This document shows positions 1 to 64,000 of a stretch of DNA of 64,000 bases, piece after piece. Under the pieces are notes generated by a model. The model did not search any database, was not told the origin of the DNA, and worked only from the letters and a program-made list of their open reading frames with translations. The translations under genes and the position numbers were made by a program. How positions within the stretch are numbered: position 1 is the first letter of the stretch; every line of letters begins with the position of its first letter. Origin of the DNA: Spartobacteria bacterium (GTDB lineage Bacteria > Verrucomicrobiota > Verrucomicrobiia > Chthoniobacterales > UBA10450); assembly GCA_003169975.1 (NCBI GenBank), contig PNAA01000046.1, forward strand, positions 1-64,000, read 5' to 3'.

Positions 1-131
1 AGACATTTATGAGATGGCTTCGAAGCACTTGCCTCGAGGAAAGCGAGCTGCAAACTCAGCTTGCCAGCGACAAAATAAACCGCCGCCAGGGCGACCATCG
101 CCGCCAGCCTGGAAGACCGTCGAGAAAACAT
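1..131 (-). CDS. N-terminal fragment of a membrane protein (MASE1-like start), runs off window edge
   Basis: Reading leftward from ATG at 131, 43 codons stay open to the window edge. The start is basic and hydrophobic (MFSRRSSRLAAMVALAAVYF) and is followed by VAGKLSLQLAFLEASAS. That pattern resembles the first membrane segment of MASE1 sensor domains, which usually continue with AVWPPTG; here the frame instead reads KPSHKCL, so the gene may be frameshifted or unrelated from that point. Only the first 40 or so residues are visible, so the full domain architecture is unknown. MASE1 identity is an inference from a short motif. Confidence 0.35.
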   Translation of the reverse strand, partial: MFSRRSSRLAAMVALAAVYFVAGKLSLQLAFLEASASKPSHKC

Positions 132-287
132 CTTCACCAGTCGAGAATCGTGCTACCACTACGACCTGGCTGGGAGCAAATCAACTGCCGAGCCACAACG
201 GCGCCGAGCTGGCCGCCCTCGCTTCCGTCGCGCGATAGCGACACGCACAAGCCCGCGCTCGATTCGACTCCCCGTCCTAACTCCTGT

Positions 288-503
288 TCAAGAGTGTCCC
301 AGGGGGTCGTTTCGCGGAAGATCGCGCCGGATCACCTGGGTCCTTGCACCAGCCCGATACTCCGCGACCGGCTGCCAATCAGCCATCCCCTCTGTCCAGT
401 AGTAGTCGTCCGCCCGGACCTCGCCCCGGAAGACTCTGTCGCGAAAGTCCTCCTCACTGAATTCGCCGATGATATCGCCATTTCGCGCGACGTGGAAGGT
501 CAT
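288..503 (-). CDS. Small GYF_2 (DUF4339) domain protein
   Basis: A 71-residue protein that is nearly all one GYF_2-type domain: it begins MTFHVARNGDIIGEF and contains DYYWTEGMADWQPV, the characteristic aromatic-glycine and W-x-P pattern of the family. GYF_2 modules are small peptide-binding or membrane-protein accessory domains; no enzymatic role is implied. The ATG at 503 is preferred because it matches the domain start; an upstream TTG at 569 would add 22 residues without domain similarity. It lies in a decayed region next to transposase debris, so it may itself be a fragment of a larger protein. Confidence 0.6.
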   Translation of the reverse strand: MTFHVARNGDIIGEFSEEDFRDRVFRGEVRADDYYWTEGMADWQPVAEYRAGARTQVIRRDLPRNDPLGHS

Positions 504-679
504 CGCATTAATTCGCCAAACAAATGGGCGGATGTCGATCACTTTTCTTGAAGGTTTGTTGGTTGACAACGACGAACTGGAGTCAAGCGCTCCCGTTGCC
601 GGTTGGTAAATGACAGTAGTTTGTCATTGTAGCTCTCAGCCTTTTAATTACCGAACTCTGATTCTGCCAAAATCCGTGT

Positions 680-790
680 ATGAAACTACGTTCCGTCATC
701 TTTTTTGCCATCTGTTGTGCCGCCGTTAATGCCAGGACTCTTCAAGTGCCGTCACCGTACGCCACCATTCAAGAAGCGCAGGAGCAAATG
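680..790 (+). pseudogene. 5' remnant of a secreted beta-helix-type protein, cut by transposase debris
   Basis: The first ~35 codons encode a signal peptide (MKLRSVIFFAICCAAVNA) followed by RTLQVPSPYATIQEA. That is the usual start of secreted right-handed parallel beta-helix proteins (the VPxxYxTIQxA pattern). After about position 788 the same frame abruptly becomes transposase-like sequence, so only the 5' end of the original gene survives. The open frame to 1006 is therefore a chimera, not a real 108-residue gene. Family assignment rests on the short N-terminal motif only. Confidence 0.5.
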
Positions 791-1006
791 GCCGCGCGAG
801 TGGCCCGGCGCCCGGAACTCATGCGGCGGCGCAACCCCGGAAGCTTTCGGGGTTGCACGATCAAACGTTCCTTCGGCTATGACTACTTTCTTTGTCGCGG
901 AAAACGGCAGGTCACAACCGAAGTCAATCTGACTGTCCTGGCCTACAACCTGAAGCGTGTTTGCAACCTGGTCGGCGTGCCCAACCTGATCGCCGCGCTC
1001 AGTTAA
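790..1006 (+). pseudogene. C-terminal remnant of a DDE transposase (IS1182-like), with an embedded palindrome
   Basis: Residues encoded here include ELMRRR, CTIKRSFGYDYFLCRGK, VTTEVNLTVLAYNLKRV and NLVG. This is the end of DDE transposases of the IS1182 type, where the catalytic Glu region is followed by the GYxxFLxRG and AYNLKR motifs. The usual KxxVEHPFGT segment is replaced by NPGSFRG. That replacement coincides with a palindrome at 831-856 (core CCCCGGAAGCTTTCGGGG), suggesting that a small palindromic element was inserted into or recombined with this gene. No terminal inverted repeats or N-terminal domain are present, so the element is dead. Confidence 0.65.
831..856. repeat. Palindromic element, copy 1 (inside transposase remnant)
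   Basis: A 26-base near-perfect palindrome with core CCCCGGAAGCTTTCGGGG followed by TTGC. The same core, CCCCGAAAGCTTTCGGGG followed by TTGG, occurs at 25049-25070 inside a truncated tRNA. Two occurrences of an 18-base palindrome in unrelated genes suggest a small dispersed element. Confidence 0.6.
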
Positions 1007-1238
1007 AAAGTCTAAGCGGGGACTTCTTTTCTTCGCTCTTCTCCCAGCCAACCCCGTTGGTCAGAGGTAGGTCAAGCCAATTCCGACTCTTCTCCCAAGG
1101 ATCTCAGCGCGAACCCCCAAAAAACTCTTCCTCCCAACGATCCATCTCTCTGACTCCTGCAATCGCCCCTGTTAATCCCGACTTATCACACGCCCTCGCG
1201 ATTGGTTAGGCCTATCTTGTCGTTTCAAGATCAGTGCG

Positions 1239-1898
1239 TTAGTCTTTTAAAACTGAATAGAGATCTGGGCGAAATTCTCGGCAATATTCCATGAAATTTC
1301 TATTCTCAGTCTCGTCAGCTTCCCCATAGCTGGTTCGGGGTTGTTCTGGTCCGATGTCCAGCCCAGCAGCGTACGCCCGTCGCCACTCTTCTTCTGGAAC
1401 TCGTACATATGTTCGTTCAAACATTGCTCGCAGGACATCAGGATGGGTTGTGCCTAAAGCAGCGCCAGCTGATGAGTATTCCCACCCATTTGTCAGGGCA
1501 ACCTTAGGTGGAACCTTTTGAGTACCCCGCTCGCTGACAAGAGTATGCCATCCATCACCTTCATAACCGATGCGATTAGCGAAATCCGCTCCAACATAAT
1601 CCGAAAATTTCATCGAACCTAGCGAGTGCCGTCCGAGCATACTATTTCCTTGCTCAACTAAAACCCGTTTCGCTACACCAGCGTCGCCGGACATCCCCAG
1701 AAACGCAGGCACGAATGCATTGGGTTTGGCGGCGTGCTTTGCCCCGAGAATCCCACCTAGTTCGAAGAGATAAGGCCAGAGGCCAGCAAGGCATTGACCG
1801 AGTTTCAGGTAAGGACGGCCAAAAAAGCGCTTGTTAAGCTGACCGTGAATAAAGCCTTCCGCCACAGCCCGCCAGAATCCACCAGGTATTTCATCCAT
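1239..1898 (-). CDS. Hypothetical protein, 219 aa
   Basis: A complete open frame starting at ATG 1898 (MDEIPGGFWRAVAEG) and ending just before 1239. I do not recognise the family. There is no signal peptide or clear membrane segment; the sequence is mixed with several aromatic residues and ends in an acidic region. It lies downstream of the other orphan gene (1948-2523), on the same strand, with an octamer CCTAACGA between them. Both genes are divergent from the broken integron integrase at 2634, the place where cassettes would sit, but no convincing attC site was found. Confidence 0.5.
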   Translation of the reverse strand: MDEIPGGFWRAVAEGFIHGQLNKRFFGRPYLKLGQCLAGLWPYLFELGGILGAKHAAKPNAFVPAFLGMSGDAGVAKRVLVEQGNSMLGRHSLGSMKFSDYVGADFANRIGYEGDGWHTLVSERGTQKVPPKVALTNGWEYSSAGAALGTTHPDVLRAMFERTYVRVPEEEWRRAYAAGLDIGPEQPRTSYGEADETENRNFMEYCREFRPDLYSVLKD

Positions 1899-1947
1899 AA
1901 GAGTATTGCTTCATCTGATGCGTTCGGAAGGCCTAACGAAAATAAGA

Positions 1948-2523
1948 TCAGCTACGGCTACCGACGCTTCCGAGCTTAATCTCACCCTCTAGAAAGTGTT
2001 TAACGTCCTCCGCGTTCGGGGGCATATAGACAGAAGAGCCTTCCTCCTTGGCGCACAGGGTGGAAAGCTCCTTGTAAAGCCATATTAGCTCTCGATAAAG
2101 CGTGAACGAGTGACTATCGAGACGAGCCTTCTCAAGTAAGTTAGGTGGACCTGTAACCGCGGGGTAGTAACGCTCTATCACCCAGAAGAACGAGTTCCAT
2201 ACCATGCCCTTATCGAGAATCCCACGTTTGGTCATGTAAGCCAACTCCTCGAAAAACTCGAGCACCGGTGAATCTCCACTTGGGTCGATGCTCGACCGAT
2301 CTTGCAGCAACATCTTCGCAAAATGGCTCCGATGAGCAAGCCATTCTTCCGAATGAAAGAGGCTCACAAGGTCCGACACCATTTTAGCAGAAGTGGAGAG
2401 GCGCGTATGTTTAAGGTTCTTGCTGTGGAAGATAAGAGCGACAATGACGCCAGCCGAAGTTACGGCGACACCGATGCAGGCAGCGATCGCGCTGATTTGC
2501 GTCCATTGAGTAGGTGGGTCCAT
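1948..2523 (-). CDS. Hypothetical membrane-anchored protein (DUF4760-like), 191 aa
   Basis: Starts at ATG 2523 and has one N-terminal hydrophobic segment (ISAIAACIGVAVTSAGVIVAL) followed by a cytosolic helical region containing SLFHSEEWLAHR and VLEFFEELAYMTKRGILD. This single-TM plus helical layout resembles DUF4760-type proteins of unknown function. The octamer CCTAACGA lies 10 bases upstream of the start (2533-2540). The gene is divergent from the integron-type integrase, so it could be an old cassette or simply an orphan gene. Confidence 0.5.
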   Translation of the reverse strand: MDPPTQWTQISAIAACIGVAVTSAGVIVALIFHSKNLKHTRLSTSAKMVSDLVSLFHSEEWLAHRSHFAKMLLQDRSSIDPSGDSPVLEFFEELAYMTKRGILDKGMVWNSFFWVIERYYPAVTGPPNLLEKARLDSHSFTLYRELIWLYKELSTLCAKEEGSSVYMPPNAEDVKHFLEGEIKLGSVGSRS

Positions 2524-2555
2524 AGGTAGGGGCCTAACGAGGAGTGGGTCGGAAA

Positions 2556-2577
2556 ATCCCGCCTTTTTTTGCGGGAT
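2556..2577. terminator. Short hairpin with T-rich loop
   Basis: ATCCCGC at 2556-2562 pairs with GCGGGAT at 2571-2577 across a loop of C plus seven T. It lies between the divergent orphan gene (2523) and the integrase gene (2634). The T run is in the loop rather than after the stem, so terminator activity is uncertain; it could be a structured upstream site. Confidence 0.3.
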
Positions 2578-2888
2578 GATTCGGCCTAATCCGGGCTTGC
2601 TTCGGGTGAAGGGAGCCGCTAAAAGCCGAGTCCATGGATGCTTTTGTAGGGCCCGACCAGAGGGGTGGCAAGGAAAAAAAACTGCGCGATGTGATGCGGC
2701 TGAAGCACTACAGCCTGCGCACCGAGCAATCCTACTGCGATTGGGCGGAGCGCTTCATCGGTTTCCACGGGATGCGCCACCCGCGCGAGATGCGGGAAGC
2801 GGAGGTCGGCGAATTGCTCACTCATCTGGCACGGGAGGGCAGGGTGGCTCCTTCCACCCAGAATCAAGCGCTCAGTGCCCTGCTTTTT

Positions 2889-2963
2889 GACTCCTTCGCC
2901 CCCCCGGCTCAGTCGGCCTCTCGGCCTTCCCGTCTGACTCGCGGCTACCCTCGCCGCTCGGCT
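2889..2963 (+). repeat. 75-bp in-frame insertion inside the integrase gene
   Basis: Relative to IntI proteins, 25 extra codons lie between LLF and LYKQVL (conserved as LLFLYxxVL). The insert is exactly 75 bases and keeps the frame open. It is proline- and serine-rich when translated (DSFAPPAQSASRPSRLTRGY and onward). It contains small internal palindromes (GGCCTCTCGGCC; GCGG followed by CCGC) and an internal repeat of CTGACTC/TGACTC. It looks like a small dispersed palindromic element rather than a natural loop. Confidence 0.55.
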
Positions 2964-3163
2964 CTCTATAAACAGGTGCTTAAAGAGGAGATCGGGTGGC
3001 TCGGAAACGTGGAATGGGCGAAGCAACCGGCGCGCCTCCCGGTGGTCCTGACGCGAGATGAAGTGGACAAACTCTTTTCCCATTTGCAGGGCACGCCGCG
3101 CCTGCTGGCGGGGCTGCTCTACGGGAGCGGACTGCGCCTCATGGAATGCGTGCGACTGCGGGT

Positions 3164-3439
3164 TCACCCCGTGAGATAAGATGAGTCACTGTTACGTCTA
3201 TGTTCTCCGGTCTTTGGCTGATGCAAAGTTCTATGTGGGCTTGACACGTGATTTGCCGGCTCGGCTGGCTTTACACAATGACGGCGGGGTTACGTCCACC
3301 AAGAAGCGCGTACCATTGGAGCTTATTTACTGGGAAGGTTGCCTCAACGAAGGCGACGCGGCCCGGCGTGAGAAATACCTAAAGACGGCTTGGGGTAAAC
3401 GTTACCTCAAGGCCCGACTGAGCAAATATCTCACGGGGT
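3164..3439 (+). mobile_element. Compact GIY-YIG element with 16-bp terminal inverted repeats
   Basis: TTCACCCCGTGAGATA at 3163-3178 is the exact inverse of TATCTCACGGGGTGAA at 3427-3442. Between them lies a single gene, a GIY-YIG domain protein of 86 aa. The insertion separates integrase codons that are normally adjacent (RLRV and KDVDF), so about 276 bases were added; a short GGGT is present on both sides and may be the target duplication. The right repeat encodes the end of the GIY-YIG protein (Tyr-Leu-Thr-Gly-stop). Nothing else is present, so any transposition function must rest on this small nuclease-like protein or be supplied in trans. Confidence 0.75.
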
Positions 3440-3441
3440 GA
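3181..3441 (+). CDS. GIY-YIG domain protein (UPF0213-type), 86 aa
   Basis: The sequence CYVYVLRSLADAKFYVGLT gives the YVY/YVG version of the GIY-YIG signature. It is followed by RLALHN, the basic-helix LELIYWEG region and REKYLKTAWGKRYLKARL, typical of the stand-alone COG2827 family related to the UvrC N-terminal nuclease. Most members are uncharacterised; some GIY-YIG domains are homing or repair endonucleases. The gene fills an element bounded by perfect inverted repeats and its last four codons and stop are part of the right repeat. That points to a mobile passenger or driver rather than a resident housekeeping gene. Confidence 0.85.
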   Translation: MSHCYVYVLRSLADAKFYVGLTRDLPARLALHNDGGVTSTKKRVPLELIYWEGCLNEGDAARREKYLKTAWGKRYLKARLSKYLTG

Positions 3442-3720
3442 AAGATGTCGACTTTGGCTACGCGAAGATCACGGTGCGCGACGGCAAAGGCGCGAAAGAT
3501 CGCGTCATCATGCTCCCGCTCAACCTGACGGCGGCATTGCAGCGTCAGCGGCAGAAGGTGAAAGCGCAGTTTGAAGAAGACCTCGAGAGCGGTCTGGCCG
3601 GCGTGCATTTGCCGCATGCCCTGGCCAGAAAATATCCAAACGCAGCGGCGGCCAGCATCGGGACGTCGGGGAAAAAGTTCGCGACGGCGAGGCGCCCGCA
3701 CACGGCGGGCAGGCAGTGCG

Positions 3721-5055
3721 CTACCCGGACACTGCGCGAACCAGGCCGCACATGAGTGCGACGACGAATAGGGCCAGGGCGATCAAGCTGGCGTAGACAA
3801 CCGCGTCTTGCCTTCGCGCCCGGCGGGCGGCCTCGGCGTAGGGAATGCGGGTGAAACTTACCATGGTGTAAAGCGGGAGATAGAGGCCGGGGAGCAAGCC
3901 TTCGAGCGCGTGGTCGAGTTTCTTTTTCGCCCGGAAGGTGCGCGCGGCGGTCTTGTCGCGCATCTCGATGAAGTTGTGCACGGCAAGGTCGGCGAGGGCG
4001 TCGGCATTCTCCTTGCGCCGCCCGAAATACTCCGCGAAGGCGCGCTTACGCTCGTTAGGGAACTCGGCCAGACATTCGTCGAAGACGACGCAATCCTCGA
4101 AGGCGGCATTCATCCCCTGCCCGTAGAACGGCACGACGGCGTGGGCCGCGTCGCCCACGAGCGCGACCTTGTCTTCGTAGTGCCAGGGCGCGCAGCGGAT
4201 GGTGACGAGTGAGCCGGTCGCGTTTTCCTTGAAGTCGTCGAGCAGCGCCGGCATGAGCGGGACGGCGTCGGGGAATTCCTCGTGAAAAAAGCGCCGGAAA
4301 TCGTCGTCGCTCCGGATGGAGGCGAAGCTGCGCGGGCCGTCGAATTCCCAAAAGAGGGTGCAGGTGAAGGAGCCGTCGGGGTTGGGCAGCGCGATCATCA
4401 TGAAACTCTTGCGCGGCCAGATGTGAAGGGCGTTTTTCTCCATCCGCCAGGAGCCGTCGGCCGCGGGCGGGATGGTGAGTTCCTTGTAGCCGTGGGCGAG
4501 ATAGCTCTGGCTGTATTCGAAACGGTCGAGCCGTTGCAGTGCGCCGCGCACCGCGGAGAAGGCGCCATCGACCCCGATGACGGCGTCGGCCCGCGCCTCG
4601 ACCAACTGGTTGGTTTCCGTGTCGAGCAGTTGCGCGGTGGGCGCGTTGAGGTCGACATCGGTGCAGCGGTGATTGAATCTCACCCGCACGTTGGGATAAC
4701 GCTGCGCGGCTTCGATCACGACGGTGTTGAGCGCGCCGCGGCCGATCGAGTTGATGTATTTGTTCGGGTCGCGGTCGTAGGGCGAGAAATGCAGGTCGCC
4801 CGAGCGGTCATGGATCATGCGGCCGCGCATCGGGATGGCGTGCTGGAGGACTTCATCGGCGATGCCGAGCTGTTGCAAGGCGTGGATGCCGCGGGTGGAG
4901 AGAGCGAGATTGATCGAGCGTCCGCCGACGGTGTTGCCCGCGCGCGGGTCGGCGCGGCGCTCGTAGAGATCGATCTCGTAACCTCGCCGGCCGAGGTAGC
5001 CGGCGAGCAGTCCGCCGGCGAGTCCGCTGCCGATGAGGGTGAATTTTGATCCCAT
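3721..5055 (-). CDS. kmo: Kynurenine 3-monooxygenase
   Basis: FAD-dependent hydroxylase converting L-kynurenine to 3-hydroxykynurenine with NADPH and O2. Residues 7-14 carry the Rossmann motif GSGLAGG, LYERRADPR follows the second strand, and ALVGDAAHAVVPFYGQGMNA is the FAD-ribityl (GD) motif with the KMO-typical PFxGQGMN. Near the C terminus a hydrophobic segment (VVYASLIALALFVVALMCGL) matches the membrane anchor of KMO. Length (444 aa) is normal. Its 3' end is directly next to integron integrase debris. Kynureninase is encoded 550 bases upstream on the same strand, after an oppositely oriented receiver gene. Confidence 0.93.
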   Translation of the reverse strand: MGSKFTLIGSGLAGGLLAGYLGRRGYEIDLYERRADPRAGNTVGGRSINLALSTRGIHALQQLGIADEVLQHAIPMRGRMIHDRSGDLHFSPYDRDPNKYINSIGRGALNTVVIEAAQRYPNVRVRFNHRCTDVDLNAPTAQLLDTETNQLVEARADAVIGVDGAFSAVRGALQRLDRFEYSQSYLAHGYKELTIPPAADGSWRMEKNALHIWPRKSFMMIALPNPDGSFTCTLFWEFDGPRSFASIRSDDDFRRFFHEEFPDAVPLMPALLDDFKENATGSLVTIRCAPWHYEDKVALVGDAAHAVVPFYGQGMNAAFEDCVVFDECLAEFPNERKRAFAEYFGRRKENADALADLAVHNFIEMRDKTAARTFRAKKKLDHALEGLLPGLYLPLYTMVSFTRIPYAEAARRARRQDAVVYASLIALALFVVALMCGLVRAVSG

Positions 5056-5178
5056 TGGGCTCTACCGTGGCCGTTTCCGGTAATTTGCCAAGCCCGGAAG
5101 GCGCGCGTCGATTGGCGATCCTACGGTTGCAAACGCCGCGCGTGGCACTATGGCTGCTCAAAGTATGCTTTCACCGCG

Positions 5179-5595
5179 ATGAAACCTGAGCCCGACCCGG
5201 ACCAAAACGAACGCAGCGGCGGGACTTTTGAGCTTAAAGCCATCCTCCTGGTGGACGACGACAAGCAGCTCGCCTCGGCCTTGCAGTGGATTCTGGCGGA
5301 CGCAAATTTTCTCGTCGACGTAGCCTTTGACGGCAACGAAGCCCTGCTCAAGGTCAAGGCCCACGATTACGACGCGGTCATCTGCGACCTGAAAATGCCG
5401 CACCTGCGGGGCGACGAGTTTTATCTCCAGGCAAGGGAAATGCGTCCCACCCTGTCCGATCGTTTCATCTTCATCACCGGCTACGCAACCGATCCTAACA
5501 TCCGTCAATTCCTGATTGAGAACGAGGTCAAATTCCTCGTGAAACCTTTCCCGATTAAGGGGCTGATCTCCTGCGTGCGGGAAATGTCTCGCTAG
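5179..5595 (+). CDS. Single-domain response regulator
   Basis: A 138-aa CheY-like receiver: AILLVDDDKQ holds the acidic pair, DAVICDLKMP the phosphoacceptor Asp, FITGY the conserved Thr, and KFLVKPF the Lys. There is no output domain, so it should work through protein contacts or as a phosphorelay intermediate. It is inserted between kmo and kynU on the opposite strand, with no kinase next to it. A role in regulating kynurenine use is possible from position only. Confidence 0.85.
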   Translation: MKPEPDPDQNERSGGTFELKAILLVDDDKQLASALQWILADANFLVDVAFDGNEALLKVKAHDYDAVICDLKMPHLRGDEFYLQAREMRPTLSDRFIFITGYATDPNIRQFLIENEVKFLVKPFPIKGLISCVREMSR

Positions 5596-5604
5596 GCCAC
5601 CGGG

Positions 5605-6894
5605 CTATTGGTGCACGAGCAGAATTCCGGCGAAACGCCAGACCTCGTGAAACGTGTTGTAGAGCGGAGTCGGCGCGACGCGGATCACGTTCGGCTCGCG
5701 GAAATCGGTTTTCACACCCGCGGCTTCGAGTTTCTTGAACAACTCCTTCGGATGCTCGTGGACAAGGATTGAAAGCTGACAACCACGCTCGTTAGGCTGG
5801 CGTGGCGTGATGACGGTGAGGAGCCGCGAAGGCGCGCGATCGAGGAGGAACTCGAGATAGCCGGTGAGACGGGTTGATTTCGTGCGGAGCGCGGTCATTC
5901 CGCCGGCTTCATCGAAGATCGCGAACGAGGTGCGCAACGGCGCCATCGCGAGGATGGGCGGGTTGCTTAACTGCCAGGAATCGGCCGAGGGCACGGGCAC
6001 AAACTCGGGCTCCAACTGCATCCGGAAACGGGTCGCGGGATCGTTTCCCCACCAGCCGGCGAGGCGCGGCAGGTTGGGATTGGTCGCGTGCCGCTCGTGC
6101 ACGAAGGCGCCGGCGACCGCGCCCGGACCGGAGTTGAGATACTTGTAGGAACACCAGACGGCGAAATCGACGTTCCAATCGTGCAAGGCGAGCGGAACGT
6201 TGCCAGCCGCATGTGCCAGATCGATCCCGACGGTGCAGCCGCGGGCCTGCGCTGACTTGGTGATCTTCGCGATGTCGAAGAGCTGGCCGGTGAAGAAGTT
6301 TACACCCGCGAAGAGGACGAGGGCGATTTCGTCGCCGTGTTTCTCGATCAACACCTCGATGTCTTCCTGCCGGATGGCATGCTCCCCTTCCCGCGGCCGC
6401 GCGAGCAGGAGCGACTCGGTAGGTTCGAAACCGTGATGCGCGATCTGTGACTTGATCGCGTAGGTGTCGGAAGGGAAGGCCGGGTCTTCCATCAGGATCT
6501 TGCTCCGCGCCTTCGTTGGCCGGTAAAACGTCGCCATCAACAGGTGGAGGTTCACTGTCAGGCTGTTCATGCAGACGACTTCGTTAGGCTGCGCGCCCAC
6601 CAGCCGGGCCGCCGGCTCGCGCAAGGTCTCGTGATAGGAATACCAGGGCGTCGCGGCGTCGAAATGCCCATCGACCGCGAGCCGAGCCCAATCATCCAGC
6701 TCCTGGTCGACGATTTGCCGCGTCGTTTTCGGCATCAAGCCTAACGAATTTCCAACTAAGTAGATAAGCGGTTTACCATCCGGGCCAACCGGAATGTGGA
6801 AGCGATCGCGAAAGGCACGGAGCGAATCCGCGCGATCCTGTTCCAGGGCAAAAACTTCGTCGGCGGAGAAGGAATCGGGAAGCCAGGAAGCCAT
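5605..6894 (-). CDS. kynU: Kynureninase
   Basis: PLP enzyme that cleaves 3-hydroxykynurenine to 3-hydroxyanthranilate and alanine. Family hallmarks: YLVGNSLGLMPK near the N terminus, CMNSLTVNLHLL, IDLAHAAGNVPL, and WCSYKYLNSGPG containing the PLP-binding Lys. The ATG at 6894 (MASWLPDSF) gives 429 aa and the normal family start; 14 further codons upstream lack homology. Two copies of the octamer TCGTTAGG lie inside the gene (5789, 6581) and one in reverse (6740, coding Ser-Leu-Gly). It probably works with the kmo product encoded nearby. Confidence 0.93.
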   Translation of the reverse strand: MASWLPDSFSADEVFALEQDRADSLRAFRDRFHIPVGPDGKPLIYLVGNSLGLMPKTTRQIVDQELDDWARLAVDGHFDAATPWYSYHETLREPAARLVGAQPNEVVCMNSLTVNLHLLMATFYRPTKARSKILMEDPAFPSDTYAIKSQIAHHGFEPTESLLLARPREGEHAIRQEDIEVLIEKHGDEIALVLFAGVNFFTGQLFDIAKITKSAQARGCTVGIDLAHAAGNVPLALHDWNVDFAVWCSYKYLNSGPGAVAGAFVHERHATNPNLPRLAGWWGNDPATRFRMQLEPEFVPVPSADSWQLSNPPILAMAPLRTSFAIFDEAGGMTALRTKSTRLTGYLEFLLDRAPSRLLTVITPRQPNERGCQLSILVHEHPKELFKKLEAAGVKTDFREPNVIRVAPTPLYNTFHEVWRFAGILLVHQ

Positions 6895-6974
6895 GAGGAA
6901 GAATGAATCAGGAACGCAGGAAGGCAGGAAATGCAATCCAAGGGAAAATAAAATCAGCGTTCATCTGCGGACGA

Positions 6975-7442
6975 TTAACCCTCGTTAGGACGCAGTTGCA
7001 TGAATTCGATCGTGGCGCCGTCGGGGTCTCGCACATAGACGACGCGCTTTCCCGCGTTCGGGCCGGCCTGGAGAGTCTGCGGTTTTCCCGCCGCCTGCCA
7101 ACCGGAGGCGGCGATGGCGCCCAGGACCGCGTCCAGATCATCGACCGCAAACGCTACATGGACTGACCCGACATCGCAGGGCCGGGGGCGGAGGTGTTGC
7201 CGATCGGACGGCGCAAGATACTCGAGCAACTCGATCTTGTGGCCATAACCTTTAAGAACCGCGATGGAAATCTCGGCCCCGGGGACTCCGGTGATTTCGC
7301 TCGCCAGTGCGCCGGTCTGGTGCGGTCGATGGGAAAGCTCAAAGCCGAGCACGTCGCGCCAAAATGCGAGCGAACGCTCGAGATTCGCGACCGTGATGCC
7401 GGTGTGATCGGCGGCGATGATGTGAAAGGGTGGCGAGCTCAC
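6975..7442 (-). CDS. VOC (glyoxalase/dioxygenase) superfamily protein
   Basis: A 155-aa single VOC unit pair: it starts DHTGITVANLERSLAFWRDVLGF, has IELLEY in the first half and VHVAFAVDDLDAV, VYVRDPDGATIEFMQ in the second. The His near the start and the Glu in IEFMQ are the expected metal ligands. The family includes glyoxalases, fosfomycin-resistance proteins and extradiol dioxygenases; the sequence does not say which. Because it follows kynU on the same strand and the pathway lacks its 3-hydroxyanthranilate step in this window, a ring- or intermediate-processing role is conceivable but unproven (HAAO itself is a cupin, not VOC). Confidence 0.8.
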   Translation of the reverse strand: MSSPPFHIIAADHTGITVANLERSLAFWRDVLGFELSHRPHQTGALASEITGVPGAEISIAVLKGYGHKIELLEYLAPSDRQHLRPRPCDVGSVHVAFAVDDLDAVLGAIAASGWQAAGKPQTLQAGPNAGKRVVYVRDPDGATIEFMQLRPNEG

Positions 7443-7576
7443 TTCGTTAACGCATCGCTTAAGTCGTCCTCAGCGCGATTTCAACCGCGGCTCGCGCCCG
7501 GCGCGGACTTCTGCTCGCTTCGAGGCTGAATTTCGAGTGTGATTTTTTAGGCGTGCACGCGAATCACCTTCACAAC

Positions 7577-7581
7577 AGGAG
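7577..7581 (+). promoter_or_regulatory. Shine-Dalgarno AGGAG supporting a TTG start
   Basis: AGGAG lies six bases before TTG at 7588, the most upstream start of the sigma factor gene. The ATG at 7600 has no comparable site, so the TTG start is preferred. Confidence 0.55.
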
Positions 7582-7587
7582 TTCAGA

Positions 7588-8145
7588 TTGCCCGACACGA
7601 TGCACGCCGTTTCCACGACCATGACCGCCGTCGTTGCCGATGAGGAAATGTTCACCCGCCTTCTGGAGCAGCATGCCGGCATCATCCGCAATGTCGCGTT
7701 TGGTTACACGAGCACGTTTGCCGATCGCGATGATCTCACGCAGGAGATCACGCTCCAACTCTGGCGAGCTTTTCCGCGCTACTCGCCCGACCGCCCGTTC
7801 TCGACCTGGATGTATCGCATTGCGCTCAACGTCGCGATTTCCTTTCTGCGCCGCCACACCCACCCGGTGCGGCAAACGATTTCAATCGAGGAAAACGAAA
7901 TCGAGCCGGTCGATGAAACCGCCGGACGCGTGGAGCCCGACGAGCGCGTCGCGCTTTTGCAGCAAGTCATCGCTTCGCTGCCGCCCCTCGATCGCGGCTT
8001 GCTGCTTCTTTATTTGGATGACCACAGCTACCGCGAAATCGCCGCGGTCCTCGGCATCACCGAGACAAATGTGGCGACCAAACTCAACCGCCTCAAACAG
8101 CGTGTCCGCGAGGAGATGCTGAAACTCAACCGCCAAACCATATGA
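7588..8145 (+). CDS. ECF-type RNA polymerase sigma factor
   Basis: 185 aa with sigma region 2 (DRDDLTQEITLQLWRAF, then FSTWMYRIALNVAI) and region 4 (YLDDHSYREIAAVLGITETNVATKLNRLKQRV), and no region 1 or 3. It should direct RNA polymerase to a stress or envelope regulon. The TTG start at 7588 is chosen because AGGAG precedes it at ideal spacing. The next gene starts within its stop codon (ATGA), so the two are translationally coupled; that gene is probably the membrane partner that controls this sigma factor. Confidence 0.88.
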   Translation: MPDTMHAVSTTMTAVVADEEMFTRLLEQHAGIIRNVAFGYTSTFADRDDLTQEITLQLWRAFPRYSPDRPFSTWMYRIALNVAISFLRRHTHPVRQTISIEENEIEPVDETAGRVEPDERVALLQQVIASLPPLDRGLLLLYLDDHSYREIAAVLGITETNVATKLNRLKQRVREEMLKLNRQTI

Positions 8146-8807
8146 CCTATTCCGAACTCGACGACCTCAAATCGGCCTGGCAAACGCTCAGCCGCAACCT
8201 CGAACGGCAAAACGCGCTTACCTTGCACCAGCTCCGGGAAAACAAACTCACCCGTTTCCGCTCGGGCTTTCGGCCTCTTGTCACCGGACAGGTCATTCAG
8301 CTCGCCTGCGGCGTGCTCCTCTCAATTGTTGCCGCTCGCTTCTGGGCCGGTCATCTCGGCGTCGCGCATCTCATGATCTACGGGATCTCGCTCCACCTCT
8401 ACGGCTTGATGTTGATCATCTTCGCCGCGCGCGACCTGTTCCTAATCCGGCGTTTGGATTACGCCGCGCCGGTGCTCACGCTGCAGAAGCAGGTCGCCGA
8501 GCTGCGTCGCTGGCACCTGCAGTCCGCGCTCTGGTTCGGGATCGCAGGTTGCTTCATCTGGATCCCGCTGCTGTTCGTGATCTTCTATGCTCTGGGCGCC
8601 GATGTCTGGGTCCGGAATCCTGCCGTGGTGGGCTGGAATGTCTTGAGCGGATTTGTTTGCCTCGGGATTTTTTATGGGATCGTACGCTGGGCGTGGCGCC
8701 CCGGAAGCGAGAGGTTTGCCGAGCGTCTTGAAGAGAGTTCGGCGGGACGGGCAGTGCATCGCGCGCAATCTGTGCTCGACGAAATCGAGCGCTTCGAGCG
8801 CGAATAG
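8142..8807 (+). CDS. Four-TM membrane protein coupled to the ECF sigma gene
   Basis: 221 aa with an N-terminal soluble helical part (SELDDLKSAWQTLSRNLERQ), four hydrophobic segments and an acidic C-terminal helix. It overlaps the sigma gene by four bases (ATGA). Position suggests an anti-sigma or signal-sensing partner, but I see no zinc-binding anti-sigma (HxxxCxxC) motif, so the function is inferred from context only. A hairpin element follows the gene. Confidence 0.6.
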   Translation: MTYSELDDLKSAWQTLSRNLERQNALTLHQLRENKLTRFRSGFRPLVTGQVIQLACGVLLSIVAARFWAGHLGVAHLMIYGISLHLYGLMLIIFAARDLFLIRRLDYAAPVLTLQKQVAELRRWHLQSALWFGIAGCFIWIPLLFVIFYALGADVWVRNPAVVGWNVLSGFVCLGIFYGIVRWAWRPGSERFAERLEESSAGRAVHRAQSVLDEIERFERE

Positions 8808-8852
8808 ATGCGATCTTCCCCGTGATCGGGTGGGCGATTACAAGGCCGACCG

Positions 8853-8919
8853 AATGTGGGAGCGCCCCGATGAGTGAGAGCATGGCTTTGCCGATCGGGG
8901 CACAAAGGCCCCTCCACAT
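8853..8919. repeat. Interrupted palindrome between convergent genes
   Basis: AATGTGGGAG and GCCCCGAT on the left pair with ATCGGGGC and CTCCACATT on the right, separated by about 22 bases. It fills the gap between two converging genes and may serve as a bidirectional terminator. The form is like the dispersed intergenic palindromes elsewhere in this window, but the sequence is different. Confidence 0.5.
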
Positions 8920-8921
8920 TG

Positions 8922-9347
8922 CTACTTCGCTACCGCGATGACTTTGAGCTCGATCGCGATAGGCGTGGGAAGGGCGCCTACTTCGACAGTGGTGCGGGTC
9001 GGATTGGGCTTGCCGGGCCCGGCGAAGTATTCCGGATAAATACGGTTAAAGATTGGGAAGTCCTTCTGCATGTTGGTTAAGAAAACGGTGACGTCGACGA
9101 TATCGTTCCAAGTTGCGCCAGCGTCTTCCAAGACAAGCCGAACATTTTCGAAGACAGCGTGACACTGTTTTTCGATGTCGTAACTGACGATATTGCGTTC
9201 CGCATCAAGCGTGACACCGGGGATTTCCTTGCTCCCCCGGACCCGCGGTCCGATGCCGGAAAGAAAGAGAAGATCCCCCACCCGCTTCGCGTGCGGAAAT
9301 GCGCCGACCGGTTCCGCAGCGCGCTGACTTTCGAAGGATTGGCTCAT
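8922..9347 (-). CDS. RidA/YjgF-family deaminase (possible 2-aminomuconate deaminase)
   Basis: 141 aa from ATG 9347 (MSQSFESQRAAEPVGAFPHA). It has the family pattern GAFPHAKRVGDLLFLSG, NIxxxL-type helix (CHAVFENVRLVLEDAG), VDVTVFLTNMQKDF and PTRTTVEVGALP, where the Arg binds the substrate carboxylate. RidA proteins hydrolyse reactive enamines/imines; one branch is the 2-aminomuconate deaminase of the kynurenine meta-cleavage route. Co-occurrence with kmo, kynU and an aminomuconate-semialdehyde-type dehydrogenase favours that branch here, though a general RidA role cannot be excluded. Confidence 0.82.
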   Translation of the reverse strand: MSQSFESQRAAEPVGAFPHAKRVGDLLFLSGIGPRVRGSKEIPGVTLDAERNIVSYDIEKQCHAVFENVRLVLEDAGATWNDIVDVTVFLTNMQKDFPIFNRIYPEYFAGPGKPNPTRTTVEVGALPTPIAIELKVIAVAK

Positions 9348-9461
9348 GCTAGGGAGTTTCAACCCACCACACCGATAGCGACCGATCTTTGTCCGGTATC
9401 AAACCTCGAATTGGCGGGAATAAAATCACGATTCTGCAGGTTCGATTGCGTTTTGCGCGAC

Positions 9462-9689
9462 TTATTCAGTCAGTCCGGGCACGTGCTCGTCTTCATATTT
9501 TTCAATCAGCACTCCGAGCACATCCATTAGCGACGCGAGTGGATGATGTTCATCTTCTCCAACCTCATCGGTGATCCGATCGAGCAATTCCACCAGCTCA
9601 CGGTAATCGCCTTCCGTACGAGGCACACGCACGGCGCGCGAGATCGGCGGCCAGGCCTTTGTTACCTTTTCGAGTTCAGCGATCGACAT
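9462..9689 (-). CDS. HigA-like antitoxin, short form without HTH
   Basis: 75 aa resembling the N-terminal part of HigA-type antitoxins (TEGDYRELVELLDRIT, then LASLMDVLGVLIEKYEDEHVPG). In the usual protein a helix-turn-helix domain follows this segment; here a stop codon comes immediately after PGLTE, and the next 100 bases contain no HTH remnant in any frame I could read. It lies one base after the toxin gene, in the usual higBA order. It may neutralise the toxin without autoregulating DNA binding, or it may be truncated. Confidence 0.65.
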   Translation of the reverse strand: MSIAELEKVTKAWPPISRAVRVPRTEGDYRELVELLDRITDEVGEDEHHPLASLMDVLGVLIEKYEDEHVPGLTE

Positions 9690-9690
9690 G

Positions 9691-9978
9691 TTATTTCTTC
9701 CACTCGCCCTTGTCGTACTCCTGATGAGTCAACACGTGGCGGATGTAAATCTTGTTTCGATTATAATGCACCGCCGCGATCAGTCTAACTTTGTTGCCGC
9801 CGATGTTGAAGACGGTGAATTTCTCCACTTGATCGGCATGCGGAAAACTCTCCCTCAACTGGGCGAAATTCGCGAAGCGGTTCTTTCGCATGATGGCGTA
9901 CCAATGGGCCAGCGCCGAGGTCGTGTTCGGGTGTTTTTCTGTGAATTGGTTCAGCCGCTTCCGTGTAATGATGTGCAT
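9691..9978 (-). CDS. HigB-like mRNA interferase toxin
   Basis: 95 aa from ATG 9978: MHIITRKRLNQFTEKHPN, ALAHWYAIMRKNRF, FNIGGNKVRLIAAVHYNRNKIYIRHVLTHQEYDKGEWK. This is the RelE-fold HigB family (the IxxNIxGNKYRLI and IRxVxTHxEYD signatures), ribosome-dependent mRNA cleavers. A TTG at 9993 would add five residues. The antitoxin gene follows directly. The pair interrupts the run of kynurenine-route genes, suggesting later insertion. Confidence 0.82.
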   Translation of the reverse strand: MHIITRKRLNQFTEKHPNTTSALAHWYAIMRKNRFANFAQLRESFPHADQVEKFTVFNIGGNKVRLIAAVHYNRNKIYIRHVLTHQEYDKGEWKK

Positions 9979-10006
9979 GCTGCCGCCAGGCAATTTCGAG
10001 CATGAG

Positions 10007-11461
10007 CTACTTTGCGATGCAGACGTTCTTTGGTTCGGTGAAAAAGCGGAGCGCTTCTTCGCCGCCTTCGCGGCCGACGCCGCTTTGTTTCATGCCGCCG
10101 AACGGAACGCGGAGGTCGCGTACCAGCCAGCAATTCACCCAGACGGTTCCGGTGTGAATTTGTTCCGCGACGCGATGCGCGCGACTCAGGTTCTGTGTCC
10201 AGACGCTCGAGGCGAGGCCGTAGTCGGTGTCGTTGGCGTAGCCGATCACTTCGTCCTCGTTGTCGAACGGTGTGATCGTGACAACCGGTCCGAAGATCTC
10301 CTCGCGATTGACCCGGCAACCAACCGGCAGGCCGGTGATGACGGTCGGCGGAAAGAAATAGCCGTCGCGGCAGCGCTCGTTAGGCGGAGGCGGCGCGGCG
10401 CCGCCGAGCGCGATCCTGCCACCCTCCTGCTTTGCGAGATCGACGTAAAACGTCACTTTCTCGAGCTGCATCTTGGAAACGATCGCGCCTTGGTCGGTCT
10501 TCTCTTCCAGCGGATCGCCCTGTTTCAACTGCGACACTTTCTCGGTGAAGCGCCTGACGAATTCATCGTAGGCCGGCCGCTCGACAAAAACGCGGGAGCC
10601 ACAGAGGCAGACCTGGCCCTGGTTGGCAAAAGACGAACGCACACTGCCGGCGATGGCGGCGTCGAGGTCGGCGTCGGCGAAAATGATGTTCGGGTTTTTT
10701 CCACCGAGCTCGAGTGACACCTTCTTGAAGAGTGGTGCGCCCGCTTGCGCCACTTTGCGCCCGGTCACCGTCCCGCCGGTGAAGGAGATGGTGCCGATTT
10801 TCGGATGCGCAGTGATGACTGAGCCAACGTTAGGCCCGGTCCCCTGCACGATGTTGAGGACGCCGTTAGGCAAACCCGCTTCCCGGCAGACTTCGCCAAG
10901 TAGAAAAGCCGTCATCGGCGTCAACTCGCTCGGTTTCGCGACGGCGGTATTTCCGACCGCGATGGCGGGAGCGATTTTCCAGCTGAGCAAATAAAGCGGC
11001 AGGTTCCAAGGCGAGATCAAACCGACGACACCGCGCGGCTGGCGCAGCGTGTAGTTGAAGGCCACGCCGTCCATCATGTGGGCCTCGTTCTCCGTGTGCA
11101 GAATGGCCGTCGCGAAAAAACGAAAATTGCTCGAAGCCCGTGGGATATCGAGGCTGCGCGCGAGCGAGAGCGGCTTGCCGGTGTCGACCGATTCCGCGCG
11201 GGCAAACTTCTCGAGATCGCGGTCGATCAGCTCGGCGATGCGCAAAAGAATACGTGAACGTTCCGCCGCTGGCGTGCGCGACCATGCGGGGAAAGCCTTT
11301 TCGGCCGCGGCCACCGCGGCTTCCACATCGCGGCTGTCGCTGTCCGGGACTAACGAGTACGGCTTCCCAGTCGCGGGCTCGATGTTGTCGAGATATTTGC
11401 CGCCGATCGGCGGAACGAATTGACCGTCGATGAAGTTTTGAATCTGGTCGAGCTGAGTCAT
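10007..11461 (-). CDS. 2-Aminomuconate-semialdehyde / 2-hydroxymuconate-semialdehyde dehydrogenase
   Basis: 484-aa NAD-dependent aldehyde dehydrogenase. Visible motifs: SPWNLPLYLLSWKIAPAIA (cofactor site), ELGGKNPNIIF (general-base Glu), FANQGQVCLCGSRVFV (catalytic Cys), and NCWLVRDLRVPFGGMKQSG, which is typical of the muconate-semialdehyde branch (ALDH8/HMSD) rather than of betaine-aldehyde dehydrogenases. In kynurenine breakdown it would oxidise 2-aminomuconate semialdehyde to 2-aminomuconate, the substrate of the RidA-type deaminase. The upstream HAAO and ACMSD steps are not encoded in this window. Confidence 0.85.
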   Translation of the reverse strand: MTQLDQIQNFIDGQFVPPIGGKYLDNIEPATGKPYSLVPDSDSRDVEAAVAAAEKAFPAWSRTPAAERSRILLRIAELIDRDLEKFARAESVDTGKPLSLARSLDIPRASSNFRFFATAILHTENEAHMMDGVAFNYTLRQPRGVVGLISPWNLPLYLLSWKIAPAIAVGNTAVAKPSELTPMTAFLLGEVCREAGLPNGVLNIVQGTGPNVGSVITAHPKIGTISFTGGTVTGRKVAQAGAPLFKKVSLELGGKNPNIIFADADLDAAIAGSVRSSFANQGQVCLCGSRVFVERPAYDEFVRRFTEKVSQLKQGDPLEEKTDQGAIVSKMQLEKVTFYVDLAKQEGGRIALGGAAPPPPNERCRDGYFFPPTVITGLPVGCRVNREEIFGPVVTITPFDNEDEVIGYANDTDYGLASSVWTQNLSRAHRVAEQIHTGTVWVNCWLVRDLRVPFGGMKQSGVGREGGEEALRFFTEPKNVCIAK

Positions 11462-11472
11462 GGCACGCGCCG

Positions 11473-12504
11473 CTACAGTATCTGCCGCAAAACACGCAGC
11501 CAGTTACCGCGCAAAATTTTCTCGATCTGGTCGTCGCTGAAGCCGCGCTCGATCAACTTCCGCGTCAGGTTGCGAGCGTGGGCGTGATTGCCCAGGTCCG
11601 GGAGATAATGCGGCTTGGTGAGTTTGGCCTCCAGCTTCTCGCGCTCGGCGGCCGGCAATAACCCCAGAAGGAGTTCGCAAAAGTCGAAACCGATCGCCAC
11701 GCCATTGATTCCGATGAGACCCGCGACGTGCTCGATGTGATCGACATAACGATCGAGCGTCGCCTCTTCCTTTTGCACGCTGACCAGAATCGCGTTGATC
11801 CCGATGACCCCGCCGCGCGCGCCAATCATCCGGATTTGGTCGTCACTGATGTTGCGCTCGATGTCGTAAAAACGACGCGCGTTGGTGTGGGAAACGATGA
11901 GCGGTTTGCTGGTCAGCGCGCAGATTTCCTCGAGGCCGGCGGGATTGATATGGGCGAGATCGATCAGGATCCCGAGGCGCTCACACTCCCGCACCAGCTC
12001 GCGGCCGAAGCTCGTTAGGCCGGTCGCCGGTGAGCCGCTGGCGGCAAAAATTCCGCCGGAGGCGGCCGCGTTTTCCCTCGCGTGGGTGAGCGAAATAGCG
12101 CGCAGCCCTAGCTCATGAAAAATGTGCAGCAGGTTGAGATCGTCGCCCAATGGCTCGGCTCCTTCCATCGTGAGAAGAAATGCGATACGTCCTTCCCGCC
12201 GGGCTTGCTCAATTTCCACAAACGTCCGGCAAAGCACGAGGCGCGGCGTCGTCTCCAACTCCGCCTTGAGCAGCGCCACCTGGTCGAGCGCCACGCGCAG
12301 CGCTTGTTCGCCCAGGTATTGGTCCGCCACATAGAGCGCGACGCCCAGCAGGCCGATGTCCCCCGCCTCAAACTGCGGCAGAAAATCCGGGGCAATGATG
12401 TTCCGGCGCGGGCGACTGAGAAAGAGAATGAGCGGCAGATCGAAGTGCAGATCGATCAGCCGGTCGGCGTGAAGGCGGGAAATTCTTTCTTCGATCGTGT
12501 TCAT
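11473..12504 (-). CDS. Membrane dipeptidase (peptidase family M19)
   Basis: 343-aa zinc dipeptidase of the renal-dipeptidase family: LIDLHFDLPL carries the first metal ligands, EGAEPL the bridging Glu, LTHARENAAASGG, VSHTNARRFYD the His ligand, and GFDFCELL the C-terminal Asp region. The family hydrolyses dipeptides, including those with a D-residue at the C-terminal side. The start ATG overlaps the stop of lpxB (ATGA), so the two are co-translated. It is not the ACMSD decarboxylase, which belongs to a different amidohydrolase group. Confidence 0.88.
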   Translation of the reverse strand: MNTIEERISRLHADRLIDLHFDLPLILFLSRPRRNIIAPDFLPQFEAGDIGLLGVALYVADQYLGEQALRVALDQVALLKAELETTPRLVLCRTFVEIEQARREGRIAFLLTMEGAEPLGDDLNLLHIFHELGLRAISLTHARENAAASGGIFAASGSPATGLTSFGRELVRECERLGILIDLAHINPAGLEEICALTSKPLIVSHTNARRFYDIERNISDDQIRMIGARGGVIGINAILVSVQKEEATLDRYVDHIEHVAGLIGINGVAIGFDFCELLLGLLPAAEREKLEAKLTKPHYLPDLGNHAHARNLTRKLIERGFSDDQIEKILRGNWLRVLRQIL

Positions 12505-13631
12505 CTTTCGCTGACCGCTTCGAGAATGGCGCGCGCTGCCACTTCGTTCGCGCCGCCCTTTCCAAGTTTGGTGATGACCGCTTCGAAAACGGCGAGCATC
12601 CGTTCGCGGCGGGCGCGGTCATCGAGCAGCGTCATCACTTCCGCGGCGATCGCGGACGGTTGCGCCTTTCCCTGAATGAATTCCGGAACGATTTCGCGAT
12701 CCGCGAGAACGTTCGGCATGCCGAGATGTTTTACTCGAATCAACATCCGGCCGGCAAGATAGGTCAGCACCGCCACCTTGTAGACGAGCACGAAAGGCAG
12801 GCGAAAAAAAGCCGCTTCGAGCGTCGCCGTGCCGGAAGCGACGACGCCGACCGCACTCCGCTGCATCGTCGCCGCCGCCTGCCCGACGCTGACCGTGACT
12901 TTACCTAACGAATCAGCGGACGGTGCAAGATCGCGCCGGATCACGGTCGCGAGCGCGGGGGAAGCCGCGGCAATCTCGAAATGCAAATCTGGTCGCTTCT
13001 CGTGCAATGCGCGTATCACCCCGAGCAGAATCGGCATCAGCTTCCGCACCTCCCGGGCGCGACTTCCGGGAAAGAGACCAACAAGCTTTGGATCCCGTTC
13101 AGCGTCGATCCGTTTCGCTTTCAGGTTCTCGATCATCGGATGACCGACGAAAATTGTGCGCAGGCCGGACTTTTCGTAGAGCTCGGCCTCGAAGGGAAAA
13201 ATGCAGAGCATCAGGTCGAGCCAGAGCGCCATCCGCGGGATGCGGCCACGATTCCAGGCCCAGACTTGCGGGCTGATGTAGTAGATGATTTTTCCGCGTA
13301 ACGAGCGGCCACGCAGGGTCCGGGCGAGACGGAGATTGAAGCCCGGGTAATCGATCAGCACGACGGCGTCCGGTTTCGCCTCCGCAATTTCGGCCAGCGC
13401 CTTCTGAAATTCGCGACGGAAATATGGATAGTGCTTGACCACTTCCCAGAGCCCGACGACGCCCGCTTCATCGCTCCAATCTTTGAAATCCGGGCCGGCG
13501 ATTTGCTTCATCTGCGAACCGCCGCGGCCTAACAATTGAATGTCGGGTCGCAACTCGCGCAGCGCTTTCATGAGCGCCGCGCCGTGATTATCGCCGCTCG
13601 CTTCGCCCGCGACGAAGTAGATTCTGCTCAT
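12501..13631 (-). CDS. lpxB: Lipid-A-disaccharide synthase
   Basis: 376-aa GT19 glycosyltransferase that joins UDP-2,3-diacylglucosamine and lipid X in lipid A synthesis. Motifs: MSRIYFVAGEASGD at the start, LIDYPGFNLRLA, YYISPQVWAWNRGRI, FVGHPMIE, LFPGSRAREV, VASGTATLEAAF and MPNVLADR. ATG 13631 fits the family start; upstream codons do not. It overlaps the dipeptidase gene. A REP element lies just upstream, separating it from the RAYT gene; the oxidoreductase gene often linked to lpx genes lies beyond that. Confidence 0.93.
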   Translation of the reverse strand: MSRIYFVAGEASGDNHGAALMKALRELRPDIQLLGRGGSQMKQIAGPDFKDWSDEAGVVGLWEVVKHYPYFRREFQKALAEIAEAKPDAVVLIDYPGFNLRLARTLRGRSLRGKIIYYISPQVWAWNRGRIPRMALWLDLMLCIFPFEAELYEKSGLRTIFVGHPMIENLKAKRIDAERDPKLVGLFPGSRAREVRKLMPILLGVIRALHEKRPDLHFEIAAASPALATVIRRDLAPSADSLGKVTVSVGQAAATMQRSAVGVVASGTATLEAAFFRLPFVLVYKVAVLTYLAGRMLIRVKHLGMPNVLADREIVPEFIQGKAQPSAIAAEVMTLLDDRARRERMLAVFEAVITKLGKGGANEVAARAILEAVSER

Positions 13632-13650
13632 CGCGGCGGGTCTAGGAAAC

Positions 13651-13705
13651 GGGACGCGCGGAAGCGCGTCCCTCCGGAGGGACATGCTTCCGCATGTCCA
13701 GTTTG
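13651..13705. repeat. REP element 1 (double hairpin)
   Basis: Hairpin GGACGCGC/GCGCGTCC (13652-13671), central palindrome CCCTCCGGAGGG (13670-13681) and hairpin GGACATGC/GCATGTCC (13680-13699), ending in CAGTTTG. The same architecture recurs at 14175, 42539 and 57038 with compensating changes in the hairpin arms. It sits immediately downstream of the RAYT gene. Confidence 0.85.
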
Positions 13706-13710
13706 TACGC

Positions 13711-14244
13711 TCACCATCGCGATTCGTTCAGTTCGCCTTGGTACGGCCACGCGTCTGCGTCTGTCACTAATCCGTGTCGCACGGGATTGCTGCGCACATA
13801 CTCCCACTTATCGTCATAGCCTTCGCCTTTGCGCAGTTGACGATCCCAATGATAACGCTGCCAAACACTGGCGCCCGGCTCGCCCAAATTGCGCGTGGCA
13901 ATCGAATTCCAATGTCGCATCCAAACTTCGAGAGAGGGCGCGTCGAGGCCGCCCGGTGCACAGAAGAAATGGACGTGATCAGGCATGATCGCGTATCGAC
14001 CCACCAGCCATTTCGTCGCCAAATGCCAGGCTCCAACAATCGCTTCGTGTGCGAAAGGCGATGCCAGGATTTTCCGGCGCCCGGCCGTACAAGCAGTGAC
14101 GAAAATGATGATGGCGCGGTTGTGTCGTTCAGAGGGCGGAAGATGAATTGGATTGCGCCGGTACCGTTCTGAGACTGGACGTAAGGAAGCACGTCCCTCC
14201 GGAGGGACTCGCTTCGGCGAGTCCAGTTTGTCGTCGCCGCTCAT
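13711..14244 (-). CDS. REP-associated tyrosine transposase (RAYT, TnpA-REP family)
   Basis: 177-aa HUH-type single-strand nuclease relative of IS200/IS605 TnpA. The HUH motif is H90-V-H92 in YAIMPDHVHFF, and the likely nucleophile is Tyr149 in WEYVRSNPVRHGLV. ATG 14244 overlaps the stop of the upstream oxidoreductase (ATGA), so it appears coupled to that gene. One REP element lies inside its first 25 codons and another just after its stop, the usual arrangement for a RAYT that mobilises or maintains the REPs. REP-coded residues (SPKRVPPEGRASL) form part of the annotated N terminus, so the true start could be later. Confidence 0.87.
   Translation of the reverse strand: MSGDDKLDSPKRVPPEGRASLRPVSERYRRNPIHLPPSERHNRAIIIFVTACTAGRRKILASPFAHEAIVGAWHLATKWLVGRYAIMPDHVHFFCAPGGLDAPSLEVWMRHWNSIATRNLGEPGASVWQRYHWDRQLRKGEGYDDKWEYVRSNPVRHGLVTDADAWPYQGELNESRW
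14175..14229. repeat. REP element 2 (inside the RAYT 5' coding region)
   Basis: Hairpin GGACGT/ACGTCC (14177-14196), central CCCTCCGGAGGG (14195-14206), hairpin GGACTCGC/GCGAGTCC (14205-14224), flanked by CTGGAC and GTCCAG. Same design as the other three copies. It overlaps codons 7 to 22 of the RAYT frame. Confidence 0.85.
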
Positions 14245-15170
14245 TGGCTGAATGGCGTTTCGCTGATTCGCTTGGTGATCTCGACCGCCAGCTCGAGCGC
14301 GGCGGTCGCCTCGAATCCGGAAACCTTCGGCCGCACGCCGGTGCGCGCGCATTCGATGAAGGAGAGGATCTGGCGCTTGAGCGGTTCTTCTTTCTCGATC
14401 TCAACCTCGGCGCGTTCGATTCCGCCGCCGACTTTGCGATAGATCTCGCCGGTCTGGTTTTGATAATCGAGCGAGAGATACGCGTCCTCTTGAAAGACGC
14501 GAATCTTCCGCATCCGCTCGGGACTGATGCGGCTCGAGGTGATGTTGGCCACGCAACCGTTCTCGAAGCGGATGCGCGCGTTCGCGATGTCCTCGCGCCG
14601 GCTCAGGACCGGCACGCCGACGGCATCGATCGACTGCACGGGCGACCTAACGAGATGGAGAACAATCTCGAGATCATGAATCATGAGATCGAGCACGACC
14701 CCGATGTCGGTGCTGCGATTTGGGAACGGCGAGAGCCGATGCGCTTCGATGAAACGCGGATGGGTGAGGCGCGCCTCGAGCGCACTCAATACCGGGTTGA
14801 AACGCTCGACGTGGCCGACCTGCAAAACAAGATGCCGGTGCGCCGCCAACTCGGCCAGCTCACTCGCCTCGGCGGTGTTATCGGCGATCGGTTTTTCGAT
14901 CAACAGATGTTTCCCCTTTTCCAACAGTGGCCGCGCGATCGCGAAATGGGTATTGGTCGGCGTGGCCACCGAGGCGGCGTCGACCAGTCCGGAGAATTCG
15001 TCGAGCGAAGCGGCCGCGCGGACTTTGTATTGCTCCGCGATCTGGGCGGCGTTGGCGGCGTCGGTGTCGTAAATCGCGGTGAAGTCGGCCGTCTCCGTTT
15101 CGGCATAGAGCCGCGCGTGATTTTTCCCGATATGCCCGACACCAACGACTCCGACGCGGAGAGTTTTCAT
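14241..15170 (-). CDS. Gfo/Idh/MocA-family NAD(P)-dependent oxidoreductase
   Basis: 309 aa. The N-terminal Rossmann motif is GVVGVGHIGKNHARLY; HLLIEKPIADN contains the conserved EKP; GHVERFNPV and DLMIHDLEIVLHL follow. Substrates of the family are sugars or sugar nucleotides. Neighbourhood with lpxB suggests UDP-GlcNAc 3-dehydrogenase (GnnA-like), which makes 3-amino sugars for amide-linked lipid A, but no GnnB transaminase gene is beside it, so this stays a suggestion. RAYT is coupled downstream. Confidence 0.8.
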   Translation of the reverse strand: MKTLRVGVVGVGHIGKNHARLYAETETADFTAIYDTDAANAAQIAEQYKVRAAASLDEFSGLVDAASVATPTNTHFAIARPLLEKGKHLLIEKPIADNTAEASELAELAAHRHLVLQVGHVERFNPVLSALEARLTHPRFIEAHRLSPFPNRSTDIGVVLDLMIHDLEIVLHLVRSPVQSIDAVGVPVLSRREDIANARIRFENGCVANITSSRISPERMRKIRVFQEDAYLSLDYQNQTGEIYRKVGGGIERAEVEIEKEEPLKRQILSFIECARTGVRPKVSGFEATAALELAVEITKRISETPFSQ

Positions 15171-15229
15171 TGACGAGCGAGATTAGAAAATTCGGCGAAC
15201 ATGCGAGAAGCTGCCAGTGAACCGCAGCC

Positions 15230-15820
15230 ATGAAACAAACGCAAACTGATTGGGAGGACGCCTACCAGCGCCGGGAAACGCCGTGGGAAAAAGGCAAACC
15301 GCATCCCGGGCTAGTCGATTTCCTGGCGGAGAACGGACCGCTCGTGGGGGAGATTTTCGTGCCCGGTTGCGGATCCGGACAGGATGTGCGCGCTCTCAGC
15401 ACGCCGGACAACCGGGTGGTCGGCGTCGATCTCGCTCCCTTCGCGATTAGGAAAGCAATGGCTCGGCGCAAAATCGCCCGGGAGGAATATTCCCTTGCGG
15501 ATTTGTTTGCGCTGCCGGCGGCGCTGGATGGACGCTTTGATTGGGTTTTCGAGCACACCTGCTTTTGCGCGATCGATCCCGCCCGGCGGGACGAGTATGT
15601 CGCGACCATCGTTAGGCTGCTGCGCCCGCAGGGCCGGTTGCTCGCCATCTTTTTCATCAACCCGGATCATGATGAAGAGGGGCCGCCCTACCGGGTGAGC
15701 CCGGCGGAACTCGAAAAATATTTCGGCGGCTATTTTTCCGTTGAACGGGAATGGATCCCGGCACGAACCCATCCCGGGCGCGAACAGCGTGAGCTGATGC
15801 GCGTGCTGGTGAGGGTGTAG
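15230..15820 (+). CDS. Class I SAM methyltransferase (thiopurine methyltransferase-like)
   Basis: 196 aa. WEDAYQRRETPWEKGKPHPGL matches the TPMT-type start, VPGCGSGQD is the SAM-binding loop, VVGVDLAPFAI the ribose-binding acidic strand, and FDWVFEHTCFCAI the post-II motif. Such proteins methylate small thiols, selenium/tellurium or similar compounds in bacteria; the substrate is unknown. The TAG stop is supplied by a 20-bp palindrome that also supplies the stop of the convergent gene. Confidence 0.82.
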   Translation: MKQTQTDWEDAYQRRETPWEKGKPHPGLVDFLAENGPLVGEIFVPGCGSGQDVRALSTPDNRVVGVDLAPFAIRKAMARRKIAREEYSLADLFALPAALDGRFDWVFEHTCFCAIDPARRDEYVATIVRLLRPQGRLLAIFFINPDHDEEGPPYRVSPAELEKYFGGYFSVEREWIPARTHPGREQRELMRVLVRV

Positions 15821-15877
15821 CGGCGGCCGTGTCGGCCGCAACCGCCCGGGGTGCAGGCGACACGGCCGCCGCTACAC
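15815..15877. repeat. 20-bp perfect inverted repeat giving both convergent stop codons
   Basis: Positions 15815-15834 (GTGTAGCGGCGGCCGTGTCG) are the exact inverse of 15858-15877, separated by 23 bases. The TAG in the left arm ends the methyltransferase and its mirror in the right arm ends the GDP-fucose synthase. It can act as a bidirectional terminator and looks like an inserted palindromic element. Confidence 0.75.
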
Positions 15878-16804
15878 AGCTTGTTGGCGAAACCAGTCGT
15901 AGGTCCGGATGAGGCCCTCGCGCAACGGGATCGTCGGGAGCCAGCCTAACGACCGGATCTTCGAAATATCGAGCACCTTGCGCGGAGTGCCGTCGGGCTG
16001 GCTCGCGTCCCAGGCCAGGTCGCCGGTGAACCCGACCACCTCGCAGATCAGCTCGGCCAGTTCGCGGATCGTCAGGTCCGCGCCGGTGCCGATATTGATG
16101 ATCTCCGGGCTGTCGTATTTCTGGAGGAGGAAAACGCAGGCCGAGGCGAGGTCGTCGACATGCAGAAACTCACGTCGCGGTTTGCCGGAACCCCAGACGA
16201 CGAGCTCGCGCGCGCCGGAAGTTTTCGCCTCGTGCGCCTTGCGCAGGAGCGCCGCGAGCGCGTGCGAGGTGACGAGATCGAAGTTGTCGTTCGGTCCGTA
16301 AAGATTCGTCGGCATGGCCGAGATGAAGTTGGCCCCGTACTCGCGGTCGTAGGCCTGGCAGAGCTTGATGCCCGCGATCTTCGCGATCGCGTAGGCCTCA
16401 TTCGTCGGCTCGAGCGGGCCGCCTAACAATGCGCTTTCCGGGATCGGCTGCGGGGCGAGGCGCGGGTATATGCAGGAGCTGCCGAGGAAGAGGAGCTTGC
16501 GCACGCCGCTTTCGTGGGCGGCGCGAATCAAGTTGTTCTGGATTTGCAAATTTTCGATGAGGAACTCGACCGGCTCGTCATTGTTCGCCTTGATTCCACC
16601 CACCCGCGCTGCCGCCACGACGACAATCGCGGGCTTTTCCCGGCCAAAAAATTCTTCCGCCGCCGCGCTGTTCGTTAGGTCAAGTTCGGCCCGGGTGCGG
16701 GTGAGCAAACGAGTGAAGCCCTCCGCCGTGAGCCGGCGCAGGATGGCGCTGCCGGCGAGCCCGCGATGGCCGGCGATGAAGATCGAGTCGTTCTTTTCCA
16801 TCAA
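15872..16804 (-). CDS. fcl: GDP-L-fucose synthase
   Basis: 310-aa SDR enzyme that epimerises and reduces GDP-4-keto-6-deoxy-mannose to GDP-L-fucose. Evidence: FIAGHRGLAGSAI (cofactor site), LGSSCIYPRLAPQPIPE with catalytic Ser, YAIAKIAG with the YxxxK pair, and MPTNLYGPNDNFD, WGSGKPRREFLHVDDLA typical of WcaG/Fcl. No GMD partner gene is in the window. The product would feed surface glycans. Start ATG 16804 or the next codon are equally good. Confidence 0.92.
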   Translation of the reverse strand: MMEKNDSIFIAGHRGLAGSAILRRLTAEGFTRLLTRTRAELDLTNSAAAEEFFGREKPAIVVVAAARVGGIKANNDEPVEFLIENLQIQNNLIRAAHESGVRKLLFLGSSCIYPRLAPQPIPESALLGGPLEPTNEAYAIAKIAGIKLCQAYDREYGANFISAMPTNLYGPNDNFDLVTSHALAALLRKAHEAKTSGARELVVWGSGKPRREFLHVDDLASACVFLLQKYDSPEIINIGTGADLTIRELAELICEVVGFTGDLAWDASQPDGTPRKVLDISKIRSLGWLPTIPLREGLIRTYDWFRQQAV

Positions 16805-16863
16805 GTTTCCCGCAGCATCCGTTTAGCGTTTCCTTTTTCAAGCGGTTAGGCAATGCTGCCGAC

Positions 16864-17742
16864 GTGGCAAAAAAGGAAACGCGGCTTCGGGTTCAAAAAA
16901 CGTACAAACTTTTCATCGGCGGAAAGTTTGTCCGGAGCGAGAGCGGCCGGGTCGCGCCCGCGGAGACCGGCGGCCGGATGGTGGCGAATTATTCCCGCGC
17001 CTCGCGCAAGGATTTCCGCGATGCGGTCGCCGCGGCGCGCAAGGCGACCGGGGATTGGTCGAAACAAAGCGCGTATCTGCGCGGCCAGATTCTCTATCGT
17101 GCGGCGGAGATGCTGGAAATGCGCCGGCCGGAGTTGGAAGCGGAACTCGCCCGCGCGACGGCTCGGAAAAACGGCAAAGCCACGGATGAGGCCAGCCTGA
17201 CGATCGAGCGTCTCGTGCACTACGCGGGCTGGACGGACAAATTCAGCCAGATTTTCAGCGCGGTAAATCCGGTCGCCAGCTCGCACTTCAATTTCACCAT
17301 GCTGGAGCCAACCGGCGTGGTCGTGGTGGTCTGCCCTAACGAACCGCCGCTGCTCGCGCTGGTTTCGCTGGTCGCACCGGTTATCCTGAGTGGAAACACC
17401 GCGGTCGTTCTCACCTCGACCACGCAGCCCCTCCCCGCTCTCACCTTCTCGGAGATCATCGCGACGAGCGATCTGCCGGGCGGCGTGATCAACATCCTTT
17501 CCGGCGATCCGGCCGAGCTCGCGCCGCACATTGCCGGCCACATGGATGTGAACGCGATCGTGGATGCGGCCGGCGATCCGAAAATCGGCCTGGCGCTGCA
17601 GCAGGGCGGCGGATTCAACGTCAAACGCTACGTGTCGCGCGCGCTGAAAGTGGCGGACTGGCGCACCGCCGCGGCGGAGAATCCGTATTGGATTCTCGAC
17701 ACGGTCGAGATGAAAACCGCCTGGCACCCGATCGGGCTGTAG
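16864..17742 (+). CDS. Truncated aldehyde-dehydrogenase-like protein (cofactor-domain half)
   Basis: 292 aa related to the N-terminal half of aldehyde dehydrogenases: YKLFIGGKFVRSESG, RGQILYRAAEML, EPTGVVVVVCPNEPPLLALV and LPGGVINILSG. The protein ends before any catalytic Cys segment, so it cannot be a normal ALDH. Half-length ALDH homologues paired with full-length partners are known, but no adjacent partner exists here. It is preceded by no strong Shine-Dalgarno; GTG at 16864 is the only long-frame start. The downstream gene is thymidine phosphorylase, so a nucleoside/aldehyde link is possible. Confidence 0.7.
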   Translation: MAKKETRLRVQKTYKLFIGGKFVRSESGRVAPAETGGRMVANYSRASRKDFRDAVAAARKATGDWSKQSAYLRGQILYRAAEMLEMRRPELEAELARATARKNGKATDEASLTIERLVHYAGWTDKFSQIFSAVNPVASSHFNFTMLEPTGVVVVVCPNEPPLLALVSLVAPVILSGNTAVVLTSTTQPLPALTFSEIIATSDLPGGVINILSGDPAELAPHIAGHMDVNAIVDAAGDPKIGLALQQGGGFNVKRYVSRALKVADWRTAAAENPYWILDTVEMKTAWHPIGL

Positions 17743-17807
17743 GAGAAGGAAGAATTAAGAAGGCAGAAGGAAGAAAACCAGCGCCGAAGTTCTGCCTCTT
17801 TAGCCCC

Positions 17808-19040
17808 ATGCACATCCCGACGTTGATCGAACGCAAACGCGACGGAGACGAGCTTGCGCCGGACGAGATCGGCGCGCTGATCGATGGCTTCACCCGCGGC
17901 GAGATCCCGGATTATCAGATGAGCGCCTTCGCGATGGCGGTTTTCTTTCGCGGAATGACGCCTAACGAGACACAGCACCTGACCGCCGCGATGATGAAAA
18001 GCGGTCGGGTGCTTCGTTACCCCGAGGGCTCACCGCCGAAAGTGGACAAGCATTCCACCGGCGGCATCGGCGACAAGGTTTCGCTTGTGCTCGCGCCGTT
18101 GCTGGCCTGCGACGAGGTCTGGGTGCCGATGATTTCCGGACGCGGGCTCGGCATCACCGGCGGCACGCTCGACAAACTCGAGAGCATCCCCGGGTTCAAC
18201 GTGAACCTCGACGAGGCGCGCGCTCTGCGGCAGTTGGAGAAGATCCGCGTCTGCATGATCGGCCAGACCGCCGACATCTGCCCGGCGGACAAGAAACTCT
18301 ACGCGCTCCGCGACGTGACCGGAACGGTGCCGTCGCAACCGCTGATCGTCGCCAGCATCATGAGCAAGAAGCTTGCGGAAAATCTCGATCGGCTGGTTCT
18401 CGATGTGAAATTCGGGAGCGGCGCGTTTATGAAAACGCGCGCGGAAGCCACCCAACTGGCGGAGTCGATGACGAGCGTGGGCGAGCGAATGGACGTGAAG
18501 TTGTCCCTTCTGCTCAACCCGATGGACGAACCGTTAGGCTGCGCCGTGGGCAATGCCCTGGAAGTTGCGGAAGCGGTAGAGACGCTCCAGGGCCGCGGCC
18601 CTAACGATCTCGTCGAACTTACGCTCGATCTCGCCGCGGAAGTCGCGACCGCGCCGCGCGCGCAACTGGCGTGCTGGCTGAGCGACGGGAGCGCGTGGCA
18701 GAAATTCATCGAGCTGGTCGAAGCACAGGACGGCGACGCCCCCGCCCTGGACAAAATCGCCGCTATCCACGCCGCTCCCATCATCCATCCCCTCCCCGCG
18801 TCCCGCGGCGGAGAGATCAAGCGGATGGACGCTGAGACAATTGGCCGCGCCTCGCTTTTCCTCGGCGCAGGCCGGGCCCGCTCCGACGACGCGATCGATT
18901 TCGCGGTCGGTTTTTCGCGGATCAGGAAGGTCGACGAGAGCGTCCAACCTAACGAACCGCTGCTCTACGTGCACGCCCGCACCGACCGGGCGTTGGCCTC
19001 CGTGCTGCCGCTGCTCGAAAAGGCCATCGAAGTGGCCTAA
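17808..19040 (+). CDS. deoA: Thymidine / pyrimidine-nucleoside phosphorylase
   Basis: 410 aa. Splits thymidine or uridine with phosphate into base plus (deoxy)ribose-1-phosphate. MHIPTLIERKRDGDELAPDEI matches the family start; KHSTGGIGDKVSL is the signature phosphate/nucleoside loop; GRGLGITGGTLDKLESIPG and VLDVKFGSGAFM are also diagnostic. The ATG at 17808 is preferred over an upstream in-frame start that overlaps the preceding gene. Three copies of the octamer CCTAACGA lie inside and one spans the TAA stop. The symbol is for the family; pdp would be equally apt. Confidence 0.9.
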   Translation: MHIPTLIERKRDGDELAPDEIGALIDGFTRGEIPDYQMSAFAMAVFFRGMTPNETQHLTAAMMKSGRVLRYPEGSPPKVDKHSTGGIGDKVSLVLAPLLACDEVWVPMISGRGLGITGGTLDKLESIPGFNVNLDEARALRQLEKIRVCMIGQTADICPADKKLYALRDVTGTVPSQPLIVASIMSKKLAENLDRLVLDVKFGSGAFMKTRAEATQLAESMTSVGERMDVKLSLLLNPMDEPLGCAVGNALEVAEAVETLQGRGPNDLVELTLDLAAEVATAPRAQLACWLSDGSAWQKFIELVEAQDGDAPALDKIAAIHAAPIIHPLPASRGGEIKRMDAETIGRASLFLGAGRARSDDAIDFAVGFSRIRKVDESVQPNEPLLYVHARTDRALASVLPLLEKAIEVA

Positions 19041-19048
19041 CGATTCCC

Positions 19049-19591
19049 ATGGTGGTCAAATCATTGCCTCTTCTGGTCGCGGCGAGCACCGCTTTCCTCG
19101 TGTTGGGTGGCCTGCTGGTTTGGGTGGTGGCGCGCTTGTTGCGCAGCAACCGTGAACAGCTGGTGGCCACCGGGCCTATGACAGCGGAACAAGAGTTCGT
19201 GCTGCGCGAACCGGCGGCACTCCTGCTCGTGGTCGAGGTACCCCGTTTCGGTTCGGACTTTCGCCAGCTTGCCTTCGAGGTAGTCGAGAAATCGACCGGG
19301 CAGGCGACGAAGTTGCACTACGATTTCGTGCACGCGCAAGGCGCGGTCTACGGCGTGACCACGATGCGTGTTCCATTGGGCCGCATCACGGTACAACGAC
19401 CGGGCGCGTATCTCGTGCGGATTAATGGATTGCAACCGGACACGGATTACTCACGGAGCCGGATCATGTTCTCGCGCCCGTATCTCGGACGCATGGTGCT
19501 CCAGATCATCGGGATCGTGATTTGCGCAATCGGCATGTTGCTAAGCCTGCTCCTTGTTTTGTGGCAGGTGTTGCCGCTGCAGCAGGGTTGA
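19049..19591 (+). CDS. Hypothetical two-TM membrane protein
   Basis: 180 aa with an N-terminal membrane segment (LPLLVAASTAFLVLGGLLVWVVA), a central soluble domain of about 100 residues rich in beta-type sequence (GAYLVRINGLQPD) and a C-terminal membrane hairpin (IIGIVICAIGMLLSLLLVLW). No family recognised. Starts nine bases after deoA and may be co-transcribed with it. Confidence 0.6.
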   Translation: MVVKSLPLLVAASTAFLVLGGLLVWVVARLLRSNREQLVATGPMTAEQEFVLREPAALLLVVEVPRFGSDFRQLAFEVVEKSTGQATKLHYDFVHAQGAVYGVTTMRVPLGRITVQRPGAYLVRINGLQPDTDYSRSRIMFSRPYLGRMVLQIIGIVICAIGMLLSLLLVLWQVLPLQQG

Positions 19592-19602
19592 GTCGCTCCG
19601 GA

Positions 19603-20610
19603 TCAAACGGCGCTCCTTTGTTCGTTATGCAGCAGTTTCCATCCGAAGACGGCGACCCAGGGACAGAGCAACGTCAGCAAGGCGGCGGTCGAGATCATCA
19701 TCCCGGAAACGCCGCCCGCCAGCGTGAAGATCGTTAGGGCGAGGCCGCTGGCCCAAATGGCCCAAGCCCAGACGCGGAGCGGTCCGCGCAAGAAGGGTGT
19801 GCCAAGAGTGAGCATCGCGCCCGCGACGGTGTAGCAGGCGTTGGCCGCGCCGCCGGTCAGAAGCGACGCGAGTGGAGCGATCGATTCGATTCGGAAGGGC
19901 AGCCAGCCGAGGAAAAGCGATTCGGCGAAGAGATCGCAAACAAGGCCTGCCGTCGCGACGAGGAAAGCAGCGATCGCGAGCCGCGACGACGATAGCCAGG
20001 CGCCCCACCAGGCGTAGAAGGCGACCAGGCTCACTCCCGCCAGCATCCAGATCCCCCACCCAATGCGCCACGCCACAAGGTGGCCCGCGATATAGGTCGC
20101 TCGTGAGACGAACCCTGGCGCGGCTTCGGTGCCGTCGCGCAGAACGAGCCCCATCGCCATCGCCGCAGCGGTATTTGCCGCGAAGCAAAGCCACGGCGCG
20201 GCGGCGCGGAGGCGCTCGGCGGAGCGCGTGCCTTCCAGCAGGAAGAGGGTGAAAGGGAGCCACCAGATGAGATCGTTGCATACGACCAGGCTTAAGGCGC
20301 GCAATGGCCATTCGCCCGAGTGAATGGTCATGATCAAACCGATCGGTCCAAGAATTTTTCCCGCCAGGCCGATGGCGATGATCAGCTTCGCCCGGTCGAG
20401 GCGCCAGGCTGCGCTCGCATAAAGCACTCCGTAAAAACCGACGACCATGCCGAGACATTGCCAGAGCCCGGGATAATTCGGGGGCGCCATTTCCAAGCTG
20501 GTGAAGAAGGCGCGCGGCCAGAGGCACGCCCAGAGACCAAAAGCGATGTTATAGATCGCCGCCAGGGCGAAAATCAAACGATAGAGCTTTGCTCGGTAGG
20601 CGCTAATCAT
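19603..20610 (-). CDS. Hypothetical multi-pass membrane protein, 335 aa
   Basis: About nine or ten hydrophobic segments spread over the length, with few charged loops; begins [21 protein letters not shown]. No transporter signature seen. Its start overlaps the stop of the upstream saccharopine-dehydrogenase-like gene by four bases, so both are expressed as a unit, possibly acting on a lipid or membrane substrate. Function not assignable. Confidence 0.6.
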   Translation of the reverse strand: MISAYRAKLYRLIFALAAIYNIAFGLWACLWPRAFFTSLEMAPPNYPGLWQCLGMVVGFYGVLYASAAWRLDRAKLIIAIGLAGKILGPIGLIMTIHSGEWPLRALSLVVCNDLIWWLPFTLFLLEGTRSAERLRAAAPWLCFAANTAAAMAMGLVLRDGTEAAPGFVSRATYIAGHLVAWRIGWGIWMLAGVSLVAFYAWWGAWLSSSRLAIAAFLVATAGLVCDLFAESLFLGWLPFRIESIAPLASLLTGGAANACYTVAGAMLTLGTPFLRGPLRVWAWAIWASGLALTIFTLAGGVSGMMISTAALLTLLCPWVAVFGWKLLHNEQRSAV

Positions 20611-21758
20611 TCGTTAGTCTCAGTCTTATCGGGCACAGGCTGCCAATTCGCATCGAGCGCTGATTTCGACCACAAGCGAGGTCCGCGACATCGAAGTTCA
20701 TGGAAAAGCTGTTGCGGGGCAATCCACGATGAAAGCGGAACAGCACCACGAGCCGTAAGTTCGCCGCGCAGCAGCGCGCCGACGGCGATTGCGGCCAGCA
20801 GCGACGGGATCCGCTCGCCCTGCTCATCAGCCACCAGCGCGATTTGTCGTGTGACCGTCCGTGCGCTTTTTGTTACCGTTACTTCCACGAGCACCCCACC
20901 AGTGTCTGTCCCAAACCGGCCGAGCCACCTCAAGCAAGTCCGCAGCAGGCTTGCCCAACGATCCAAACGCGGAAACCCGGTAAGCGACCGGCAGCGCGCG
21001 GCGAGCGCCAGCGCGCGATTGAGCCACGGAAACTCCGAGCCGGCCTTGAACTCCACCTGGCGCGCGCCGAATTCGCGCGCGAGCACGTCGCGGTCGGCGT
21101 TTTCGATCGCCAAATATTGCAGCCGCCATCCGATCGGCGGCGGAAACTCCATCCATTCCGGTTCGCTCCAACCGCGCGCGATCGTTTCGCGTCCTTCGCG
21201 GAGCAGACGCAGCGTTCGGCCCACGCCGCTGAGCAGCGAGCGCACCGTAGCCACACCCCGCGAGCCGCGTGTGCCCGGCGCGACAAAGGTGCGGATGGAA
21301 AGCAATTCGTCGAAATCGTCTCTGATCGATCGGGCAAGGAGTGCAGCCAGTCCCGGGACAACCGACAGACCACTGAGCAGGGTGACACCCGCGTTTTTGG
21401 CCGCCTCGTGGGACCTTTGGGCTTCGCGGACGAACGCCCGGTCTTCCGCCAGGTCGATGTAATGCACCCGGCTTGCGATTGCCTCATGCATCAGAGCGGG
21501 CCCTTGCGATTGGTAGGGGCCGGCGCAATTCACGACTACGGATGCACCAACCAGCGCGGCTCGCACTGAGGCCGGATCGTTCAGATCGGAAGGCGTAAAG
21601 GTCACGCGCGGATTCACCGACGCGGTCCGCGGCTTACTTCGGCCCGCAAGAATAATCCGGGCAGTTGTCCTAACGAGTAAATCATCCACGACCAGTTTGC
21701 CGAAAAATCCGGTACCGCCATAGACCACAACGGTCGGTGGGTGAGACAGCGCGGTCAT
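20607..21758 (-). CDS. Saccharopine dehydrogenase-like NAD(P)-binding protein
   Basis: 383 aa. [19 protein letters not shown] is a Rossmann start, [16 protein letters not shown] and [12 protein letters not shown] are typical of the trans-enoyl-reductase/saccharopine-dehydrogenase-like family, which also includes membrane-lipid enzymes. The true reaction is unknown; lysine metabolism is unlikely. Coupled to the downstream membrane protein by an ATGA overlap. Confidence 0.72.
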
Positions 21759-21811
21759 CGAGTTCTACTAAAGATAGGGAATTTCAGTGGGGCTGCGACG
21801 GTTGTTCCCGA

Positions 21812-21830
21812 CCGGGGTCACCGACCCCGG
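21812..21830. repeat. Hairpin in divergent intergenic region
   Basis: CCGGGGTC and GACCCCGG pair around a three-base loop. It sits between divergently transcribed genes (21758 leftward, 21882 rightward) and looks like one of the dispersed GC-rich palindromes of this genome rather than a terminator. Confidence 0.45.
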
Positions 21831-21881
21831 CTACAGCTGCAGCGGCAGTGTCGCGGTCATCGCGGTGTGATAAGCTGGATC

Positions 21882-22313
21882 GTGGCTGGCTATTCCGGGA
21901 AACCGTTGGCGCAAAAGCTGGGAATCGTCGCGCGATCCGCGATGGCGGCGATTGCGGCGCCGTCGAATTATCGCGAGCTGCTGGGGCCACTGCCGAATGG
22001 GGTGCGTTTCTGCGCGGTAAGTGGGAAGCCGCAATTGATTCATTATTTCTGCACGGAACGCGCACGGCTGGCGAAGGACCTGCCGACATTGCGCGAGAAG
22101 ATGCGCGACGACGCGATGCTCTGGATTTCGTGGCCGAAGAAAAGCGCCGGCGTGCCGACGACAGTGACGGAGGATGTGGTCCGGGAATTAGCCCTGCCGC
22201 TCGGGCTGGTCGATACCAAAGTCTGCGCGGTGGACGAGACCTGGTCCGCCCTGCGCCTGGTGGTGCGGCTGGTGAACCGGAAGTTGACAGCGCGACCGCG
22301 CCCTGTTGCATAA
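21882..22313 (+). CDS. DUF3052 family protein
   Basis: 143 aa from GTG 21882 ([15 protein letters not shown]). Diagnostic segments are [58 protein letters not shown]. The family is common in soil bacteria and has no established biochemical function. A second GTG at 21867 is in frame but GTG 21882 matches the family start MAGYSG. dapL follows after 32 bases. Confidence 0.8.
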
Positions 22314-22345
22314 CGACGACTGCACCGAAAAATTCCGAATCGCCG

Positions 22346-23587
22346 ATGGCTTACCTCAACGAAAATTATCTCAAGCTGCAGGCGGGTTACCTTTTTCCCG
22401 AGATCGGGCGGCGGGTGCAGGAATTCTGCGCCGCCAATCCGGAGGCCGCAAAACGGCTGATCCGTTGCGGGATCGGCGATGTGACCGAACCGCTGCCCCC
22501 GGCCGCGGTGAGCGCGATGAAGAAGGCGGTAGATGAGCTTTCGGTGCGTGAGACTTTTCGCGGCTACGGTCACGAACAGGGTGGCAATTTCCTGCGGAGC
22601 AAGATCGCGCAGCTCGATTATCGCGATCGCGGGATGGAGATTGCGGATGACGAAATTTTCGTCTCCGATGGATCGAAGAGCGATTGCGGATTCATCCTCG
22701 ACGTGCTCGGCGACCGGAATCGCATTGCGATTACCGACCCGGTCTATCCCGTCTATGTCGATACCAATGTGATGGCGGGGCACACCGGGCCGGCCGACGA
22801 GTCGGGCCGCTACGAAGGAATCATTTATCTGCCCTGCCGCGCGGAGAATGGCTTTGTGCCGGAGCCACCTAACGAACAGGCGGACATTGTTTACCTGTGC
22901 TTCCCGAACAATCCGACCGGCGCGGTGGCGACACGCGCGCAACTGGAGAAGTGGGTCGCTTACGCCCAGGCGCACCACGCGCTTCTGCTCTACGACGCGG
23001 CTTACGAGGGTTACATCAGCGAGCCGGGAATCCCGCGCTCGATTTTCGAGATCCCCGGCGCGACGGAGTGCGCGGTGGAGTTTCGCAGCTTTTCCAAGAC
23101 TGGCGGGTTCACCGGGGTGCGTTGTGGATTCACGGTGATGACCAAACAGCTTCTGCTCCAGACCAGCGATGGACGCGAGCTGCCGCTCCATCGGCTCTGG
23201 CATCGGCGCTGGAGCACGAAGACGAACAGCGTGAGCTATCCGGTGCAGCGCGGGGCGGAGGCGCTCTACAGCCCGGAAGGGCGGCAGCAGGTGCGCGGGT
23301 TGATAGATTATTACATGGGCAACGCGCGCATCCTGAGCGCGGCGGCGGCGCGCGCCGGGCTGGGCGTCTACGGCGGAAAGAACGCGCCCTACATTTGGGT
23401 GCGGACGCCGGCCGGCCTAACGAGCTGGCAAATGTTTGATCGGATGCTGCACGATCTAAACGTCGTCATCACACCAGGCAGCGGCTTTGGCTCGGAGGGC
23501 GAAGGATATTTCCGCATCTCGGCCTTCAACAGTCGCGCGAACGCCGAGGAAGTGGCCCGGAGGCTGGAAGCGGCCTCCTTTTCCTAA
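22346..23587 (+). CDS. dapL: LL-diaminopimelate aminotransferase
   Basis: 413-aa PLP aminotransferase making LL-2,6-diaminopimelate directly from tetrahydrodipicolinate, the short lysine/peptidoglycan route known in Verrucomicrobiota, plants and chlamydiae. [20 protein letters not shown] is the diagnostic start; [29 protein letters not shown] and [12 protein letters not shown] (PLP Lys) follow. ATG 22346 is chosen on homology; the open frame extends 200 codons upstream but that is a shadow of the DUF3052 gene. Two octamers lie inside. Confidence 0.95.
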
Positions 23588-23654
23588 TCCTGCTCGGGAT
23601 TCACAGTAGAGGGAAGACCTTGCGCGCGGCAGGCGCGGCCTACAACTTACCGCC

Positions 23655-24143
23655 TTGGAAAAAGAAGGATCACGGTCTCTCGCGCAAAGCGTGCCGCAGC
23701 TTTACCGGTTTTGTTTTCTCATGACCGGCGACGCGGCAAAAGCGCTGGAGTCTTTCCAAAACACCGTGCGCGAAGCGGCCCTGCTCGCGGCGCGCGGACA
23801 GTTGCCGCCGGATCGACTCTGGGCGTATCACGAGGCGCGGCATCAATGCCTCGTCATCGCGGAGAACGATATTCAACCGGAGACCACGGAGATGCCGGAG
23901 GAAGCCATCGCGACCGATGCCGCGGCGCGCGTGGCGCAGCTCGATGCCGATCAGCTCGCCGCCTGGATCTGCGCTGCACCGGAACCGCAGCGCAGTGCTC
24001 TCGCCTTCTTTTACGTGAACGAATTTTCACATCGCGAGATGCAGAATTTGCTCGATGTGAAGATGAACGAACTGGCGAACTTGATCTCGAAAGGCCGGTC
24101 GCAATTCCAGGCCTGGCTGAATACCGTGACGGAGGGGCAGTGA
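23655..24143 (+). CDS. Sigma-70-like protein (divergent ECF type)
   Basis: 162 aa with a weak region 2 (LYRFCFLMTGDAAKALESFQNTV) and a region 4-like C terminus (FFYVNEFSHREMQNLLDVKMNELANLISKGRSQFQAWL). It is more degenerate than typical ECF factors and the −10 recognition helix is unclear. TTG 23655 is the furthest start; no clear ribosome site decides it. The downstream gene starts in its stop codon (GTGA), giving a sigma-plus-membrane-partner pair like that at 7.6-8.8 kb. Confidence 0.65.
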   Translation: MEKEGSRSLAQSVPQLYRFCFLMTGDAAKALESFQNTVREAALLAARGQLPPDRLWAYHEARHQCLVIAENDIQPETTEMPEEAIATDAAARVAQLDADQLAAWICAAPEPQRSALAFFYVNEFSHREMQNLLDVKMNELANLISKGRSQFQAWLNTVTEGQ

Positions 24144-24925
24144 AACGCTGGCTCTCGCGGCGCAAACGCGACCTGATCGAGGTCGCGCCGATCAGCGATG
24201 CGCCGCCGAGCGATCGCGCGATGCGCTCGGCGCTGGAAAGCGCGCGCACGATTCCCGAGGCCGCGGCGAGCTTCACGGCGCAGCAGCAATTCGACCACGC
24301 GCTCGCCAAACTGGCCGGCACGATTCCCATCCCGGAGGAGGTGGCGCAGTGGTCGACCAATGCCGCGCTGATCAAGGGAGCGAAACGCAGTTGGAAAAAG
24401 ACGGCCGGCCACCCCGCGATCCTCGCTACAGCGCTGGCGATCCTGGTCCTCGCGGGCATCGGGATTTTCTTTTTCGTCGAGCGGCTGCACGAATTCCCAG
24501 GGTCGGCGACGGCGAAAAAGATGCTCATGGCCGCCAACTCCGCTCGCCGATCGCAGTTCGAGCCGCTCAACACCGACGCGATCAATCTCGGCGACTATTT
24601 TTTCATGAAATTCCAGCTCGAGCACTTTGACATTCCGATTCAATTTGCCGATTTCCGGGCGAGCGGGTCGCGAGTTTTTGAGGATGAGGATGGCCATCGC
24701 ATCGCGCAGGTGATGCTGGCGGAAAGCGGCATACAGTTTTTTCTCTATCCGGCGGACAGGATGGAGACGCGGCGGAGCGGGACGCCCGGCCCACCGGTCT
24801 GGCGTTATGTAGATGGTGAGGGCTGGGCCGGCGCAGTCGAGGAACACGACGGGGTCTGCTTCATGATCGCGATGCGCGGAACCGAGGAGGAACTGCGGTC
24901 GTATCTGACGGATCGGAAGAGATAG
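24140..24925 (+). CDS. Single-TM protein paired with the sigma-like gene (possible anti-sigma)
   Basis: 261 aa from GTG 24140. A cytosolic N terminus (KRWLSRRKRDLIEVAPISDA and following, with FDHALAKLAGTIPIP) precedes one membrane segment (AILATALAILVLAGIGIFFFV) and a periplasmic domain ending VCFMIAMRGTEEELRSYL. The overlap with the sigma gene and the cytosol-TM-periplasm layout fit an anti-sigma/sensor, though no zinc motif is visible. Confidence 0.6.
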   Translation: MKRWLSRRKRDLIEVAPISDAPPSDRAMRSALESARTIPEAAASFTAQQQFDHALAKLAGTIPIPEEVAQWSTNAALIKGAKRSWKKTAGHPAILATALAILVLAGIGIFFFVERLHEFPGSATAKKMLMAANSARRSQFEPLNTDAINLGDYFFMKFQLEHFDIPIQFADFRASGSRVFEDEDGHRIAQVMLAESGIQFFLYPADRMETRRSGTPGPPVWRYVDGEGWAGAVEEHDGVCFMIAMRGTEEELRSYLTDRKR

Positions 24926-24979
24926 CGCCGAAGCGGTTTCGGGAGGCGACGCGGCGGCCTTTGCCATGCACCGGGCTCG

Positions 24980-25010
24980 TTGACACACAGGGCGCGCCAT
25001 TCAACTATAG
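24980..25010 (+). promoter_or_regulatory. Sigma-70-type promoter for the tRNA locus
   Basis: A perfect −35 TTGACA at 24980-24985 is followed after 18-19 bases by ACTATAG-type −10 sequence, a few bases before the first tRNA-like copy at 25023. It drives the truncated copy and, by read-through, perhaps the intact tRNA 90 bases further on. Confidence 0.5.
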
Positions 25011-25022
25011 CGGCTCGCGCGC

Positions 25023-25110
25023 GCCAGGGTAGCTCAGTGGTAGAGCAGCCCCGAAAGCTTTCGGGGTTGGTCGTCGCACTGTAGCGCAACAAGATAATTT
25101 GGTTTTTCAA
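25023..25110 (+). pseudogene. Truncated tRNA copy carrying a palindrome in place of the anticodon arm
   Basis: The first 26 bases (GCCAGGGTAGCTCAGTGGTA and then GAGCAG) are identical to the intact tRNA at 25112. After the D-arm the sequence switches to CCCCGAAAGCTTTCGGGG (25049-25066) and then unrelated bases; no T-arm and no matching acceptor strand follow. The same palindrome occurs in the transposase remnant at 831. Either a mobile palindrome replaced the 3' part or a tandem duplication was broken there. Confidence 0.65.
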
Positions 25111-25111
25111 C

Positions 25112-25183
25112 GCCAGGGTAGCTCAGTGGTAGAGCAGGGGACTCATAAGCCCTTGGTCGGGAGTTCAACTCTCCCCCCTGGCA
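25112..25183 (+). tRNA. tRNA with CAU anticodon (Met, or Ile after lysidine modification)
   Basis: Acceptor GCCAGGG pairs with CCCTGGC at the 3' end, D-arm GCTC/GAGC, anticodon loop CTCATAA (anticodon CAT), T-arm GGGAG/CTCCC with loop TTCAACT. The discriminator is A. CCA is not encoded exactly (ACTCCA follows). The anticodon stem has one non-canonical closing pair. Elongator Met is the simpler reading; tRNA-Ile2 cannot be excluded without the identity elements. Confidence 0.88.
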
Positions 25184-25212
25184 CTCCATTTGCTCTGTTA
25201 AAGAACCTCCGT

Positions 25213-25241
25213 TTGACTTTGAATGAACGTTCATTCATTGT
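25213..25241 (+). promoter_or_regulatory. TetR-type operator overlapping a promoter
   Basis: TGAATGAAC at 25220-25228 is the exact inverse of GTTCATTCA at 25229-25237, an 18-bp perfect palindrome ending 13 bases before the regulator's ATG. A −35-like TTGACT (25213) and a −10-like CATTGT 17 bases later flank it, so repressor binding would block its own promoter and the efflux operon. Confidence 0.65.
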
Positions 25242-25250
25242 CTCCGCTCG

Positions 25251-25883
25251 ATGTCCACCAAACGCGCCGAGACCACGCTCGACCGCCCCACCCAGATTCT
25301 CGATGCGGCCATGATCTGCTTTGCGGAACGCGGGTTTCACCAGGCGAGCATGCACGACATCAGCGCCGAGGCCGGGATCAGTGTCGGGCTGATTTATCGT
25401 TACTTTAAGAACAAGGACGAAGTGATTTCCGCGATGGCGGCGGAGCACAAGAAACACATCGCCGAGCTGCTCGAGCGCGCCGGGCAGGCGCCGACTCTGC
25501 TCGAATCGCTCGAGATTCTTTTTACTTCCAATTGCTGCGAGAGTTCGCCGCAGGTCCTCTCCGCTTTCGTGGTCGATCTTTTCGCGGAAGCGAGCCGCAA
25601 CCCCACCGTGGCCAAGATCGTCCGGGATGTCGTGCGGACGACGACGAAAGGCGTGACCGATCTCATCGCCCGCTCGCCGGAGATCAAGTATGCGGCGCAC
25701 AAGTTGGGGCCGGAAGCGATCGCCGATATGATTTTCGCGGTGAACGACGGCTTGATGATGCGCAGCGTGCTGCAACGTTCCGGGGTGTCCTCCGCGAAGC
25801 AGCGTGAACGTCAATTAGATGTCGCCCGCACACTTTGGCGACTCCTTTTCACTCGAACTTCCCATGCAAACGGCCACAACTAA
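25251..25883 (+). CDS. TetR/AcrR-family transcriptional repressor
   Basis: 210 aa. N-terminal HTH: ILDAAMICFAERGFHQASMHDISAEAGISVGLIYRYFKNKDE, the standard TetR DNA-binding unit; the C-terminal ligand domain is variable. It sits directly before genes for an RND adaptor and pump and has a palindromic operator in its own promoter, so it is expected to repress this operon and release on binding a toxic ligand. Confidence 0.9.
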   Translation: MSTKRAETTLDRPTQILDAAMICFAERGFHQASMHDISAEAGISVGLIYRYFKNKDEVISAMAAEHKKHIAELLERAGQAPTLLESLEILFTSNCCESSPQVLSAFVVDLFAEASRNPTVAKIVRDVVRTTTKGVTDLIARSPEIKYAAHKLGPEAIADMIFAVNDGLMMRSVLQRSGVSSAKQRERQLDVARTLWRLLFTRTSHANGHN

Positions 25884-27066
25884 ACTTCCTTCCCATCCGC
25901 TCACCGGTTCGTCCTCGTCCACCCCGAAACGGAGCCGGAAAGGCCCGATCTTCTGGGTCATTTTCGGCCTGATCGGTATCTTGCTCTTGCTCGGAGGAAT
26001 CAAGGTCCTGCAGATTTACACCATGGTCTCCGTGGGCGGGAAGATGGTCCCGCCGCCCACCACCGTGACCAGCGCGATCGTGAAGGAAGCGGATTGGCAG
26101 CCGACCTTGAGCGCGATCGGTTCCGTCTCACCTGTGCAAGGCGCCACCATGAGCGCGGAAATTCCCGGCACGGTAGCGGCGATTGATTTTCAATCCGGCC
26201 AGCCGGTAAAGAAAGGCGATCTGCTCCTGAAGCTCGATGCTTCTTCCGAGATCGCGCAGTTGCGTTCCGCGCAGGCCGACGCCGAGTTGGCGAAGTCCGA
26301 CGTCGATCGCGCCCGGGACCTCGCGAGCCGCAAAGTCATTTCCAAAGCCGAGCTCGATGCGGCGGAATCCAAATACGCGCAGAAGAAAGCGATGGTCGAT
26401 AACATGCAGGCGGTGATCGACAAAAAAGAAATCCACGCGCCGTTCGATGGCGTCGCGGGCATCCGTTCGGTCAATCCCGGGCAGATGGTCGCGGCCGGCG
26501 ATCCGCTCGTCACGCTGCAAACCCTCGACCACGTATTCGTCGATTTTTCCCTGCCGCAAAAAGATCTTTCGAAAGTCGCCGCCGGCCTGCCGGTGCGGGT
26601 CACGACGGACGCCGTCGCCAGCCGTGAATTCAAAGGCGCGCTGAGCGCGATCAATCCGTCGGTCGACCCGGCCACGCGCAGCGTGAAGTTGCAGGCGACG
26701 CTCGACAACAAGGACCACGCCCTGCGCGCGGGAATGTTTGGCAAAGTCGAGGTGTTACTGCCCGAGAAGAACTCCGTGCTCTACATTCCGGCAACTTCTG
26801 TGGCCTACGCGCCGTACGGAGATTCGGTCTACGTGATCGAGAAAAAGCACGACGAAAAAACGAAGAAAGACGAGCAGGTGCTGCGTCAGCAGTTTATTCG
26901 TCTGGGCGAGACGCGGGGCGATTTCGTCGCGGTCGCGGAAGGCTTAAAGGCGGGACAGGAAGTGGTCAGCACCGGCGCCTTTAAGCTGCGCAACGGGATG
27001 AATGTGCTGATCGACAACAAGCTCGCCCCGAAAGCGCAGCTCAATCCGACACCAAGCGATACCTAA
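25864..27066 (+). CDS. RND efflux periplasmic adaptor (membrane fusion protein)
   Basis: 400 aa with a long N-terminal anchor (IFWVIFGLIGILLLLGGIKV), lipoyl halves (GTVAAIDFQSGQPVKKGDLLLKLDAS and DGVAGIRSVNPGQMVAAGDPLVTL), a coiled-coil hairpin rich in Ala/Glu/Lys between them, and a beta-barrel domain (VDPATRSVKLQATL, LRAGMFGKVEV). ATG 25864 fits the family; it overlaps the end of the TetR gene by 20 bases, so the start is slightly uncertain. It links the inner-membrane pump to an outer-membrane channel, which is not encoded nearby. Confidence 0.88.
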   Translation: MQTATTKLPSHPLTGSSSSTPKRSRKGPIFWVIFGLIGILLLLGGIKVLQIYTMVSVGGKMVPPPTTVTSAIVKEADWQPTLSAIGSVSPVQGATMSAEIPGTVAAIDFQSGQPVKKGDLLLKLDASSEIAQLRSAQADAELAKSDVDRARDLASRKVISKAELDAAESKYAQKKAMVDNMQAVIDKKEIHAPFDGVAGIRSVNPGQMVAAGDPLVTLQTLDHVFVDFSLPQKDLSKVAAGLPVRVTTDAVASREFKGALSAINPSVDPATRSVKLQATLDNKDHALRAGMFGKVEVLLPEKNSVLYIPATSVAYAPYGDSVYVIEKKHDEKTKKDEQVLRQQFIRLGETRGDFVAVAEGLKAGQEVVSTGAFKLRNGMNVLIDNKLAPKAQLNPTPSDT

Positions 27067-27081
27067 CGAACGATCGCGAGC

Positions 27082-30000
27082 GTGAAATCTTTTACCGATC
27101 TCTTTATTCGCCGGCCGGTCCTCGCGCTGGTCGTCAGCTTGGTGATCATCATCGCCGGGCTGCAGGCGATTTCCTCGCTCAACGTCCGGCAATATCCGCG
27201 CAGCGACATTGCTTCGGTGACCGTCACGACGGTTTACGTGGGCGCGAGCGCGCAGTTGGTGCGCGGCTTTATCACCACGCCGCTCGAGCGCGCGATCGCC
27301 GCCGCGGATGGCATCGACTACTTGCAATCGCAAAGTTCGCAGGGCGTCTCCACGATCACCGCGCATCTCAAGCTGAACTACGACTCGAACAAGGCGCTCT
27401 CCGAGATCAGCTCAAAGGTCAACCAGGTGCGCAACGATCTGCCGCCCGAAGCGGAGGTGCCGGTGATCAATATCGTCCCGGCTGACTCACAATTCGCTTC
27501 CGCTTATCTCAGCTTCACTTCGAATATCCTGAAGGCGAACGAGATCACCGACTATCTCACCCGCATTGTGCAGCCGCGCCTGACCGCGCTTCCGGGCGTG
27601 CAGCGGGCGGAAATTCTTGGCGGCCGCACCTTCGCGATGCGCATCTGGCTCAAGCCGGACCGCATGGCCGCGCTCAACGTCAGCCCGTCGCAGGTGCGCC
27701 AGGCGCTTGCCGCCAATAACTTCCTCTCCGCGGTCGGCAGCACCAAGGGTTCACTTGTGCAGGTCGACCTGACGGCCAACACGGATCTGCATTCGGTGCA
27801 GGATTTCAAGAATCTCGTCGTGCGGGAGGAGAAGGGCGTTCTCGTTAGGCTGGGCGACATCTCGGACGTGGTGCTCGGCGCCGAGGATTACAACTCGGAG
27901 GTGCGCTTCTCCGGCGAGCGCGCCGTTTTCATGGGCATCTTCGTGCTGCCGAACGCGAACTCGATCGACGTCATCAAGCGGGTCCGCGCCGAGTTGCTGG
28001 ACATCCAAAAAGAACTCCCGACCGGTCTCGAGGGGCGCATCGCTTACGACGGCACCGAATACATCAACACCGCGATTCACGACGTTTTTCGCACCCTGAT
28101 GGAGACGCTCCTCATCGTCGTGATCGTGATCTTCCTCTTCCTCGGCTCGTGGCGCTCCGTCATCATTCCCGTCGTCGCCATCCCGATCTCGCTCATTGGC
28201 GCGGTTTTTCTCATGCAGGTCTTTGGTTTTACGATCAACCTGCTCACGCTGCTCGCGATCGTGCTCTCGGTCGGTCTGGTGGTGGACGATGCGATCGTGG
28301 TGGTGGAAAACGTCGAGCGGCACCTGCGCGAAGGCCTCAGCCCGCTCCACGCCGCCCTGATCGGTGCGCGCGAGCTGATCGGGCCGATCATCGCGATGAC
28401 GATCACCCTGGCCGCGGTCTACGTGCCGATCGGCATCCAGGGCGGCCTTACCGGAACTCTCTTCCGCGAATTTGCCTTTACCCTCGCCGGCGCCGTCACC
28501 ATTTCCGGCGTCGTGGCCCTGACGCTCTCGCCCGTGATGTCGGCGCAACTTTTGCGCGCCAGCGCCGAGGAGCACGGCTTCGCCGGAAAAGTGAACCGGA
28601 CTTTCGATCGCATCCGCGACGCGTATGGCCGCGCTCTCGATCGCAGCCTGCAGATGCGCCCGGTGGTTTATATCGCCTGGATTGGATTATCGATCCTCGC
28701 GCTTGTTCTCCTCAAGTTTTCCATCTCGATGAACAGCGAGCTGGCGCCGACCGAAGACCAGGGCGTCATCTTCGGCATCGTCGATGCGCCCGCCGACGCG
28801 ACTATCGAGCAGACCGCTTCCTTCGCGGACGCGGCGGGGAAGGCCTTCCTCGATTTCCCACAAACGAAGTTCACTTTTCAGCTCACGTTTCCCTCGAGCG
28901 GCTTTGGCGGCATGGTCCTGAAACCGTGGGATCAGCGGAAGGAAACCGTCTTCCAACTCCTGCCGCAGGCGCAACAAAAGCTCGGTACGATTCCGGGCAT
29001 CCAGATGTTTCCGGTCTTGCCCCCTGCCCTGCCCGGCGGCGGACAATTTCCAGTTGAATTCGTGATCCTCTCGACCGCCGAGCCGGAGCAGATGCTGGAT
29101 TTGGCCAAGCAACTGCAGGCGGCGGCGATGAAGAGCGGCAAGTTCGCTTTCCCGCCGATCATCGACACGAAAATCGATCAGCCGCAGGCCGAGATCGTGA
29201 TCGATCACGACAAGGCGGCCGCCCTTGGCCTCAACCTCCAGCAAGTCGGCTCGGATATCTCCGCGATGGTGGGCGGCAACTTCGTCAACCGCTTCGACAT
29301 CGCCGGCCGCGCCTACAAAGTCATCCCGCAAATCAAGCGCGTCGATCGGCTCAACCCGCATCAGTTGGAAGACATCTACGTCACCGGACCGGATGGGAAA
29401 TTGATCCAGCTCAGCACGATCGCGACCATTCGCAACAAAGTGGTCCCCCGCTCGCTCAACCGATTGCAACAGCTCAACGCCGTCACGATCAGCGGCGTTT
29501 CGATCGTGCCGATCGATCAGGGCCTCAAGGTGCTTGAAGACGAAGCCGCCAAGATTCTGCCGAAGGGTTACTCGATCGATTACACCGGCGAGTCGCGCCA
29601 GCTGCGCGTCGAGGGCGACAAATTTCTGCCCGCTTTTGGACTCGCCTTTGTGCTTATCTTTCTCGTCCTCGCGGCGCAATTTAATAGCTTCCGCGATCCA
29701 CTCATCATCCTTTTCGGCTCGGTCCCGCTGGCCATGTTCGGCGCGCTCATTTTTACCTTCCTGAAAATGCCCAACCCCAACATCCCGTTCTTCACCAACG
29801 GCTGGACCACGACGATGAACATTTATTCGCAGGTCGGCCTCGTAACGCTGGTCGGCCTGATTTCGAAGAACGCCATTCTCGTGGTCGAGTTTGCCAACAA
29901 GTTGCAACTCGAGGGCTACTCAAAAGTCGCCGCCGCCGCTCAAGCCGCGCGTACCCGTTTGCGGCCGATTCTGATGACCACGATCGCGACCGTCGCGGGC

Positions 30001-30234
30001 CACATGCCGCTCGTCTTCGTGACCGGCGCCGGGGCGAAAGCGCGTAACTCGATCGGTCTGGTGCTCGTCGGCGGGATGAGCATCGGAACCATTTTCACCT
30101 TGTTCATCGTGCCCTCGCTCTATGTGCTGATCGCACGGACGCACGACGAACGCGCCTTGGAAGCGAGCGAGAGCGAGATCGAGGCGGCCGTGCCGCGCAA
30201 CCGCGAATTGGTGGCGCAGCTCGCCGACATCTGA
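27082..30234 (+). CDS. RND multidrug efflux permease (HAE1/AcrB type)
   Basis: 1050 aa, normal RND length, starting at GTG 27082 (KSFTDLFIRRPVLALVVSLVI). Twelve membrane segments in two halves; VGLVVDDAIVVVENVERHL in TM4 carries the paired Asp used for proton relay, and the second half has LVGLISKNAILVVEFANKLQ. Large periplasmic loops follow TM1 and TM7. A CCTAACGA octamer lies in the 15-base gap after the adaptor gene. With the adaptor it forms a drug or solvent exporter powered by the proton gradient. Confidence 0.94.
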   Translation: MKSFTDLFIRRPVLALVVSLVIIIAGLQAISSLNVRQYPRSDIASVTVTTVYVGASAQLVRGFITTPLERAIAAADGIDYLQSQSSQGVSTITAHLKLNYDSNKALSEISSKVNQVRNDLPPEAEVPVINIVPADSQFASAYLSFTSNILKANEITDYLTRIVQPRLTALPGVQRAEILGGRTFAMRIWLKPDRMAALNVSPSQVRQALAANNFLSAVGSTKGSLVQVDLTANTDLHSVQDFKNLVVREEKGVLVRLGDISDVVLGAEDYNSEVRFSGERAVFMGIFVLPNANSIDVIKRVRAELLDIQKELPTGLEGRIAYDGTEYINTAIHDVFRTLMETLLIVVIVIFLFLGSWRSVIIPVVAIPISLIGAVFLMQVFGFTINLLTLLAIVLSVGLVVDDAIVVVENVERHLREGLSPLHAALIGARELIGPIIAMTITLAAVYVPIGIQGGLTGTLFREFAFTLAGAVTISGVVALTLSPVMSAQLLRASAEEHGFAGKVNRTFDRIRDAYGRALDRSLQMRPVVYIAWIGLSILALVLLKFSISMNSELAPTEDQGVIFGIVDAPADATIEQTASFADAAGKAFLDFPQTKFTFQLTFPSSGFGGMVLKPWDQRKETVFQLLPQAQQKLGTIPGIQMFPVLPPALPGGGQFPVEFVILSTAEPEQMLDLAKQLQAAAMKSGKFAFPPIIDTKIDQPQAEIVIDHDKAAALGLNLQQVGSDISAMVGGNFVNRFDIAGRAYKVIPQIKRVDRLNPHQLEDIYVTGPDGKLIQLSTIATIRNKVVPRSLNRLQQLNAVTISGVSIVPIDQGLKVLEDEAAKILPKGYSIDYTGESRQLRVEGDKFLPAFGLAFVLIFLVLAAQFNSFRDPLIILFGSVPLAMFGALIFTFLKMPNPNIPFFTNGWTTTMNIYSQVGLVTLVGLISKNAILVVEFANKLQLEGYSKVAAAAQAARTRLRPILMTTIATVAGHMPLVFVTGAGAKARNSIGLVLVGGMSIGTIFTLFIVPSLYVLIARTHDERALEASESEIEAAVPRNRELVAQLADI

Positions 30235-30330
30235 GAATCGTCGGCCGGTTTAATCCGGCTTCGCGCCGCGTTTTTCAGAGTGAGCTCGGCCAACCGCCTG
30301 TGACAAAAAAGCAACGCATCATTCTTATGC

Positions 30331-30359
30331 TTGACCATTCCCGGCGAATGATTCATACA
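30331..30359 (+). promoter_or_regulatory. Putative promoter of the hypothetical gene at 30383
   Basis: TTGACC (30331-30336), a 17-base spacer and CATACA (30354-30359) form a plausible sigma-70 promoter 24 bases before the ATG. Sequence match only. Confidence 0.35.
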
Positions 30360-30382
30360 GGTGCGCGGGCTGGCCGAACCAT

Positions 30383-31108
30383 ATGAAAAAGTTGCTGATC
30401 GTTTCGCGGGAACAAACGCGCTGGGCCCAGGCTGCTCTGACCCTTCTGGTGGGCCTCGGGCTGACTGGTGCTTTCTGGTTCGCCACTATCCCCGCGGCGG
30501 TAGCGCGCTTGATGACGCCGACGGAAATGATCGAGGCCGGCCTGCCGCCTGGCGTGGTGATCAAGACGGCGGGCAAGCCGCAATTTTTGACGGCGGTCTG
30601 CGCCGCGATCAAGGCGCACCGCAAGTCAGCGGCCGCGATCACCGAGACCGCGGTCGCGGCGCATCATGAATACGCTGGTGATATTGTTGCCACGGCGGTG
30701 CGCTGCGCCAACGGCGACTGCCAGTTCACCGGATCCATCGTCGCTGCGGCCATCTCTGCCTGGCCCGATTCCGCTTCGGTGATCGACGATGCGGCGATCG
30801 CCGTTGCACCGGACTGTGCCGACGCGATTCAAAGCGCCACTAGCTACGACGGGAAACAGGTTCTCGACGGAAAAGAAGTTCTGCCACCCGGCGAAGGCCC
30901 GGACAACCAGGGCGCTCCCCCGAGTAACCAAACGCCGTTGCTCGACTCGATCGGAGGCGGCGGTTTTAATCCCCAGGAACCAACCGTCGAGGTTTGCGAC
31001 AACGGCCGGCAACGTGCGATACGGGCGAGCCAGCTCAACCATTACCTCAGTACTCATCCCGGCTCTTTCGTCGGCGCTTGCGTGATTACGCCGGCGACTT
31101 CTCGCTAA
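30383..31108 (+). CDS. Secreted protein with Ala-rich helical repeats, unknown function
   Basis: 241 aa with an N-terminal membrane/signal segment (ALTLLVGLGLTGAFWFAT), then at least three related ~33-residue units containing AVCAAIKAHRKSAAAITETAV, VATAVRCANGDCQFTGSIV and AAIAVAPDCADAI. Paired Cys suggest disulfides in the periplasm. The C-terminal third is Gly/Pro-rich. The family is unknown to me. Its 3' end overlaps the convergent Aas-like gene by 23 bases. Confidence 0.55.
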   Translation: MKKLLIVSREQTRWAQAALTLLVGLGLTGAFWFATIPAAVARLMTPTEMIEAGLPPGVVIKTAGKPQFLTAVCAAIKAHRKSAAAITETAVAAHHEYAGDIVATAVRCANGDCQFTGSIVAAAISAWPDSASVIDDAAIAVAPDCADAIQSATSYDGKQVLDGKEVLPPGEGPDNQGAPPSNQTPLLDSIGGGGFNPQEPTVEVCDNGRQRAIRASQLNHYLSTHPGSFVGACVITPATSR

Positions 31109-33317
31109 CGGCTTCCGGGTCCGCGGCTGCGGCGATCTCACTGCATCTTCGCAGGTCGAGTTTGCCGGTCGCCAGCACCGGAATTTGCTCCACCCTTCGA
31201 ATCGTCTTCGGGATCCAGAGATTGGGCACGCCGGCATCGCGCAACTGCGCGCGCAACTGCGCCGCGTCAATCTCGATCGTGCTCAGGAGCACGAGCGCTT
31301 CGCCTTTTTGCGCGTCGGTGACCGACATGATGGCGATCGTGCGGTCGCCTTCGTTGCCGAGTTCGAGCGCCGCGAGAATTTTTTGTTCGACCGTTTCATG
31401 CGGCACTTTCTCGCCACCGATTTTCGAGAAACGCGAGAGTCGGCCCTCGATGAAAAGAAAACCGTCCTCGTCAAAGCGCCCGAGATCGCCTGTCTTCAGC
31501 CACCCGTCTTGCAGAACTTCGGCCGTCCGCTCCGGGTCGTGCAGATACCCCTCGAAAATATTCGGGCCGCGCAGCCAGAGCATGCCGGATTCGTGCAGCG
31601 AAAGCTTTTCTCCCGTCTCCGGCTCGCGGATTTCAGCGGCGATGCCAGGCGCCATTTTTCCCGTCGACCCCGGCCGTTGCGAAGGCTGCACCGGATCGCC
31701 CGGTTGGCCTGGTTCCGGATCGGGCAGATTGACGCTCACGACCGGTGAAGTCTCCGTCAAACCGTAGCCTTCGTAGACCGGTTTGCCGAAGCGCCGCGCA
31801 AACGCCTCGGCCAAGCTGCGAGGCAATTTCTCCGCGCCGGTAATCGTCAGGCGCACGCTCCGCAGCTGGGGTCCCTCCGCCTTGCGCAGGTAGCCGCGGA
31901 GAAAAGTCGGCGCCGCGAGCACGATCGTGACACGATGCCGTTCGATCAATTCCGCGCATTTCGCCGTGTCCAGCGGGTTAGGGTAGGTCACGATGCGCAC
32001 GCCATCGATGAGTGGGAACCAGAGCGTGACCGTGCAGCCGAAGCTGTGGAAAAATGGGAGCGACGCGAGAATCAGATCGTTAGGCGCGGCATCGAGCAGG
32101 ACGCTGAATTGGGACACGTTGCCCACCAGGTTGCGGTGGCTCAAGACGACGCCTTTGGGATCGCCCGAGCTGCCACTGGTGAAAAGCAGGACCGCCTCGG
32201 CGTGGTCCCCTGCCCGCGGAATCTCGAGCAACCGGATGAGCCAGGCCGCGGGCAGGATCACGGACGCCATCCACCATAGAAAAATATTCCTCTTCATCCC
32301 GGGCAACAGCTCATCGAGTCGCACGACGTTCTCCGGCCAGGGGAAATCCGGAAGGCGTTGGGTAAAGGCCGTCGCGGAAATCGCCATCTTCAATCCCGCG
32401 ATCTGTTGCGCGCGCTGCAAGGCGTCTTTCCCGCTCGTAAAATTCAATCCGACCGGCACCTTGCCCGCGAGGACGACCGCGAGATTTGCGATCACGCCGC
32501 CCTTGCTCGCGGGCAGGACGATGCCGATCCGCTGGTCGGGAAATTCCCGGCGTAGGTAGCGACTCAACGCGGCCGCCGCGCCGAGGAGCTTTCCCCGGCT
32601 GAGCATGGATTGGTCCAGCCCGTCGATGACCGCGGTGCGGAACGGCCGCCGCGCGAGACCGCGCACCGCCGCCGCCCCGAGATGACCTTGCAACACGGGG
32701 CGCCGGCTGTAGCAACGTTCCCCCAGCTTGAGCAACTCCTCGCGCACGGTCGCGATATCGGCGTCGTTAGGCAAAAGTGGCGTCCCAAATTCCACCGTCG
32801 CGGGATAGGGAAAATGCCGCGGCCACTTGGTAAAGAAGCGCCGGCCCTGAAAGGAGAAGACTGAGCCCCACAGTTGATCGAGCCAGACCGGGAGCACTGG
32901 GCCCTCGGCTTCCCGGGCAATGATTTCGTAGCCGCGCCGCAACCGCAGGAGCGTCCCCGAACGCGAGAGCTGCCCTTCCGGAAAGAGGCAGACAATCTCG
33001 CCTTCGCGAATTTTTTCCGCCGCGAGGCGCATGGCTGCTCTCGCCCGGCGCGACGTGATCGGGATACAACCGACGGTGCGCAAGATCGGGTGCAGCAAGC
33101 GATTCGCGTAATATTCCTGATCAATAATGAAACGGATCGGCCGCGGACAGGCGAGCAGAAGGACGATCGCGTCGACCCAGGTGATGTGATTGGGCAGGAG
33201 CAAAAATCCGCCGGGCGGAAGTCGCTCCGTGCCGACCGCCTTGACGCGATAAATCAGCCGCGCGAACGGCATTCCAAAAAAGCGCAGAAGGCGCTCGGCG
33301 GCAGAAATGGGCGGCAT
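31086..33317 (-). CDS. aas: Bifunctional acyltransferase / acyl-ACP (acyl-CoA) synthetase, Aas-like
   Basis: 743 aa from ATG 33317. Residues 1-200 are a PlsC-type acyltransferase (LLPNHITWVDAI with the HxxxxD motif, LFPEGQLSRSG). The rest is an AMP-forming synthetase (LLFTSGSSGDPKGVVLSHRN, YEGYGLTETSPVVSVN, WLKTGDLGRFDEDGFLFIEGR). Aas re-acylates lysophospholipids at the inner membrane with free fatty acids. Hydrophobic segments between the domains fit membrane attachment. Start overlaps nothing; the divergent MFS gene begins 50 bases away, consistent with shared lipid biology. Confidence 0.88.
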   Translation of the reverse strand: MPPISAAERLLRFFGMPFARLIYRVKAVGTERLPPGGFLLLPNHITWVDAIVLLLACPRPIRFIIDQEYYANRLLHPILRTVGCIPITSRRARAAMRLAAEKIREGEIVCLFPEGQLSRSGTLLRLRRGYEIIAREAEGPVLPVWLDQLWGSVFSFQGRRFFTKWPRHFPYPATVEFGTPLLPNDADIATVREELLKLGERCYSRRPVLQGHLGAAAVRGLARRPFRTAVIDGLDQSMLSRGKLLGAAAALSRYLRREFPDQRIGIVLPASKGGVIANLAVVLAGKVPVGLNFTSGKDALQRAQQIAGLKMAISATAFTQRLPDFPWPENVVRLDELLPGMKRNIFLWWMASVILPAAWLIRLLEIPRAGDHAEAVLLFTSGSSGDPKGVVLSHRNLVGNVSQFSVLLDAAPNDLILASLPFFHSFGCTVTLWFPLIDGVRIVTYPNPLDTAKCAELIERHRVTIVLAAPTFLRGYLRKAEGPQLRSVRLTITGAEKLPRSLAEAFARRFGKPVYEGYGLTETSPVVSVNLPDPEPGQPGDPVQPSQRPGSTGKMAPGIAAEIREPETGEKLSLHESGMLWLRGPNIFEGYLHDPERTAEVLQDGWLKTGDLGRFDEDGFLFIEGRLSRFSKIGGEKVPHETVEQKILAALELGNEGDRTIAIMSVTDAQKGEALVLLSTIEIDAAQLRAQLRDAGVPNLWIPKTIRRVEQIPVLATGKLDLRRCSEIAAAADPEAVSEKSPA

Positions 33318-33366
33318 TGCTTTATGGTTTACAATCTGCGCGTCGCCTACTGCAATCGGCAATTCG

Positions 33367-34626
33367 ATGAAGAGTGAATCTCAAATCAAGCCCGGGGCCT
33401 ACACCGCCCTCGCGTTGCTCCTCGGGATCAATCTTTTTAATTACATCGATCGCTACGTCCTCGCGGCGGTGGAGCCGGAAATCCGCGCGGCATTTTTTTC
33501 GCCGGGTGATCCGAATGCGATGGCGATCAGCGGATTGTTAGGCACGGCTTTTTTTGTCACCTACATGCTCTCTGCTCCAGCGCTCGGCTGGCTCTCGGAC
33601 CGTTTTTCCCGGTGGCTCATTGTCGGCTCGGCGGTCATTCTCTGGAGTTTGGCGAGCGGTGCGTCGGGCCTCGCAGCGACCTTCGGTCTCCTTTTGTTCA
33701 CGCGGGTCCTGATTGGAATCGGCGAAGGCGGCTACGGGCCGGCCGGGCCCACCATTCTGGCGGATCTCTTTCCCCTCGCGATGCGCGGTCGCGTGCTCTC
33801 GGTCTTTTGCGCGGCCATTCCAGTGGGGGGCGCGCTTGGTTATGTGCTTGGCAGTTTGATTAATACCCATCTCGGTTGGCGCTGGGCTTTTTATCTCGTC
33901 ACTCCGCCCGGGTTGCTCCTCGGTTTGCTCTGCTTCACCCAGCGCGACCCGCGCGGCCGCGGGACCGACCGCCAACAGGCGGAGCGCGCAACCTGGAATG
34001 ACTATCTCGCCCTTTTGCGCACGCGTTCCTATGTCATCAATTGTTTCGCGCAGACGGCGATGACCTTTGCTATTGGTGGCCTCGCATTCTGGATCTCGGC
34101 CTACTTACGCTATCGAGGTGAGCTGGCGTCGGCGACCGCCATCTTTGGCTTGATCACCGCCATCGCCGGACTTCTCTCGACCCTGGTCGGCGGAGTGATC
34201 GCCGATCGGCTTCAACCCCGCTACTCGGGATCCTATTTTCTCGTGTCGGGGATTGGCATGCTGATCGCCGCGCCCATGTTTGTGGCGATGCTTTTCACTC
34301 CGTTTCCCGCCGCTTGGGGTTTCCTTTTCGGGGCAGTCTTCTTCGCGTTTCTCAATACCGGCCCGTCCAATACGGCTCTCGCCAACGTGGCTTTCCCGTC
34401 CGTTCGCGCGACGGCTTTTGCTTTGAATATTCTCGTCATCCACGCTCTCGGCGACGCGCTGGCCTTTCCCGCGATTGGATATATCTCGGGTCACTCGACG
34501 ATGAATATCGGTTTCCTTGTCATCTCGGGAATGATGCTAGTTTCCGGCGTCATCTGGCTGGCCGGAATGAAATTCCTCGGTCCCGACACGCTGCGCGTCG
34601 AAGGCCCCGCCGCTGCTCCCCTGTAG
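33367..34626 (+). CDS. MFS transporter, Spinster-like
   Basis: 419 aa, twelve membrane segments. ALALLLGINLFNYIDRYVLAAVEP matches the Spinster branch, GWLSDRFSRWLIVG is the MFS loop-2/3 motif A, and RVLIGIGEGGYGPAGPTILAD follows. Spinster homologues carry lysophospholipids or sphingoid lipids; divergent pairing with the lysophospholipid acyltransferase gene fits lysolipid uptake and re-acylation. ATG 33367 chosen; upstream codons overlap the neighbour's start. Confidence 0.85.
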   Translation: MKSESQIKPGAYTALALLLGINLFNYIDRYVLAAVEPEIRAAFFSPGDPNAMAISGLLGTAFFVTYMLSAPALGWLSDRFSRWLIVGSAVILWSLASGASGLAATFGLLLFTRVLIGIGEGGYGPAGPTILADLFPLAMRGRVLSVFCAAIPVGGALGYVLGSLINTHLGWRWAFYLVTPPGLLLGLLCFTQRDPRGRGTDRQQAERATWNDYLALLRTRSYVINCFAQTAMTFAIGGLAFWISAYLRYRGELASATAIFGLITAIAGLLSTLVGGVIADRLQPRYSGSYFLVSGIGMLIAAPMFVAMLFTPFPAAWGFLFGAVFFAFLNTGPSNTALANVAFPSVRATAFALNILVIHALGDALAFPAIGYISGHSTMNIGFLVISGMMLVSGVIWLAGMKFLGPDTLRVEGPAAAPL

Positions 34627-34662
34627 ACGCTGTCCTCCGGGCAGCGCGGGGGAAAACCGTCA

Positions 34663-36468
34663 TCAGGGAAGCGGACTGCCCGAGCTGCGATCGTGCAGAT
34701 GCACATCGTCCGCTTCGGCTTCGGCGAGCGCCGCCGCGGCTTCGTTAGGCCGCCGGATCTTGCCCAACAACTCGCTCATCATCTGCCAGCTCTCCGCGCG
34801 ATAGGGCGCGGCGACGAGGCAGGTTTTCAGTTCGATGATCGCCCGGTCGGGAAAGTTGAAGTCGGCCAGCGCCTTGATATAGCGCTTCTCGATCGACCAA
34901 TTCGCCGGCCCGATCCGGGCCGCGAGGCGCAGCCGCTGCAAATTGACCTCGCCGCTCTCCCGGTTTTCGAGCACGGCCAGACTTTCCTCCGCGCGCGCCC
35001 GGATCTCGGGCGGGTCGGTCAGTCCATTCAGCAAGGTATGCGCGCGCGGGAAATCGCGCTCTTTGATGGCGACGGCGGCGAGATTGAGCCGGGCGAGAGG
35101 ACTCTCGGGCTCCTTCTGCAACGCTTGCTCCAGCGCCTTCTGCGCGGCTTCGAGATGGCCTTCGCTCAGCTCCAATCCGCCGAGATTGATCAGCATCCGG
35201 GCGGAGTCGCCGCCGTCCGCGATTGTCCGGGTCAGAAACGTGCGCTGATCTTTCCAATCGAAGGTCCGGGCAAAAGTGCGCACCGGGAGAAAGAGCAGCC
35301 AGATCGTTAGGCAGACCGTCAGACCGCGGGAGAGAAGACTCTTGCCCGCCATCCAACCTAACGAATCGAGCGCGACCGCGGCGGCAAGGAACAAGAAGGC
35401 GCTGGGCAAATAAAGCCAGTGCTCGGCGACCGTGGCGTTGAGAGTGATCACTCCGCTGACCGGCAAATAGCAAGCGGCGGCGAGCAGCAGGAGCAGGAAG
35501 ATCGCCGGCCGCTGGCGCGCGCGCCAGAAAGCGTACATCGCGGCGGCGACGAGGATGAGGCCGAGCAGCGTTTGCAGCTCGCGCCAGGCGGCGGCGTTCA
35601 TGCTCGCGGCGCCGAAACCGTTCGGATGCGTCTCAACGTCGCGTTCCATGTGGAGATGCCACGGAAAAATCACGAGACAGGTGTACTCGGCTACCGCCCG
35701 GGCGACGACGATGGGCCGGACGAGGAGCGGGATGGATCGCGCCGGGGGCGGCGGAATATGCTCTGCCGGCAGGCGCAAACCCAGATAAGCAACCAGCACG
35801 CACGCGATGAGGCCGATTGCGCCTAACGAGGCCGTGCGCCGTCGTTGGGCGAAGGCGATGATCAGCCAGGCGAGCAAAAAAATCAGCCCCATTTCCTTGC
35901 TCAGCGCGGTGCCAAGAAAAGCGAGGCCGGCGCCGAGGCCAAAGGCCCACTTCCGATTTCCGTCCGCGCGCAGCATGCGCAAGGCGAGAAAGAGCGCGAG
36001 GAAACCGAAGGCCGCCGCGAGCGGGTCGGCCCGCCCCGCCACGTAGATGACCGCGGCGCTCTGCACCGGATGCAGCATCCAGACGAGCGTGGCAAAAAGG
36101 GCGACGGTGACGCGACGCCTGGGCTCCATCCTGCCCAGGGCCAAAAATTCTTCCGCGAAATAAAACAGCGCGATCGCCGCCGCCGCATGCCAGAGAATGC
36201 TGACGAGGTGATACCCGGCCGGCGACAGGAAGAATGCCGCATAATCAACCGTGTAGCTGAGCCGTTGCAGCGGCCGATAGAAATCCGAGGCGGCCGCGTC
36301 GGTGAAAAGGAAGTGCTGAAATCCCTCCCCGATCAGCCGCCAGCTGCGAATCAGTGGATCGGTTAGGATGAGCGCCTGGTCGTCCCAGACGAATCCGTTG
36401 CGCAACGCCGGCGCATAGGTGGCCAGCGCAAGCAGGAGGAGCAGGAACGGCGCGACGATCTTTTTCAT
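34663..36468 (-). CDS. Multi-pass membrane protein with C-terminal TPRs (TMTC/DUF1736-like)
   Basis: 601 aa. About ten membrane segments occupy the first two thirds; the start has YAPALRNGFVWDDQALI, the ND/WDD loop typical of GT-C mannosyltransferase-like TMTC proteins, followed by LQRLSYTVDYAAF and HPVQSAAVIYVAGRADPLAA. The last 170 residues form TPR-like repeats (GHLEAAQKALEQALQKEPES). Likely an envelope glycosyltransferase or glycan-related protein; substrate unknown. ATG 36468 is used; the longer upstream frame is a shadow of the divergent gene. Confidence 0.78.
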   Translation of the reverse strand: MKKIVAPFLLLLLALATYAPALRNGFVWDDQALILTDPLIRSWRLIGEGFQHFLFTDAAASDFYRPLQRLSYTVDYAAFFLSPAGYHLVSILWHAAAAIALFYFAEEFLALGRMEPRRRVTVALFATLVWMLHPVQSAAVIYVAGRADPLAAAFGFLALFLALRMLRADGNRKWAFGLGAGLAFLGTALSKEMGLIFLLAWLIIAFAQRRRTASLGAIGLIACVLVAYLGLRLPAEHIPPPPARSIPLLVRPIVVARAVAEYTCLVIFPWHLHMERDVETHPNGFGAASMNAAAWRELQTLLGLILVAAAMYAFWRARQRPAIFLLLLLAAACYLPVSGVITLNATVAEHWLYLPSAFLFLAAAVALDSLGWMAGKSLLSRGLTVCLTIWLLFLPVRTFARTFDWKDQRTFLTRTIADGGDSARMLINLGGLELSEGHLEAAQKALEQALQKEPESPLARLNLAAVAIKERDFPRAHTLLNGLTDPPEIRARAEESLAVLENRESGEVNLQRLRLAARIGPANWSIEKRYIKALADFNFPDRAIIELKTCLVAAPYRAESWQMMSELLGKIRRPNEAAAALAEAEADDVHLHDRSSGSPLP

Positions 36469-36517
36469 TTCGGATTCAACTGGACAGATCGAATCGCCTG
36501 CGCGTGTAAGTTTGGAA

Positions 36518-37288
36518 ATGTTTTTCTTTCTGCGCTTCGTCCTCGGGCTCGCATTGCTCCCCATGGCCAGCAGCGCGCATGCCGCCGGCGTCCCGGGAGA
36601 TTGCGAGCAATTGATCGTCGGGCTCGCGCCGAGCTGGAACTCGATGCGGGGCGAACTGCAACGCTTCGAGCGTTCCGGCAGCGGACCGTGGCGCCGCACC
36701 GGCGGGCCGACCCCCGTCTTGTTCGGCAAAAACGGTCTCGCCTGGGGCCGCGGCCTGGCCGGCCAGGAGGAAAGCGGCTTGCGCAAAAAAGAGCGCGACG
36801 GGCGCGCCCCGGCGGGAGTTTTTCGCATCGGCAAGATTTACACCTACGACCCGGCGCTGCCGGAGGGCGCGGATTTTCCCTTTCACCAGGTAACCAAGGC
36901 CGATGCCTGGATCGACGACCCGACGCGCCGGGATTACAACCGTTTGGTCACGATTGACGATCCGGAGCATCCGCCGCCCTGGTTCGCCAAGGAAAAAATG
37001 CGGCATAACGACTTTGCCTACCGCTGGCTGGTCGAGGTGCGGCACAACTCGGATCCACCGGTGCCTAACGAGGGGAGCGCGATCTTTTTTCACATCCGCC
37101 GCGGACGCGCGCGCCCGACCTCCGGCTGCACCACGATGGCGGAGCCGGATCTGGTGCAGCTGATCACCTGGTTGCGAGCGGAGAGCCATCCCTGTTACGT
37201 GCTCCTGCCCCGGAACGTCTACGGCGGCAAAGCCGAGGCCTGGAAAATGCCCGCGCCCGGGCTCTTCGCGGTCGGCGAAAAATTTTGA
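36518..37288 (+). CDS. Secreted L,D-transpeptidase-like protein (YkuD fold, COG3786)
   Basis: 256 aa with a signal peptide (MFFFLRFVLGLALLPMASSA). Catalytic segment: IFFHIRRGRARPTSGCTTM, the H-x10-S-G-C motif of YkuD enzymes that form or modify 3-3 peptidoglycan crosslinks or attach lipoprotein. KNGLAWGRG and GRAPAGVFRIGKIYTY match the family's N-terminal half. Likely periplasmic. ATG 36518 is chosen because the signal peptide begins there. Confidence 0.85.
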   Translation: MFFFLRFVLGLALLPMASSAHAAGVPGDCEQLIVGLAPSWNSMRGELQRFERSGSGPWRRTGGPTPVLFGKNGLAWGRGLAGQEESGLRKKERDGRAPAGVFRIGKIYTYDPALPEGADFPFHQVTKADAWIDDPTRRDYNRLVTIDDPEHPPPWFAKEKMRHNDFAYRWLVEVRHNSDPPVPNEGSAIFFHIRRGRARPTSGCTTMAEPDLVQLITWLRAESHPCYVLLPRNVYGGKAEAWKMPAPGLFAVGEKF

Positions 37289-37357
37289 AATTTCTGCAAG
37301 GGACATTTGCATAACAGAAAAGTTGACCTTACGCTCAACTCGTTAGGCCAAAAACTT

Positions 37358-37669
37358 ATGAGGAAACGATCCAATCCCGACTCCGAGCAAAACATCAAGC
37401 GCATCGACACCAAACCACGCGCCAAGAAACAGACGCACGGCTTCCAGGTGCATTTCGTGCGCGGTTCATCGACCGGCACGAGAATGTTCAGCGATGCCGT
37501 CTACGGGGGCAAAGAACCCGCCCGCAAAGCGGCCCGCAAATATCGCCGCGAAGTAATGGGCGACCTGCCGCCGCGGACCACGCTGGCGACGGCCAAAGGG
37601 CGCAGCAAGGCAAAGGCGAAAAAATCCAGCGCCAAGAAACCCGTCAAGAAGGGCAAGAAGAAGCGTTAG
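37358..37669 (+). CDS. Small basic AP2-like / histone-like protein
   Basis: 103 aa. The middle (HGFQVHFVRGSSTGTRMFSDAVYGGKEPARKAARKYRREV) resembles the three-strand AP2-type DNA-binding fold, and the last 30 residues are an extended Lys/Ala tail (KKSSAKKPVKKGKKKR) like histone H1 tails. DNA binding or nucleoid packaging is likely but inferred. Start uncertain: TTG at 37307 is in frame; ATG 37358 is used. The gene ends inside the convergent rsmA-nudix stop region (four bases overlap). Confidence 0.6.
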   Translation: MRKRSNPDSEQNIKRIDTKPRAKKQTHGFQVHFVRGSSTGTRMFSDAVYGGKEPARKAARKYRREVMGDLPPRTTLATAKGRSKAKAKKSSAKKPVKKGKKKR

Positions 37670-39027
37670 GCTGGATTGTTTTGCGAGGCGCGTTCGTTCC
37701 GGGAGCGGTCGGCGCGCCAGCATTCGATAAAGCCGGGCGCAAAATCGTCCGGCCGCCGGTCGATCCATTGCGCGACCGCATCCAGCGGGAAGAACTGCAC
37801 GCTGTCGATCTCCGCGCGTGCCGGGACGAACGGTCCCTCGTGCTCGCCGCGGTAGAGCCAGATGAATTCCTGGCCGGTCCGCTCGGACGCCGCCAGTTTC
37901 GCGACGCGCTCCAGTTTGGTCGTCACGCCCAGCTCTTCGAAGAGCTCGCGCTCGGCGGTGGCATCATACTCTTCCCCGGCGTTCACGTGCCCGGCGGCGC
38001 TTGAGTCCCACAGGCCCGGATGCCGATCTTTCCAGCGCGAACGCTTCTGCAAAAGCAGTTCACCCGCGCGGTTGAAAAGGAAGATGTGCACGGCGCGATG
38101 GCGCAAGTTATTCCCATGCACTTCGTCCCGGGGCGCGGCCCCGGTCACGCGATCCCTTTTGTCGACCACGGCAAACCGCTCGGTCAGGTCCGTGCCCGCG
38201 GTTGGCGGACCCGCCGGCTGAACAAAATTTGTCAGCGCGATCCATTGCTCAAGCGACAACTCTTCCGCTCTCGCCTGCGCCGCGGCGCCAATCTCCGCCG
38301 CCGCGCGCGGCCAGTCCGTCAGCTCTTCCCGGAGTAACTTTCCGAGTTGTTTTCGGCGCTGGGAAAATCCCCGTCGTACCAGCCTAACGAACAACTCGTG
38401 ATCGTGCGCCGGCAACTCATCGGGCGCGCGCGGCAGCAGACGAACGAACGCGGAATCAACGTCGGGTTGCGGAAGAAAAACGCTCGAGGGCACCGTGCGC
38501 AAATAGGCGACGCGATACTGCGCTTGCACGATGAGAGTGAGAATTCCGTAATCTTTCGAGCGCGGCTGCGCCGACAAACGCGTCGCTACTTCCTTCTGTA
38601 ACATTAACAACGCTACGGTGATAGGTGTTGGCTGCGCGAGGAAGTGCAACAATATTTGCGTCGAAACGTAGTAGGGAAGGTTGCCTAACAACTTCACCGG
38701 TCCGTGTTGGAAAAGGCGCCGGGGATCGAACTCCAGCGCATCGCCATGAATCACCTGCAGGCGCCGACCGGCGAAGTGAACGCGAAGAAAATCCGCCAAT
38801 CTTCCGTCTTTCTCGATCGCCAAAATTTCTGCGCCGGTGGCAAGCGCGGGCTCGGTCATCGCGCCCAGGCCGGGTCCGATTTCCAAAACGAAATCCGCGG
38901 AGGAAAGTTCCGCCTGCTGTACGATCCAGCGCGCCAGATTCTGATCATGCAGAAAATTTTGACCGAGCGTCTTGACCGGCGTGACGCGGATTTCGCGGAG
39001 GGTGTTTCCGATTTCGGAAAGCTTCAT
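37666..39027 (-). CDS. rsmA: RsmA (KsgA) 16S rRNA dimethyltransferase fused to a Nudix hydrolase
   Basis: 453 aa. Residues 1-270 are RsmA, which dimethylates two adjacent adenines near the 16S 3' end: LGQNFLHDQN, LEIGPGLGAMT, and NLPYYVST (motif IV, 116-119). Residues 280-440 form an IDI-type Nudix domain with a perfect box G346-x5-E352-x7-R360-E-L-x-EE-x-G367-V. The Nudix part may be an isopentenyl-diphosphate-isomerase-like or house-cleaning pyrophosphatase. A single frame covers both, so the fusion looks real. ATG 39027 fits RsmA starts. Confidence 0.9.
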   Translation of the reverse strand: MKLSEIGNTLREIRVTPVKTLGQNFLHDQNLARWIVQQAELSSADFVLEIGPGLGAMTEPALATGAEILAIEKDGRLADFLRVHFAGRRLQVIHGDALEFDPRRLFQHGPVKLLGNLPYYVSTQILLHFLAQPTPITVALLMLQKEVATRLSAQPRSKDYGILTLIVQAQYRVAYLRTVPSSVFLPQPDVDSAFVRLLPRAPDELPAHDHELFVRLVRRGFSQRRKQLGKLLREELTDWPRAAAEIGAAAQARAEELSLEQWIALTNFVQPAGPPTAGTDLTERFAVVDKRDRVTGAAPRDEVHGNNLRHRAVHIFLFNRAGELLLQKRSRWKDRHPGLWDSSAAGHVNAGEEYDATAERELFEELGVTTKLERVAKLAASERTGQEFIWLYRGEHEGPFVPARAEIDSVQFFPLDAVAQWIDRRPDDFAPGFIECWRADRSRNERASQNNPA

Positions 39028-39192
39028 CGACCGAGAAGGAGCAGGCTCGAATGGCCGCGAGAGAGAGGCGGTTTGTTCACAAATCTTTGTGAACAATTCT
39101 CCTCGTTGCTGCGCAATTGTTCACAAGTTATTCAACCGCATATTGTGGTCAAAAATACCCGCTGTTACGGTCGATTTCATTAAATCCAGCAT

Positions 39193-40305
39193 CTATGGTT
39201 TCGAACTCGGCTCCCGTAACGTTTTTGGTTTTTTTGCGGGCCGTGAAAGGGACGATTTCTTATTCTGGGCAAACGCTCGGCGCGCGTCCCGCAAGGTGGC
39301 GCCTTCGACAAAATAGACGGTGGCCGCGCGGCCAATCGCGAAGGTGCCGGCGCCGGCGACCATTCCGCAAACCACATTCCCCCAGCCCGGGAAAAATTTC
39401 AGCGCGGCTCGCGTCCCTTCTCGCAAAATCATCCCGAAGCCGACATTCGCGCCGAGCGCGCCGACAAATTCCGTCGCGGCACGCATGCTCCGTTCCCGGC
39501 CGCTGATGTACATGATCCCTGAGACCATGACCAGCTGCAGGGTGGTCAGGATGGGGAGGTCGGCGAGCGGGATCGGCTGGGCCCCGACCGCGGTGCAGAT
39601 GGCGGTGGTCGATTTGACGAGCAATTCCGCGATCTCAGTCTGCGCCTGGCGGTCGCCGCCGATTCGCACCATCTCGACCCGGGCTTCGTTAGGCAGCTCG
39701 CGCGCCAAGGTGCTGCGGATCGTTCCGTCTAAAAAGTGGACGCCAATCAAACTGGCGCGAATCGCGGGTGGGCTCATCGTCTCGTCCGGAAGAGCGGGAG
39801 AGCCCGGGTCGTCGGCGCGCAGCTCAATCAGCTTCGCGCCGACCCTGAAGTCGTTATTCCAGGCGAGCAATTTTTCCAATCCCTCCATTTCCTTCTGCCG
39901 CGCGCCCTTCGCTTCGCGCGCGGCCGGAAGAGAGAAGAACAGATCCGCGGGGTGCTCCCGCAACTCTTCGCGGACGAGTGCGAGCGCGGCCTCGTCGGCC
40001 CCGCGGGCATCGAGGAGTTGAATCGAGCCGTGCTGGCCGATGATTATTTCTTGCCAGCGATAAAGACCGGTCAACGTGACCCGCGCCGGCGTCTCCGGTG
40101 GGCCATCGCTAAAGATGCGAGCGACGAAATCGAGCAGCGGCATCGGGTGCGAACCGGTGAGCACAAAACGGGGCGGACGCTGCTGGAGGAACAGCTCCTT
40201 GAGGGGCGTCAGCTCGTGCAGAACCGGTTTTTGAATCGAATCCGGGAGCCGGCCGAGGAAGGTCTCGAGACGCTCGACGATATGGAGCAGGACGGAATTG
40301 TTCAT
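39193..40305 (-). CDS. DUF697-type membrane protein with degenerate GTPase-like N terminus
   Basis: 370 aa. The C-terminal part (STTAICTAVGAQPIPLADLPILTTLQLVMVSGIMYISG) is the DUF697 membrane segment typical of Era-like GTPase/YcjF proteins. The N-terminal part has PRFVLTGSHPMPLLDFVARIF where a P-loop would be, but no GxxxxGKS remains, so GTP binding is doubtful. SLPAAREAKGARQKEMEGL and NEARVEMVRI follow. ATG 40305 gives the best start; earlier codons are low-similarity. Confidence 0.68.
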   Translation of the reverse strand: MNNSVLLHIVERLETFLGRLPDSIQKPVLHELTPLKELFLQQRPPRFVLTGSHPMPLLDFVARIFSDGPPETPARVTLTGLYRWQEIIIGQHGSIQLLDARGADEAALALVREELREHPADLFFSLPAAREAKGARQKEMEGLEKLLAWNNDFRVGAKLIELRADDPGSPALPDETMSPPAIRASLIGVHFLDGTIRSTLARELPNEARVEMVRIGGDRQAQTEIAELLVKSTTAICTAVGAQPIPLADLPILTTLQLVMVSGIMYISGRERSMRAATEFVGALGANVGFGMILREGTRAALKFFPGWGNVVCGMVAGAGTFAIGRAATVYFVEGATLRDARRAFAQNKKSSLSRPAKKPKTLREPSSKP

Positions 40306-40426
40306 CGCGTGGAGGTCATCGCGTTCAACATCAAGCGAACGCGGTCGATTTGCGAATCGGTGCTGTAGCCGCCTTCCGCTGGGAGGTGCGGGTCTGCGTG
40401 TCGCCGCAAGAAGAAGCATGGTTTTC

Positions 40427-40455
40427 TCTCGCGCTTCGCAGCGCGAAGCGTCTAC
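40427..40455. repeat. CGCTTCGC hairpin repeat, copy 1
   Basis: TCTCGCGCTTCGCAGC then GCGAAGCGTCTAC. The same 29-base unit, one base different, is at 57155-57183. The core GCTTCGC / GCGAAGC pairs as a hairpin. Lies in the 229-base divergent gap upstream of ffh. Confidence 0.65.
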
Positions 40456-40534
40456 CACGGTCGCCGCAGAGTGGAAACGACCGCCACTTCGTGCTAGAGA
40501 AACGGCCCGGGCGGCGCGCCCGGCCTAACGACTC

Positions 40535-41854
40535 ATGTTTTCACAACTCGGCGACAAACTGCAGGACATTTTCAAGGACCTGCGCGGTCACGGCTCGATC
40601 AGCGAAACGAACATCAGCGATGCGATGCGGCAGGTGCGCCTCGCCCTGCTCGAGGCGGATGTCGATTACCAGGTGGCGAAGAATTTCGTCGCGCGGATCA
40701 AGGAGAAGGCGCTCGGCGAAGAAGTGCTGCGCAGCGTTACGCCCGGGCAGCAGGTGGTTAAGATTTTTCACGACGAACTGACGGCCCTGCTCGGTGGCGA
40801 CGCCGCTCCGCTCAATCTCGATAAGCCCGCACGCATTTTGATCGTCGGCCTGAACGGCGCCGGCAAGACGACGTCGTCCGCCAAGCTGGCGGCGTACTTG
40901 AAGAAGCAGGGTCGCGCGCCCCTCCTCATCGCCTGCGATTTGCAGCGGCCGGCGGCGATCGAGCAACTGGCAACGTTAGGCCAACAGGTCGGCGTGCCGG
41001 TTTATACCCCCTCCCCTGACGAAAAAGACGTGAAGCGTGCCGCCGCCGCGAGCCTCAAATGGGCCGAGGGACAAAACGGCAACGTCCAGATTTTCGATAC
41101 CGCGGGCCGCCAGGAGATCGACGCGGCCTTGATCGAGGAAATCAAGCAACTCAAGGAATTCCTCAAGCCGCAGGAAGTGCTGCTCGTGGCCGATGCCGCG
41201 ACGGGTCAGCAGGCCGTGAGCGTGGCGACGCACTTTCATGAAGCGCTCGGCATCACCGGCATCGTTCTGACCAAGCTCGACGGCGATGCGCGCGGCGGCG
41301 CGGCGCTCTCCATGCGGGAGGTGACGCAGCGCCCGATCAAGTTCGCCGGTGTGGGCGAAAAGCTCGATCAGTTCGAAGCCTTTGTCCCGGATCGCCTCGC
41401 CGGCCGGATTCTCGGAATGGGCGACATCGTCGGCTTGGTCGAGAAAGCGGTGGAAGCGATCGACGAAGAGGAGGCCGCGCGGATGGAGCAGAAGCTCCGG
41501 ACCGCGTCCTTCGATTTCAACGATTTCCTCGCCCAGTTCAAGATGATGCGGAAACTTGGGCCGCTCGAGAGCATCCTCGGGATGCTGCCCGGGATGGGGA
41601 ATATGAAGGACCTCAACGTGGACGAGAACCAGCTCAAGCGCACCGAGGCGATCGTCCTCTCGATGACGGATCACGAACGCCGACGCCCCGACATTCTGAA
41701 CGCCCGTCGGCGGCAGCGGATCGCGCGCGGCAGCGGCAGCACGGTGACGCAGGTGAACGATCTGCTTCAGCGTTTCAACCAGATGCGCAAGATGATGAAG
41801 AACGCCGGGAAGATGAAGCGGATGATGGCGCAGATGTCGAAAATGAAGAGCTGA
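40535..41854 (+). CDS. ffh: Signal recognition particle GTPase Ffh
   Basis: 439 aa. N domain starts MFSQLGDKLQDIFKDLRG; G domain has GLNGAGKTTSSAKLAAYL (P-loop), DTAGRQEID and TKLDGDARGGAAL; the Met-rich M domain ends MKRMMAQMSKMKS. Ffh with SRP RNA binds signal sequences at the ribosome and docks on FtsY. The octamer CCTAACGA lies three bases before the ATG. rpsP follows about 100 bases downstream, a conserved pairing. Confidence 0.96.
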   Translation: MFSQLGDKLQDIFKDLRGHGSISETNISDAMRQVRLALLEADVDYQVAKNFVARIKEKALGEEVLRSVTPGQQVVKIFHDELTALLGGDAAPLNLDKPARILIVGLNGAGKTTSSAKLAAYLKKQGRAPLLIACDLQRPAAIEQLATLGQQVGVPVYTPSPDEKDVKRAAAASLKWAEGQNGNVQIFDTAGRQEIDAALIEEIKQLKEFLKPQEVLLVADAATGQQAVSVATHFHEALGITGIVLTKLDGDARGGAALSMREVTQRPIKFAGVGEKLDQFEAFVPDRLAGRILGMGDIVGLVEKAVEAIDEEEAARMEQKLRTASFDFNDFLAQFKMMRKLGPLESILGMLPGMGNMKDLNVDENQLKRTEAIVLSMTDHERRRPDILNARRRQRIARGSGSTVTQVNDLLQRFNQMRKMMKNAGKMKRMMAQMSKMKS

Positions 41855-41955
41855 CTTGCGATTTTCCCGATTTGGGCGATTCGTTCGCTCCCTCGGAGCT
41901 CTCAATCCGCCTGAGGCGGATCAACTAACAACTCTCAGCTCTCAACTTCCGCAAA

Positions 41956-42258
41956 ATGGCCGTTTCAATCAGATTACGCAGAGAAGGCGCGAAAAATCGC
42001 CCTTATTACAAAGTCGTCGTGGCCGACAGCCGCAGCCCGCGCGACGGCAAATTCATCGAGATCATCGGCACCTACGACCCGAAAATGCCGGATGAAAACA
42101 GCACGCTGAAAGTCGACCGCGCCGAACATTGGATCGCGCACGGCGCGCAGCCGTCGGACACGGTGCGCAGTCTATTGAAGAAGAACAAGGCCCGCGCCGC
42201 GGCGGTTCCAGTCGAGGCCGTGCCGGCAGAACCCGCGCCTGCGGCAGCGGCGGATTAG
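41956..42258 (+). CDS. rpsP: Ribosomal protein bS16
   Basis: 100 aa starting [31 protein letters not shown], the standard S16 N terminus, then [12 protein letters not shown]. The C-terminal tail is Ala/Pro-rich as in many S16 proteins. Part of an ffh-rpsP-khpA cluster. The usual rimM-trmD-rplS genes do not follow; a REP and an oppositely oriented peptidase gene lie there instead. Confidence 0.95.
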
Positions 42259-42305
42259 TCGTCGCCGATTGGACAAGACTCGGGCACCTCGCTAAGCTCG
42301 AACGC

Positions 42306-42536
42306 GTGCGACAATTTCTCGAGTTTATCGTTCGGCAACTTGTCGAATTCCCCGACGAAGTGATGCTCTCGGAAATTCCGAATGGCCGCATGACGATCTT
42401 CCGGCTGCAAATGCGGCAGACCGATGTCGGGCGGATTATCGGGCGCAATGGGCAAACGATCCGCGCCATCCGCGCCTTGCTCTCAAGCGCCGCAGCGCGT
42501 CATGGCGAGAAGGCGACGCTCGATATCGTCGAGTAA
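42306..42536 (+). CDS. khpA: KH-domain RNA-binding protein KhpA
   Basis: 76 aa from GTG 42306: RQFLEFIVRQLVEFPDEV, then the KH loop VGRIIGRNGQTIRAIRALLSSA with the GxxG (GRNG). The family pairs with KhpB in RNA binding and is normally placed directly after rpsP, as here. GTG is chosen because the upstream extension has no KH similarity. Confidence 0.92.
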   Translation: MRQFLEFIVRQLVEFPDEVMLSEIPNGRMTIFRLQMRQTDVGRIIGRNGQTIRAIRALLSSAAARHGEKATLDIVE

Positions 42537-42538
42537 AG

Positions 42539-42590
42539 ACTGGACGAGCGAAAGCTCGTCCCTCCGGAGGGACATGCTTCCGCATGTCCA
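42539..42590. repeat. REP element 3
   Basis: Hairpin GGACGAGC/GCTCGTCC (42542-42561), centre CCCTCCGGAGGG (42560-42571), hairpin GGACATGC/GCATGTCC (42570-42589), ends CTGGAC and GTCCAG. It fills the gap between convergent khpA and the asparaginase gene and ends four bases before the latter's stop codon. Confidence 0.85.
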
Positions 42591-42593
42591 GGA

Positions 42594-43589
42594 TCACTTG
42601 TAAATCTCGACAGTGACTTTGCCGTCGGGGCCGACTTTGCCGCGATACATGCCGGAAGTGTTGAACGGCATCGCGAAATGACCTTCCTTATCGATCGCGA
42701 TCAGACCGCCGGTGCCGCCCAGTTTTAAGGCCTTGTCGAGCGCGGCTTGGGCCGCTGCCTGCACCGGCATGCCTTTGTATTCCATCATCGCCGAGATGTC
42801 GTAGGCCACCACGGAGCGAATAAAATATTCGCCGTCACCGGTGCAGGAGACCGCGCACGTCCGGTTGTTCGCGTAGGTTCCGGCGCCGATGATCGGTGAA
42901 TCGCCGACGCGACCGAACTGCTTGTTCGTCGTCCCGCCGGTGGAAGTTCCGGCTGCAAGATTCCCCGCTTTGTCCAACGCGACCGCGCCGACGGTGCCGT
43001 GACGGTCCTTGTCGCTCACCGGGACGGGCGAACTCTTCGCCTTCTCCTTCTGGAGCGATTGCCAGCGCTCGTCCGTGTAAAAATATTTCTGGTCGACGAA
43101 TTGCATTCCCATTTTCCTGGCGAACGCCTCCGCGCCAGCGCCGACAAGCATGACGTGCGGCGATTTCTCCATAACCAGCCGGGCGAGGCTGATCGGGTTG
43201 CGAATGTGCTGGAGATCCGCGACCGCCCCCGCGTTGAGCGTTTTGCCATCCATGATCGACGCGTCGAGCTCGTTCGTTCCTTCGTGGGTGAAGACAGCGC
43301 CTTTGCCGGCGTTGAAGAGCGGATTGTCCTCGAGGACACGGATCGCGGCCTCGACGGCATCGAGGCTCGAGCCGCCGCGCTGCAGAATATCGTAACCGGC
43401 CTTGAGGGATTGTTCGAGCCCCGCGCGATGGGCTGCTTCGTTCTCCGGGGTCATCTCGCGCCGCTCGATCGTGCCCGCGCCGCCGTGGATCACCATGCCG
43501 AATTTCATTGGGTTATCTTTCTGCTCCGCCGCGCTGGTGCCGGCCAGCAGGAACCCGCCCAGCCAGATCGCGAGATGGAGTTGAAGCAT
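42594..43589 (-). CDS. Isoaspartyl peptidase / L-asparaginase (Ntn hydrolase), exported
   Basis: 331 aa with a signal peptide (LHLAIWLGGFLLAGTSA). MVIHGGAGTIERREM is the family start; the precursor is cut before the catalytic Thr in DRHGTVGAVALD. TYANNRTCAVSCTGDGEYFIR follows in the beta subunit. It releases aspartate from asparagine or beta-aspartyl dipeptides, probably in the periplasm. Confidence 0.9.
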   Translation of the reverse strand: MLQLHLAIWLGGFLLAGTSAAEQKDNPMKFGMVIHGGAGTIERREMTPENEAAHRAGLEQSLKAGYDILQRGGSSLDAVEAAIRVLEDNPLFNAGKGAVFTHEGTNELDASIMDGKTLNAGAVADLQHIRNPISLARLVMEKSPHVMLVGAGAEAFARKMGMQFVDQKYFYTDERWQSLQKEKAKSSPVPVSDKDRHGTVGAVALDKAGNLAAGTSTGGTTNKQFGRVGDSPIIGAGTYANNRTCAVSCTGDGEYFIRSVVAYDISAMMEYKGMPVQAAAQAALDKALKLGGTGGLIAIDKEGHFAMPFNTSGMYRGKVGPDGKVTVEIYK

Positions 43590-43685
43590 GAGGTACGATC
43601 CAGGTGGTGGCGAGCGGCCGGCGTAAAGCAGTGGTCGTTTCGACGCCTAATACTTGCCGCTCATCTGGAGTGGGGCAACTTCACC

Positions 43686-44546
43686 ATGCTTATGCCCGAC
43701 AACGCTTCCCCGTCGCCAGGGACCGAGACGACGCTCGTCCGCGCCCCGGGCGATCTCTTGGCCGGGGTTGGTGAGAAGAGCCGCTCCATGCTCCTGGAAG
43801 TCGGGAGCATGTTCTGGTTCGTCATCCATACGATTGGGGAAACACTCGACCGGATGCGCCGCGGACGCGTGCCCTTCCGGGCAGCGAGTTTCTTTCGCTA
43901 TACCGAGCGGGCCGGTGTCGGCTCGGTGCCGCTGGTCGCGATGGTTTCTTTTTTCCTCGGCCTAACGATGGCGCTCCTGACCGGTTATCAACTGGAGCGC
44001 TTCGGGACGGAGCGGCTCGTGCCCGGCCTGGTGGCGATCTCCTTCACCCGTGAGCTCGGGCCGTTGCTCACCGGCATCATGCTCGCGGCGCGGATCGGCG
44101 CCTCCTACACGGCGGAACTCGGGACGATGCAGGTCTCGGAGGAAGTCGAGGCGATCGAAGCGATGGGCATCGGTCCGCTGCGGTTTTTGGTCGCACCGCG
44201 TCTCCTGGCGCTCTTCGCCCTGACGCCTTGTTTGAGCGTCATCTCCAGCGTAGCGGCGATCTTCGCCTCGGCGCTGATCTCGCGCGCCTATTTCAACATC
44301 GCGTTTATTTATTTCCAGGATCTCGTCCTGCACAGCCTGCTCATCCGCGACATCGTGACCGGCGTCCTGAAGAGCTTCATGTTCGGGCTGCTCATCGGCG
44401 CGATCGCCTGCTACCGCGGGCTGACGGTGAAAGGCGGCGCGGCCGGCGTCGGCAACGCGACCACGTCGAGTGTCGTTACCGCAATCACGGTCGTGATCGG
44501 TTTCGACACGCTTTTCAACATCGTCTACATCGTCTTTTTCCCGTGA
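43686..44546 (+). CDS. mlaE: MlaE-type phospholipid transport permease
   Basis: 286 aa. SVPLVAMVSFFLGLTMALLTGYQLERF, ELGPLLTGIMLAARIGASYTAELGTM and EEVEAIEAMGIGPLRFLVAPR are the MlaE signature; five or six membrane segments. It is the inner-membrane permease of the Mla system that trafficks phospholipids between membranes. ATG 43686 or 43692. The next gene starts inside its stop (GTGA). The open frame extends upstream only as an antisense shadow of the peptidase gene. Confidence 0.93.
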   Translation: MLMPDNASPSPGTETTLVRAPGDLLAGVGEKSRSMLLEVGSMFWFVIHTIGETLDRMRRGRVPFRAASFFRYTERAGVGSVPLVAMVSFFLGLTMALLTGYQLERFGTERLVPGLVAISFTRELGPLLTGIMLAARIGASYTAELGTMQVSEEVEAIEAMGIGPLRFLVAPRLLALFALTPCLSVISSVAAIFASALISRAYFNIAFIYFQDLVLHSLLIRDIVTGVLKSFMFGLLIGAIACYRGLTVKGGAAGVGNATTSSVVTAITVVIGFDTLFNIVYIVFFP

Positions 44547-45334
44547 GCGACGCGCCCCAACACATCGTCGAGCTGCGCGACGTGCAGCTCGCGTTTGCCG
44601 AGAAGAAGGTGCTCAACGGTATTTCATTGAAAGTCGAGCCGCTCGACCGGCTCGTCATCATGGGCCAGAGCGGGAGCGGCAAGAGCACCATCCTGCGCCT
44701 GATTCTGGGTATTCTGCAGCCGAACGCAGGCGAGATCTTCTTCAAGCAGTTTGAGATTTCGCGCCTGCAGCGCCGGAAGCTGCAACAAGTGCGCAGTCGG
44801 ATCGGGATGGTCTATCAATATTCCGCGCTCCTCAGCTCACGGAACGTGCGCGACAACATCGCCCTCCCGCTCGAGGAGCTGACGCGGAAGACCCGCGCCG
44901 AGATCGACAAGATCGTGGATGAAAAGCTCGAACTCGTCGGCATGCAGGAATCCAAAAACCAGATGCCTTCCGAGCTGAGCGGCGGGATGCGCAAACGCGT
45001 CAGCCTCGCCCGCGCGCTCGTCATGGATCCCGAACTGATCCTGTTCGACGAACCCTCCGCCGGGCTCGACCCGGTCATCAGCTCGGTGATCGACGAATTA
45101 ATCATCAGCTTGACCGAGCGTTCCAAGGTGACCTCGGTTATCGTTACCCATGAAATGGACAGCGCCTTTCGCATTGCCACCCGCATGGCCATGCTCTACC
45201 AAGGCGAAGTCATCGCGGACGCCGAGCCCGAGCGGCTCAAGAAATCGGACAATCCAGTCGTGCAGCAATTCCTGAGCGGCAGCACCGAAGGTCCCATCCT
45301 GGAAGGAAGCAAAGATGCAGTTGCGACGAAATGA
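44543..45334 (+). CDS. mlaF: MlaF-type ABC ATPase
   Basis: 263 aa. Walker A GQSGSGKSTI, Q-loop MVYQYSALL, signature LSGGMRKRVSLARAL, Walker B ELILFDEPSAGLDP, and switch His in VIVTHEMDS. The GGMRKR variant is typical of MlaF. Begins at GTG 44543 overlapping mlaE, and its end overlaps mlaD by 20 bases, so EFD are tightly coupled. Confidence 0.94.
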   Translation: MSDAPQHIVELRDVQLAFAEKKVLNGISLKVEPLDRLVIMGQSGSGKSTILRLILGILQPNAGEIFFKQFEISRLQRRKLQQVRSRIGMVYQYSALLSSRNVRDNIALPLEELTRKTRAEIDKIVDEKLELVGMQESKNQMPSELSGGMRKRVSLARALVMDPELILFDEPSAGLDPVISSVIDELIISLTERSKVTSVIVTHEMDSAFRIATRMAMLYQGEVIADAEPERLKKSDNPVVQQFLSGSTEGPILEGSKDAVATK

Positions 45335-46286
45335 AATCACGACGGGCCTGCTCGTGCTCGCCACGGTCGGGATCCTCGCCTTCATCCTCATCCTGCTCGG
45401 CGCGCCGGGATTGTTCCGTCCGCTGGTTGTTTACAAGCTCTACTTCGACAACGCCGCCGGGATCAAGCTCGGCGCTCCCGTTCTCCTCGCGGGCCGCAAA
45501 GTTGGCCAGGTCAAGTCGCTTACCTCGCCGGTCTCGCGAGATGAAGCCGCGGCCGCCCTCGAAGCTGCCGGCAACCTCGGCACGGTGGATGAACCGGCCG
45601 GCACCCTCCCCCATTTCGAAGTGCGGATCGACGTCGAGGTCGATCGCGCCGCCATCGTTTACAAGAACGCCAACGTTCGCCTCATGACCCTGGGATTGTT
45701 AGGCGATACGGCGATCGACATCTCCGGCGGCAACGATCACTCCGGCAAATCCGAGGGCGGGCAGGTCTTCGCCGGCAACCGCGTGCCCGATTTCTCGGAG
45801 GCGGTCGCGAAAATGCTCGGGATCATTGGGCCAGTCGCGACTCAGGCGACCGCGACAATGAAGGAATTGCAAAACACCGTCACCAACCTGAGCAAGATCA
45901 CCGACGACAACGCTCCCCTCACCCTCGCGCTCGGCCAGTTCAAGATTTTCACCGAACACCTCAACCAGATCACCGCCCCCGACAGTTCCCTCTCGAAATC
46001 GCTCGCCCACATCGAAGACCTGAGCAACCAACTGACGAAGAACGACAACATCACCGTGACCCTGGCGAATTTCCGCGACTCCTCCGAGAAGCTGAAGGCC
46101 GCCTTCGACAGCCTCGGCCCGGACATCGAAGCCACTTTGCGCAACACGAAAGACTTCACCGCCACCTTGCGCAGCCAGCCGTGGCGACTCGTCTGGCCGA
46201 GCACGAAGAATTATCCCGAAGGCGAAGCGACCCCCGTGCCGGTGCGCAAAGCGACCAGGGTGAAATCGCGCCGCGCGAATCCGTAG
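45315..46286 (+). CDS. mlaD: MCE-domain lipid-binding protein MlaD
   Basis: 323 aa. An N-terminal anchor (ITTGLLVLATVGILAFILILL) is followed by the MCE core (VYKLYFDNAAGIKLGAPVLLAGRKVGQV, VRLMTLGLLGDTAIDIS). A long helical C terminus (TATMKELQNTVTNLSKIT and more) extends beyond the MCE domain and may form a tube toward the outer membrane. No MlaC or MlaB gene follows here. Confidence 0.9.
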   Translation: MQLRRNEITTGLLVLATVGILAFILILLGAPGLFRPLVVYKLYFDNAAGIKLGAPVLLAGRKVGQVKSLTSPVSRDEAAAALEAAGNLGTVDEPAGTLPHFEVRIDVEVDRAAIVYKNANVRLMTLGLLGDTAIDISGGNDHSGKSEGGQVFAGNRVPDFSEAVAKMLGIIGPVATQATATMKELQNTVTNLSKITDDNAPLTLALGQFKIFTEHLNQITAPDSSLSKSLAHIEDLSNQLTKNDNITVTLANFRDSSEKLKAAFDSLGPDIEATLRNTKDFTATLRSQPWRLVWPSTKNYPEGEATPVPVRKATRVKSRRANP

Positions 46287-46322
46287 CGGCCACCGGTCAC
46301 TCCCTTCCTACGGTCCCGATCT

Positions 46323-46565
46323 TTGCGAAAAGACCTGATAGTCACTGACGAATCCTTGAATCAGCTCTACTACGGAGATAATTTGCAAGTGCTGCGGGAG
46401 CACGTCGCGGATGAGTCGGTGGACCTGATCTATCTCGATCCGCCGCTTAGTTCGAAGCGCGATTACAACCTGCTCTTCAAGTCACCGAAAGGCGTGACGA
46501 GCGAGGCACAGATCGAGGCGTGAGGATACGTGGCATTGGAACGAGCAGGCGAAGTGCGAATTCAA
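46323..46565 (+). pseudogene. 5' remnant of a site-specific DNA methyltransferase
   Basis: The first frame gives LYYGDNLQVLREHVADESVDLIYLDPPL and RDYNLLFKSPKG, then SEAQIEA and a stop at 46521. Reading on in another frame from 46522 restores EDTWHWNEQAKCEF, so two bases are missing (family: EAFEDTWHWNEQA). DPPL stands where DPPF/Y is usual. The rest of the gene is gone; matching C-terminal pieces are found at 51660 and 54903. This marks the left edge of the accessory island. Confidence 0.8.
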
Positions 46566-46622
46566 CCCCGGGACATGTCGAAAAAACGTGACAGGCTTGA
46601 GTTGTGCTGATTCATTGGAAAC

Positions 46623-46805
46623 ATGGCGACAAAGACTCTCCGGGTGGTGATGGACTCAAAATACACGGGTACCTTTACGCGGTCGCAGATCGAACACGCA
46701 GTTCGCGTTGTTGAACGAGATTCGGCTCGTGGCGATTACATGCGCAAAGGCCAGAGCGCTTCCTCGAAATCTGCGGCCAAACGCAAGGCATCCGCAAAGC
46801 GGTAG
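46623..46805 (+). CDS. Small basic hypothetical protein, 60 aa
   Basis: Begins MATKTLRVVMDSKYTGTFTR and ends in a Ser/Lys/Ala tail (SSKSAAKRKASAKR), suggesting nucleic-acid contact. The next gene starts 12 bases later on the same strand, so the two probably form a unit. No family recognised. Confidence 0.5.
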   Translation: MATKTLRVVMDSKYTGTFTRSQIEHAVRVVERDSARGDYMRKGQSASSKSAAKRKASAKR

Positions 46806-46817
46806 CCTGTTCCGCAG

Positions 46818-47447
46818 ATGCGCAGCGAATATGAGCTGAGCGTCTTCATCAACTGCCCTTTCGATAGTGCATATCGGAAACTTCCTTATGCGATCGTCTT
46901 CACTGTTCACGACTGCGGCTACATCGCTCGCAGCGCTCTGGAGCTGAGCGATACAAGCCAGGTCCGAATAACGAAGATCCTGCGGATCATCTCCGAGTGC
47001 CAGATCGGCCTCCACGATATTTCTCGCACTGAGCTGGATTCAAAAACCAAACTGCCGCGGTTTAACATGCCATTGGAACTGGGAATGTTCCTGGCGGCGA
47101 AGGAATACGGGTCAGCAAAGCAGCGGCGAAAGATCTGCCTGGTGCTCGACCGATCGCCACATCGCTACCAAAAATTCTGCTCCGATATTGCTGGACAGGA
47201 TATCAGCACCCACGGCCGCAACATTGGACGGGCGATGCGCGCTGTCCGTGACTTCCTACGGAGTGCCGCCCCGTCGAACGTGATAATCCCCGAAGGCGCT
47301 AAGATCTATAAACGCTACTTGCGGTTCTCAGCCGCTTTACCTGCGCTCTGCCACGAGCTCGGTCAACCGAAAGAGAATCTCACTTTCCGGGATTACACGG
47401 GCTTCGTCTCGACTTGGCTAAAAGAGCACGCTGTTCCGGCTCTGTGA
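46818..47447 (+). CDS. TIR/NDT-like Rossmann-fold protein, putative defence gene
   Basis: 209 aa. VFINCPFDSAYRKLPYAIVFTV resembles the first strand-helix of TIR-like or nucleoside deoxyribosyltransferase (NDT) folds; IGLHDISRTE and PRFNMPLELGMFLAAKEYG carry conserved acidic residues where such enzymes hold a catalytic Glu; YQKFCSDIAGQDI follows. The same block order recurs in uncharacterised proteins near defence genes. A nucleotide- or NAD-cleaving role is possible but only inferred. It lies in an island marked by methyltransferase debris. Confidence 0.5.
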   Translation: MRSEYELSVFINCPFDSAYRKLPYAIVFTVHDCGYIARSALELSDTSQVRITKILRIISECQIGLHDISRTELDSKTKLPRFNMPLELGMFLAAKEYGSAKQRRKICLVLDRSPHRYQKFCSDIAGQDISTHGRNIGRAMRAVRDFLRSAAPSNVIIPEGAKIYKRYLRFSAALPALCHELGQPKENLTFRDYTGFVSTWLKEHAVPAL

Positions 47448-47572
47448 CTCGATTACGCACCCTTCATAGGCGTCGCCAAAGAGCCGGACAAGCGGCGGAA
47501 GTAACTCGCGCTAATGCGCTCAGGCCGCCGCGCGGATGAGTCACAGACTAAAGAAAACAAGGTTCGTTGTAG

Positions 47573-47977
47573 CTATGTGGGCGCATAGATACAAAGTCCG
47601 AGCTTGATACCACGGTCTCCCAACACCTTCAGTGTCCGTGCTGACGCCTCCACACCCTCTCCTGCTTCGCTCATGAAGTACACGCAGAATAGATCAATCT
47701 TGTATTCACCGGATAACGTCGCCCATGCCGACAAATCGTTGTTCACTCGCCTGAATAATTCAGCGACGTGAGCATTAACGTCACCGGGCTGCTGCTCAGC
47801 GGCGTCCAGATGCCAACCCCCGGTCTTACGGACTATGGCCTTCCATTTCGATGGCTCGATTTGACCTTTGACATAGCCCAGCGTCGGGCTGCAGCCAAGG
47901 AGCCGCGAAATCGCATCGGGCTTGAGCGAATCCCCGCCGATCCTCAAGGCAGCACATGAATGGTGTAGATGAGGCAT
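47573..47977 (-). CDS. DUF4279 family protein
   Basis: 134 aa from ATG 47977. AALRIGGDSLKPDAISRLLGCSPT with GGWHLDAAEQQPGDVNAHV matches DUF4279, an immunity-like family often found beside toxins in variable loci. Function unproven. Oriented opposite to its neighbours; 47978-48234 upstream holds no gene that I can support. Confidence 0.7.
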   Translation of the reverse strand: MPHLHHSCAALRIGGDSLKPDAISRLLGCSPTLGYVKGQIEPSKWKAIVRKTGGWHLDAAEQQPGDVNAHVAELFRRVNNDLSAWATLSGEYKIDLFCVYFMSEAGEGVEASARTLKVLGDRGIKLGLCIYAPT

Positions 47978-48234
47978 TGAAGAAGATCTAAAATTCCGTC
48001 TCAACTATTCATGCGCAACCTCGCGATGCACGCCTTTGGCTCGAACATCAGGTCGTTCCAATTGAATCGCCCGTCTGGTGACTAGCGAAACTCCATCGCG
48101 ACCGAATCGAAGCAGACGTTCAATGTCTCGCATTCCGGCGCGCTGACTTTGAACCGCAGTCGTAATTCCGCTTTGGCGATCCACCGCAGCTTTACAGCCG
48201 CTAGCATACCTCGTACGCTCCACGAAAGTCGCAC

Positions 48235-49368
48235 ATGCGGAACATTTTCCTTCTCTACATCCCGCCAGGCAATGCGGAAGCGATGATCCACTACCAGGAC
48301 ACAATCCGTAGCAAAGTTGCCTTCGAGCGGATTGCGCCGCACGTCGCGCCGACCCTTGGCCGTAAGCTACAGCAGGTGTTCGGTTCCCGTCCGATAGCGG
48401 TCTGGGGATCACGCGACTCTCCCGCGAATCGAACCAAGTTCGATCGCATGTGTGAGGGGGATGAAATCCTGATCGTCGAAGGCAGCACCATCAAGTTGCT
48501 GGGGCGCGTCGCTGGAAAGCTCGTGAGCCCGCCGCTATCCGTCGAGCTATGGAAGAACCTTCGTGGCGATGTTGTCGCAGGTTGGGACCTCATCTACTTC
48601 ATCGCCAATTCCCGCGAGATCGATCTTCCCTTCGCCGAATTCTGTAGGCTCTTCGGCTATAAAGAAAACCTCCAGCTGCGCGGATTTACGAGCGTCATGC
48701 GACGACGACTGGAAGCCTTCTACGCGCAGTATGACGATCTGTATTCGATCCTGATCAGTCTAAAACAAGGGCGCGGTATCAAGGAAGTTCCAGAACCCGA
48801 TGCGTACAAGGCGGAGCCCATTCGGGACGAGGAACCCTCACCCATTCCACCGCGAGACGCGTCAGAACACCTCCGAATGCAGTGGCTGCTTTTGAAGATG
48901 GGACGGCAGGCCGGCGAGAAGGTCTGGGCACCGCGGAATGATCAGCAAAGACTCACCTCGGAATACAATTTCGGCGACTTCGCGGAAACCTTTGCAGCCG
49001 GTCTGGATACACAGGTTAAGTATATCGAGAATATCGACGTCGTTTGGAAAGAGGAGTTCCGGATCGATGCTGCATTCGAAATTGAAAACAGCACGTCGAT
49101 TTACTCGGGCTTGTTGCGTTTCGCAGACCTCACGATGGTCGCACCGAATACGATCTATCCGATGTTTATTGTGGCTCCAGGAGAGCGGAGGAACCGGGTG
49201 CGCGAGCAACTAACGCGACCTAGTTTTCGACATCTCGGGATTCATGAGAAGGTTCGTTATCTCTCTTACGAAAACGTCAATGAAATCGACGACTTTTTCG
49301 GTGGAGCTGAGGCGGGCTTATCGGTTGACGTATTTCGCGCGAAGTCAGAAGCGCTAGGCGTTATCTAG
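48235..49368 (+). CDS. Putative EVE/PUA-like reader fused to a PD-(D/E)XK nuclease
   Basis: 377 aa. Residues about 50-155 (GDEILIVEGSTIKLLGRVAG, GWDLIYFIANSREIDLPFAE, FGYKENLQLRGFTSV) resemble EVE/PUA-like folds that read modified bases. Residues 210-330 have a candidate PD-(D/E)XK core: D278 in RIDAAFEIENSTS with E282 and E284, followed by SGLLRFADLTMVAPN. Read together this suggests a modification-dependent restriction factor. Domain calls are by eye and the nuclease Lys is not certain. The methyltransferase nearby is dead, so self-protection would have to come from elsewhere. Confidence 0.5.
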   Translation: MRNIFLLYIPPGNAEAMIHYQDTIRSKVAFERIAPHVAPTLGRKLQQVFGSRPIAVWGSRDSPANRTKFDRMCEGDEILIVEGSTIKLLGRVAGKLVSPPLSVELWKNLRGDVVAGWDLIYFIANSREIDLPFAEFCRLFGYKENLQLRGFTSVMRRRLEAFYAQYDDLYSILISLKQGRGIKEVPEPDAYKAEPIRDEEPSPIPPRDASEHLRMQWLLLKMGRQAGEKVWAPRNDQQRLTSEYNFGDFAETFAAGLDTQVKYIENIDVVWKEEFRIDAAFEIENSTSIYSGLLRFADLTMVAPNTIYPMFIVAPGERRNRVREQLTRPSFRHLGIHEKVRYLSYENVNEIDDFFGGAEAGLSVDVFRAKSEALGVI

Positions 49369-49441
49369 GATCGAGCCCAAGCTGTATGGCGGCCCGGCCC
49401 AATGCGCACCCGACGCAGGCTCGAAGGTGTGCACGTGTTTT

Positions 49442-51403
49442 TTACTCCTGCCCGTGGCCTGCGTTAAAAAGTTCGAGCGCCTGCAGGAAGGGCTCTTCGA
49501 GGTCCATGCCCGAGTCGAGGTCTGGCGCAATGCGCTTGAAGCCCGCATGCATCAGGGACATGAGGTGTAGGCCCGAGAAGGTTTCACCAGGGATTGTCCG
49601 CAGCGTGTATTTCTTTTCGGGACTCGCGTAGTCCAAGCCGCTGCGACCGAGCATTCCGATCTCGAAGGAGATGGCGCGAACTTCCTCAACGTCCATCGAC
49701 GAGTAGCGCTTCAGCGCGTCGAGCAGAAACCAAACGGCAGCGGGGTATTTCTCCCGCAGCAGTTCGGGGTTGGTCGTGCCTTCCTTGGCTAGTGGTTCCG
49801 TGACTTCGTGCGTGCCGGGGTCGGGCTTCCATTCATACCAGCCGCGCAGGCCGAGCAGATCGGCGAAGGTATCGACGAGGTCATATTCATCGCCTGGCTG
49901 GAGCGCGTCGCGACGATCTTTCCAAAGCTGGAAAAGACGTGGCGATAGATTCGCTCCGTCGAGCTGCTTATAGGCCGACCACGACTCGGTGGCACCGTGG
50001 GTGAAGTCGTCGAGAAAGAGCGCCATGGTTCCATTGAGCGCGGTGAGAGCTCGGAGAACTTTTGGCGGCGTGAGCTTGCGAATCTCTGGATGGATCGTGG
50101 CGGCCAGCGCTTCACCTGCGAGGCGATGGAGCGAAACAAACTGCGCGGGGCGTAGAACCGGCATCTCGCGGTGGAGCAGCGTCTCGATCCACATATCGAG
50201 TGGCGTATTGAAGATGCACGCGCTGAGACCGCCGACGAGATCGAGCACCACACGCGTGATCGCATCGTCAGAGTAACCCTGTCGCTCCAACTTCTTGATG
50301 TCCGGCGAGAGAGAGCGGATCGCCACTTCCCGCGATGCAGCCGTGGTCGCGAACCAACGATTCCGGCTTACGTTTCTGGCTAACGACTCAAGTCGTATGT
50401 GAGTGAGCTCATGCGCCCCAATATGTTGTGCATCGGGGGGGGGTAGCCGGTCGCTGACCTGCACAATGTGATGATCCCGACCGCGCTTCCACGCCACCTG
50501 CGCGACTCCGCTGAGTAGTCCCGGCACCGCTTCCGTACGCACTTCCACCGGATAACCGGAGAGCGCGGCGACCTCCGCCTTGTAGGTTTCGAGTGCTTTG
50601 AAAACGTCGGAGCCCTGCGCCTCTGCGAGCTGGCGCTGCGCGCTCAAGTAGAGCTTCCGACCCTCGGCGAAGATCGGCTGCGACCGTGCGTCCATCACCT
50701 CCGCGCGGCTGAACATCGAATCAAGCACCTCGACAACCTGCACCGGTTGATCCTGCGCGTCGAGGAGCATGGCTTTTCCGACCCAGGCATTGGCGAATTC
50801 CGGGTGCGACGCGATGGCTTCGTCGAAACACCGCAGTGCCTTTGCCGGATCACCGAGTTCCTGTGAAACGGCCGCGAGACTGTTCAGCGCATACGGGTCG
50901 CCGGGCTTCAACTCCAGCGCGCGAGTGAAGAAACGCGCCGCCGTCGTGAGATCGCGGTCGTGCTTCACGTAGATATTTCCGAGCACGACGTAACTCCAAG
51001 CGTCGTCCGGCTTGAGCCGTAGCGCGTCGATAAGTTGGTCCTTCGCCGCGGACATGTCGCCAAGCTCAAAGAATGTCATTGCCAACTCGCGCCGCGCGTC
51101 AGCCATCGCCGGATCGAGTTCGAGGACTCTCTCGTAAATTTCCTTCGCTTTTCGGAACTCACCGCTCTTCGCCCGCTTTGCCGCCTTCTCGAGAAGTCGA
51201 CGCGCCTCCGTTTGCTTCTGCTCGGTGGCTTCCTCGAACTGAATGGTAGCAACGCCATTGCTGATTTCGACGTCGACTTCTCCGGGCAGATAATCGAATT
51301 GCTTGCGGATCACGTCGACGATTTCGGCAGTCGAAAGCCCTCCACTCAAATCGAGCGGAGAAAGAAAGTCCAGATCGGCAAGCCGAACTACAAGGGTGAC
51401 CAT
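49442..51403 (-). CDS. TPR protein with HExxH metallopeptidase-like motif
   Basis: 653 aa. An N-terminal domain (about 1-60) is followed by TPR units (SGEFRKAKEIYERVLELDPAM; ELGDMSAAKDQLIDALRLKPDD; TTAARFFTRALELKPGDP; PAKALRCFDEAIASHPEF). Residues 331-335 are HELTH in AHELTHIRLESLARN, a zincin-type metal-binding motif, within a long C-terminal domain of unknown family. ATG 51403 has an AAAGGA ribosome site. It may be a regulated protease or a peptidase-like effector in the island. Confidence 0.6.
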   Translation of the reverse strand: MVTLVVRLADLDFLSPLDLSGGLSTAEIVDVIRKQFDYLPGEVDVEISNGVATIQFEEATEQKQTEARRLLEKAAKRAKSGEFRKAKEIYERVLELDPAMADARRELAMTFFELGDMSAAKDQLIDALRLKPDDAWSYVVLGNIYVKHDRDLTTAARFFTRALELKPGDPYALNSLAAVSQELGDPAKALRCFDEAIASHPEFANAWVGKAMLLDAQDQPVQVVEVLDSMFSRAEVMDARSQPIFAEGRKLYLSAQRQLAEAQGSDVFKALETYKAEVAALSGYPVEVRTEAVPGLLSGVAQVAWKRGRDHHIVQVSDRLPPPDAQHIGAHELTHIRLESLARNVSRNRWFATTAASREVAIRSLSPDIKKLERQGYSDDAITRVVLDLVGGLSACIFNTPLDMWIETLLHREMPVLRPAQFVSLHRLAGEALAATIHPEIRKLTPPKVLRALTALNGTMALFLDDFTHGATESWSAYKQLDGANLSPRLFQLWKDRRDALQPGDEYDLVDTFADLLGLRGWYEWKPDPGTHEVTEPLAKEGTTNPELLREKYPAAVWFLLDALKRYSSMDVEEVRAISFEIGMLGRSGLDYASPEKKYTLRTIPGETFSGLHLMSLMHAGFKRIAPDLDSGMDLEEPFLQALELFNAGHGQE

Positions 51404-51659
51404 GGGAATCCTTTGCACTGGTCCGGCAATTCCTTCGAGGCAACACTCAGCCGACCTATGCTAAACAACTGCAGGACAAACCGCTTCATTTTCGCCGACC
51501 GACGCACACTTTGAAGTTTTGGTGGCATCGCGATTTCGAAATCTTCGAGCCGAAGTTGGAATGGGAGCTGTGCCTGAGGATTGAAATTGTCGCGCTTCGG
51601 TCGGTTGCGCTCGGCTGGCATTGCGCGGCAGATTAGCGACGTGTCGATTAGCGGTCAAC

Positions 51660-51797
51660 TTTCGCGGCGTGCAGCTCCTCACAATCGACGGCCTACTCAA
51701 CGGCGCGCAGCGCGCCGAGCATCCCGATTACGAGCCGAACCTGAATTTCAAGAAGGCGAAAGCGGAGATGGACGCGGAGCAGCGGGAGTTGATTTGA
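51660..51797 (+). pseudogene. 3' remnant of a DNA methyltransferase (copy A)
   Basis: 46 codons ending in a natural stop: VQLLTIDGLLNG, AEHPDYEPNLNFKKAKAEMD and EQRELI. This is the usual C-terminal end (GLLNGxQRAEHPDYEPDLNFKKAKAE) of the same methyltransferase family whose start is at 46323. Same strand. The 97 bases from 51701 are repeated, slightly decayed, at 54903-54995. Confidence 0.75.
51701..51797 (+). repeat. Direct repeat A flanking the metal-transport module
   Basis: About 95 bases from the 3' end of the methyltransferase; the partner at 54903-54995 is roughly 85 percent identical by eye, with one single-base deletion and one missing codon. The two copies bracket three metal-transporter genes. 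Confidence 0.65.
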
Positions 51798-51826
51798 AAT
51801 TCAGCATTCGGGGCTAGGCTTTGCCT

Positions 51827-52798
51827 ATGCACCAGACCGAACACGCGCGGTTCCAGCATTCGCACGATTTCGTGCACGATTTCTCACGCGCAGAGCGACG
51901 GACTCGCGTGGTGATCGGAATCACGGCCGCGATGATGCTGTTGGAGATTACCGCCGGCATCCTGTCGCATTCGATGGCGCTGTTGGCCGACGGGTGGCAC
52001 ATGAGCACCCACGTCATCGCCTTTGTGATGGCGGCGATCGCTTATCACTTTACCCGGCGGCATGCGGACGACGCGCGGTTTAGCTTCGGCACAGGGAAAA
52101 TCGGCGTCCTCGGCGGCTACTCCAGCGCCATCGTGCTTTCCATTATCGCTCTAGCGATGGCGGGCGAATCGGTGCATCGGCTTTTCTCGCCACTAGCCAT
52201 TCACTTCAATGAGGCGATCGGAATCGCGGCGCTCGGCCTCTGCGTGAACCTCGTCTGCGCCTTCCTGCTCAAGGACGATCCACACCATCAACATCATCAC
52301 GACGCACACGATCACGGCACGCAATCGACGGGCAGTCATCACCACGATCTCAACCTGCGCGCGGCCTATGTACATGTGATCGCGGACGCGTTCACGAGCG
52401 TGCTGGCGATTAGCGCGCTAACGTCGGGCAAGTTCTTCGGCTGGGCGTGGCTCGATCCAACGGTTGGTATTGTCGGCAGCGGCGTTGTCTTTTCCTGGGC
52501 TTACACGCTCCTGCGCAACACCGGGACGGTTCTCCTCGACGTGACGCCGGCGACTTCGGATCTACCGGAGGAGATCCGGCGCGCGATCGAGAGCGACGGA
52601 GATTCAGTCGTGACGGACCTGCACATCTGGCAGGTCAGCAGCGGCAAGTTCGCTGCTATCGTTTCGATTGTCGCGCACGAGCCGAAGAGCTGCGAAGCGT
52701 ATCGCGCACTGCTTCAGGAGCACGAGGAGCTGGTGCACGTCACAATCGAGACGCAGCAATGTTCCCAGCCTGAGCTGCTGCACGTCGCGGGCGAGTAG
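51827..52798 (+). CDS. DmeF-like cation diffusion facilitator (Co/Ni efflux)
   Basis: 323 aa. RRTRVVIGITAAMMLLEITAG, SHSMALLADGWHMSTH (metal site HxxxD-type), RFSFGTGKIGVLGGYSSAI and a His-rich loop (HHQHHHDAHDHG) match the DmeF branch. Six membrane segments. Exports divalent metals against protons. ATG 51827 fits the family; TTG 51821 is also possible. Lies 30 bases after methyltransferase remnant A. Confidence 0.85.
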   Translation: MHQTEHARFQHSHDFVHDFSRAERRTRVVIGITAAMMLLEITAGILSHSMALLADGWHMSTHVIAFVMAAIAYHFTRRHADDARFSFGTGKIGVLGGYSSAIVLSIIALAMAGESVHRLFSPLAIHFNEAIGIAALGLCVNLVCAFLLKDDPHHQHHHDAHDHGTQSTGSHHHDLNLRAAYVHVIADAFTSVLAISALTSGKFFGWAWLDPTVGIVGSGVVFSWAYTLLRNTGTVLLDVTPATSDLPEEIRRAIESDGDSVVTDLHIWQVSSGKFAAIVSIVAHEPKSCEAYRALLQEHEELVHVTIETQQCSQPELLHVAGE

Positions 52799-52827
52799 GA
52801 ATTCGACACGTTCACCCCCACATAACA

Positions 52828-53505
52828 ATGCCTGAAACAGCGCGAGGAAGAATGAGCGCGACGGCAATTGCCTTTTCGCCGGATCGTAGGGCGGATGTCC
52901 ACGTTGCACTCTGGCTCACCTACATCACGCTCGGCTGGATGACGATTGAAGGAGCGGCTTCGTTGCTGCTCGGATGGGCGTCGCAGAGTCTGCTGCTCGA
53001 AGCGTTCGGAATCGATAGCCTCGTAGAGCTGTTCAGTGCCGGCGTGCTCTTGTGGCGGCTGAAAGTCGAGGCGAGCGGCCTCGCCAATGAAATGCGGGTG
53101 GAAGCTGTTGAACGGCGCGCCGCGCGCTGGGTCGGCTACTCGCTCTACGCTCTGGTTGCCTATGTGATCTTCAATTCTGCCTACGGATTGTTTGTCGTCG
53201 AACGTGTAACCGACACGCATGAAAGCGCGTGGGGAATTGTCATCGGCTTGATCGCCAAGGTCGGTATGCCAATCCTCGCGGGCTACAAATTGCGAGTAGC
53301 GGCACGCTTGAACTCGCGAGCATTGCGGGCCGATGCGATGGAAGCGATCACTTGCGGCTATTTGTCGATCGTTTTGATCGCGGGACTCGCAGCGACCAGA
53401 TTGTTCGGCTGGTGGTGGCTGGATAGCGTCGCCGCGCTCGCGCTCATTCCTTTTCTCGTGAAGGAAGCGCGTGCGGCGATTCGTGGCGAGTGTGATTGCT
53501 GTTGA
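52828..53505 (+). CDS. Second CDF-like cation transporter, short, Cys-rich C terminus
   Basis: 225 aa, six membrane segments (MTIEGAASLLLGWASQSLLLEAFGID; RADAMEAITCGYLSIVLIAG). It resembles the CDF membrane domain without the soluble C-terminal domain, and it ends CDCC, a possible metal site. The His of the usual HxxxD pair is replaced in one site. Follows the DmeF gene by 29 bases; together they look like one metal-efflux unit. Confidence 0.65.
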   Translation: MPETARGRMSATAIAFSPDRRADVHVALWLTYITLGWMTIEGAASLLLGWASQSLLLEAFGIDSLVELFSAGVLLWRLKVEASGLANEMRVEAVERRAARWVGYSLYALVAYVIFNSAYGLFVVERVTDTHESAWGIVIGLIAKVGMPILAGYKLRVAARLNSRALRADAMEAITCGYLSIVLIAGLAATRLFGWWWLDSVAALALIPFLVKEARAAIRGECDCC

Positions 53506-53539
53506 GCCCCGCGGCCCAGGCACCGTCTCTGGCATGTCG

Positions 53540-54822
53540 TTAAAAGACGAACATGCCGATAGCAGCGGCAAACATTAAGAGCGTCGTGATTCCAACCGAA
53601 ACTAATCCGAGCGGCGAACTCGGTTGGTTCTGCATGATCTTGCGATCGGAGGCGACGAGCCAAGCGCCGACGAGCAAAAACGGCGCCAGCAATCCGTTGA
53701 TAATCGCCGTGCAGTAAAGTGCCTTCACCGGATTCACCCCGGCGAAATCAAGCGCGACGCCCGTCAGAGTCGAGAGAATTATGACGCCATAAAACGCGCG
53801 TGCGGATGTGAACTCTGAATCGAGTCCTTGTTTCCAGCCGAATGTCTCTGCAAACGCATATGCTGCCGAGCCAGAGAGGGTCGGGATGGCGAGAAAGCCC
53901 ACAGCGATAATGCCGACGGTGAAGAGGAGATAGGCGAATTTTCCGGCAAGGGGTAGCAATGCCTCCGCCGCTTGCTTCGTCGTCTCAATGTTCGTTGTGC
54001 CGTGCGCATGCAACGTCAACGCCGTGGTCAGAATGATGAAATACATGACGAGGTTCGAAAAAATGTCCCGATCCCAACATCCATCTTGCGAACCGCGATC
54101 TCACGCCGGCTCGCTCCTTTGCGCCAGGCGAGCATTCTTCGTCCGATCGCCTTTTCCTCTTCGACTTCCTGCGAGCTTTGCCAAAAGAAGAGATAGGGGC
54201 TGATCGTCGTCCCGAGAATGGCGACGAGCATGGCCCACCCGTCGTGCCCTTTCGGCAACGAGGGAATGAATGTGTCGCGCGCGACCTTGCTCCAGTCGGA
54301 TCCGATCACAAACGCCGTGATAACGTAGGCAAAGAGCGTTAGGGCGAGCCACTTTAGTATCCGGGCGATCTGATGGTAGCGGCATTGGACTGTCGCCAAG
54401 GCGATGGCGGCGCCGAAGAGAACAACGAAATAGTGGGAACTGAGCCCGGACAACATTTCTGCCGCATCCGCCATTCCCGAGAGGTTTGCGCCGATGTTGA
54501 TCGTGTTGGCGATGAGCAATGCCATCGCGAATAGGGCGATCAACGGCTTGGGAAACTTGTGGTGAAATGCGCCGGCGAGTCCCCGACCTGTCACCATTCC
54601 GATGCGCGCGCACATCATTTGTACGCTTGCCATCAGCGGCCAGGTGATCAACGCGGTCCAAAGCTGGCCGGTGCCCAAGAGAGCGCCGGCCGTTGAATAT
54701 GTGGCGATGCCTGATGGATCATCATCGGCCGCGCCGGTGATGAGGCCCGGTCCAAGATTGGCAAAAAATCGCGTGAGCGGGTCTTGCTGTGATTTGGACG
54801 GGGTCACCGGTTCCTTTCGCAT
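53540..54822 (-). pseudogene. mntH: NRAMP divalent-metal transporter, frameshifted
   Basis: The 5' part (54822-54028) reads NLGPGLITGAADDDPSGIATYSTAGA, GANLSGMADA and TTISPYLFFWQSSQEVEEEKA, the NRAMP DPSG and TM6 motifs, then shifts frame. The 3' part continues from about 54060 as VMYFIILTTALTLHAHGTTNI and FLAIPTLSGSAAYAFAE. One T appears missing in a run of six (54056-54061 on the plus strand as A). It could be a real decay or a sequencing error; otherwise the protein would be a normal Mn/Fe importer. Confidence 0.78.
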
Positions 54823-54902
54823 CCTCTGCGTTCGCCGGTCTTATCGCTATTGAACTAACAGCGTGCGCGTGAACGCCGCCAAGTCATGACGTCTGCCTTC
54901 GG

Positions 54903-54995
54903 CGGCACGCAACGCGCCGGCATCCCGATTACGAGCCGGACCTGAATTTCAAGAAGGCGAAAGCCGAGACGGACGTTGAGCAGTCGCTGATCTGA
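54903..54995 (+). pseudogene. 3' remnant of a DNA methyltransferase (copy B, direct repeat B)
   Basis: Encodes HPDYEPDLNFKKAKAET and ends with a stop, after a one-base deletion upstream (GCCGGCATCC versus GCCGAGCATCC in copy A). It is the right-hand partner of direct repeat A. The 54823-55080 gap holds this remnant and otherwise only low-information sequence. Confidence 0.7.
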
Positions 54996-55080
54996 GCGGC
55001 GCGGGGTCGCCGGTTCGTTTCTCACTTCCTTTGTTCCGGTCGGGGGACGCGTTTGATGCCTTCAGTCCGATTCAAGTTGT

Positions 55081-55437
55081 GTGAATATCTTGCTGGTCGA
55101 GGATCACGACCAGAGTCGAACGGTCCTTTCGAATCTTTTGATCCACTGCGGGCACGAGGTACTCATGGCCGCGAACCTCCGGGAAGCGATGATCTTGCTC
55201 GGCGACTTGCGATTTGATGTGCTGGTGAGTGACATCGGCCTGCCCGATGGGAGCGGACTGGAGTTGCTCGCTGAAGCGAAGAGGCGTCAGCCGTGGAAGA
55301 AGACGGTGGCGTTAACCGCCCACGCGCAGCCCGAAGAGAAGGAACTTGGGTTGCGGTCTGGATTCGACGCGTATCTGACGAAGCCGTTCGATTTCCATCA
55401 GCTGCGTTCTTTGCTGGCCGAAACTCCGTCAGCGTGA
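55081..55437 (+). CDS. Single-domain response regulator
   Basis: 118-aa receiver from GTG 55081: NILLVEDHDQSRTVLS, DVLVSDIGLPDGSG (phosphoacceptor Asp), TVALTAHAQPEE (Thr switch) and DAYLTKPFDF (Lys). No output domain and no kinase beside it. A long hairpin follows. Confidence 0.85.
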   Translation: MNILLVEDHDQSRTVLSNLLIHCGHEVLMAANLREAMILLGDLRFDVLVSDIGLPDGSGLELLAEAKRRQPWKKTVALTAHAQPEEKELGLRSGFDAYLTKPFDFHQLRSLLAETPSA

Positions 55438-55465
55438 CTGGCGGGCAACCGTCCGGTCCTCTGGG

Positions 55466-55506
55466 TTCCCCTCGTTTCCAAAGTCTCTTTGGGAACGAAG
55501 GGAAGC
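55466..55506. terminator. Long hairpin after the receiver gene
   Basis: TTCCCCTCGTTTCCAAAG pairs with CTTTGGGAACGAAGGGAA around a TCT loop with one or two mismatches. It sits about 30 bases after the stop of the receiver gene and can act as a terminator or be a dispersed palindromic unit. Confidence 0.55.
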
Positions 55507-55579
55507 GAACGGCGCGCTTTAAAAGCTCGCGTTTGCCGGTCGAAATGGTTTACATTTACCTGCCGATCAAAACTACTTT

Positions 55580-57022
55580 ATGAAGAACTACAGCGGCTTC
55601 CCCAGAGTGATGGATTCAATCATCGAACCGCTTGGTCGCCTGGTCCCAAAATGGTTTTGGGGACTGCCTCTCTGCGTGAGCGCCGCCCTTCTTCTGGTCT
55701 ATGAGTTCAACGGTCTCGGGGCCGTGGACCGGCCGCACGGGGAGCGAAAGGAGCGCTCGACCGGACGGGACTTCGCCGCGCAGACCGATGTGCAACTGCA
55801 TCCGCGCGCGTCAGCCACCGCGCCCGGCTGGGCCTCGGAGCGCGTCTGGAGCGGGCACGATGATTGGGAACCGTTCGTCGCCGCGGATCGCTCTTCCAGT
55901 TACGTCTATCAAATGACGACCCGCTTCAACACGCGGCTCTCGGGAATCTTCATTCGACGTTCGGCGGACGGCGGCAAGACCTGGGAACCGGATCAGCTCA
56001 TCGCGCCGATAAACGTTTGGCAGGCCGATCCGCAGGTGCAGGTGGACGCGAACGGGACGGTCTACGCCGTCTGGCTCGACGGCCCGTATTGGATGAGCAC
56101 GTTGGTGAAGTCCTACGATCACGGCACGACTTGGACGGCGCCGATCGTGATTGCTCCGGCGCTGCGCTGGACCGATCACCCGTGGCTGGTCGTCTCGCCC
56201 GATGGCCAGGATGTTTATGTCGGCCTGAACAAGGACGACAGCTTCATCGTCGCGTCACATGACGGCGGTGCGACCTTCCTCACCCCGATCAGGACGAATC
56301 CCGTGCCGACGCCCGGTCACTGGTGGGATGCCAATGGCGCCGCGATCGCTCCCGACGGCGGCATTTACTACGCGGTGATCAACTTTTTTCTCAACTACGA
56401 AGGGCCGTCCGAGGTCAACATCGTCAGTTCGCATGACCACGGAGCGAGCTGGCAAACGACCCTGGTGGACACCTCGGCGCCGCCGCCCGGTTGCAAAGGA
56501 GCCGCGGGCTGCGGTTACGGTTTCCTCTCCACCACCGCGGGGCTGGCGATCGATGCCAATGGCCGGATGGTGCTCGCTTATCATGCCGGTGACATCGCGA
56601 AGGGTCCTCAGCAAATGTGGATCACGACGTCGGACAACGGCGTCCACTGGACGGCGCGGGTGCAGATCTCGCAACCGGACCCGGCGGCCGACAACGGCTT
56701 TCCTTCGGTTGCGGCAGGCCCGACGGCGGGAGATTTCCGCGTTGTCTGGCAGGGAAACAAGAATGGCGATCCGCGCGGTTGGAACACCTTTTACCGACGG
56801 ACGACCGATGGCGGGACAACCTGGAGCGAGACGGCCCAGCTTTCCGATCGCACGACCGGCGCACCCTACAAGAATCCCGCGGGTTACGCGTTTCCCTATG
56901 GCGATTACCTCAGTCTCTCGGTGGACAGGGCGGGAGTTAATCACGTGATTTGGGGCGAGGGCGCCAGCTACGACGGGCCCGGCGGGTCGTGGTACACGCG
57001 GGGGATGGCGACCGGCCAATAG
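55580..57022 (+). CDS. Secreted BNR/Asp-box repeat protein (sialidase-like beta-propeller)
   Basis: 480 aa with an N-terminal membrane/signal segment (WFWGLPLCVSAALLLVYEF). Asp-box motifs SADGGKTWE, SYDHGTTWT, SHDGGATFL, SHDHGASWQ, TSDNGVHWT and TTDGGTTWS mark propeller blades. These occur in sialidases and other exo-glycosidases and in non-enzymatic propellers; catalytic residues of sialidases cannot be assigned by eye. A REP element follows the stop. Confidence 0.75.
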   Translation: MKNYSGFPRVMDSIIEPLGRLVPKWFWGLPLCVSAALLLVYEFNGLGAVDRPHGERKERSTGRDFAAQTDVQLHPRASATAPGWASERVWSGHDDWEPFVAADRSSSYVYQMTTRFNTRLSGIFIRRSADGGKTWEPDQLIAPINVWQADPQVQVDANGTVYAVWLDGPYWMSTLVKSYDHGTTWTAPIVIAPALRWTDHPWLVVSPDGQDVYVGLNKDDSFIVASHDGGATFLTPIRTNPVPTPGHWWDANGAAIAPDGGIYYAVINFFLNYEGPSEVNIVSSHDHGASWQTTLVDTSAPPPGCKGAAGCGYGFLSTTAGLAIDANGRMVLAYHAGDIAKGPQQMWITTSDNGVHWTARVQISQPDPAADNGFPSVAAGPTAGDFRVVWQGNKNGDPRGWNTFYRRTTDGGTTWSETAQLSDRTTGAPYKNPAGYAFPYGDYLSLSVDRAGVNHVIWGEGASYDGPGGSWYTRGMATGQ

Positions 57023-57037
57023 CCGGCCGATCTCAAA

Positions 57038-57089
57038 CTGGACACGCCGCGGCGTGTCCCCCCGGAGGGACGCGCTTCCGCGCGTCCAG
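57038..57089. repeat. REP element 4
   Basis: Hairpin GGACACGC/GCGTGTCC (57040-57059), centre CCCCCCGGAGGG, hairpin GGACGCGC/GCGCGTCC (57068-57087), ends ACTGGAC and GTCCAGG. Same family as at 13651, 14175 and 42539. Confidence 0.85.
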
Positions 57090-57154
57090 GGATCGCGCGG
57101 GAAGGAAAGCTTGGGCGACGCCGGGGCAACCGTTGATCTTCGGTCGATGTCTCA

Positions 57155-57183
57155 TCTCGCGCTTCGCAGAGCGAAGCGTCTAC
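57155..57183. repeat. CGCTTCGC hairpin repeat, copy 2
   Basis: TCTCGCGCTTCGCAGA then GCGAAGCGTCTAC, one base different from the copy at 40427-40455. It lies between REP element 4 and lpxC-fabZ; 57023-57249 holds these two repeats and no gene. Confidence 0.65.
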
Positions 57184-57249
57184 AGGGCAGCATTCGTCCG
57201 GCGAAAGCGCCACTGGTCAGCGGCATGAAATTCTGTTAGGTAGCGCTCC

Positions 57250-58569
57250 ATGCCTTCCGCCGAGTTTCAGCACACGCTCGCCAAAGCCGCTGCACTCAGC
57301 GGCACATCACTCCACACCGGCGCCAGGGTGTCGCTGAAAATCCAGCCGGCGCCGGCCGATTCCGGGATCAAATTCAAACGCAAAGATCTCGAGGACGAGC
57401 CGACGATCGACGCCACGATCGCCAACGTGAAAACGGTCGAGCGCGCGACCACGATCGGGGAAGGCTCGATGCGCGTGCACACCGTCGAGCACGTGCTCTC
57501 GGCGCTCTCCGCCCTCGGGGTCGATAACGCGGTCATCGAGATGGACGCGAATGAGCCGCCGATCGGCGACGGCAGCGCGCTGGCCTATGTGGAGGCGATC
57601 AAGAAAGCCGGAGTGGTGCCGCAGGAGACGCCGCGGCTGCCCTTCCACGTGCGCGAACCGATTTCGATCGAGACGAAAACCGGTTCGCTCCTCGTGCTTT
57701 TGCCGGACGACGAATTTCGCATCTCCTGCACCCAGGCCGGGCCGGACAGGCGCTTCACGCAGTTCATGTCGACGCCGATCACACCCGCCATCTACGAGCG
57801 CGAAATCGCCCCCGCGCGCACCTTTGTTTACTACGAGGACGTCCAGCCGCTGATGGAGAAAAATTTGATCAAGGGAGGCAGCCTGGAAAATGCGATTGTC
57901 GTGCGGGGCGAGTCCGTCCTGAGCAAGGAACCGCTGCGCTTTCCCGACGAATTCGTTAGGCACAAGATTCTCGACATCATCGGCGATCTCGCGCTCTTCG
58001 GGCGGGCGATTCGCGGTCACGTCGTCGCGGTCAAACCGGGCCATGGCGCCAACACGGAGCTCGCCCGCGCGCTGGCGAAGGCGCACGAGAGGACGGTCGC
58101 GATGTTCCCGCAGCGCACCTTCCCGCAAGGCGAAGGCGGCCTCGATATCAACGAGGTGATGAACATCCTGCCGCATCGTTATCCCTTCCTGATGGTCGAT
58201 CGTATTCTCTCTTTCGAGGGCGAAACGAAATGCGTCGGGATGAAATCAGTCAGCATCAACGAGCCATTTTTCCAGGGCCATTTCCCGGGTCATCCGGTGA
58301 TGCCCGGTGTGCTGCAAGTCGAAGCGATGGCGCAGGTCGCGAGCGTGCTGATGATGCGCATCAGCAAGAGCGCGAGCCGGGTCGGTTATTTCATGAGCGC
58401 AGACGGAGTGAAATTCCGCAAGCCGGTTTTCCCCGGCGACACGCTCTTCATTCACGCGGAGCTGACGAAGTCGCGCGGCAACCGTCTCGCGAAAGCGATG
58501 TGCCGGTGTGTGGTGAATGATGCGGTCGTTTCCGAAGGCGAGTTGATGTTCACGTTTCTGGACAAATGA
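57250..58569 (+). CDS. lpxC-fabZ: Bifunctional LpxC deacetylase / FabZ-type dehydratase
   Basis: 439 aa. The LpxC part (about 1-290) starts FQHTLAKAAALSGTSLHTG and has VHTVEHVLSALSALGVDNAVIE (zinc His) and RHKILDIIGDLALFGRAIRGHV with H and D ligands. The FabZ part (about 295-439) has LPHRYPFLMVDRI and GHFPGHPVMPGVLQVEAMAQV, including the catalytic His and Glu. Fusion of the two is known in Bacteroidota and PVC bacteria. It joins lipid A commitment to beta-hydroxyacyl chain supply. lpxA follows 140 bases on. Confidence 0.95.
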   Translation: MPSAEFQHTLAKAAALSGTSLHTGARVSLKIQPAPADSGIKFKRKDLEDEPTIDATIANVKTVERATTIGEGSMRVHTVEHVLSALSALGVDNAVIEMDANEPPIGDGSALAYVEAIKKAGVVPQETPRLPFHVREPISIETKTGSLLVLLPDDEFRISCTQAGPDRRFTQFMSTPITPAIYEREIAPARTFVYYEDVQPLMEKNLIKGGSLENAIVVRGESVLSKEPLRFPDEFVRHKILDIIGDLALFGRAIRGHVVAVKPGHGANTELARALAKAHERTVAMFPQRTFPQGEGGLDINEVMNILPHRYPFLMVDRILSFEGETKCVGMKSVSINEPFFQGHFPGHPVMPGVLQVEAMAQVASVLMMRISKSASRVGYFMSADGVKFRKPVFPGDTLFIHAELTKSRGNRLAKAMCRCVVNDAVVSEGELMFTFLDK

Positions 58570-58573
58570 CGTT

Positions 58574-58709
58574 CCGAATGCCGAAGCACGAATGACGAAG
58601 GACCAAGGAATGACCAGTTCCGAATGGCGAAATGGAAGCCAGCGACCGGGCTTCGGTCATTCGTCATTCGTCATTCCTTCGTCCTTCGTCCTTCGTCATT
58701 CATCCTGAC
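58574..58709. repeat. GACGAA/TTCGTC-type tandem and inverted repeats before lpxA
   Basis: The left arm contains GAATGACGAAGGACCAAGGA; the right arm (58659-58703) has tandem CATTCGT and CCTTCGT units. The arms can form a stem of roughly 25 bp. It could be an attenuating structure or a dispersed repeat. Confidence 0.6.
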
Positions 58710-59489
58710 ATGTCCGAACTCCAGATTCACCCAACCGCGATTATCGATCCGGCGGCGCAACTGGGCGCGGGCACGGTGGTCGGGCCCTATTGCATCGTCG
58801 CGGCCGGGGTTTCGTTAGGGGAAAATTGCTGGTTGCAGCACCATGTCACGCTCGACGGACCGCTCATCGCCGGTCGGGGAAATAAATTCTACGCCTACTG
58901 CTCGATCGGGCAGCAGACCCAGGATTTGAAATATCGCGGCGAGCCCACTTATCTCGAGATCGGTAACGAGAATTGCTTCCGCGAGTTCGTCACCATCAAT
59001 CGCAGCACGTTGGACAGCGGCAAAACGCGCGTCGGGAGCGGCGGAAATTTCCTCGCCTACTCCCACATCGGGCACGATTGCACGGTGGGTGATTTCGTTA
59101 TTTTCTCGAATAACGGCACGCTCGCCGGCCACGTGCAGGTGAGCGATCACGCGGTCATCGGCGGCTTGACGGCGGTCCATCAATTTTGCCGGATCGGCCG
59201 TTTCGCGATCACCGGCGGCTGCTCCAAGATTGTGCAGGACGTGCCGCCGTTCATGATTGCCGATGGCAACCCAGCGATGGTGCGCGGGATCAACCAGGTG
59301 GGTCTGGAGCGCCACGGTTACTCGCCGGAAAGGATCAAGCCGATCAAGGAAGCGTTTCGCTTGATTTACCGGGCGAAGATGAACACCGGTCAGGCGCTGG
59401 AGGCGGTGCGCGAGAAGGTGGGGGCGAGCGAAGACGTGCGCTCCATTCTCCGATTCATCGCGGAGAGCGAGCGCGGCATTATTCGCTGA
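58710..59489 (+). CDS. lpxA: UDP-N-acetylglucosamine acyltransferase
   Basis: 259 aa left-handed beta-helix acyltransferase, first step of lipid A: IHPTAIIDPAAQLGAGTVVGPYC, GRGNKFYAYCSIGQQTQDLKY, FVTINRSTL, SHIGHDCTVGDFVIFSNN (catalytic His in IGHDC), GHVQVSDHAVIGGLTAVHQF. ATG 58710 matches the family. It follows lpxC-fabZ after a repeat-rich 140-base gap. Confidence 0.94.
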   Translation: MSELQIHPTAIIDPAAQLGAGTVVGPYCIVAAGVSLGENCWLQHHVTLDGPLIAGRGNKFYAYCSIGQQTQDLKYRGEPTYLEIGNENCFREFVTINRSTLDSGKTRVGSGGNFLAYSHIGHDCTVGDFVIFSNNGTLAGHVQVSDHAVIGGLTAVHQFCRIGRFAITGGCSKIVQDVPPFMIADGNPAMVRGINQVGLERHGYSPERIKPIKEAFRLIYRAKMNTGQALEAVREKVGASEDVRSILRFIAESERGIIR

Positions 59490-59520
59490 GGTCCGCCGCC
59501 CTCCGCCTCTCGCCTAACGA

Positions 59521-60042
59521 TCAGGCGGCGAGAAGCGGCGTGTCCCCCGGAGTCAAAATCCCGTTGAACTTCGGGTAAAGGAATTTGGCAACGGGCGCGT
59601 TGCTTTTCGTGTGGGCGGTGACCCGGGCCAACCCCACCTCGCGCAACCGGTGGAGCGATTCCCCGAGCAGCGCCGTGCCGAGGCCGCGGTTGCGATACTC
59701 CATCAGCACGCAGGGTCCGGGGGAAAGATGGTTCTCGGCCGCCGGAGCGGGGATCAAAATGGATGCGCCGATCATGCGCAGGCCGTGCCGCAACGCGAGG
59801 CAGATGCCGCCCTCTCCCGGCGCAAAAGCCCGCAGCAGCCAGCCGTCGATCATGTCGTTGACCTCGTGGATCGCGTCGCCCCAGGAGGTGTCGTGCGCAA
59901 AGGAGCGGGTAATGACGGCGCGCAGTTCCTTCTCGTCAGCGTCGGTCGCAACGACGAAGTGGTAATGCTCGGGAAGCGCCGCGCCGAGGGGTGGAAGCGT
60001 GTCTAAATCCCAGCTGAATCGAACCCATTGAACGAGCTTCAT
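59521..60042 (-). CDS. GNAT-family N-acetyltransferase
   Basis: 173 aa from ATG 60042. PGPCVLMEYRNRGLGTALLGESLHRLREVG carries the Q/RxxGxG/A acetyl-CoA loop; SNAPVAKFLYPKFNG is a typical C-terminal alpha-beta unit. Acceptor unknown. Convergent with lpxA. Confidence 0.8.
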   Translation of the reverse strand: MKLVQWVRFSWDLDTLPPLGAALPEHYHFVVATDADEKELRAVITRSFAHDTSWGDAIHEVNDMIDGWLLRAFAPGEGGICLALRHGLRMIGASILIPAPAAENHLSPGPCVLMEYRNRGLGTALLGESLHRLREVGLARVTAHTKSNAPVAKFLYPKFNGILTPGDTPLLAA

Positions 60043-60142
60043 GTGTGCGCGTCGGGAAATTACCACGCGGGATCGCGCACCCGCAACTGACGTTTCCAAA
60101 AAATCGCGCCGCGCGCTGCGGACGCTGGAAAATTTCGGTGCG

Positions 60143-60610
60143 CTACAACGCCCGCACAGCCTTCAGCGTCTCCTGAAACGGCGTATAGAGGTCGCGCTGC
60201 TGCGCTACGCCCCGCCGCATGATCGGCTTGAAGTTCGCGATATCAGTGATGTTGATAATCTGATCGACGCTCTGGACGAAGGCGCTCATCGCGTCGTTCG
60301 TCGCGAAGCGATGGCTGGCAAGGATGACAAAATGCTCGCGTCGGAGCGAGTTGGTCCGCTTCACCATCTCGCGCAAGATCGGATTATCATCGACCTTCGA
60401 GCGCTTAAAGTTCTCGTAGATGACGACCACATTGTAGCTGTAGGTGGCGAGTTTGAGGAGGACGTCTTCTTCGAAGAGGCCGAGATGCACCTTGTAATTT
60501 AGCTCGGTCAACTGCGGCACGATCATGTTCTGGTACTGCGGATGATCAATGCAGACGAGGGCGGTCTTGTCGCCGAGGTCAAAAAAATTGCTGTCTTGAT
60601 CGGTTCTCAT
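60143..60610 (-). CDS. Hypothetical receiver-like protein beside the pilT genes
   Basis: 155 aa. KTALVCIDHPQYQNMIVPQLTELNYKVHLG and YNVVVIYENF resemble a receiver-like alpha/beta fold, but a phosphoacceptor cannot be assigned with confidence. It starts ten bases after the upstream PilT gene's stop and may modulate pilus retraction. Confidence 0.6.
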   Translation of the reverse strand: MRTDQDSNFFDLGDKTALVCIDHPQYQNMIVPQLTELNYKVHLGLFEEDVLLKLATYSYNVVVIYENFKRSKVDDNPILREMVKRTNSLRREHFVILASHRFATNDAMSAFVQSVDQIINITDIANFKPIMRRGVAQQRDLYTPFQETLKAVRAL

Positions 60611-60619
60611 GTTTGCCGC

Positions 60620-61786
60620 CTAACGAAAAGCATTGACGGGCAGATCGAGTCGCAGCCCGCCGTCGGTTTCGTTCTCGATCCCGCGCCCCTTTTGGATCAG
60701 GTCGATCCCGCGGGTCACCTTCCCCTTCTTCGAGGAAAACCCGCGAGCGGTTTCTTCGCTGATAATGCCCGCTTCATACGCGCTCAGGACGGACCGATCG
60801 AAAGTGGTCCAGCCGAAGGGGGAGCTTGCTTCGATGATTTCGTAGAAGTTGCGATTATCGGCTTCGCCGAGCGCGATCGTTTCGCGGGTGCGCAGATTGT
60901 GGCCCATGATTTCGGTCAAGAGATGCCGGCCGCCGCCGATTCTGGGCGCGAGTCGCTGGCTCACGATATAGCGGAGGCTGTCGGCCAGACGAATGCGCAA
61001 TTGCTGCTCTTCGCCTAACGAAAAGAGGCCGAGAATGCGGTTGATCGACTGGCCGGCGTCCACCGTGTGCAGAGTGCTCAGAACGAGGTGGCCGGTTTCC
61101 GCCGCCATGAGCGCGACTTCGACCGTGGCGCGATCGCGCATTTCGCCCACAAACACCACCTTCGGCGACTGGCGGAGAGCGGCGCGCAAGCCGTTGGGAT
61201 AATTGTCGAAATCGTGGCCGAGCTCGCGCTGGTTAAAGGTCGCGCGCGCGGACGGGTGAATGAACTCGATCGGATCCTCGAGGGTCACGACATGGACCGA
61301 TTGCTTCTCGTTGATCTCGTTCAAGATCGCAGCCAGGGTCGTTGTCTTGCCGCTGCCGGTGGCTCCGGTCACAAGCACGAGGCCCGCTTTCTCCTTGGCG
61401 ATTTCCTCGAAGATCAAGGGCAGTCCAAGAGAGCGAAACGACGGGACGATCGCCTCCAGTTTCCGCATCACGATCGCGAAATGTCCCCGCTGCCGGAAAA
61501 TATTCACTCGAAAGCGCGCTTCTCCGCCGAGCGAATAACTGCAATCGCACGAGCCTTCCACCAGGTAGTCGCGCATCAAGCGGCGGTCCCCTTGCATGAG
61601 GACAAGGGCCAATTGTTCGGTTTGGAATGGCGTCAGGCGCTCGATCGGAGGATCGATGAAAACCGGCTTTAGTTCGCCATAATCTTCGACCTGCAACGGA
61701 TGACCGACGGAAAAATTAAGATCGGAAATGCCGTCATAGGTTTTCAGCATCGCGGAGAGAATCCGGTCGAGATCAGGCACTCGCAT
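60620..61786 (-). CDS. PilT-family twitching motility ATPase (copy 1)
   Basis: 388 aa. Walker A VTGATGSGKTTTLAAI, Asp box VVTLEDPIEFIH, Walker B KVVFVGEMRDRATVEV and His box GHLVLSTLHT. Hexameric ATPase driving type IV pilus retraction. The N terminus and the long C-terminal extension (SKKGKVTRGIDLIQKG) differ from classic PilT, so it may be a PilU-like accessory. Eleven bases separate it from the upstream PilT gene. Confidence 0.9.
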   Translation of the reverse strand: MRVPDLDRILSAMLKTYDGISDLNFSVGHPLQVEDYGELKPVFIDPPIERLTPFQTEQLALVLMQGDRRLMRDYLVEGSCDCSYSLGGEARFRVNIFRQRGHFAIVMRKLEAIVPSFRSLGLPLIFEEIAKEKAGLVLVTGATGSGKTTTLAAILNEINEKQSVHVVTLEDPIEFIHPSARATFNQRELGHDFDNYPNGLRAALRQSPKVVFVGEMRDRATVEVALMAAETGHLVLSTLHTVDAGQSINRILGLFSLGEEQQLRIRLADSLRYIVSQRLAPRIGGGRHLLTEIMGHNLRTRETIALGEADNRNFYEIIEASSPFGWTTFDRSVLSAYEAGIISEETARGFSSKKGKVTRGIDLIQKGRGIENETDGGLRLDLPVNAFR

Positions 61787-61797
61787 GGCGGGACGTT

Positions 61798-62880
61798 CTA
61801 ATCTTCAAAGTCGTCCGGCGGCGGAGTTTTGAGAAAGGGACGGAATTTCTTTCGGTCGATCGCTTTGTCGTAAGCTTCCTCCGGCGAAATGCGCATCTGC
61901 CGCAGGTGCTCCATGATCGCGTCGTCGAGCGGTTGGTTGCCCTTCTTCTTGCCGACCTGGATCATGCCGGGGATCTGGTGGGTCTTCGCTTCGCGGATGA
62001 GGTTTGCGATCGCGGTGTCGACAACCAGAATTTCGAGCGCGGCGACGCGGCCTGATTTGTCGATGCGCTTGAAGAGATTTTGGGAGATGACCCCTTTGAG
62101 CGATTCTGCGAGCGTGGTGCGAATCTGGTTTTGCTGGTCGGTCGGGAAAACATCGATCACGCGATCGACGGCTTTGGGCGCGCTCGAAGTGTGCAGCGTC
62201 CCAAAGACAAGGTGACCGGTCGCGGCCGCCGTCAGCGCCAGTTCGATGGTCTCCAAGTCACGCATTTCTCCCACCAGCAACACGTCCGGATCCTCGCGCA
62301 GCGCTCCGCGGAGGGCGGAGGCAAAGGAGCGGGTGTGGACGCCGACCTCGCGATGCTGCACGAGGCAGTTCTGGCTGCGGTGGACGAACTCGATCGGATC
62401 TTCGACCGTGATGATGTGGTCGTGCCGCTGGAGATTGGCGTAGTCCATCATCGCGGCGAGCGTAGTAGACTTCCCGGAACCGGTCGGGCCGGTGACAAGG
62501 ACGAGGCCTTTTTTCAGGAGCGGAAACTTTTTCAGAATCGGCGGGAGCCCCAGTTCCTCGACCGTCAAGATCTTCGACGGGATCAAGCGGAAGACCGCTG
62601 AGATGCCGTACTTCTGCTGGAAAAAGTTGGCGCGATAACGCGCCACGCCCGGAACTTCATAGCCGAAATCGACGTCGGAGGTTTCCTCGAAGACTTTGAT
62701 CTTCACTTCCGGCGCGATCTCGTAGACCATCGCTTTGAGTTCGTCGTTCTGCAGCGGGGGATAATCGACCCGCACCAACTCGCCGTTGATGCGCAGCATC
62801 GGCGGGTTGTTGGTGGCGAGGTGAAGGTCCGAGGCCTTTTCCTCGGACATCAGCTTGAAGAATGCGTCGATGCGGGCCAT
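61798..62880 (-). CDS. pilT: PilT-family twitching motility ATPase (copy 2)
   Basis: 360 aa. FKLMSEEKASDLHLATNNPPMLRINGEL is the PilT N terminus (SDLHL). Walker A VTGPTGSGKSTTLAAM, Asp box TVEDPIEFVH, Walker B DVLLVGEMRDLETIEL and His box GHLVFGTLHT. C-terminal KTHQIPGMIQVGKKKGNQ is close to the PilT AIRNLI/RE region. First gene of a PilT-PilT-receiver-like run. Confidence 0.92.
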   Translation of the reverse strand: MARIDAFFKLMSEEKASDLHLATNNPPMLRINGELVRVDYPPLQNDELKAMVYEIAPEVKIKVFEETSDVDFGYEVPGVARYRANFFQQKYGISAVFRLIPSKILTVEELGLPPILKKFPLLKKGLVLVTGPTGSGKSTTLAAMMDYANLQRHDHIITVEDPIEFVHRSQNCLVQHREVGVHTRSFASALRGALREDPDVLLVGEMRDLETIELALTAAATGHLVFGTLHTSSAPKAVDRVIDVFPTDQQNQIRTTLAESLKGVISQNLFKRIDKSGRVAALEILVVDTAIANLIREAKTHQIPGMIQVGKKKGNQPLDDAIMEHLRQMRISPEEAYDKAIDRKKFRPFLKTPPPDDFED

Positions 62881-62979
62881 GGAGCGTGCCCTTCATGAAA
62901 GCTAAATTGATGCCAGCGAACGCGAATTCGCGGGAAAGATGCGGGTGAGGCAACCTGCGGCCCCACAGACCGGCGCTCG

Positions 62980-63708
62980 TTAGGCCTCGATGATCGACTG
63001 AATATGTCCGATCAGCTTTTCGTGGGTATATGGCTTGGGCAGGAAGCCGCACAGACCACGCGCGAGCATACTGCCCAGTTTGGCCTGTTCGCCGAAGCCG
63101 CTGCTCAGCACGACCCGGACGCCGGGATCGATGGCCTTGAGCTCGTCAAAGACCGCGTCGCCATCCATCACCGGGAGAAAATAGTCGAGCACGATGAGCG
63201 CTATCTTCTTGCCCATTTGCCGATAAATTTGCAGCGCTTCGAGACCATCTTTCGCCAGGATGACGCGGTAGTCCTCGAACTCGAGCATGTCCGACGCGAC
63301 TTCGAGGAGCTCCAAGTCATCGTCGACCACGAGAATGAGTTCGCGTTTGCCCTTGGGGTTTCGAATCGGAGGATCATCTGACTGGGCTGCGATCTTCATT
63401 TCGCCGATCGGAATTTTTTCCGAGAAATTCGTCCGCGCAGGCGGAGCCGCCGTCCCGGGCAGTCTGGGAGATGGCTCCGCCGTCCTCACCTCGGACCCGG
63501 CCCGATAAAGAATGCGCGAGGTGATGCGGTCGAAGAGCGCCTGCGACGTCCTGAATGCCTGCTCGACCTGCTCGTTGAGCAGATCCAGATAATGCTCTTC
63601 CCCTTTGTGCTGGCGGGCCTGCTCGGAGAGTCGCGTCACCTGCTGCAAGAGGCGGTTGAGTTCGGTCGCGTTGGTCGCGACCCATTTCAAGTCATCGTGA
63701 TCGAGCAT
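62980..63708 (-). CDS. Response regulator with N-terminal coiled-coil region
   Basis: 242 aa. Residues 1-75 are a helical region (LNRLLQQVTRLSEQARQHKG) probably dimeric; the C-terminal receiver has LILVVDDDLELLEV, IVLDYFLPVMDGD (Asp), VLSSGF and FLPKPYTHEK (Lys). It likely signals to the adjacent pilus ATPases. The octamer TCGTTAGG overlaps its 3' end (62977-62984). Confidence 0.82.
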   Translation of the reverse strand: MLDHDDLKWVATNATELNRLLQQVTRLSEQARQHKGEEHYLDLLNEQVEQAFRTSQALFDRITSRILYRAGSEVRTAEPSPRLPGTAAPPARTNFSEKIPIGEMKIAAQSDDPPIRNPKGKRELILVVDDDLELLEVASDMLEFEDYRVILAKDGLEALQIYRQMGKKIALIVLDYFLPVMDGDAVFDELKAIDPGVRVVLSSGFGEQAKLGSMLARGLCGFLPKPYTHEKLIGHIQSIIEA

Positions 63709-63724
63709 CGTTGGTGGTTCCCCT

Positions 63725-63814
63725 TCAGGTTTGGTTCTTGTCTTCAGCGCAGGCCCACCAGACGGAAGCGATCAGGGCGCAGAAAATGAGGAAGAATGAG
63801 CCAAGAGAGAGCAT
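63725..63814 (-). CDS. Possible small membrane peptide, 29 aa
   Basis: ATG 63814 opens MLSLGSFFLIFCALIASVWW then ACAEDKNQT and a stop, one hydrophobic segment just upstream of the response-regulator gene. There is no clear ribosome site, so it may be chance. Confidence 0.25.
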   Translation of the reverse strand: MLSLGSFFLIFCALIASVWWACAEDKNQT

Positions 63815-63916
63815 GAGCGAGAGCAACCGAATGTGCGCACATTTCATGCCCGAGCCGGCATAACCCGTCAAACGAATATCGCGGCGGCGCGATCGCTCGA
63901 CAGCAACTGGTGAGCC

Positions 63917-64000
63917 GTGCAGTCAACGTTTCGGAATGGCCTTTACGCCGGAATCATGGTCGCAGCGGCGCTCGGCCTTTGGCTCGCGCAACTTTGGCAG
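63917..64000 (+). CDS. Start of a membrane protein, truncated by the window edge
   Basis: GTG 63917 opens a frame reading QSTFRNGLYAGIMVAAALGL and then WLAQLWQ to the edge, an N-terminal membrane segment. Divergent from the response regulator; a sensor kinase is a possibility from context, but only 28 codons are visible. Confidence 0.4.
   Translation, partial: MQSTFRNGLYAGIMVAAALGLWLAQLWQ

Follow-up and report, generated by a model that had tools for sequence, protein, structure and literature searches.

In the REPtrons formed by REP sequences and RAYT enzymes, a small enzyme gene lies between inverted palindromic repeats that carry a 4-nt tag, and many gene-less copies, often arranged as inverted pairs, are dispersed over the genome. 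Their enzyme is an HUH tyrosine transposase and their tag is GTAG. TIRtrons, whose TIRYT enzyme is an IS200-like tyrosine transposase, likewise place one small gene between terminal inverted repeats (TIRs) that occur in moderate numbers of dispersed copies, and many of these TIRs contain the motif GGGGWSAS. A TIR-bounded gene accompanied by short non-autonomous derivatives is also the plan of insertion sequences with their MITEs. A separate group of REPs, defined by Di Nocera and colleagues in 2013 and including dRS3 of Neisseria and RPE-4/RPE-6 of Rickettsia, is characterised by a tag CGTC, TGTC or CCTC, an 8-9 bp stem starting with AT, a 4-5 nt loop and a tail CCA, and no associated transposase was found for it (PMC3733652). 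Selfish GIY-YIG genes are represented by homing endonucleases, both the free-standing Seg proteins of phages and the intron-borne I-TevI and I-BmoI, which copy themselves into the cognate allele. To our knowledge, small bacterial GIY-YIG genes are common and mostly unexplained.

The window analysed here, a stretch of 64,000 nucleotides from a Spartobacteria bacterium (GCA_003169975.1, contig PNAA01000046.1), contains a unit that shares with REPtrons and TIRtrons the small gene between inverted repeats and, in related genomes, the dispersed gene-less copies. However, its gene encodes a GIY-YIG protein instead of an HUH tyrosine transposase or another enzyme of the TIRYT fold, with no Y1 gene between the repeats; its tag is TTYA (CGTC or TGTC in the REP-type relatives) instead of GTAG; and a single arm of the CCCCGTGAGATA family is itself no hairpin, unlike the REP of RAYT REPtrons. 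It resembles insertion sequences with MITEs but lacks a DDE, HUH, tyrosine or serine transposase, is mostly found without target-site duplication and, at 280 bp, is much smaller than a usual insertion sequence. In contrast to homing endonucleases, it is bounded by TIRs, occurs at many unrelated places and is accompanied by non-autonomous derivatives. Repeats of the published CGTC structure also lie beside GIY-YIG genes, and we propose the latter as partners of these REPs, which were described without a dedicated transposase. We consider it probable that the window unit represents an autonomous member of a REPtron- or IS-like class that has a GIY-YIG nuclease as its sole enzyme and that also takes in the CGTC REPs. 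It would be among the smallest autonomous elements known to us.

A GIY-YIG unit within an integron-type integrase gene

The features of the locus are collected in the table below. The two arms match at 16 of 16 nt in inverted orientation and are clearly the top inverted pair within positions 2000-5500; each arm is best divided into a 12-nt core, CCCCGTGAGATA, and a 4-nt tag TTYA. The only gene between them is the GIY-YIG gene, whose Pfam match lies above the cut-off, and no HUH/Y1 tyrosine transposase is encoded there. Pfam returned the GIY-YIG domain only, the gene matched nothing in NCBIfam or PHROGs, and no known transposase family was detected with these three collections. The protein weakly matches the UPF0213 structures 1ywl and 1zg2, and the phages searched hold distant GIY-YIG relatives only. 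An Rfam scan of eight loci gave nothing matching over the elements.

Table. Features of the interrupted integrase locus (window positions)
Feature	Positions	Strand	Details and basis
5' part of the interrupted integron-type tyrosine integrase (target)	2634-3162	+	Phage_int_SAM_4, E 4.8e-23; paralog alignment
Whole mobile unit	3163-3442	+	280 bp with both tags, 276 bp net insertion; filled/empty comparison
Left terminal inverted repeat	3163-3178	+	TTCACCCCGTGAGATA; tag TTCA (3163-3166) and core CCCCGTGAGATA
GIY-YIG nuclease gene, 86 aa	3181-3441	+	C-terminus ..WGKRYLKARLSKYLTG; Pfam PF01541, E 2.7e-13
Right terminal inverted repeat	3427-3442	-	TATCTCACGGGGTGAA; encodes Tyr-Leu-Thr-Gly-stop; tag TGAA (3439-3442) is native target
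Integrase continuation past the insertion	3443-3655	+	no paralog alignment past about 3655; catalytic end lost

Intact integrases read CGGG-TGAA-GGATG at the junction, as seen in a paralog from the same genome with 75% identity over the query (G000:C33, equal to L130) and in the homologs L124 and L149; hence a unit of 280 bp adds a net 276 bp. Since the empty sites keep TGAA, the right TGAA is native and the left TTCA arrived with the element. An earlier note on this DNA, made from the sequence alone, had described a 276-bp GIY-YIG unit between exact 16-bp inverted repeats inside an integron integrase. The arms, the Pfam match and the intact paralog confirm this description; its figure of 276 bp holds as the net insertion, the unit with both tags being longer because the right TGAA belongs to the host. 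The note's reading of the right repeat as the end of the gene is borne out by the codons TAT CTC ACG GGG TGA in the right arm, and the integrase codons that it saw split by the insert indeed rejoin as RLRV-KDVDF. The alignment of empty and filled sites also found uninterrupted integrase relatives without the unit, and the mobile reading survives it. In the window's own genome the 16-mer is confined to this pair, even when two mismatches are allowed, so evidence for mobility had to come from other genomes.

The integrase gene has been altered elsewhere as well. Positions 2888-2962 hold another insertion, of 75 nt, which is in frame, missing from the paralog and a repeat with more copies in the window genome (about 78% at C5:50258-50333). 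Similarity to the paralog ends in the interval 3655-3755, with the loss of the catalytic C-terminus, which makes the integrase a pseudogene candidate even disregarding the GIY-YIG insertion.

Recurrence, derivatives and target sites of the element

An exact scan with the 16-mer matched at least 119 genome stretches, and the matches listed include Verrucomicrobiota, Bacteroidota, Omnitrophota, Planctomycetota, KSB1, Poribacteria, Patescibacteria and other phyla. Twenty-five intact units from Verrucomicrobiota, Bacteroidota, Ignavibacteriota, Rhodothermota and KSB1 follow the same plan, with both repeats, an intact GIY-YIG frame and the stop codon within the right repeat. Their proteins share a conserved tail, WGKRYxKxRxxxYLTG, and dN/dS between close pairs of unit genes (0.06-0.39, median 0.18) reveals purifying selection. 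In loci fetched by the repeat, a repeat core is found no more than 200 bp from 33 of the 35 GIY-YIG ORFs, a figure that, owing to this way of sampling, describes adjacency and not frequency. Relatives ending in YLTG therefore do carry matching upstream repeats, as the earlier note had envisaged. Only 5 of 28 inner branches of the protein tree are well supported, so that horizontal transfer is suggested rather than demonstrated.

Gene-less repeat pairs span 36-117 bp and prefer total lengths of about 40-46, 59-73 and 101-109 bp; short elements of 43, 67 and 104 nt fold as hairpins well beyond shuffled sequences (z of -9.0, -5.3 and -4.4, respectively), and a fold at L091:4594-4660, drawn from wrong coordinates, is excluded from these. 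Core copies reach 35 in a 7.2-Mb genome, compared with 0-1 per genome for the reversed-pattern control (0 in that genome). Two 104-bp copies within one genome are 99% identical internally, while their flanks are at the level of random DNA, and two gene units with internal deletions measure 207 and 220 bp (L120 and L124). Judged by their sequence, the short gene-less copies are probably non-autonomous derivatives of the unit, resembling the hairpins of MITEs or REPINs. TIRs around one gene together with gene-less derivatives are the arrangement of insertion sequences and MITEs, and the dispersed copies, often in inverted pairs, are that of REPtrons, which applies to the relatives, the window genome having one pair only. 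The element sites are many and unrelated, both within and between genomes, as opposed to a cognate allelic site of the homing type. Two genomes (G298 and G302), metagenome bins that are perhaps incomplete, carry 13-15 core copies with no GIY-YIG gene of this subfamily detected; G298 (locus L026), a Rikenellaceae bin of 1.5 Mb, has 13 core copies, and neither such a gene nor a Y1 transposase was detected in it.

Retained target bases were counted by comparison with the homologous empty site after removal of both 16-nt arms. Four nucleotides are retained in the window (TGAA, the right end) and at L018 (TTCA, the left end). The same number remains in most nested copies; nested examples are L068, L024 and L095, inserted at TTYA^CCCC of other copies. 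Exceptions are the integrase sites L052, shared with L011 (3 nt), and L108 (5 nt), and the repeat family L105/L012 (2 nt), although the relatives at these sites are too divergent to fix exact breakpoints. A few copies read TGAA...TGAA, as target duplication would give, but most comparable sites have no duplication. A direct target duplication is absent at the window site; a clean 4-bp duplication was considered there and dropped, as the left TTCA differs from the right TGAA, which is also what the native site reads. A reading-frame test of 18 elements was mixed, with frame 1 in 9 of them, and we therefore regard the retention of a single 4-nt tag without target duplication as a common but not proven rule.

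Full units often lie in or near integron-type integrase genes (L018, L052, L011, L056, L108, L124 and the window), and those of L052 and L011 occupy the identical integrase site. At L036, L069, L057 and L006, a YhcG/DUF1016-like gene, recognised by eye, seems to be split by units at two sites close to each other, and at the first three the gene stays in frame if TGAA is kept (flanks read by eye). At L022 and L122, the translated flanks suggest that RAYT-like (Y1) transposase genes have been interrupted by short main-repeat copies. Other mobile-element genes may serve as a refuge or hotspot for the units.

Other repeats beside GIY-YIG genes, including CGTC-tagged REPs

Among 144 GIY-YIG genes with usable flanks, 119 remained after the main repeat type had been set aside. 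Flanking inverted repeats scoring at least 14 were found at 14 of these 119 genes; the same loci supplied 1137 control positions, of which 2 reached that score, each being an instance of the main repeat. The 14 may include unrelated repeats and simple hairpins, so that 14/119 is an upper estimate of true units, and a clear repeat is absent at most GIY-YIG genes outside the main family. One Elusimicrobia genome carries a unit with GCCCCGCCCTTTTGAGA arms and two short GCCCCGCCCTTTTGAGA pairs of 86 and 107 bp. A TGTC repeat, TGTCATTCTGAGCGAAGCGAAGAATC (TGTCATTCTGAGCG..), is present in 137 and 147 copies in two Verrucomicrobiota genomes; it lies on either side of GIY-YIG genes at L297, L310 and L364 and sits at the stop codon of L291/L369, with the right copy supplying the GIY-YIG C-terminus LDSSLRSE or DSLRSE and the stop. 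In the genomes G122 and G075, the TGTC repeat occurs at none of 14 Y1 transposase loci, several of which carry GTAG-tagged REPs, the known partner of RAYTs. The window genome holds seven TGTCATTCTGAGCG-type repeats with up to three mismatches (e.g. C5:132037, C30:61580 and C40:74242). In addition, a GIY-YIG copy of the window genome that contains a stop codon (L004) shares the inverted repeat CGTAAAAGCTT / CGCGTAAAAGCTT with L192 (G309), possibly a further repeat type.

The published structural description of CGTC REPs was applied to 18 GIY-YIG genes on plasmid and chromid records. Such REPs lie near 12 of the 18 genes and on both sides, within 120 bp, of 8, in 7 of these in inverted orientation; the other 10 are not flanked on both sides. 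The same replicons provided six 49-kb stretches with 18,000 random control positions, none of which was flanked on both sides. Among 819 ORFs, the five that are REP-flanked all lie at GIY-YIG coordinates, at least one of them being an overlapping antisense frame. The replicons with flanked genes belong to Azospirillum lipoferum, Shinella, Rhizobium, Neorhizobium and Aeromonas, and Neisseria gonorrhoeae adds a case with dRS3. In A. lipoferum, the GIY-YIG gene and its REPs lie inside the suf operon, and all four REPs of the stretch are at the GIY-YIG gene. The repeats beside the plasmid genes conform to the CGTC REP structure, whereas the window repeat does not. On a Planktothrix agardhii plasmid (L375, 692-976), a GIY-YIG gene without CGTC REPs is flanked on one side by a gene for an MmeI-like restriction enzyme and on the other by drmA of DISARM.

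The pairing of other GIY-YIG subfamilies with other repeats, CGTC and TGTC REPs among them, suggests that the GIY-YIG nucleases are the dedicated enzymes of a REPtron-like class. With somewhat less assurance than for the window unit, we favour the wider view that stand-alone GIY-YIG nucleases, each with its own palindrome, constitute an unrecognised DNA-mobilising class in bacteria, drive TIR elements of sizes down to 280 bp and supply the missing enzyme of CGTC REPs (dRS3 and the TGTCATTCTGAGCG type).

Proposed mechanism, rival explanations and meaning

We propose a hypothetical mechanism in which the nuclease would recognise its own palindromic end and cut the tag/core junction TTYA^CCCC as well as targets resembling TTYA/TRAA, after which host replication or repair would install one copy, so that one target tag is kept and no direct duplication is made. 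Sequential nicking is the reported mode of action of I-BmoI, a GIY-YIG homing enzyme (PMC3161791). The sequences themselves establish the layout of the units, their recurrence, their excess over chance, their placement at non-homologous sites, the selection on the gene and the insertions into existing copies, and we infer that the GIY-YIG protein is responsible for both catalysis and transposition. The suggestion in the earlier note of a family able to act as a minimal mobile element gains support from the uninterrupted relatives without the unit and from the 25 repeat-flanked units, with enzyme-driven movement as the presumed cause. Our analysis adds the abundant short gene-less elements formed by the repeats, the retention of a single 4-nt tag and the involvement of other GIY-YIG subfamilies and CGTC REPs.

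The main rival invokes help in trans: HUH tyrosine transposases of the RAYT or TIRYT (IS200/IS605) type would move the repeats and the GIY-YIG gene would be a passenger or accessory. Insertion of IS200/IS605 elements likewise keeps one tag and makes no target duplication, much as the 4-nt tag is kept here, and the TIRYT motif GGGGWSAS resembles GGGGTGAA of the main repeat. A check of 30 genomes moreover found Y1_Tnp genes in 29, the window genome among them. An argument against RAYT action from the absence of Y1 genes consequently failed, and since these genes occur in nearly all genomes, adjacency was used to weigh Y1 against GIY-YIG. It favours GIY-YIG: of the two Y1 ORFs present in the loci, one is found 200 bp or less from a core, as against 33 GIY-YIG ORFs. 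The Y1 loci of G122 and G075, with their GTAG REPs in place of the TGTC repeat, also speak against the rival, as does the 2013 survey, in which CGTC repeats flanked no tyrosine transposase (PMC3733652), and a passenger would not be expected to match different repeats in each subfamily. We therefore judge mobilisation by a tyrosine transposase unlikely, though it deserves more weight than the other alternatives.

A GIY-YIG protein that binds or processes palindromes, for instance in repair or copy control, could also leave the mobilising to recombination between dispersed repeats. The repair nucleases UvrC and Slx1 are among its relatives (PMC1564403), and some GIY-YIG subfamilies are loosely tied to repeats. 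This explanation seems improbable to us in view of the precise insertion into coding sequence, the clean empty site and the copies with unrelated flanks, and because a stop codon embedded in the repeat and derivatives by internal deletion are the anatomy of a mobile unit. That a small gene merely happened to lie between inverted repeats can practically be dismissed, as the 16/16 arms recur in 25 intact units with a strong excess over controls.

Mobilisation by the GIY-YIG nuclease thus remains our preferred explanation. In open PMC papers, we found no report that links GIY-YIG proteins to TIR elements or REPs, or that mentions the 16-mer itself. GIY-YIG mobile palindromic elements apparently form a widespread class that is undescribed in this literature, and within its bounds the class is new by exclusion, lacking an HUH enzyme, a GTAG tag, a known transposase and a homing site. 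More cautiously, it may be labelled a new, non-homologous variant of REPtrons. Named and partly cultured organisms carry such units, which makes the idea testable at the bench, and, if it is true, the units might be of use as a compact DNA-insertion system. The statistical excess and the specific anatomy tie unexplained GIY-YIG genes to the transposase-less CGTC REPs (PMC3733652). If the nuclease drives movement, these genes would represent a class of DNA-mobilising enzymes distinct from the DDE, HUH, tyrosine and serine families.
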